From positions 1-5,494 of the forward strand of contig JAFYIM010000191.1 in assembly GCA_017538635.1 (NCBI GenBank): a stretch of 5,494 bases of DNA, given 5' to 3'. Source of the DNA: a bacterium. GTDB taxonomy: Bacteria; UBA3054. The notes beneath the pieces are model-generated. The model worked only from the letters and a program-made list of their open reading frames with translations. It ran no database searches and was not told the origin of the DNA. The position numbers were made by a program, and so were the translations under genes. Below, in pieces: positions 1 to 5,494 of this stretch (position 1 is the first letter of the stretch; each line of letters opens with the position of its first letter).

Positions 1-1148
1 GACCAAATGTCTTGCGTAGTATAAGTCAAAGACCAACAATCACTCAAATATTCATAAAAAAACTGCTGGGGCGTTATTCCGCTGCGAGGTGTATCACTGC
101 CTCCCCTTGGCTCATCAGAAGCGCCGTATGGTTTATAAAAATCGCCATATCTTATATTTGAACAAGTATATACGTAAAGAGGTGCGTTGCCAGTCCTTTT
201 AACGCAAAGCAAATAATCTCTATCTGCTGAAATTTGCACAGGAGGTGAAAACGAATAGGTTATTCTGGGAAAATCAGAAGTGTTTATCGAAGATGCAGCA
301 TACTCAATTATTTGAGGGAGACCAGAGTTGACTTTGCAAGCGGTTATGTAAACATTTTGCGTCGATAAGATCCTGGTAACGTTATCGCAGTATAAAGTCA
401 CGCTTTCAAGCTGGGTATCACGAGAGACACGGAATGTGTTGCCTGCCCTGTCCCAATTGCCATCTATAGCAGGCTGCCAATAGTTTGCTCCCGAAGTTGG
501 TTCTGTTCTGCCGACAAGGGGCGACGATTTGGCAATCACTACGCTTCCGTCGTCGTTTGCTTGCACGGCAGATGTTAAGTTGTTACATTGTTCGTTTAGT
601 AGATTGTAGGCGACAGTTAAGCTTTGTAAGGAATTTTGTAAGCTTGTTTGAGAAGCCAATATTGAGTTTACCGTGTTTTGGAGACTTGTCAGATTTGAAC
701 TTAAAGAAGAGAGTGAGCCGCTAAGAGTGACAACCTGATTAGAAACAGCCAATAACTGTTCCAAAGTCGCGAATGGCGATGGATCGGAGTTAGGAACAGA
801 ACGGTCCGCAGCGGCCAAAAACATGAAGTTTTCAAATTCTTCAATGTCGTACGCGTCGTAGTATATGTTAGCGTTATCGTCAAATCTAAAGTTTATATCA
901 GCGGTTTTACACAGATTTGAAAGGCATTGGATTTTCTCGGGAATTTCGTATTCTAGCTTTGACAATCTCGATGTAATCGAAACATATTGCTCTTGAATAT
1001 GTTTGGCTTGTTTTTCCAATGCTAAAACCGACTGTGACAAGAATATTCTAAGTTCTGGATCCTGGTAAAAGTTATTACTGTCAGCCTTTATAGGTAAAGA
1101 ACTAAGAAACATAAAAACAAGTATTATTGTCAATATGCTCTTTCTCAT
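1..1148 (-). CDS. Exported coiled-coil and beta-sandwich protein, C-terminus beyond window
   Basis: An open frame of 382 codons without a stop runs from the ATG at 1148 off the left edge; its frame leaves two bases at the edge. The start is supported by GGAG at 1157-1160, eight bases upstream. Residues 1-22 form a signal peptide (MRKS, a hydrophobic core, then PIKA-DS). Residues 35-70 are helical and charged. Residues 128-195 are a Ser/Asn-rich coiled coil with Leu/Val at heptad spacing. Residues 235-335 are predominantly beta, with Phe/Tyr/Val alternation and a pattern (VTLYC, ITYSFSPPVQISADRDYLLCV) like the jelly-roll 'choice-of-anchor' domains of bacterial surface and phage structural proteins. 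That family assignment is by eye only. The W-S-L-T-Y…D-I-W ending suggests that the last strand of this domain lies at the edge. It is exported, with an unknown role, perhaps adhesion or carbohydrate contact. Codon use (ATA, AGA, TTA) is more AT-rich than in its neighbours, which may indicate acquisition. The gene is certain in outline; its function is not. Confidence 0.85.
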   Translation of the reverse strand, partial: MRKSILTIILVFMFLSSLPIKADSNNFYQDPELRIFLSQSVLALEKQAKHIQEQYVSITSRLSKLEYEIPEKIQCLSNLCKTADINFRFDDNANIYYDAYDIEEFENFMFLAAADRSVPNSDPSPFATLEQLLAVSNQVVTLSGSLSSLSSNLTSLQNTVNSILASQTSLQNSLQSLTVAYNLLNEQCNNLTSAVQANDDGSVVIAKSSPLVGRTEPTSGANYWQPAIDGNWDRAGNTFRVSRDTQLESVTLYCDNVTRILSTQNVYITACKVNSGLPQIIEYAASSINTSDFPRITYSFSPPVQISADRDYLLCVKRTGNAPLYVYTCSNIRYGDFYKPYGASDEPRGGSDTPRSGITPQQFFYEYLSDCWSLTYTTQDIW

Positions 1149-1192
1149 TATGTCAACTCCGTGATAGTTATAGGACTCTTTTGTCCGCACTA

Positions 1193-1222
1193 ATTAAATT
1201 GAAACCGCGCTACTTATGCCAG
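1193..1222 (-). promoter_or_regulatory. Candidate promoter for the exported coiled-coil gene
   Basis: The 61-base gap between the phosphoesterase stop (1210) and the next start (1148) contains TTTAAT (1193-1198, 5 of 6 to a -10) with CTGGCA (1217-1222, 4 of 6 to a -35) 18 bases upstream, the latter inside the preceding coding end. A second possible -10, TATAAC (1167-1172), would leave a leader of only about 12 bases, placing the Shine-Dalgarno at its very start. A 4-bp hairpin (GGAC/GTCC, 1173-1186) lies between them; it has no T-run on the minus strand and is not a convincing terminator. Co-transcription with the upstream gene is equally possible. Confidence 0.3.
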
Positions 1223-2379
1223 ACTTCGTTCGTCAGCGTCACGCCGTCTCCGCGAAACACTTTCACGCCCAGTTCTCTTTCTGCGACGTCCAATCTCGTC
1301 ACCGTCGCCCTGTTCAGCGGCTTGCTGTCGCCGATGACGAAGGGGAATGAGAAGCCCATCTTCTTGGCGTCTTCTTTGTTGTAGTACTGGTAGCGGTGAT
1401 CGTGGCCGCAGAGCACGATGTCCGGCTCCGCTTTCACAAGGGTTGGCACCTGGTCTTCAAAGTGCGGTTCGGCCCTGTCTTCGTCGGCGTCGTCCGGTTT
1501 GGGCGGGATATGCATGAAGACGACTTTCCATTTGGCATTCTTGTAATCATCGGAGGCAACTTCTTTTCTAAGCCATTCGCCCTGCTCGAGCATATAGGGC
1601 TTGAAGGAAATAGAGCCGTCGTACATCCAGCCCCAGTCCGCCCTGTCGTCGCCGGAATCAAGGAAAAGAACGCGGGCGAAACCTAAGTCCGCCGTGCCGT
1701 AATACTGATCGTTGCGGAGCGTCATATATTTGGGAACGTACCTGGCGTGGGAGCCGCGCGTTTCATGGTTGCCCCTGACGAAGGTGGCCATAATGCCCTT
1801 TTTGGCGAAAACGCCCAAATGCCTGCCCAAATTTTTAGCAACGTCTTCTTCGCAGTTGAAATAGTGGCAGGGGTCGCCGTTGGAAACAGCCAGGGTAATA
1901 TCGTCGCCCACCAGTTTCAGAAGAGGCTCGTACATGTCGTTCTGACTGTGAACGTCCTGAAAAACCGCGGCGGTCCAGCTTCCGTCCTCCCTGACCACCG
2001 GCTTCAGAATTCCTTCCTCGGAACGAACTTCCGGATGGAATTTCGCGGTGAAGGATTGGAACTTTATGACTTCCCTTCCCACGAAACGGTACCATATGGG
2101 CTTCTTGGGATCGTAATCCTTGACATATGCCCTATGGTAGAGAGTATTGGCGTCCTTCAAACCATATTTGGCGTAGTAGGACACCTTCCACTCAGAATTG
2201 GTGTCCTGACGATATTCCAGCCAAGAGTTGGCGGGCTGGGTGGTCATCCAGTTAAAGCCTACTTCATGGGAGCCGGTCAAAAGTATCCAAGGAGTCGATT
2301 CGAATAAGTTGGTCACGGGGGTTTCTCCTGCTAAGGCGGCGCAAACCGCAAAAACGCTTAAAACGATTAATTTTTTCAT
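1210..2379 (-). CDS. Exported purple-acid-phosphatase-like metallophosphoesterase, short paralogue
   Basis: A 389-residue calcineurin-like phosphoesterase, expected to hydrolyse phosphate mono- or diesters with a two-metal centre outside the cytoplasm. Residues 1-17 are a signal peptide (MKKL, hydrophobic core, AALA-GE cleavage). Residues 28-115 form a beta domain resembling the FN3-like N-terminal domain of purple acid phosphatases. The catalytic domain follows with all core motifs: D142-x-H144, G168-D169, G203-N204-H205-E206, H290 in FMHIPP and G325-H326-D327-H328. The Tyr of the classical GDxxY motif is absent (H172, then Y173), so a purple Fe(III)-tyrosinate site is not predicted. It is a tandem paralogue of the 428-residue gene upstream. 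About 50 of 92 residues match without gaps from RGNHE to MHIPP. No Shine-Dalgarno precedes the ATG; the leader is A-rich. The start is chosen because it begins the signal peptide. The substrate is unknown. Confidence 0.93.
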   Translation of the reverse strand: MKKLIVLSVFAVCAALAGETPVTNLFESTPWILLTGSHEVGFNWMTTQPANSWLEYRQDTNSEWKVSYYAKYGLKDANTLYHRAYVKDYDPKKPIWYRFVGREVIKFQSFTAKFHPEVRSEEGILKPVVREDGSWTAAVFQDVHSQNDMYEPLLKLVGDDITLAVSNGDPCHYFNCEEDVAKNLGRHLGVFAKKGIMATFVRGNHETRGSHARYVPKYMTLRNDQYYGTADLGFARVLFLDSGDDRADWGWMYDGSISFKPYMLEQGEWLRKEVASDDYKNAKWKVVFMHIPPKPDDADEDRAEPHFEDQVPTLVKAEPDIVLCGHDHRYQYYNKEDAKKMGFSFPFVIGDSKPLNRATVTRLDVAERELGVKVFRGDGVTLTNEVWHK

Positions 2380-2486
2380 GTTTTTGCTTATTTTTGGCTG
2401 TTTTTTAGCGATTTTTGCGCTTTTTTGGCGTTTTCGCTTCGAAAAGCCGAATGTTTTGGGTTATTATTTCGTTTTTTATTTGTTTT

Positions 2487-2514
2487 TTACTATTTTTTTG
2501 CTTATTTTTGTCAA
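2487..2514 (-). promoter_or_regulatory. Candidate promoter inside the curved region, for the 389-aa phosphoesterase
   Basis: A perfect -35 hexamer TTGACA lies at 2509-2514 on the minus strand. At 16 bases spacing is TAGTAA (2487-2492, 3 of 6), and at 19 bases TAAAAA (2484-2489, 4 of 6), so the -10 is weak. The leader would be about 100 bases of A-rich RNA. Upstream phased A-tracts (2515-2675) could act as an UP-like element or bend DNA around RNA polymerase. In such AT-rich sequence chance hexamers are common, hence the low confidence. Confidence 0.35.
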
Positions 2515-2561
2515 TTTTTACTCGTTTTTCGCTAAAATTGCCCTAAAAAGGCCAAAGCTTT

Positions 2562-2579
2562 TAATGGTTTTAGCCATTA
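2562..2579. repeat. Short perfect inverted repeat in the intergenic curved region
   Basis: TAATGG and CCATTA form a perfect 6-bp stem with a 6-base loop, 26 bases beyond the stop codon of the 428-residue phosphoesterase. On the minus strand it is not followed directly by a T-run, although AAAAG…CTTTT then TT follows close by (2545-2562). It could be a weak terminator complex or a 3'-end stabilising hairpin, or it may be chance in AT-rich sequence. No strong terminator separates the two phosphoesterase genes. Confidence 0.3.
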
Positions 2580-2604
2580 TTTGCAATTTTTGAGCGTTTT
2601 TTCG

Positions 2605-3891
2605 CTATTTTTGCCTGTTTTTCTCAATTATTTGCCAAATATCGTTGATTTTTGACCAAATATCGTTAGATTTTTGATTGCCCTGGGAAGAGGAGGTCGT
2701 CTGCTTCTGATCCTGTTGCTTGGTCTTGCGCCAATCAAACTTGGGAAGGTAGAGTTCCCCAGGCGCGATCTCAAAGCGCAAAGCAAGATCACTGTTCTTG
2801 TGGCTGCTGCCTCCGCCGCCTATGAGGACCGGGAAATCCAGGTTGTATTTTTTGGCTTCTTCTTCGTTGAGGAAACTTTCCTTGTGCTCGTGACCGGAGA
2901 TCGCAATGTTAACGCCTTTGCCGACCAAGCATGGAGCGAAGATCCTGGCGCCGTTCTCCACGACAGGATAGCTGTGCTCCTCCTCTGATTCCCTGGGCGG
3001 GATGTGCATGAAGACTACGCGCCAGGTCGCGGTCTGCCACTCGGCGCTCTCAACTTCTTTCTTCAGCCATTCCGCCTCTTCCTGCAAATAGGCGTCGAAG
3101 TCGATGAGGCCGCTGTATTCCGCGTGGTCCTTGGGCTTGTCCTCACCGGTATCGAGGAAGACTACCCTGGCGCAGCCTAAGGTCAGGGCGCCGTAGTAAC
3201 GATCGTTCGGGCGGGCCATATATTCGGGAATGTCCCTGGCTCCGGCGCCCCGGCACTCATGGTTTCCCCTGACAGCGAGCGTCAGAAGACCGTTCTTGGA
3301 AAGCGCAGCCATAGGCGTCGCCAGATTGTTGACAAGGTCCCCCGTGCTGCCGGGAGCGTCACATATATCGCCGTTCAGAACGCAGAGCGAAAGGTCGTCT
3401 CCGGCGGCCGAGAGCGTTGGGAATAAGCGAGCCGTCTGATTGTGCAGGTCGCAGACGATGCCTATTGCGATGCGGCCGTCCCTGGACATCGGAGCTTTGA
3501 TCTTGATTTCCTTGCCTTCTTTGGCGCCGGAAAAACTGACGTTGTATGCGCCGAAGCTCTTTATTGGTTCGCTCACCGGCTTGATGAAGACGGGCTTCAA
3601 AGGATCAAAGCCTTTGATGTAAGCGCGCTGGATCGTGCCGTTGGCTCTTATGAGACCGTCTTTGATCTCCGGAGCGGCCTTCTGCCACTCCTCATTTTCG
3701 CCCTGGCGCCACAATACGGTGCCTTTGGCCGCGCCCCCTGTCAGGAAGGTTACCGCTAAGCTATCGGTGGCAATTAGCTGCACCCAGGGCTCCAGATTGC
3801 CCACTTTGTCAATAGGCTGCGACTTAGTTTGCGTCTGTGCGCCAAGGGATAAAAGCGTGCTCATAAGAATTGCTAATATTGATTTTTTCAT
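2605..3891 (-). CDS. Exported purple-acid-phosphatase-like metallophosphoesterase, long paralogue with Gln/Lys tail
   Basis: A 428-residue calcineurin-like phosphoesterase, the first of the tandem pair. Residues 1-18 are a signal peptide (MKKS, hydrophobic core, SLGA-QT). Residues 33-120 are a beta domain like the FN3-type domain of its paralogue. Metal-site motifs are D148-x-H150, G174-D175, G209-N210-H211-E212, H296 in FMHIPP and G333-H334-E335-H336. The classical PAP tyrosine after GDxx is replaced by D178. Shared Cys residues (GDPC and GDIC) and the block RGNHE to MHIPP mark it as a close paralogue of the 389-residue gene. After a shared G/D loop (residue 357 onward) it has an extra polar tail, about residues 387-428, rich in Gln, Lys and Ser and ending in two NDIW motifs. 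This tail is encoded in the AT-rich phased region. No Shine-Dalgarno lies just before the ATG. The start is chosen for the signal peptide and for its position after a promoter. The substrate is unknown. Confidence 0.93.
   Translation of the reverse strand: MKKSILAILMSTLLSLGAQTQTKSQPIDKVGNLEPWVQLIATDSLAVTFLTGGAAKGTVLWRQGENEEWQKAAPEIKDGLIRANGTIQRAYIKGFDPLKPVFIKPVSEPIKSFGAYNVSFSGAKEGKEIKIKAPMSRDGRIAIGIVCDLHNQTARLFPTLSAAGDDLSLCVLNGDICDAPGSTGDLVNNLATPMAALSKNGLLTLAVRGNHECRGAGARDIPEYMARPNDRYYGALTLGCARVVFLDTGEDKPKDHAEYSGLIDFDAYLQEEAEWLKKEVESAEWQTATWRVVFMHIPPRESEEEHSYPVVENGARIFAPCLVGKGVNIAISGHEHKESFLNEEEAKKYNLDFPVLIGGGGSSHKNSDLALRFEIAPGELYLPKFDWRKTKQQDQKQTTSSSQGNQKSNDIWSKINDIWQIIEKNRQK
2635..2677. repeat. 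Two-copy ~21-base tandem repeat encoding the NDIW motifs
   Basis: CCAAATATCGTT followed by GATTTTTGA occurs at 2635-2655 and again, with one inserted base, at 2656-2677. On the coding strand both copies keep the same frame at their NDIW codons and give NDIW-SKI-NDIW in the phosphoesterase tail. The 21-base unit is two helical turns, so it also keeps the T-runs in phase. It looks like a recent local duplication at the edge of the curved region. Confidence 0.7.
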
Positions 3892-3925
3892 AGAGGTTTT
3901 TTGGTTTGAGCATACATTACCTCTA
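3891..3925. repeat. 7-bp inverted repeat flanking the leader of the 428-aa phosphoesterase
   Basis: TAGAGGT and ACCTCTA form a perfect 7-bp inverted repeat with a 21-base spacer. One arm ends at the A of the phosphoesterase start codon and the other begins just after the promoter -10. In the minus-strand transcript the distal arm contains AGAGG (Shine-Dalgarno-like) and the proximal arm CCUCU (anti-Shine-Dalgarno-like). The likely transcription start falls within or next to the upstream arm, so only part of the hairpin may exist in RNA. The repeat could instead be a DNA operator. A 9-codon ORF (3917 to 3888, MYAQTKKPL) spans the leader and its TGA overlaps the phosphoesterase ATG. Confidence 0.45.
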
Positions 3926-3927
3926 CG

Positions 3928-3956
3928 ATTATAGCAAATCTCAACGCTCGTCTAAG
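3928..3956 (-). promoter_or_regulatory. Extended -10 promoter for the 428-aa phosphoesterase
   Basis: On the minus strand a perfect TATAAT (3928-3933) is preceded by TGC (3934-3936), giving the extended -10 TGnTATAAT. At 17 bases spacing is a weak -35, CTTAGA (3951-3956, 3 of 6), lying in the last codons of citrate synthase. Extended -10 promoters tolerate poor -35 elements. Initiation is expected near 3920-3922, about 30 bases before the ATG at 3891. This indicates that the phosphoesterase can be transcribed independently of citrate synthase. Confidence 0.65.
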
Positions 3957-5302
3957 GGCACGTAATAGTTCTCGTCGGTCACGCAGCGGTAGGCGGGACG
4001 AATGATGCGGCGACCCTGGAAATTGAGTTCTTCGTTGCGGTGAGCGCACCAGCCGACGATACGGGACATGGCGAAGAGGGGAGTGTAAATTTCCTGCGGG
4101 ATGCCGATGAGATCGTAAACGAAACCGGAGTAAAGGTCAACGTTGGCGCAGAGGTCTTTCTTGCGGCCTTTCACTTTGTAGATGGTCTCGGCCGCGATCT
4201 TTTCGAATCTAAGCAGGAATTCGAATTCGTCTTCCCGGCCTTTTTCCTTGGCCAGTTCGGCGGCCATCTTTTTCAGAAGCTCCGCCCTGGGGTCGGACAA
4301 AGTATAGACCGCGTGCCCGATGCCGTAGATGAGGCCGGAGCCGTCGAAGGCTTCCTTTTTCAATATCTTCGTCAGGATCTTTTCCAAAGCTTTCTGGTCG
4401 TTTGGATCCTTGAGATTTTCTTTGATGTATTTCAGCATGGCTTTGACTTTCAGATTCGCGCCGCCATGCAAAGGTCCTTTGAGGGAGCCGATTCCCGCCG
4501 CGATGGAAGAATAGGTGTCCGTGCCGGCGGAGGAGGTGACTCGCACCGTGAAGGTCGAGTTGTTACCGCCGCCGTGCTCAGCGTGAACTATCAGGAGCAG
4601 ATCGAGCGTTCTGGCTTCCAGAGGCGTGTAGTCGGAGCCTTTCAGCATGTAAAGGAAGTTTTCCGCGAAGGAGAGATTGTCCTGGGGATGCCTTAAGTGC
4701 AGCGTTTTGCCCTGCTCCGCGTGGCGGAGCATATTGTAAGCGTAAGCGATCGTCGCAGGAATCTTGGAGATGAGCTCAATAGACTGGCGCATGAGGTTGT
4801 CTCTGGAAACATCGTCGGGATTCTTGTCGAAAGTGTAGAATTCCAGAACGCTCCTGGCCAGGATGTTCATGATGTTGCTGCCTTCCAATTCGATGATGTG
4901 CAGAATAGTCTGATGCTCAAGGGGCATGTTGTCCCTTAAGAGATTTTGGAAGGAGGTGAGCTCTTCGCTGTCGGGCAGTCTGCCGGAGAGCAAAAGATAA
5001 GCGACTTCTTCAAAGCCGAAGCGGCCTTCTTTCATGGCCGTGTTCGCAAGGTCGGAGACTTCGTAGCCTCTGTAGTAGAGGCGGCCGTCGATGGGGATCA
5101 GATTCCCGTTTTCATCTCGTTCATAACCTACGACGTCGCCAATATTGGTAAGACCGGCCAGCACGCCCGTGCCGTCCTCGTTTCTGAGTCCGCGCTTAAC
5201 GTCCAGGCGTTTGAAGAGCTCCGCGTCTATCTTGGTGGCGTTCTTCATTTCGTCGGACAATTTGCAGACTAAATATTCTGATCTGATCTTGGTGTCGTTC
5301 AT
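3941..5302 (-). CDS. gltA: Citrate synthase (citrate/2-methylcitrate synthase family)
   Basis: A 453-residue cytoplasmic enzyme condensing oxaloacetate and acetyl-CoA to citrate, the entry step of the TCA cycle or of its oxidative branch to glutamate. The N-terminal LRNEDGTGVLAGLTNIGDV and C-terminal RRIIRPAYR…YYVPLDER are typical of the roughly 450-residue citrate/2-methylcitrate synthases common in clostridia and other anaerobes. Catalytic elements are intact: H243 in AEHGGGN, H279 in GPLHGGAN, H330 in the signature GIGHAVYTLSDPRA, D389 in NVDLYSG and the substrate-loop GWCAHRNEE around 421. Preference for acetyl- or propionyl-CoA cannot be told from the sequence. The start at 5302 has GGGAG at 5309-5313 with a six-base spacer. 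An internal Met19 lacks as good a site. It begins just after the 5S terminator, with little space for its own promoter, and ends eight bases before the TATAAT of the next gene. Confidence 0.97.
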   Translation of the reverse strand: MNDTKIRSEYLVCKLSDEMKNATKIDAELFKRLDVKRGLRNEDGTGVLAGLTNIGDVVGYERDENGNLIPIDGRLYYRGYEVSDLANTAMKEGRFGFEEVAYLLLSGRLPDSEELTSFQNLLRDNMPLEHQTILHIIELEGSNIMNILARSVLEFYTFDKNPDDVSRDNLMRQSIELISKIPATIAYAYNMLRHAEQGKTLHLRHPQDNLSFAENFLYMLKGSDYTPLEARTLDLLLIVHAEHGGGNNSTFTVRVTSSAGTDTYSSIAAGIGSLKGPLHGGANLKVKAMLKYIKENLKDPNDQKALEKILTKILKKEAFDGSGLIYGIGHAVYTLSDPRAELLKKMAAELAKEKGREDEFEFLLRFEKIAAETIYKVKGRKKDLCANVDLYSGFVYDLIGIPQEIYTPLFAMSRIVGWCAHRNEELNFQGRRIIRPAYRCVTDENYYVPLDER

Positions 5303-5306
5303 AGGT

Positions 5307-5313
5307 CTCTCCC
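5307..5313 (-). promoter_or_regulatory. Ribosome binding site of gltA
   Basis: GGGAGAG on the minus strand, with GGGAG six bases before the ATG at 5302. It fixes the start choice and lies between the start codon and the T-run of the rRNA terminator, so a terminated rRNA transcript would not carry the gltA start. Confidence 0.75.
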
Positions 5314-5316
5314 GCG

Positions 5317-5352
5317 AAAAAAAGCGCTCTGAAGGAACCCCCCCAGAGCGCT
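5317..5352 (-). terminator. Intrinsic terminator of the rRNA operon
   Basis: On the minus strand AGCGCTCTG (5344-5352) and CAGAGCGCT (5323-5331) form a perfect 9-bp stem with a 12-base loop containing a run of G. It is followed by T7 counting the last stem base. It starts 11 bases past the end of 5S rRNA, the normal place for an rRNA operon terminator. It also stands immediately upstream of the citrate synthase ribosome binding site. Confidence 0.9.
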
Positions 5353-5363
5353 CTAAAATTGAA

Positions 5364-5475
<112 letters not shown>

Positions 5476-5494
5476 TAAAAATATCGGAAAGGAA

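Follow-up and report, generated by a model that had tools for sequence, protein, structure and literature searches.

What holds some 300 bases of evenly spaced A/T tracts in place between two related phosphatase genes, and does this DNA serve one of them? The stretch analysed here (the window, 5494 nucleotides) carries on its minus strand, in this order, a 5S rRNA gene (5362-5476, an Rfam match), a citrate synthase gene (3941-5302) and two metallophosphoesterase genes, denoted gene B (upstream, 2605-3891) and gene A (downstream, 1210-2379, the presumed target). The tract array (2371-2675, period about 10.3 bases) lies between the latter two and consists mostly of A-tracts on the minus (coding) strand. 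The initial annotation described the flanking phosphatases as paralogues, and this holds: PF00149 matches both, and the gene A and gene B proteins share 35-36% identity (five relatives). Both have a signal-like N-terminus (that of gene B read by eye). Neither phosphatase has a solved-structure relative detectable by sequence at E 0.001; in NCBIfam gene A has no match and two other proteins match only far below the curated cut-offs. The array had also been placed 'just after' an rRNA operon, which is incorrect; roughly 2.7 kb, including the citrate synthase gene and gene B, separate it from the upstream 5S gene.

Positions 2371-2675 hold 22 T-runs (4-7 bases) and three A-runs (4-5 bases), in agreement with the description that prompted this study. 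A single period of 10.34 fits the 25 A/T runs of at least 4 bases in 2366-2685 (coherence 21.5), an interval that reaches into gene B, and the phase does continue across the coding/non-coding boundary as had been proposed. The power of TTT peaks at 10.3 with a value of 48.1, compared with maxima of 22.6 in 1000 dinucleotide shuffles and 25.3 in 1000 token shuffles; the corresponding TTTT signal is reached in none of 1000 shuffles, and the array signal in none of 2000 token shuffles, also when the coding part is removed. Most of the 25 runs lie within 1.5 bp of the 10.34 period. The plus-strand A-runs come 0.9-2.1 bp early and the 3-base A-runs 2.6-3.2 bp early, one 4-base T-run (2559-2562) is 2.3 bp late and some 3-base T-runs (2467-2469, 2479-2481, 2580-2582) are off by 2-4.5 bp. 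The 16-base direct repeat (2381-2396 and 2495-2510) is exact, and the 21-base duplication is confirmed as well; it is coding sequence, its two copies specifying SNDIWSK and INDIWQI in the terminal codons of gene B. The phased A-tract array is thus confirmed, and the spacing of its tracts at the helical repeat exceeds chance.

Searching genome contigs for the gene A protein returned eight ruminant-gut records, from rumen, reticulum, omasum and jejunum. Three of the contigs end inside gene A and five extend past its start, so the array comparison is confined to L001, L002, L004, L005 and L006. Gene A is present in eight of 15 genomes of the order, which constitute the family, and was not found in the seven others. 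The order gene B, array, gene A is kept in all five relatives. Their arrays have periods of 10.25 (L001, coherence 20.5 of 22), 10.30 (L004, L005 and L006, with 18.4 of 22, 19.3 of 22 and 21.1 of 24, respectively) and 10.40 (L002, weaker, 12.7 of 22). Token shuffles reach the signal in none of 2000 cases for each of L001, L004, L005 and L006, with or without the coding part; for L002 the counts are 6 of 2000 when the coding part is included and 19 of 2000 when it is left out.

If each A-tract bends DNA by 18 degrees, the total computed bend is 318-371 degrees for five of the six arrays, the sixth (L002) reaching 216 degrees. A crude wedge model predicts an end-to-end to contour ratio of 0.24-0.38 for the six arrays; the 280-kb background has a median of 0.92 and already contains one site at 0.31, its minimum, and token shuffles reach the observed curvature in 0-4 of 300 cases. 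In the census of one related genome (G001) the array has a ratio of 0.33 and the lowest value, 0.10, belongs to a coding 21-bp tandem repeat (L124). Predicted curvature and census together support the earlier proposal of a strong bend positioned in front of gene A.

Conserved, evenly phased and predicted to bend, the array before gene A is probably a shape-based control region of that gene, and on balance we favour the reading that its intrinsic curvature serves the cis-regulation of gene A. By computation, the phased tracts would bend the double helix coherently over about 300 bp, through nearly a full loop. The gene A promoter would lie inside the array, and the curve may help RNA polymerase to bind or wrap; alternatively, it may bring a regulator, bound at a pair of inverted repeats within the end of gene B, close to the promoter. 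The tracts extend up to the gene A start codon, before which no Shine-Dalgarno-like sequence is seen by eye. A weak candidate -10-like hexamer, AATAAT, is found at 2463-2468 on the minus strand, 89 nt before the start codon. In L001, L004, L005 and L006 the hexamers CATAAT, AATAAT, AATAAT and AACAAT, respectively, precede the start codon by about 99-100 nt and lie 11 alignment columns from that of the window; none is present in L002. These hexamers are without a -35 box, and no convincing -35/-10 pair was found; Campylobacter promoters reportedly carry a periodic signal instead of a -35 box (described by Petersen in 2003). With the weak -10-like site taken as the promoter, the putative regulator site would be about 170-210 bp away. 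A sigma-54 promoter was considered and rejected: the -24/-12 motif GG-N10-GC is found once each in the window and L002, at positions that differ, and in none of the other four sequences. The sigma-54 DNA-binding domain is encoded in all eight genomes. Likewise, no hairpin common to the six sequences marks a mid-array terminator for gene B.

The far end of the array overlaps the 3' coding end of gene B (2605-2679, minus strand), which encodes the C-terminal tail NQKSNDIWSKINDIWQIIEKNRQK and stands out by its codon conservation. It contains inverted repeat 1 (CAAAAATC-TAAC-GATATTTG, 2657-2676) and, two helical turns away, inverted repeat 2 (CAAAAATC-AAC-GATATTTG, 2636-2654), both on the minus strand. 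The six sequences of alignment A1 share an identical repeat 2, and within the repeats they differ solely in the spacer of repeat 1. A pattern search finds the gapped inverted repeat at two sites per genome, both at the locus, in five of the eight genomes (gene B was not found in the other three assemblies); the motif AACGATATTTGG is confined to the gene B end in the five genomes where gene B was found. A mobile origin was considered and set aside, a search of viral contigs with one exact pattern having yielded no double inverted repeat. Among degenerate codons for invariant amino acids, 18 of 21 are identical in the last 27 alignment columns and 142 of 298 elsewhere in gene B (p 0.0005; five sequences, that of L005 being left out for its one in-frame TAA). 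None of 3000 recodings has a codon choice as rare as that of the tail. Pairing as good as that observed arises in 5 of 20000 recodings with the codon usage of the window genes, and in 3 of 4000 AT-matched recodings at the fixed place or 15 of 4000 anywhere, tests that are post hoc because the inverted repeats were spotted after viewing a fold. In tract number the tail does not exceed AT-matched recodings (1971 of 4000 have as many). As protein, the tail is kept almost exactly or in pattern in P0155 and P0156 (71% and 69% identity), and homologues more distant than 69% identity lack it. Seven residues correspond to 21 bp, so the protein and DNA periods coincide. The tail is probably constrained at both the protein and the DNA level, and the double inverted repeat may represent an operator-like site at the distal end of the array. 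A more ambitious proposal, which we regard as doubtful, is that the array is a single-copy, shape-coded element of about one superhelical turn per genome, conserved by shape over letters, whose distal double operator sits in rare codons of the tail of the neighbouring paralogue, so that both phosphatase genes would be tied into one looped switch.

Phased A-tract promoters are not known to carry more than a few tracts; C. perfringens plc reportedly has a phased A-tract enhancer upstream of its promoter. In Klebsiella nifLA, controlled by NtrC, curved DNA reportedly lies between the upstream activator site and the promoter (work by Cheema from 1999). A distal double site, a curved spacer and a presumed proximal promoter are shared with the Klebsiella system, whereas the present locus has no conserved sigma-54 site, its distal site is coding and the regulator is postulated. 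The use of phased A-tracts, which are common, has been argued in living bacteria mostly on the basis of genome-wide averages or of single promoters with a few tracts. A near-unique long array, kept across species as its letters change and with an apparent operator at its end, offers a clean natural case for testing selection on DNA shape and its role. Phased A-tract promoter regions are known (PMC2697988, PMC9825172, PMC3372288, PMC4132750, PMC516772), among them the Mannheimia leukotoxin promoter with its phased A-tract enhancer (PMC2697988). The array shares with the leukotoxin and plc regions A-tracts in helical phase before a gene and an inferred curvature, and differs in having about 20-25 tracts over 300 bp that run from the preceding coding end up to the start codon of a gene whose promoter is a predicted one. 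Synechocystis promoters have A-tracts in phase with the start site as a genome-wide average signal (PMC9825172); helical phasing tied to promoters is common to both, but here it is a single extreme locus and not an average. Among the titles and abstracts found in the open literature none describes this locus, and no paper on conserved helically phased A-tracts in the rumen was returned. We regard the array as a variant of the phased A-tract promoter region, set apart by its unusual length, its near-uniqueness in the genome and its overlap with a coding end and an operator-like double site.

The array might instead act as RNA. A 5' leader that is rich in A and, apart from one hairpin, mostly open could aid ribosome loading without a Shine-Dalgarno sequence, the 10-bp spacing being secondary. 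Gene A has no Shine-Dalgarno-like sequence before it, as read by eye, and the A-tracts are on the coding side. A possible hairpin (2396-2448, minus strand), suggested by the fold and by paired changes, shows changes on both sides in 5 of its 12 pairs, counted on the same alignment that gave the fold. Its covariation score is reached in none of 500 shuffles, and it folds in the window, L001, L004, L005 and L006 (z -1.1 to -2.3) and not in L002. Against this, the leader as a whole is not unusually folded (z -1.39), the RNAalifold covariation term is unfavourable (+0.25) and as many further pair types are seen in 277 of 500 shuffles. Rfam matches at gathering score are confined to 5S in the window and to 5S/23S in the relatives, thus no known structured RNA lies at the array. 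Translation, moreover, needs no 10.3-base spacing that runs on into the preceding gene, and we judge the leader explanation unlikely.

The bend could also serve a DNA-wrapping protein, of the HU/IHF family or another, at a packing or silencing locus. Each of the eight genomes has two or three HU/IHF-family matches, and A-tract clusters have been proposed to aid nucleoid packing (by Tolstorukov in 2005), reportedly at many sites of bacterial nucleoids. The array resembles such clusters as a group of phased A-tracts in a bacterial chromosome, but it is present as nearly a single long array per genome. A four-tract phased pattern has 23 matches in five related genomes, all in the array, and 39 over the 15 genomes of the order, the remaining 16 being in the more distant G009-G012; for a five-tract pattern, 7 of 17 matches are in G009, G010 and G012. 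The shorter three-tract pattern places 50 of its 80 matches in the five genomes in the array. An out-of-phase control pattern gives 33 matches, none of them in the array, and the mirror image of the four-tract pattern gives one, in G002, on the strand opposite to that of the array. The census covered 1.08 Mb of the roughly 2.2 Mb of G001 and gives the array a score of 19.7, with 9.1 for the second-ranking site; over a 280-kb background with a wider period range the next-best score is 10.3, at a 12-bp tandem repeat (L064). Long phased arrays are therefore close to unique in these genomes, whereas short ones are not, and about one long array per genome is not what a packing signal needs. An H-NS family match is found in none of the eight genomes in a search confined to that family, for which the E. 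coli control was positive, and this does not point to an H-NS-silenced locus. Overall, a packing or silencing role appears quite improbable.

Periodicity could, finally, be a relic of mutation: an AT-rich 10-bp unit may have multiplied neutrally, by slippage or tandem duplication, the phase being inherited from a common ancestor. The spacer CAAGC recurs (9 of 57), and gaps of 9-12 and 20-22 bases separate the relatives, among many other sizes. Pairwise agreement between sequences is 0.85-0.97 for tract letters vs 0.58-0.78 for spacers, a contrast partly built in because the alignment favours A-runs. Spacer identity falls either side of the identity at four-fold sites of gene A, being equal for the window and L001 (0.77, 0.77), lower for L001 and L002 (0.68, four-fold sites 0.82) and higher for L001 and L004 (0.68, four-fold sites 0.55), so the spacers look roughly neutral. 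In neutral simulations from the window array (its own composition, substitutions only, one starting sequence, the related genomes not being independent), the coherence of L001, L004, L005 and L006 is reached in none of 2000 runs each, and their tract number in 28, 5, 12 and 0 of 2000, respectively. The coherence of L002 is reached in 576 of 2000 and is no better than neutral, compatible with neutral decay. The test set by the initial annotation, that phase be kept while spacers diverge, is accordingly passed by four of the five relatives, above the neutral expectation, and failed by L002; most of the family thus supports selection on phase, with L002 as the exception. A neutral origin is very unlikely, and the best explanation is that selection keeps the shape, that is the tract positions, more than the spacer letters, with the inverted repeats conserved almost letter for letter.

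The least probable alternative is that the array, downstream of the rRNA operon, marks a topological boundary or a site favoured by gyrase. Gyrase sites are reported downstream of rRNA loci in E. coli (PMC9825172), and the window and four of the five relatives have a 5S gene upstream of the array (the fifth contig, L006, has no 5S match). Two genes, however, lie between the 5S and the array, and the rRNA link suggested in the initial annotation is disfavoured because the contigs with the second 5S genes of G001, G002 and G003 carry no array match, the other genomes showing at most one 5S. A position at the origin or terminus was also considered and set aside; base skew (100 kb, one flank) is noisy and says nothing on this point, and both flanking genes run the same way.

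A curved control region for gene A is thus the reading that we retain. A second, shorter array (L062), with a curvature ratio of 0.31 in the G001 census, is the most curved other A-tract site in the sample. It lies directly upstream of a start codon, that of a gene which reads as accB-like, and is homologous to L015, the short array being present in both G001 and G002.

The C-terminal tail of the upstream metallophosphoesterase, gene B (NDIWSKINDIWQIIEKNRQK, window 2605-2679, minus strand), resembles an amphipathic helix attached to a Ser/Thr-rich linker and is missing from distant homologues. The gene B of a related genome (L005; G004:C78:10890-11954) carries a single in-frame TAA, for which a real stop and an assembly error are both possible; the tail and the array of phased A/T tracts are intact despite this codon. 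In the related contig L001 (1751-1775), an upstream ATG with a Shine-Dalgarno-like GAGGT shares the reading frame of gene B; in the window (3888-3920) it does not, a difference due to a single base in an A-run.

Three further contigs, L003 (G007), L007 (G006) and L008 (G008), all stop within gene A, the downstream metallophosphoesterase, and their assemblies yielded no gene B. A possible cause of a break in assembly at these ends is the array or the rRNA operon.

A shorter phased A/T-tract array lies in G001 (L062, ~18440-18620), close upstream of the start of another gene, accB-like by our reading, and is present in a second genome, G002 (L015), as well; its predicted curvature is on par with that of the main array. 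Extreme curvature is also predicted, without any 4-base A or T run, for a tandem repeat in G001 (L124:17208-17639; 21-bp unit, 20.6 copies); more 21-bp units occur at 17934. A 12-bp unit, AAAACTACCGAG, is tandemly repeated elsewhere in G001 (L064, ~1130-1300).
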